Source of the DNA: an uncultured Ruminococcus sp.
Lineage (GTDB): Bacteria > Bacillota > Clostridia > Oscillospirales > CAG-272
Assembly (NCBI GenBank): GCA_902778985.1
Contig: CACYZS010000043.1
Coordinates: 1-12,001, forward strand
Reading direction: 5' to 3'
DNA length: 12,001 nucleotides
Below, piece by piece: positions 1-12,001 of the stretch (positions are counted from its first letter, which is position 1; each line of letters opens with the position of its first letter). The position numbers were made by a program, and so were the translations under genes. The notes beneath the pieces were generated by a model. The model was not told the DNA's origin, made no database searches, and saw nothing but the letters and a program-made list of their open reading frames with translations.

Positions 1-145
1 CCCACGAGAGGGACACGGGCAGCGGCGCGTCGTTTGCGGCGTAGCCGTCGGTATAGTCCTTGCAGTTCTCGTAAACGTCCGCAAGGTACGCCTGCTGCGC
101 CGGAGTGTGCAGGTCGACGGGACTTTTGATCTTGTGCAGTTTCAT
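1..145 (-). CDS. N-terminal end of an unknown protein, cut by the window edge
   Basis: An ATG at 145-143 opens a frame that stays open to the left edge, giving 48 residues that begin MKLHKIKSPVDLHTPAQQAY and continue with a Tyr/Asp-rich stretch. The start overlaps the dUTPase stop as ATGA (145-142), an arrangement typical of translationally coupled genes in one operon; the bases before it (CCGGAAG) make at most a weak ribosome site inside the dUTPase gene. Codon use matches the neighbouring genes. I do not recognise the family, and 48 residues are too few to assign a fold. The coupling suggests co-expression with dUTPase but does not give a function. Confidence 0.6.
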   Translation of the reverse strand, partial: MKLHKIKSPVDLHTPAQQAYLADVYENCKDYTDGYAANDAPLPVSLSW

Positions 146-576
146 CTTCCGGTGGAGCCGAACCCGCCCGCGCCGCGTTCGGTGTCGGGCAGTTCGTCGA
201 CCTCCTCGAAGACGGGGGTCTCGACCTTCTGGATCACGAGTTGCGCGATCCGGTCGCCCGGCGCGACGGTACGCACCTGTCCGCTCTGGTTGTAGAGGGA
301 AACCAGGATCTCGCCGCGGTAGTCGGCGTCGATCACCCCGACCTTGTTCGCCGGGGCAAGTCCCATCTTGACCGACAGCCCCGAGCGCGCGTACACGAAT
401 CCGGCGTAGCCCGCGGGAATGGCAACGGCGATCCCGGTCGGGATCATCGCGGTCTCGCCCGGCAGGATGCGCACTTCGTCCCCGATACAGGCGCAGAGGT
501 CCGCCCCCGCCGCCAGAGCGGACGAGTAGACGGGAAGGGAGGCGCCGGGACGGGTTTTCCTGATCTCGATCTTCAT
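142..576 (-). CDS. dut: dUTP diphosphatase (dUTPase), trimeric type
   Basis: Hydrolyses dUTP to dUMP and pyrophosphate in the cytoplasm, keeping uracil out of DNA and feeding dTMP synthesis. With the start at 576 the protein has 144 residues, the usual length of trimeric dUTPases, and shows the five family motifs in order: AGADL (23-27), PTGIAVAIP (46-54), ARSGLS with GVIDADYRGEI (63-68, 80-90; D83 is the expected catalytic aspartate), GDRIAQLVI (107-115), and the glycine-rich tail RGAGGFGSTGR (134-144). The frame extends to an ATG at 603, but the nine added residues match nothing in the family and the AAAGGA site abuts that ATG, so MKIEIRK is preferred. A hairpin lies between that AAAGGA and the chosen start. 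The downstream gene overlaps by ATGA; the MutS-like gene is divergent. Confidence 0.95.
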   Translation of the reverse strand: MKIEIRKTRPGASLPVYSSALAAGADLCACIGDEVRILPGETAMIPTGIAVAIPAGYAGFVYARSGLSVKMGLAPANKVGVIDADYRGEILVSLYNQSGQVRTVAPGDRIAQLVIQKVETPVFEEVDELPDTERGAGGFGSTGR

Positions 577-584
577 GTGAGAGC

Positions 585-601
585 GCGGGGGATCCCCCCG
601 C
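585..601 (-). promoter_or_regulatory. Hairpin in the dut leader, between ribosome site and start codon
   Basis: GCGGGGG (585-591) and CCCCCGC (595-601) form a perfect 7-bp, all-GC stem with a 3-nt loop. On the minus strand the order is AAAGGA, two bases, the hairpin, GCTCTCAC, then the dut ATG at 576. Read linearly the AAAGGA is too far from this ATG, but with the hairpin folded the effective spacing is about ten bases. This is inference. On the plus strand the hairpin is followed by a T-rich run, so it could also be read as a terminator, though no plus-strand gene lies upstream. Confidence 0.4.
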
Positions 602-603
602 AT

Positions 604-686
604 TCCTTTCGTTTTTCTTTTAATAATGATAATAGTATAGTCGATCAGGTCCCGGCAAAGCCGGGGAACCGATCGCGGAGGGAAAC
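604..686. promoter_or_regulatory. Divergent promoter region between dut and the MutS-like gene
   Basis: This short AT-rich gap inside GC-rich DNA must hold both divergent promoters. On the minus strand TATACT (639-634) is a good -10 element; on the plus strand TATAGT (636-641) overlaps it. Neither has a convincing -35 hexamer at 16-18 bp. A small hairpin CCCGGC-AAA-GCCGGG (651-665) would fall in the 5' leader of the MutS-like transcript. A strong ribosome site GGAGG precedes that gene's ATG by six bases. Confidence 0.4.
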
Positions 687-2309
687 ATGGATCAACCGTT
701 CATCAGTCTGCTCTGGCCGGACGCCGCGGCGAAGGAGCGCCATACCGATCCCCGGAACCGTCCCGACGTGCGCGACAGCGTGTGCCGTGAGATCGGTCTG
801 ACCGGGCTTCTGGGGCTTCGCGACGGCTCGCCCGTCGGGTTCTTCACCTACGAGCCCGAGGTGATCCGCTACCGCGAGGCGACCTTTGAGGATCTTCTCT
901 CGATCCCCGAACTCGGCAAGACGCTCTCGGACGTCGTGCCGCTGCTTTCGGATATCACGGAACTGCGCCGGCTCGACCGCGATCTCGGTTCTTCGTCGGG
1001 CGAATCGTACCTGTACAGCATCACCGAGATCGAACTCTATATCGCGGTGATCGACCTGCTCCACAAGGGGCTCGCCCCCGTCAAAGACAAGATCAAGAGC
1101 CCCGCGTTCGGGACGCTTTCGTCCTTCATTTCGGAGTACGCCGAGAGCGAGTACTACAAGGATCTGAACGACCGTCTGAAACAACTCTCCTCGCGGGTGC
1201 GCGAGATCCGGAGCATCACGGTCGGCGTCAACCTCGACGCCGAACTCCGTCCCGCCGAGGCGGGGGTGCTCTCGGTCAACGCCGAACCCTTCCGCTCGGA
1301 AAAGGTGCTCGACAAGATCCTGCGCCTTTCGTTCAAAAACGACGCGATGACCTGCATCGCCGCGCTGACGCCCTTCGGAAAAGGGCAGTCCGACAACCGC
1401 CGCGAGGCGCTGATCGGCGCGTTCAACGCGGCGATTGAGGACGTGTTCCGCTCGTCGGTCAAGTCGTGGCGGAATATCGTCGGCGAATACGTGATCGAAA
1501 ACACCGATTTCATCCTCCGGCTTCTGCCCGAGATCGAGTTCGTCACGCGGGGGGCGGCGCTGATGAAGCGGCTCTCCGACCGGGGGTATCCCGTGGTCGT
1601 GCCGACGCTCTCGCCCATGCAGAACAAGGACTTTTCCGCCGAGGGGCTCTACAACCCCGACGTGGCGCTCCGGATCGAAGAGGAGATCGTCGAAAACGAT
1701 TTTGCGTTCGACGAAAACGCCCGGATCTACGTCCTGACGGGACCGAACCGCGGCGGGAAATCGGTCGTGACCTGCGCCGTCGGACTTGCGCAGGCGATGA
1801 CGCAACTCGGTCTGCGCGTTCCGGCAAGATCCGCCGTGATCAGCCCGGTCGACGGCATCTACACGCATTTTCCCGAAGGGGCGGACGACACCATCGACAA
1901 GGGGCGGCTCGGGGAAGAGTGCGCGCGGCTGCGCGAGATCTTCGATTCCGTGACCGAGAACTCGATGATCCTGCTCGACGAGTCGCTTTCGTCGACCGGG
2001 GCGTACGAGGCGTCGTATATCGGGCAGGAGATTTTGACCGGGTTCGGCGTCGCGCGCTGCCGCGGGATCTTCTCGACCCACCTGCACGAACTCGCCGCCG
2101 CCGTCCCCGAGGTGAACGAAAAGATCCGGGCTGCGGGCGGCGTTCCGGTCGATACGCTGGTCGCCGGGATCGAGGAGGGGCGCCGGAGTTTCAAGATCGT
2201 GCGCGCCAAACCCGACGGCAAGAGTTACGCCCGCGACATCGCGAACAAGTACGGGCTCTCGCTCTCGGATATCGAAAAGCGCCTTGCGGAACGCAAGAAC
2301 AACGCCTGA
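687..2309 (+). CDS. MutS-family ATPase without mismatch-recognition domains
   Basis: A 540-residue protein whose C-terminal half is a MutS-type ABC ATPase: Walker A TGPNRGGKS (351-359; canonical MutS has TGPNMGGKS), Walker B MILLDE (427-432) followed by a serine-rich segment where MutS carries GRGTST, and the H-loop STHLHEL (463-469). The C-terminal KSYARDIANKYGL resembles the end of the MutS ATPase core. The N-terminal 340 residues are mostly helical with charged stretches, compatible with the core/lever region. The mismatch-binding domain I (the Phe-x-Glu wedge) is absent, and so is the Smr nuclease domain of MutS2. It is therefore neither MutS1 nor MutS2 but one of the shorter MutS-like families, whose roles are poorly known. 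GGAGG six bases before the ATG supports the start; a strong terminator follows. It is divergent from dUTPase, a possible link to DNA or nucleotide integrity, but that link is inference. Confidence 0.85.
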   Translation: MDQPFISLLWPDAAAKERHTDPRNRPDVRDSVCREIGLTGLLGLRDGSPVGFFTYEPEVIRYREATFEDLLSIPELGKTLSDVVPLLSDITELRRLDRDLGSSSGESYLYSITEIELYIAVIDLLHKGLAPVKDKIKSPAFGTLSSFISEYAESEYYKDLNDRLKQLSSRVREIRSITVGVNLDAELRPAEAGVLSVNAEPFRSEKVLDKILRLSFKNDAMTCIAALTPFGKGQSDNRREALIGAFNAAIEDVFRSSVKSWRNIVGEYVIENTDFILRLLPEIEFVTRGAALMKRLSDRGYPVVVPTLSPMQNKDFSAEGLYNPDVALRIEEEIVENDFAFDENARIYVLTGPNRGGKSVVTCAVGLAQAMTQLGLRVPARSAVISPVDGIYTHFPEGADDTIDKGRLGEECARLREIFDSVTENSMILLDESLSSTGAYEASYIGQEILTGFGVARCRGIFSTHLHELAAAVPEVNEKIRAAGGVPVDTLVAGIEEGRRSFKIVRAKPDGKSYARDIANKYGLSLSDIEKRLAERKNNA

Positions 2310-2325
2310 TTCAATATAACAAGAA

Positions 2326-2369
2326 CACCGCCGAACGGTTTGCCGTTCGGCGGTGCCTTTTTGTTTTGT
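2326..2369. terminator. Strong intrinsic terminator shared by convergent genes
   Basis: CACCGCCGAACGG (2326-2338) and CCGTTCGGCGGTG (2343-2355) form a perfect 13-bp stem with a TTTG loop, followed by CCTTTTTGTTTTGTT on the plus strand. It lies 16 bases after the MutS-like stop and is a clear plus-strand terminator. On the minus strand the stem is followed by the moderately T-rich TTCTTGTTATATT, so it probably also ends the serC-serA transcript, whose last stop is at 2396. Confidence 0.9.
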
Positions 2370-2395
2370 TGTCGGTACTGTCCGTTTGTCGACGG

Positions 2396-3553
2396 TCAGA
2401 TGTTGCGGACGCGAATGAAATCTGCGTTATTCTCAATCAGGGCAACGGTCTCGTCCTTGACCTTCTCTTTGGTCTCGACGATCGTGTAGGCGTAGTCGCC
2501 CTTCGAGCCGTTCGCCATGTTCTCGATGTTGATGCCCGACGCCGACACCTGCGAGGTGATGTAGGAGAGGGTGTTCGGAATGTTCTTGTGCATCACGCAG
2601 AGGCGGTGCGTACCGGGGGTGACGGGCAGTTGCACGTTCGGGTAGTTGACGCTGTTCTTGACGTTACCGGTCTTGAGGAACTCGTCCAGTTCGTGCGCCG
2701 CCATGATCGCGCAGTTGTCCTCGGACTCTTCGGTGCAGGCGCCGAGGTGCGGGATGCTGACGATCCCCTTGACGCCCTGCGTCGCTTCGGTGGGGAAGTC
2801 GGTGACGTACGCGGCGACTTTACCCGACGCGAGCGCCTCTTTCAGGGCCTCGGCGTCGACGAGGTCGGCGCGCGCGAGGTTGATGATCCGAACGCCGTCG
2901 CGCATCTTGGCGATGGTGTCGCGGTTGATCATGTTCTTGGTGGTGGGGGTGGCGGGAACGTGAAGGGTGATGTAGTCAGCCTTCTCGTAGATCTCGTCGT
3001 AGGTCGCCGCCTTCTCGATCGAGCGGGAGAGCGACCACGCGGCGTTGACCGTGATGTAGGGGTCGCAGCCGAGAACTTCCATACCGAGGTGGTGGGCGGC
3101 GTTGGCGACCAGACCGCCGATCGCGCCGAGCCCGATGACGCCGAGCGTCTTGCCCGCGATCTCGCAACCGCCGTAGGCGCTCTTGCCCTTCTCGACCGAC
3201 TTCGCAACGTCGGTCGTCAGGGTCTTCGCCCATTCGACGCCGCCGACGATATCGCGCGAGGCGAGCATCAGGGCGCAGATGGCGAGTTCCTTCACGCCGT
3301 TGGCGTTGGCGCCCGGGGTGTTGAAGACCACGATGCCCTGTTCGGCGCAGCGGTCGACCGGGATGTTGTTGACGCCGGCGCCGCAGCGGGCGATGGCGAG
3401 CAGTTCTTTACCGAACTCGGTTTCGTGCAGGGAAGCGGAGCGGACCATCATCGCGACGGGGCTTTCCACCGCGTCGCCGACGGCGTATTCGCTGCGGTCG
3501 AAGACGTCGGTCCCGACCTTCGCGATCTTATTCATCAAAAGAATGTTTTTCAT
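2396..3553 (-). CDS. serA: D-3-phosphoglycerate dehydrogenase, short form with ACT domain
   Basis: Oxidises 3-phosphoglycerate to 3-phosphohydroxypyruvate with NAD+, the committed step of serine synthesis. The 385 residues hold a split substrate-binding domain around an NAD-binding Rossmann domain with GLGAIG (141-146) and the acidic D164 that favours NAD. The catalytic trio expected in D-2-hydroxyacid dehydrogenases is visible: R228 in NLARADLVD, E256 in DFPTE and H269 in PHLGACTEES. A C-terminal ACT domain (about 317-385) suggests serine feedback; the extra ASB domain of long-form enzymes is absent. The start at 3553 is chosen over an ATG eight codons upstream because MKNILLMNKI begins the domain and AGAGGA lies about seven bases before it. 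It follows serC by 27 bases in one operon. Confidence 0.95.
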   Translation of the reverse strand: MKNILLMNKIAKVGTDVFDRSEYAVGDAVESPVAMMVRSASLHETEFGKELLAIARCGAGVNNIPVDRCAEQGIVVFNTPGANANGVKELAICALMLASRDIVGGVEWAKTLTTDVAKSVEKGKSAYGGCEIAGKTLGVIGLGAIGGLVANAAHHLGMEVLGCDPYITVNAAWSLSRSIEKAATYDEIYEKADYITLHVPATPTTKNMINRDTIAKMRDGVRIINLARADLVDAEALKEALASGKVAAYVTDFPTEATQGVKGIVSIPHLGACTEESEDNCAIMAAHELDEFLKTGNVKNSVNYPNVQLPVTPGTHRLCVMHKNIPNTLSYITSQVSASGINIENMANGSKGDYAYTIVETKEKVKDETVALIENNADFIRVRNI

Positions 3554-3580
3554 TGTCTTTCCTCTTTTCCCGGTCAAAAA

Positions 3581-4669
3581 TCAGTCCTTGGGGTTCTCTT
3601 TGGCGAAGACCTTCATGAAGGAAACGAGTTTCTCGACGCCTTCAATCGGCATCGCGTTGTAGATCGACGCGCGCATACCGCCGACCGAACGGTGACCTTT
3701 GAGGTTCTTCAGTCCCTGCTTCGCCGCCTCGGACGCGAATTTCTTGTCGAGGTCGGGGTTGCCGGTCACGAAAGTCACGTTCATCATCGAACGGCTCTCG
3801 CGCTCGACGGGAGCGAAGTAGTAATCCTGGCTGTCGAGGTAATCGTAGAGGATCGCCGCCTTCTTTTGGTTGCGTTCCTTCATGGCTTCGAGTCCGCCGA
3901 TCGAAAGGATCCAGTCGAAGACCAGGCGAGCCATGTAGATGCACCAGCAGGGCGGGGTGTTGTACATCGAGCCGTTCTCCGCCATCAGGTTGTAGTCGAA
4001 CATGGCGGGGGTGTCGGGACGGGCGTGACCGAGCAGGTCGTCACGGACGATCACGATGGTGACGCCGGCGGGGGCGATGTTCTTCTGCGCGCCCGCGTAG
4101 ATCAGACCGAACTTCGAGACGTCGACCGGCTCCGAGCAGATGCAGGACGACATATCGGCGACCAGCGGGATATCGCCGGTGTCGGGGATATAGGGGAACT
4201 TGGTCCCGTAGATGGTGTTGTTGAAGCAGATGTGGACGTAGTCGGCGTCGGGACGGAAACTTTCGCGCGTCGTCTGCGGGACGTGGGTGAAGTTGTCGCC
4301 CGCGCTCGAAGCGGCAACGGCGATATCGCCGTACTTCTTCGCTTCCTGATACGCCTTCTTCGAGAACTGACCGGAGACGATGTAGTCCGCCTTACCGGAG
4401 CCGGTCAGAAGGTTGAAGGGCACCGACGCGAACTGCGTCGACGCGCCGCCCTGCAGGAAGAGCACTTTGTAGTTGTCGGGGATGTTCATGACGCGGCGAA
4501 GCGACGCTTCCGCGCCCGCGATGATCTCTTCGAACTCGGGCGTCCGGTGAGACATCTCCATCACCGACATTCCGCAACCCTTGTAATCGAGCAGATCTTT
4601 TTGCGCTTCTTCGAGAACTTCAAGAGGAAGCATAGAGGGGCCAGCAGAGAAATTGTAAACGCGTTTCAT
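3581..4669 (-). CDS. serC: Phosphoserine aminotransferase
   Basis: A PLP enzyme that transfers the amino group of glutamate to 3-phosphohydroxypyruvate, giving phosphoserine; it may also serve pyridoxine synthesis. With the start at 4669 it has 362 residues, the normal family length, and opens with the family signature VYNFSAGPSMLP. The PLP-binding lysine is K196 in the GAQKN motif, preceded by the aspartate of the VADMSS motif (D172); GHRSVGGMRASIYNA (325-339) matches the conserved C-terminal phosphate-binding region. The frame extends 26 codons upstream, but that extension runs through the -10 element of the promoter, so it cannot be translated from that transcript. It is the first gene of a serC-serA operon; the phosphatase for the third step (serB) is not in the window. 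Confidence 0.96.
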   Translation of the reverse strand: MKRVYNFSAGPSMLPLEVLEEAQKDLLDYKGCGMSVMEMSHRTPEFEEIIAGAEASLRRVMNIPDNYKVLFLQGGASTQFASVPFNLLTGSGKADYIVSGQFSKKAYQEAKKYGDIAVAASSAGDNFTHVPQTTRESFRPDADYVHICFNNTIYGTKFPYIPDTGDIPLVADMSSCICSEPVDVSKFGLIYAGAQKNIAPAGVTIVIVRDDLLGHARPDTPAMFDYNLMAENGSMYNTPPCWCIYMARLVFDWILSIGGLEAMKERNQKKAAILYDYLDSQDYYFAPVERESRSMMNVTFVTGNPDLDKKFASEAAKQGLKNLKGHRSVGGMRASIYNAMPIEGVEKLVSFMKVFAKENPKD

Positions 4670-4679
4670 GTTCCCATTT

Positions 4680-4694
4680 CCGTCCGGCGGACGG
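4680..4694 (-). promoter_or_regulatory. Hairpin just upstream of the serC ribosome site
   Basis: CCGTCC and GGACGG flank a GGC (plus-strand sense), forming a perfect 6-bp stem that ends ten bases before the serC ATG, with GGAAATGGGAAC between. It falls in the short 5' leader of the serC-serA mRNA. It could tune ribosome access or mRNA stability. No antiterminator partner or poly-U run is visible, so I do not call a riboswitch or attenuator. Confidence 0.4.
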
Positions 4695-4735
4695 ATCCTT
4701 TCCCACAGCGCGAACGCTGAAAAATTGTTGCCTAC

Positions 4736-4764
4736 ATTATACATCAAAGCGCACTTTTCGTCAA
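4736..4764 (-). promoter_or_regulatory. Sigma-70 promoter of the serC-serA operon
   Basis: On the minus strand TTGACG (4764-4759) and TATAAT (4741-4736) are separated by exactly 17 bp, 11 of 12 consensus bases. Transcription would start near 4729, giving a leader of about 60 bases that contains the small hairpin at 4680-4694. The position also rules out the upstream in-frame serC start. Confidence 0.88.
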
Positions 4765-4941
4765 GGGTTTTTTGACTTCCCGTGCATTTTTATAAACTGT
4801 CCATACAGGGGGGCATTTCAGGGCGGCCCTTTTTGTGAATAATTTATCAATCGGGCGTTCGGAACGCGGGAACCCTGCGCGCGCATAGACTGAAAAAAGG
4901 GAGGAAAAACTTTCCTTCCGAACTCGGTTTGGGAGGGAACT
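4765..4941 (+). promoter_or_regulatory. Leader and promoter region of asnB
   Basis: An AT-rich gap between the divergent serC promoter and asnB. TTGACT (4772-4777) with TATAAA (4791-4796) is the only promoter-like pair, but its 13-bp spacer is short; TAAACT (4793-4798) would give 15 bp. A short hairpin AGGG-CGG-CCCT followed by TTTTT lies near 4819-4834, and the palindrome GCGTTCGGAACGC (4855-4867) and a GGAAA/TTTCC stem (4903-4915) precede a strong GGGAGGG ribosome site. The short hairpin plus T-run could act as an attenuator, but its stem is only 4 bp. I recognise no known riboswitch here. Confidence 0.35.
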
Positions 4942-6768
4942 ATGTGCTCGATTTGCGGACTGTTTGCGCCCCGGAAGATCACGCCGGAGAAGATCGACGC
5001 GGTGCGTCGGATGGGGGAGACCATGCGCTCGCGCGGTCCCGACCGCGCGGGGAGTTACGCCGACGCCGATACGGCGTTCCATCACAACCGGCTGGCAGTG
5101 ATGGATCCCGCGCGGGGCGATCAGCCGATGACGGTGCGCCACGGGCGGCGCGCCTACACCGTCGTCTACAACGGGGAACTCTATAACGGCGCAGAACTCC
5201 GGCGGGAACTCTCGCGCCACGGCGTCCGGCTCCGGACGAGGTGCGACACGGAACTGCTGGTCTACGCCTACGCCGTCTGGGGGGAGGAGTGCCTTTCCCG
5301 CCTGAACGGGATCTACGCCTTCGCGGTCTGGGACCGGGCGAGGGAAACGCTCTTCTGCGCGCGCGATCCGCTCGGCGTCAAGCCCTTCTGGTACGCCACG
5401 CCCGGGGGCGAATTCTGCTTCGCGTCGGAGATCAAGGCGCTGCTCGCCCACCCGGATATCCAACCCGAGATCGGGCGGGAGGGGCTCTGGCAACTGCTGT
5501 TCCTGACTCCGGTCACGCTGCGTTCGACCCCGGTTTTCCGGGGGATAACCGAGTTGCGCCCGGGCGAATGCCTGACGGTCACGGCGGCGGGGATCAAAAA
5601 GCGCGCCTTCTTTCGCCTCGCGGCGGAGCCCTTTTCCGAGAGCCGGGAGGAATGTATCGCTCACGTGCGGGAACTGGTCGCCGACGCGATCAGGCGGCAG
5701 ACCGAGAGCGACGTGCCGCTCGCCTGTTTTCTTTCGGGCGGGCTGGATTCGTCCGTTGTCGCGGGGATCGCCGCCGCGCGCTTTCGCGAGAGGGGCGAAA
5801 CCCTCTCGACCTATTCGTTCGAGTACGAGGACAACGAGTACGCGCCCACCCTGTTTCAACCCAACCGCGACGACGGCTACGCCCTGCTTGCCGCGCGGGC
5901 GTTCGGGACCGACCACACCGTACTGGTCGCCCCGAACGAAGAGGTGGCGGCGCTGCTCGACGCGGCGACCGAGGCGCGGGATCTGCCGGGGCAGGCGGAC
6001 GTGGATTCGTCGCTTCTGTACTTCTGCCGCGAGGTCCGGCGGCGGCATACCGTCGCCCTCTCGGGGGAGTGCGCCGACGAGATCTTCGGCGGCTATCCGT
6101 GGTTCTACCGCCCCGAAATGCTCTCCCGCGACTTCTTCCCGTGGATCCACGATCCCCTGGCGCGGATCTCGCTTTTCCGGCACGAGTTGGTCGCCCCCGA
6201 AGAGGGGCTTGCGTACCTCTCCGAGCAGTACCGGCGGGTCGTTTCGTCGGTCGAATGCCTCGACGAAGACGACGACGCGATGCGGCGGTCGCGGATCGCC
6301 TCGGTGCTTTCGCAGTCCTATTTCATGCAATCGCTGCTCGAGCGCAAGGATCGGATGTCGATGGCGAACGGGCTGGAAGTGCGCGTTCCGTTTTCGGATC
6401 ACCGGATCGCGTCGTACCTCTACAACGTCCCGTGGTCGTATAAATTCGAGAACGGGGTGGAGAAGGCGCTGCTCCGGGAGGCGATGCGCGACGTGCTGCC
6501 CGACGCGATCTACCGCCGCAAGAAGAGCCCCTACCCGAAAACCCACAGTCCCCGCTACGAGAGGGCGGTGCTCGATCTTTTGAAAAACCGGCTGGCGCGC
6601 CCGGGATCGCGGCTCGCCGGGATGGTCGATCCCGAAAAACTCGCCTCGCTCCTGGACGGCGGGGAGGACGTGACCTGGTTCGGGCAACTGATGGCGCGAC
6701 CGCAACTGGTCGCGTGGCTTTGCCAGTTCGACGACTTCTGTGAAAAGTACCGCGTCGCGTTTGTTTGA
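4942..6768 (+). CDS. asnB: Asparagine synthetase (glutamine-hydrolysing), AsnB type
   Basis: Uses glutamine-derived ammonia and ATP to convert aspartate to asparagine in the cytoplasm. The 608 residues comprise an N-terminal class II glutamine amidotransferase domain (about 2-200) and a C-terminal synthetase domain. After Met removal the nucleophile would be Cys2; RGPD (31-34), YNGELYN (76-82) and CDTE (101-104) are the expected glutamine-site motifs. The ATP pyrophosphatase loop is LSGGLDSS (264-271), with SGECADEIFGGY (374-385) and RKDRMSMANGLEVRVPF (468-484) further on. The N-terminus reads MCSICG instead of the common MCGIAG, so the residue after the nucleophile is serine. GGGAGGG six bases before the ATG supports the start. 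The gene stands alone; no strong terminator follows. A specialised amidotransferase of the same fold is possible, but nothing nearby suggests an antibiotic or glycan cluster. Confidence 0.92.
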   Translation: MCSICGLFAPRKITPEKIDAVRRMGETMRSRGPDRAGSYADADTAFHHNRLAVMDPARGDQPMTVRHGRRAYTVVYNGELYNGAELRRELSRHGVRLRTRCDTELLVYAYAVWGEECLSRLNGIYAFAVWDRARETLFCARDPLGVKPFWYATPGGEFCFASEIKALLAHPDIQPEIGREGLWQLLFLTPVTLRSTPVFRGITELRPGECLTVTAAGIKKRAFFRLAAEPFSESREECIAHVRELVADAIRRQTESDVPLACFLSGGLDSSVVAGIAAARFRERGETLSTYSFEYEDNEYAPTLFQPNRDDGYALLAARAFGTDHTVLVAPNEEVAALLDAATEARDLPGQADVDSSLLYFCREVRRRHTVALSGECADEIFGGYPWFYRPEMLSRDFFPWIHDPLARISLFRHELVAPEEGLAYLSEQYRRVVSSVECLDEDDDAMRRSRIASVLSQSYFMQSLLERKDRMSMANGLEVRVPFSDHRIASYLYNVPWSYKFENGVEKALLREAMRDVLPDAIYRRKKSPYPKTHSPRYERAVLDLLKNRLARPGSRLAGMVDPEKLASLLDGGEDVTWFGQLMARPQLVAWLCQFDDFCEKYRVAFV

Positions 6769-6786
6769 GATTTGGTGAAGGTGACT

Positions 6787-6831
6787 ATTTTTCCGATCCC
6801 GGTTTTGTGCAAGTGGTAGAATCGGGGAAAT
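6787..6831 (+). repeat. Imperfect inverted repeat after asnB
   Basis: The 11-base arms at 6787-6797 and 6821-6831 can pair throughout in RNA if two G-U pairs are allowed, with a 23-base loop. No T-run follows on the plus strand, so it is at best a poor terminator for asnB. It lies just upstream of the next promoter. Apart from this, the stretch 6769-6845 holds nothing I recognise. Confidence 0.3.
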
Positions 6832-6845
6832 CGGATGGGGAAATC

Positions 6846-6874
6846 TTGACAAAAACCGCGGCGGGTGGTATAAT
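6846..6874 (+). promoter_or_regulatory. Perfect consensus sigma-70 promoter for the riboswitch-flotillin transcript
   Basis: TTGACA (6846-6851) and TATAAT (6869-6874) are separated by 17 bp, a 12 of 12 match to consensus. Transcription should begin near 6881, so the mRNA opens almost directly with the riboswitch aptamer. A promoter this strong in front of an intrinsic terminator fits control at the level of transcript elongation. Confidence 0.93.
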
Positions 6875-6883
6875 GAAACCGTC

Positions 6884-6988
6884 GAAAGGGAGTAGTACGT
6901 TGCCACCGTGCAGCGTGCGAACGTCGTCAACACGGCAGTTGCAAATGCCCGGCGTTCGCGGGATCAGAAATGATTTTACAAGACTTTT
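6884..6988 (+). promoter_or_regulatory. yybP-ykoY family riboswitch (manganese sensing)
   Basis: The leader matches the yybP-ykoY aptamer in motif order and fold. The P1 5' strand GAAAG (6884-6888) runs into the conserved loop GGGAGUAG (6888-6895). P2 is CGUUGC/GCAGCG (6898-6903, 6910-6915). The next arm is GCGAACG/CGUUCGC (6917-6923, 6953-6959), containing the conserved GUCGUCAA (6923-6930) and an inner GGCA/UGCC hairpin (6934-6949). An AUCA-GAAA-UGAU hairpin follows (6963-6974), then the conserved CAAGAC (6979-6984) and the P1 3' strand CUUUU (6984-6988). Family knowledge: Mn2+ bridges the two conserved loops and stabilises P1. Here the P1 3' strand is also part of the terminator's 5' arm, so metal binding should prevent termination and turn expression on. 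The gene served is a flotillin, which is unusual for this class. Confidence 0.85.
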
Positions 6989-7016
6989 ACTGTGCACACG
7001 GTAAAAGTCTTTTTTT
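6980..7016 (+). terminator. Riboswitch-controlled intrinsic terminator
   Basis: AAGACTTTTAC (6980-6990) and GTAAAAGTCTT (7001-7011) form a perfect 11-bp stem with a 10-base loop, running into seven T residues (7010-7016). The 5' arm overlaps the conserved CAAGAC and the 3' strand of aptamer helix P1, so the two structures exclude each other. This is the expression platform of the manganese-type riboswitch and would end transcripts about 135 bases after the start when the aptamer is unbound. Confidence 0.92.
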
Positions 7017-7082
7017 GTAGACTATACCGATCGACAAACCCAAGGGTATGAACAAACCAATTTATCAAAGGGGGTATTTACT

Positions 7083-8492
7083 ATGTTGTTCATCATTCTC
7101 GGAATCGTTGCCGCAGTCCTCGTGTTCCTCGGCATCCTCGGGTACCTGAAAGCACCGCCGGACACGGCGTACATCATCTCGGGTCTCGGGAAAAAGCGGA
7201 TCCTCGTCGGTAAGGCGGGGTGGCGCATCCCGTTTTTCGAGAGAGTCGACCGCCTGTCGCTGCGCGTGATGCAGGTCGACGTCAAAACGAGCGAAGCGGT
7301 CCCGACCAACGAATTCATCAACGTCACGGTCGACGGCGTCGCCAACATCAAGATCTCGTCCCAGCGCGAGTACCTCGAACGGGCGGCGGAAGCGCTGCTC
7401 GGTATGAAGCAGGGAGAACTGATCTCGATGGTCACGCAGGTTTTGGAAGGTAATATGCGTGAGATCGTCGGTTCGGTCGGCCTGAAAGAGATGGTGCAGG
7501 ACCGGCAGGGCGTCGCCAAGAAGATCACCGAAAACGTCGTGCCCGATATGCAGAAACTCGGCATCGAGGTCGTGAACTTCAATATTCAGAACTTCAAGGA
7601 CGCCGCCGGGACCATTGAGAACATGGGTATCGACAACGTCGAGCAGATCCGCAAGAACGCGCAGATCGCCAAGGCGAACGCGCAGCGCGACATCGCGATC
7701 GCGACCGCCAACGCGCAGCAGGAGGCAAACGCCGTCCGCGTCGAAGCCGAGAAGAAGATCGCCGAACAGAACGCGGCGCTCTCGGTGCAGCAGGCGGATA
7801 TGAAGGTCCGCGCCGACACAAAGAAGGCGGAAGCCGACGCCGCGTACTCGATCCAACAGGAAGAGCAGCGTCGGACCATCGAGGTCGCCAAGACCAACGC
7901 CGACATCGCCCGCCGCGAGAAGGAAGCCGAACTTGCCGAGAAGGACATCGCGATCAAGGAACGCCAACTCGACGCCGAAGTGCGTAAACAGGCGGACGCG
8001 ATGAAGTATCAGGCGGAGAAACAGGCGGAAGCCGACCTCATCAAACGTCAGAAGGACGCCGAAGCCAAGAAGTACGAGGCGATGCAGGCGGCGGAAGCCA
8101 AGAAAGCCGAAGCCGAGGCGCTCCGCTTCGCGATGGAGCAGGAAGCCGAAGGTATCCGCGCCAAAGGTCTTGCCGAAGCGGAAGCGATCGAAAAGAAAGC
8201 CGAAGCGCAGAAGAAGATGGGCGAGGCGTCGGTGCTCGAAATGTACCTCAACGCGCTGCCTGAAGTGGTGAAGAACGCCGCGACTCCTCTCGCCTCGACC
8301 GAGAAGATCGTCATGTACGGCGAGGGCAACTCCACCAAGGTCGTTCGCGACGTGATGACCAGCGCCAACCAGGTCATGGAAGGCGTGAAGGAATCCACCG
8401 GTATCGACCTGCCCTCGATCATCGCCGGATACGCCGGCGGGATCGCCGCCAAAGGCGGAAAGAAGGACGGGAAGTCCGAGAAGAAGGACTGA
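7083..8492 (+). CDS. Flotillin-like SPFH (band 7) membrane protein
   Basis: Flotillins are membrane-anchored scaffold proteins that oligomerise and organise membrane domains. The 469 residues begin with a hydrophobic segment (2-21), followed by an SPFH domain (about 22-190: PPDTAYIISGLGKKRILVG, then VNVTVDGVANIKI-like strands and an amphipathic stretch around NVEQIRKNAQIA). A long Glu/Ala/Lys-rich coiled coil with repeated AEA motifs runs about 190-380, and a Gly-rich then Lys-rich tail ends the protein. This order and length fit bacterial FloT/YuaG. An AAGGGGG ribosome site lies about eight bases before the ATG. Expression should be governed by the upstream manganese-type riboswitch and its terminator. 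No NfeD-like partner, common beside bacterial flotillins, is visible; the next gene encodes a different membrane protein beyond a hairpin array. Confidence 0.9.
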   Translation: MLFIILGIVAAVLVFLGILGYLKAPPDTAYIISGLGKKRILVGKAGWRIPFFERVDRLSLRVMQVDVKTSEAVPTNEFINVTVDGVANIKISSQREYLERAAEALLGMKQGELISMVTQVLEGNMREIVGSVGLKEMVQDRQGVAKKITENVVPDMQKLGIEVVNFNIQNFKDAAGTIENMGIDNVEQIRKNAQIAKANAQRDIAIATANAQQEANAVRVEAEKKIAEQNAALSVQQADMKVRADTKKAEADAAYSIQQEEQRRTIEVAKTNADIARREKEAELAEKDIAIKERQLDAEVRKQADAMKYQAEKQAEADLIKRQKDAEAKKYEAMQAAEAKKAEAEALRFAMEQEAEGIRAKGLAEAEAIEKKAEAQKKMGEASVLEMYLNALPEVVKNAATPLASTEKIVMYGEGNSTKVVRDVMTSANQVMEGVKESTGIDLPSIIAGYAGGIAAKGGKKDGKSEKKD

Positions 8493-8500
8493 CCAATCGT

Positions 8501-8535
8501 TCTCACCCCGCGGAGCCACGCTCCGCGGGGTGAGA
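8501..8535 (+). terminator. Very stable hairpin at the 3' end of the flotillin transcript
   Basis: A perfect 16-bp stem (8501-8516 with 8520-8535) closes on a 3-base loop, eight bases after the flotillin stop. It lacks the T-run of a classical intrinsic terminator, so it may end transcription weakly or protect the 3' end of the mRNA. It is directly followed by the first copy of the GTGAAGTG linker, so it may equally be the first hairpin of the array that follows. Confidence 0.6.
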
Positions 8536-8623
8536 GTGAAGTGTTGCCCGTGCGGGCAACGTGAAGTTTTGCTTCGCAAAGTGAAGTGTATTTCGCGCGG
8601 GAGTGCGCGAAATACGTGAAGTG
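8536..8623. repeat. Hairpin array 1, GTGAAGTG linkers
   Basis: Four copies of the linker GTGAAGT(G) (8536-8543, 8561-8567, 8581-8588, 8616-8623) separate three perfect hairpins: TTGCCC/GGGCAA (8544-8559), TTTGC/GCAAA (8568-8580) and TATTTCGCGC/GCGCGAAATA (8589-8614). The array fills the gap between the flotillin and the membrane protein gene. Its stems occur in the same order in array 2 (9778-9926), with changed loops and one compensated stem. It is not a CRISPR array: the constant unit is 7-8 bases and the variable units are palindromic. No transposase is nearby. Confidence 0.88.
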
Positions 8624-8649
8624 TTCCCAAAACGGTATGGCATACGATC

Positions 8650-9771
8650 GTGCAGGTCGTCTGCACAGTCGCGGTCTTTCTTTTGATCGCCGCGTTTTCA
8701 CGCGGACTTTCGAACACGTTTGAAAACCTTGATCCGTCGAAGCAGGGAGAGACCTTCGATCTGTTTATGACGCACGGTACGTCCATCGGCTATCGGGGGC
8801 TTACCGTATTGCTTCTCGTTTGGTTCGGTATGATCCTCTACACGTTTTTCCGTATCGCGCTCTCTTACGACCGCTTTTCAAAACGGGCGTCGGTCGGCGA
8901 ACCGAACGGACTTTTCAACCGGATCGTGCGGGTGGTTTCAGCGCCCTCGTTCTGGATTGAACTCGCTGCCGTTCTGCTTCTGACCTTCGTTCTGCCGTCC
9001 GGGTTCCTCGTCGCCAAGGGGTTCTTTCCCTTCGCGACGTTTCCCGTTGTCGCCGTCTCCTTTTTCTTCGCCCACGTCGGGGCGGCGTCGCAGGCGGTGG
9101 ACGTACCGTGGGGCAGGAATATCCGTATGACGGGGATCGCGAACGAGATATTGCGGATCGTGGCGCACGTTTTGGTCATCGTGGTCGGACTTCCTTTCAT
9201 TCTGTTCGTGTATTCGAATTATCTGCTTCATCGGAACCCTACGATCGTCGTCGTGTCTTTGGCGGTCTTCGGGCCTCTTCTGTTCGTTCTTTTCCGCGCG
9301 TTCCAAAAACGGAGAAAACTGCTGAAAGGGCTCGGCAAACTCTGTGAAGAGAAGGAGTATTCGTATTCGATCGGGAAGGCATACCGTTCGATCCTGTTCC
9401 CGAGCAAGGAACCCGAGATCAGGATAGAGACGGGGCAGGGGACCTTCGCGTGCGTCCTGCTCAACTCGTTCTCGAAGAAAACGCCGCTCTACCTTTCGCG
9501 GCTACTCGGGGAAGAGGGACTTCTCGTCGGGCGCGGCACGTTCTCCTACCGTACGACGGAGTTGCGTCCCGCGTTCGAACCGAACGACAAAAAGGTATTG
9601 GTCCTCGTTCCCGTCCCCCTCTACATTTTCAGAAGAAGCGAGGACGACGACTGGTATCCTCTCTACGCCGCGGAGCAGGTCGGCGACTATTCGGTCTACT
9701 CACTGTCCGCATTTTTGAACGCTTTCGATCTCGACGCGCTCGAGGCGGCGAAGAAGACAAGGGACTGGTAA
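8650..9771 (+). CDS. Unknown six-helix integral membrane protein with C-terminal soluble domain
   Basis: A 373-residue protein I do not recognise. Hydrophobic segments suggest six membrane helices at about 3-18, 51-70, 102-121, 126-145, 168-190 and 198-217. A basic stretch (FQKRRKLLKGLGK, 218-230) follows and should be cytoplasmic, then a soluble domain of about 140 residues ending in a Trp/acid-rich tail. The only in-frame start before the first helix is a GTG at 8650 with no recognisable ribosome site; it lies inside an inverted repeat (GTGCAG/CTGCAC, 8650-8666) right after hairpin array 1. The true 5' end may have been altered when the array was placed there, or translation may begin later, for example at the ATG of residue 40. 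The gene lies between the two homologous hairpin arrays. It is not an NfeD-type flotillin partner by sequence. Confidence 0.75.
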   Translation: MQVVCTVAVFLLIAAFSRGLSNTFENLDPSKQGETFDLFMTHGTSIGYRGLTVLLLVWFGMILYTFFRIALSYDRFSKRASVGEPNGLFNRIVRVVSAPSFWIELAAVLLLTFVLPSGFLVAKGFFPFATFPVVAVSFFFAHVGAASQAVDVPWGRNIRMTGIANEILRIVAHVLVIVVGLPFILFVYSNYLLHRNPTIVVVSLAVFGPLLFVLFRAFQKRRKLLKGLGKLCEEKEYSYSIGKAYRSILFPSKEPEIRIETGQGTFACVLLNSFSKKTPLYLSRLLGEEGLLVGRGTFSYRTTELRPAFEPNDKKVLVLVPVPLYIFRRSEDDDWYPLYAAEQVGDYSVYSLSAFLNAFDLDALEAAKKTRDW

Positions 9772-9777
9772 GGGGAA

Positions 9778-9926
9778 GTGAAGGGTTGCCCTATTGGGCA
9801 ACGGGAAGTTTTGCTATGCAAAGTGAAGTGCGTTTCGCGCGGGGGCGTGCGAAACGCGTGAAGTGTTTGCCGTCCGGGGACGGCAAACGTGAAACGGTCC
9901 CCGCGGCGTTCGCCGCGGGGACCGTT
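9778..9926. repeat. Hairpin array 2, GTGAAGTG linkers
   Basis: A second, homologous array in the same orientation, starting six bases after the membrane protein stop. Linkers at 9778, 9803, 9823, 9858 and 9889 (two are degenerate, GTGAAGGG and GGGAAGT) separate hairpins TTGCCC/GGGCAA (9786-9801), TTTGC/GCAAA (9810-9822), CGTTTCGC/GCGAAACG (9831-9856), TTTGCCG/CGGCAAA (9866-9887) and a 16-bp stem (9893-9908 with 9911-9926). The first three stems repeat the order of array 1. The last hairpin runs into TTTTG and may end the membrane protein transcript. Confidence 0.88.
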
Positions 9927-9950
9927 TTGTGGGGGGCGGGTTGAAATAAT

Positions 9951-9981
9951 AAAACAACCGCGGGGGATCCGCGGTTGTTTT
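9951..9981. terminator. Hairpin with A-run and T-run, possible two-way terminator
   Basis: AAAACAACCGCGG (9951-9963) and CCGCGGTTGTTTT (9969-9981) form a perfect 13-bp stem with a 5-base loop. The A-rich 5' arm and T-rich 3' arm give a terminator shape in both directions: on the minus strand it is followed by ATTATTTC. It separates hairpin array 2 from array 3 and could end both the membrane protein transcript (plus) and the rubredoxin transcript (minus). Confidence 0.6.
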
Positions 9982-9983
9982 GT

Positions 9984-10082
9984 GATATGCCGCAGGGCGG
10001 CGCGATATGCGGTCTTTCGTCCGCGCGATATGTTTTGCCGCTTGGCAAAACGCGAGATAACGGGCGCTCTGAAGAGCGCCCG
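9984..10082. repeat. Hairpin array 3, GCGATATG linkers
   Basis: A third hairpin array with a different linker: GATATG at 9984, GCGATATG at 10002-10009 and 10025-10032, and a diverged GCGAGATAA at 10052-10060. The hairpins are GCCGC/GCGGC (9989-10001), GCGG/CCGC (10009-10024), TTTTGCC/GGCAAAA (10033-10050) and CGGGCGCTC/GAGCGCCCG (10061-10082). The last ends six bases before the rubredoxin stop and could close that transcript. The architecture is the same as arrays 1 and 2, with another constant linker, so two families of the same kind of element sit side by side. Confidence 0.8.
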
Positions 10083-10088
10083 CTTGGC

Positions 10089-10241
10089 TTACTGTTTCTC
10101 GAACATATCCTTGCCGAGTCCGCAGAGGGGGCAAACGTAATCTTCGGGGAGATCCTCCCACTTCGTGCCCGGCGCGATACCGTTGTCGGGATCGCCCTTG
10201 TTTTCGTCGTATTCGTAGCCGCAGGGGCAAGCGTATTTCAT
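10089..10241 (-). CDS. Rubredoxin with its own start inside the fused frame
   Basis: A small non-haem iron electron carrier, often involved in oxygen or peroxide detoxification. An ATG at 10241 with AAGGAAGG eight bases upstream starts a complete 50-residue rubredoxin: [12 protein letters not shown], the family core [20 protein letters not shown], and the second iron site [10 protein letters not shown]. Both sites are present, but the first reads Cys5-Pro-Cys7 rather than the usual Cys-x-x-Cys, one residue short. Codon use (GAC, CTC, CCC) matches the first 10 kb and not the protease. The same residues form positions 563-612 of the longer fused frame; the private ribosome site and full domain length argue that this is the natural gene. 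Confidence 0.75.
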
Positions 10242-11927
10242 CGCTGAATCCTTCCTTATTTCTTGCCTTTGGCTGAATTTCTTGCCTTTGGCTGACTTCT
10301 TGTCATCGGCCTTCTGAGGGAAAGCGGCCTTGTTGCGGAACACCTCAAGGGTCTTGTTGATGGCAGGGTCGTTCTGGTTGAGATACTCCATCCAGGCTTC
10401 CTCGTCCAGCATGTTGTAGATGATGCGGCTGTAGATATATTTCTCAAACAGTCCCTTCGACTTCTGCAGCATCAGGTTGCGGCGCTGCAGACCGTTCTTC
10501 TCAGCGTAGTCGGCAAACTTCTCCAGCAGGTTCTGGTGCTTCAGGTGTGCGAGGAGCCCCTGCATTGTCTTCATGTCTTTCAGCTTGTCGCGGTTGTCGT
10601 CGGTATATTCAAAGGCAAACTGGATGATCAGGCCGCTCATGGCTGCTTCTTTGTAATAGGATGTGATGCCGGTGGTGTCCTCGGGAATGAAGATGTCGGG
10701 GGTGATGCCGCCGCCGCCATATACGGTGCGGCCCAGAATGGTGTGGTATTCGGGACCGGTGTGCTTGATGCTGTCCTCGCTGAAATACTCGCCGTGCTCA
10801 TAGCGCACAAGCAGGTCTTCCTCGTAGTCCTTGTCCTTGCCGGTGGAGTAGGGCTTCTGAATGCAACGGCCGGAAGGGGAGTAGTACCGGGCGATGGTGA
10901 GGCGGATCATGCTGCCGTCGGTAAACTCTATCTGCTTCTGTACCAATCCTTTGCCGAAGGAACGGCGACCAATCACCGTGCCGCGGTCATTGTCCTGGAT
11001 GGCACCGGCCAGAATCTCTGAGGCCGAGGCCGAACCCTCGTTGATGAGCACCACCAAGGGAACGTCCTGATAGGTGCCGCGTCCGGTGCTCGTGAAGATC
11101 TCACGGGGCTGCTTGCGGCCTTCAGTATAGACGATGCGGCGGTTCTTGGGCAGGAATTCGTCGGCTATCTGGATGGCGGAGGCCATGTAGCCGCCGCTGT
11201 TGTCGCGCAGGTCTATCACCAGGTTCTCAAAACCGTGCTGCGAGAGCATCGTGAGCGACGACAACATCTCACCATAGGTGTTCTCGCCGAAATTCTTGAT
11301 GCGGACATAGCCGGTCTTCTCGCCGAGCATGTAGGCGGCGCTGATGCTGCTGGTGTAGATGTCATCACGGGTGATGGTGAAGTATTTGGGCTTCGTCTGC
11401 TTGTAACGGAGCACGCCGATCTTGACTTTCGTGCCGCGGGGACCTTTCAGGCGGCGCATGGCTTCCTCGTTTGTCACCTCCTCGCCGACGAAGGGCTCGT
11501 CATTGATGCTCACGATCTTGTCGCCGGCCAGCACGCCTGCGTTCTCGGCAGGTCCGCCCGAGATCACGTTCTGCACATGGATGGTGTCCTTGCGGATCAC
11601 AAACTCGATGCCCACACCGGAGAATGAGCCGCGGAGGTCATCGTTGGCGGACTGTACATCTTTCGCACTGATATACACGGAGTGGGGGTCAAGCTCATTG
11701 AGGATCTCTGGAATGGCTTTCTCCACCAGGTCGTTCATGTTGACACTGTCCACATATTGGTCGTCGATGATGTGGAGCAGGTTGTTCAGACGGTTGCTGC
11801 CTGAATTGATAATGCTCAACCGGTTGCCGGAGAAATGCTTGGCGAAGAAGGTGCCGATGAGGATTCCCACCACCACGCAGGCGGCCAGGATGAGGGGCAT
11901 GTACCGATTGGTCTTATTCAGATTCAT
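10089..11927 (-). CDS. S41 carboxy-terminal processing protease, fused in frame to rubredoxin
   Basis: One open frame of 612 residues. Residues 10-29 form a membrane anchor, so the protease domain is exported. The linker to a PDZ domain contains [11 protein letters not shown] (99-109), and the PDZ region runs to about 190. The S41 catalytic core carries the [10 protein letters not shown] motif (296-305; S301 is the expected nucleophile) and the general-base lysine K326 in SFGKG. Such proteases cleave C-terminal tails of envelope proteins. Length, sequence style and lack of a Shine-Dalgarno site resemble Bacteroidota enzymes of about 550 residues. Residues 551-562 are read from a duplicated 19-bp segment and the rubredoxin leader, and 563-612 are the rubredoxin. 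An exported protease joined to a cytoplasmic electron carrier makes little functional sense. The fusion is probably a frame accident or an assembly join, so the reliable protease is about residues 1-550 (10,27x-11927). Confidence 0.8.
10258..10295. repeat. Perfect 19-bp tandem duplication at the protease-rubredoxin junction
   Basis: The 19 bases at 10258-10276 are repeated exactly at 10277-10295. Nineteen is not a multiple of three: with both copies the protease frame reads on into rubredoxin, while removing one copy puts the TAA at 10258-10256 in frame directly after AKGKK (residue 550). The duplication also lies at the point where codon use changes, so it may mark a join between two source genomes. 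Confidence 0.93.
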
Positions 11928-12001
11928 GTTGTTCCAGATTAATGAGTTTCACTTCTATATTGGCGCGGCGGAGCAGGTCGATACCGTCCGAGAGACGGTA
12001 C
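11914..12001 (-). CDS. C-terminal end of a gene overlapping the protease start, probably dCMP deaminase
   Basis: A frame entering from the right edge gives 28 residues, [20 protein letters not shown] then NLEQHESE, and stops with TAA at 11916-11914, overlapping the first 14 bases of the protease gene. The pattern of a charged turn, an amphipathic helix and a closing beta strand (IEVKLI) resembles the C-terminus of deoxycytidylate deaminases, which I recall lying next to this protease in Bacteroidota. With only 28 residues and no zinc-site motif in view, the family call is tentative; that the frame is coding is supported by the overlap with the protease start. Confidence 0.45.

What the first reader, a model, noticed from the sequence alone, without database searches (positions are those of the whole stretch)
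6846..7120. Manganese-type riboswitch placed in front of a flotillin
The yybP-ykoY aptamer is known upstream of Mn2+ exporters (MntP, TerC-like, P-type ATPases). Here it lies between a perfect consensus promoter and a flotillin-like SPFH gene, with no metal transporter between. The P1 3' strand is shared with the terminator, predicting Mn2+-dependent switching on. This would tie membrane-domain scaffolding to manganese status, a link I do not know from the literature.
Basis: partly seen in the sequence, partly recalled or inferred. Interest (0 to 1): 0.8.

Follow-up and report, generated by a model that had tools for sequence, protein, structure and literature searches.

The report
Manganese-type RNA switch controlling a flotillin
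A gut bacterium carries what looks like a known manganese-sensing RNA switch directly in front of a gene for a membrane-organising protein (flotillin) instead of a metal pump, and many related bacteria keep this pairing, which suggests that manganese levels control membrane organisation.

Summary
In detail: perfect promoter, 106-nt aptamer (6883-6988), terminator overlapping its P1.1 3' strand, flotillin (7083-8492), no transporter between.
Rfam's RF00080 does not hit this copy. But the leader precedes the flotillin in 22 of 28 same-genus genomes with an ortholog and 49 of 76 evaluable named loci; the sets overlap: 59 distinct leaders, 48 outside the model's training set. Pairs covary strongly. 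RF00080 hits two flotillin leaders at 28 bits, under its cut-off. A model of exporter leaders alone ranks the window copy first in the window (E 0.007); a flotillin-only model finds exporter leaders.
The L1 core is invariant and the Mn-sensing adenosine is kept in 47 of 50 rows; five leaders of one clade depart. A strong terminator using the P1.1 3' strand occurs in 46 of 49 leaders versus 7 of 245 shuffles.
I read it as a Mn2+ ON switch for a flotillin. Four prohibitin-like SPFH genes carry the element too. Mn2+ binding is untested. FloT/FloA are reported to co-purify with Mn exporters.

The parts
6846..6874 (+). sigma-70-type promoter, TTGACA - 17 nt - TATAAT with TG before the second hexamer
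   Evidence: 12 of 12 consensus letters; TTGACA and a -10-like hexamer precede the leader in the eight other flotillin leaders printed (L003, L004, L006, L007, L008, L009, L012, L029)
6883..6988 (+). yybP-ykoY (Mn2+) type riboswitch aptamer, divergent subclass
   Evidence: R1 108 bits (copy is in the training set); R2 from exporter leaders only, E 0.007; covariation
6884..6888 (+). P1.1 5' strand (GAAAG), pairs with 6984-6988
   Evidence: structure; 98% of cells paired over 49 distinct rows
6889..6895 (+). L1 5' part GGAGUAG (sarcin-ricin-like loop in the solved aptamers)
   Evidence: letters at 6890-6894 invariant in 50 of 50 rows, 6889 in 48, 6895 in 49
6898..6915 (+). P2 hairpin (6898-6903 with 6910-6915)
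   Evidence: 6 of 6 pairs with two-sided changes
6917..6925 (+). P3.1 5' strand, pairs with 6951-6959
   Evidence: 8 of 9 pairs with two-sided changes
6926..6933 (+). L3 metal-site loop G-UCAACAC; A6929 is the counterpart of the Mn-sensing A41 (L. lactis) / A48 (X. oryzae)
   Evidence: C at 6928 50 of 50, A at 6929 47 of 50 rows; A41/A48 role from passages of PMC6754395
6934..6949 (+). P3.2 hairpin (6934-6937 with 6946-6949)
   Evidence: 4 of 4 pairs with two-sided changes
6951..6959 (+). P3.1 3' strand
6961..6976 (+). P4 hairpin (6961-6966 with 6971-6976), least conserved helix
   Evidence: 76.8% of cells paired
6980..6983 (+). L1 3' part AAGA, also start of the terminator 5' arm
   Evidence: letters at 6981-6983 invariant in 50 of 50 rows
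6984..6988 (+). P1.1 3' strand (CUUUU), shared with the terminator
   Evidence: sequence
6980..7016 (+). intrinsic terminator (stem-loop 6980-7011 plus U-run) that excludes P1.1
   Evidence: counterpart at -14 kcal/mol or better in 46 of 49 flotillin leaders versus 7 of 245 shuffles; weak in L109, L125, L135
7070..7074 (+). Shine-Dalgarno-like GGGGG, 8 nt before the start codon
   Evidence: sequence
7083..8492 (+). flotillin-family protein (SPFH/Band_7 plus Flot), 469 aa

Best explanation
The leader 6883-7016 is a transcriptional ON riboswitch of the yybP-ykoY (Mn2+) class. Shown by comparison: the helices and loops of that aptamer (P1.1, L1, P1.2, P2, P3.1, L3, P3.2, P4; helix names partly recalled) and a terminator built on the P1.1 3' strand. 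Inferred from the solved class members: when Mn2+ is high, L1 and L3 dock around Mn2+ held by A6929, P1.1 is stabilised, the terminator cannot form and the flotillin is made; when Mn2+ is low, transcription stops before the flotillin. Inferred for physiology: the flotillin is induced as part of the response to Mn2+ surplus, probably to organise or stabilise membrane proteins that export Mn2+ or that Mn2+ excess disturbs.
For: Conservation: 22 of 28 same-genus genomes with an ortholog (11 of the 22 leaders are R1's training set) and 49 of 76 evaluable named loci (4 identical to training leaders); together 59 distinct leaders, 48 not in training. The gene after the flotillin is not conserved (67 sequences, largest cluster 5, naive ORF script). 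Covariation: 91% of cells paired, 28 of 31 pairs and 364 cells with two-sided changes versus 22.6 and 109 in shuffles (alignment fitted to the model); on the MAFFT alignment of 11, 16 of 32 pairs versus 7.0. Metal-site letters conserved. P1.1/terminator exclusion in 46 of 49 versus 7 of 245 shuffles. Homology to exporter switches both ways: RF00080 on L034/L035 (28 bits); R1 on 9 of 20 exporter leaders, E 5e-6 to 0.007; R2 on the window and on 21 of 25 chosen flotillin loci. R1 also finds leaders of cation P-type ATPases, Na/Ca-type exchangers and MntP. The window's L3 (UCAACAC) resembles the L. lactis loop (UCAAUUC); many MntP loops here (ACAUACU) equal that of X. oryzae (solved loops). FloT/FloA co-purify with Mn exporters in B. 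subtilis.
Against: No Rfam hit on this copy, none on the 8 leader-bearing loci among 10, and in 40 named genomes chosen for carrying the leader none of RF00080's 13 hits is a flotillin leader. The best flotillin leaders reach 28.4 bits of 45; exporter leaders found in these relatives also stay under the cut-off (best 36.2; 0 of 40 genomes over it). R2 is modest: only 6 of the 21 leader matches have E<0.01, and one unrelated place (other strand of L098, 19.8 bits, E 0.02) outscores the window's 17.2 bits. The element is dispensable: 6 of 28 same-genus orthologs and 27 of 76 named loci lack it, and 41 of 69 same-genus genomes, many incomplete, show no close flotillin. Five leaders of one clade change the Mn-sensing base or its neighbourhood. 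R1 also finds Na+-decarboxylase beta subunits and CitMHS-like carriers, which I do not know as Mn exporters. No flotillin among 29 classified class-level hits. No TerC in the own genome. Mycobacterial FloT is excluded from zinc-efflux foci and not needed for zinc resistance (PMC9374683 passages). No ligand was tested.
Confidence: 0.8

Rival explanations
1. The aptamer belongs to the yybP-ykoY fold but this subclass has shifted its ligand (another divalent ion such as Ca2+, Fe2+ or Cd2+, or a broader metal response), and so reports something other than Mn2+ to the flotillin.
For: Flotillin leaders differ enough from exporter leaders that RF00080 lists none of the 8 leader-bearing loci and none in the 40 genomes. 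One genome can carry both kinds (G001: L007 flotillin, L033 MntP). Targets of R1 include Na/Ca-type exchangers, OAD beta subunits and CitMHS carriers. Five leaders have a natural change at or beside the sensing base.
Against: The sensing adenosine and L1 are kept in nearly all leaders. The window's L3 is of the L. lactis kind, a studied Mn2+ sensor. Related ATPases carry both loop forms: the ATPase behind L286 is 80% identical to that of L085, yet L286 has AUCAACAUC and L085 CGUCAUCUC.
Confidence: 0.14
2. The leader is a remnant: the fold is conserved for RNA stability or constitutive attenuation and no longer switches in the window's organism.
For: Presence is patchy: at least 9 changes on the flotillin tree. 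The own mntP has no detected aptamer, so the Mn circuit here may be decaying.
Against: Both mutually exclusive structures, the metal-site letters and the promoter are intact in the window, and pairs covary across the set.
Confidence: 0.05
3. Not a riboswitch: chance resemblance plus an ordinary terminator.
For: Rfam negative on this copy; one terminator-like site is within chance.
Against: Conservation, covariation and model cross-matches listed under the best explanation.
Confidence: 0.01

Closest known systems
yybP-ykoY / Manganese riboswitch, Rfam RF00080; L. lactis (upstream of yoaB, abstract in the listing) and X. oryzae aptamers
   Same: L1 GGAGUAG with GA-rich 3' partner, helix order, L3 with the metal-sensing adenosine, P1.1 3' strand shared with a terminator (class facts from passages of PMC6754395 and PMC11087558)
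   Different: Below Rfam detection in the window and below the gathering score elsewhere; target is a membrane scaffold, not a metal transporter
Bacterial flotillin FloT (NCBIfam NF058507, Pfam PF15975/PF01145)
   Same: Band_7 and a sub-threshold Flot region; FloT model matched over nearly the full length
   Different: Scores under the FloT equivalog cut-off (273 versus 700 bits); no conserved following gene
TerC-family Mn exporters MeeF/MeeY with FloT/FloA in B. subtilis
   Same: A physical Mn-exporter/flotillin association is in print (PMC10550928, passages; my reading of a flattened table: FloT under MeeF, FloA under MeeF and MeeY)
   Different: Protein co-purification, no riboswitch on the flotillin mentioned in the passages seen; no TerC found in the window's genome

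Membership tests
yybP-ykoY (Mn2+) riboswitch, RF00080 | Covariance-model score at or above Rfam's curated cut-off | tested here: not met
   No hit on the window; flotillin leaders L034/L035 28 bits versus 45. This is a database threshold, not a feature of the RNA: MntP and ATPase leaders of these relatives fail it too (0 of 147 genomes over it, 0 of 40). Membership is argued from the features below
yybP-ykoY (Mn2+) riboswitch, RF00080 | L1 motif GGAGUAG with GA-rich 3' partner | tested here: met
   Window 6889-6895 and 6980-6983; near-invariant in 50 rows
yybP-ykoY (Mn2+) riboswitch, RF00080 | L3 with the Mn-sensing adenosine | tested here: met
   A6929; 47 of 50 rows, five leaders of one clade depart
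yybP-ykoY (Mn2+) riboswitch, RF00080 | Four-way-junction helix order with covarying pairs | tested here: met
   28 of 31 pairs with two-sided changes; MAFFT alignment, 16 of 32
yybP-ykoY (Mn2+) riboswitch, RF00080 | Homology to exporter-linked members | tested here: met
   R2 from exporter leaders only: window E 0.007, 21 of 25 flotillin loci, 6 of them with E<0.01; R1 on 9 of 20 exporter leaders; RF00080 on L034, L035
yybP-ykoY (Mn2+) riboswitch, RF00080 | P1.1 3' strand shared with the expression platform (ON switch) | tested here: met
   Window 6984-6988 inside terminator 6980-7011; 46 of 49 leaders versus 7 of 245 shuffles at -14 kcal/mol
yybP-ykoY (Mn2+) riboswitch, RF00080 | Mn2+ binding and Mn2+-dependent expression | not testable with these tools
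   needs in-line probing or transcription assay
Flotillin | SPFH/Band_7 domain followed by a flotillin C-terminal region | tested here: met
   Band_7 well over its cut-off; Flot 25.6 bits versus 27, so just under; PDB flotillin-1 E 5e-51 over residues 25-446
FloT (NCBIfam equivalog) | Curated equivalog cut-off | tested here: not met
   273 versus 700 bits; I call it flotillin-family, not FloT

The most novel reading that the evidence does not exclude
SPFH scaffolds are standing members of the Mn2+-overload regulon in this bacterial order: Mn2+-type riboswitches sit on two distinct SPFH lineages (flotillin, and prohibitin/HflK-like proteins in L224, L258, L274, L279), so Mn2+ status directly rebuilds membrane microdomains, perhaps as platforms for Mn2+ export or for metal loading of secreted proteins. 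In the window's own lineage the flotillin has kept the switch while mntP shows none.
Probability: 0.4. Interest if true: 0.85.

Novelty: new variant of a known kind. Interest (0 to 1): 0.72.

Why it matters
Why bacteria make flotillins, and when, is poorly explained (my own view of the field). A conserved metal switch on the gene gives a concrete signal (Mn2+), a prediction (induction by Mn2+ surplus) and a way to test it with a few nucleotides. It would extend the outputs of the Mn2+ riboswitch class from metal transporters to membrane organisation, and fits independently with flotillins co-purifying with Mn exporters. It also shows that Rfam's model misses most flotillin-linked members found here, so the regulon is probably under-counted in these gut Clostridia.

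Tried and rejected
Rfam hits other than RF00080: SSRC10 at 14 bits on the window leader is noise; none of the 12 hits was RF00080. Using Rfam alone as arbiter: rejected, because MntP and ATPase leaders of these relatives also fail its cut-off. A conserved operon around the flotillin: not seen, the next gene differs from locus to locus. TerC in the own genome: none found (genome 86% complete). Second aptamer in the own genome: none by pattern, RF00080 (best 7.5 bits) or R1, and none upstream of its mntP. The pairing outside the order: 0 flotillins among 29 classified of the 57 class-level hits besides the window (28 not fetched). L3-type counts are rough and I do not use the totals: the pattern misassigns loops such as those of L258, L077 and L277. 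Rows dropped: for the 50-row letter counts one noise row, L108:2885; for R2, 14 of 20 exporter leaders were used (L041, L186, L188, L189, L191 and L194 left out; four of these were missed by the pattern of the script); for, 25 flotillin loci were chosen out of those held; for, 40 of the 49 leader-bearing named loci were given. The terminator search had no control; one search added one. Structure prediction, fold search and the protein homology search were not used.

Full report
Observation. The window has a perfect sigma-70 promoter at 6846-6874, a leader, a stem-loop at 6980-7011 with a U-run, and a flotillin-family gene at 7083-8492. The gene before it, 4942-6768, is an asparagine synthase-type protein; no transporter lies between leader and flotillin.

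Rfam is silent on this copy. RF00080 gives nothing at gathering or at E<=10 on 6840-7090, and its best hit in the own genome is 7.5 bits elsewhere.

The leader is conserved. Among 59 relatives, 27 had some match to the protein; the close ones lie in the same genus, and the same promoter-leader-terminator unit precedes most of those with upstream sequence. Eleven leaders were aligned. With the structure read from the window copy, 86.7% of cells pair and 16 of 32 pairs show changes on both sides, against 79.0% and 7.0 in shuffles; sliding the partners lowers pairing to 33-50%. A covariance model of these eleven (R1) finds the leader in 22 of 28 same-genus flotillin loci, one per genome (28 of 69 genomes have an ortholog at E<=1e-100). 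Of the 22, 11 are the training leaders. In 80 named loci from another collection it hits 49; 4 of the other 31 hold too little upstream sequence (one of these, L144, shows the 3' half of the element), so 27 lack it. Four of the 49 equal a training leader; both sets together give 59 distinct leaders, 48 outside training. On the 51 aligned matches (49 distinct rows, fitted to the model), 91.1% of cells pair with 364 two-sided changes against 109 in shuffles. Of those 51, one is noise (L108:2885, E 0.91) and one (L113:477) lies over 3 kb upstream of its flotillin.

It is the Mn2+ riboswitch fold. RF00080 reaches two flotillin leaders in sister genomes, L034 and L035, at 28 bits. Its other hits precede MntP, cation P-type ATPases or Na/Ca-type exchangers at 17-36 bits, all under its cut-off of 45. 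In the 40 named genomes, chosen because they carry the flotillin leader, it found none of those leaders. R1, built from flotillin leaders only, recognises 9 of 20 exporter leaders at the expected place, E 5e-6 to 0.007. In the other direction R2, built from 14 exporter leaders found by RF00080, ranks 6883-6988 first in the window (17.2 bits, E 0.007, runner-up 9.2 bits) and lists the flotillin leader in 21 of 25 loci given, E 1e-6 to 0.46, six below 0.01; one place on the other strand of L098 is listed at 19.8 bits, so scores of this size are not proof alone. The agreement of position across loci carries the weight.

The metal site. In the solved aptamers an invariable adenosine (A41 in L. lactis within UCAAUUC, A48 in X. 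oryzae within ACAUACU) contacts Mn2+ through N7, and A10 of L1 makes the docking contact (PMC6754395, passages). The window has UCAACAC at 6927-6933 with the adenosine at 6929. In 50 rows (49 flotillin leaders and L113:477) the L1 letters GAGUA are invariant, the C before the adenosine is invariant, and the adenosine is kept in 47. Five leaders of one flotillin clade (L107, L114, L125, L130, L135) read GACUAAA: three have U in that column, two an inserted U before it.

Switch direction. In L. lactis Mn2+ stabilises P1.1, whose 3' segment otherwise joins the terminator (PMC11087558, passages). In the window the P1.1 3' strand (6984-6988) lies inside the terminator 5' arm. A script found a hairpin taking up this strand before a U-run in 49 of 49 flotillin leaders, at -14 kcal/mol or better in 46, against 7 of 245 tails shuffled behind the same strand; L109, L125 and L135 are weak. 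Hence an ON switch is predicted. In the fold of the full leader the terminator forms, as expected without ligand.

What else carries it. In 69 same-genus genomes R1 gives 36 hits in 33 genomes: 22 flotillin, 9 cation P-type ATPase, 4 OAD beta subunit, 1 unknown membrane protein (family models were run on four of the ATPases and three of the OAD subunits, the rest read from sequence or by BLAST). In 394 genomes of the order 73 hit; of the 77 hits besides the window, tblastn assigns 20 ATPase, 20 Na/Ca-type exchanger (weak identities; Pfam run on one), 10 OAD beta, 9 flotillin and 3 MntP. The 15 others include 4 prohibitin/HflK-like SPFH proteins (Pfam Band_7 in all four), about 7 CitMHS/ArsB-like carriers read by eye (Pfam run on two; L226 and L231 are the least sure), 2 Na/Pi cotransporters (Pfam run on one), 1 relative of the unknown protein (42% identity) and 1 unclear. 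In 391 genomes of the class 57 hit, the own included; of 29 hits classified none is a flotillin, 12 are OAD beta and 10 ATPase. So the flotillin pairing was seen only within this order in these scans, and a second SPFH lineage has it too: the prohibitin-like protein L224 shows no significant BLAST match to the flotillin (best E 0.41).

History and context. On a tree of the 80 named flotillins presence needs at least 9 changes (4 forced by well-supported branches) against 22.5 for shuffled labels, and both sides of the midpoint contain it; this fits an old pairing with repeated loss, but direction was not tested. The own genome has mntP without a detected aptamer upstream, as do six close relatives (L203-L208) and G028 (L209), while mntP of G012, G062, G071 and G087 has one (R1 E 3e-5 to 0.011). 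Within an 86% complete genome the flotillin is therefore the only target I detected.

Physiology is inference. MeeF and MeeY, Mn exporters of B. subtilis, co-purify with FloT and FloA (PMC10550928, passages), which would make a Mn2+-induced flotillin sensible. Against it, mycobacterial FloT is excluded from zinc-efflux foci (PMC9374683, passages), and the own genome shows no TerC. Literature searches: yybP-ykoY with flotillin gives one work, the MeeF/MeeY paper; with SPFH none; riboswitch, flotillin and manganese in bacteria list four papers and riboswitch, flotillin and upstream seven, which apart from the MeeF/MeeY paper I judged by title and start of abstract only. Most subscription papers are not held, and the two founding papers could not be read, so novelty in print is not proven.

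Noticed in passing
L062/L082, L065/L083, L068/L084, L074 and 22 further loci: The same riboswitch model sits upstream of genes for Na+-translocating decarboxylase beta subunits (OAD_beta, PF03977): 4 in the genus, 10 of 77 hits in the order scan, 12 of 29 classified in the class scan. These may be unrecognised Mn2+-responsive or Mn2+-exporting proteins.
   Followed up: partly
L107, L114, L125, L130, L135 (aptamers): One flotillin clade has GACUAAA where the other leaders have GUCA or GACA at the Mn-sensing base; three resemble the A41U/A48U change that spoils Mn2+ sensing in the studied aptamers.
   Followed up: partly
L081 (601 aa), L269 (562 aa): A membrane protein with no Pfam or NCBIfam match follows the riboswitch in two genera (42% identity).
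   Followed up: partly
L224, L258, L274, L279:318-1118: Prohibitin/HflK-like SPFH genes behind the same riboswitch; in L279 a second copy follows in front of a Na/Pi cotransporter-like gene.
   Followed up: partly
window 10089-11927, minus strand: One reading frame joins an S41 peptidase with PDZ domain to a C-terminal rubredoxin domain.
   Followed up: no
window 687-2309: A MutS-like protein with only domain V recognised by Pfam.
   Followed up: no
L005 / L099, upstream of the flotillin: In G008 the flotillin has a strong promoter but a different short inverted-repeat leader (AAGGCAGACCGUC...GACGGUAUCUGCC) in place of the aptamer.
   Followed up: no
L004:2960-3040: A Gut-1 RNA match under its cut-off (39.2 bits of 50) lies just behind the flotillin of a sister genome; motifs such as CACTTCACTTT and AACTTCAC are seen behind flotillins of close kin.
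   Followed up: no
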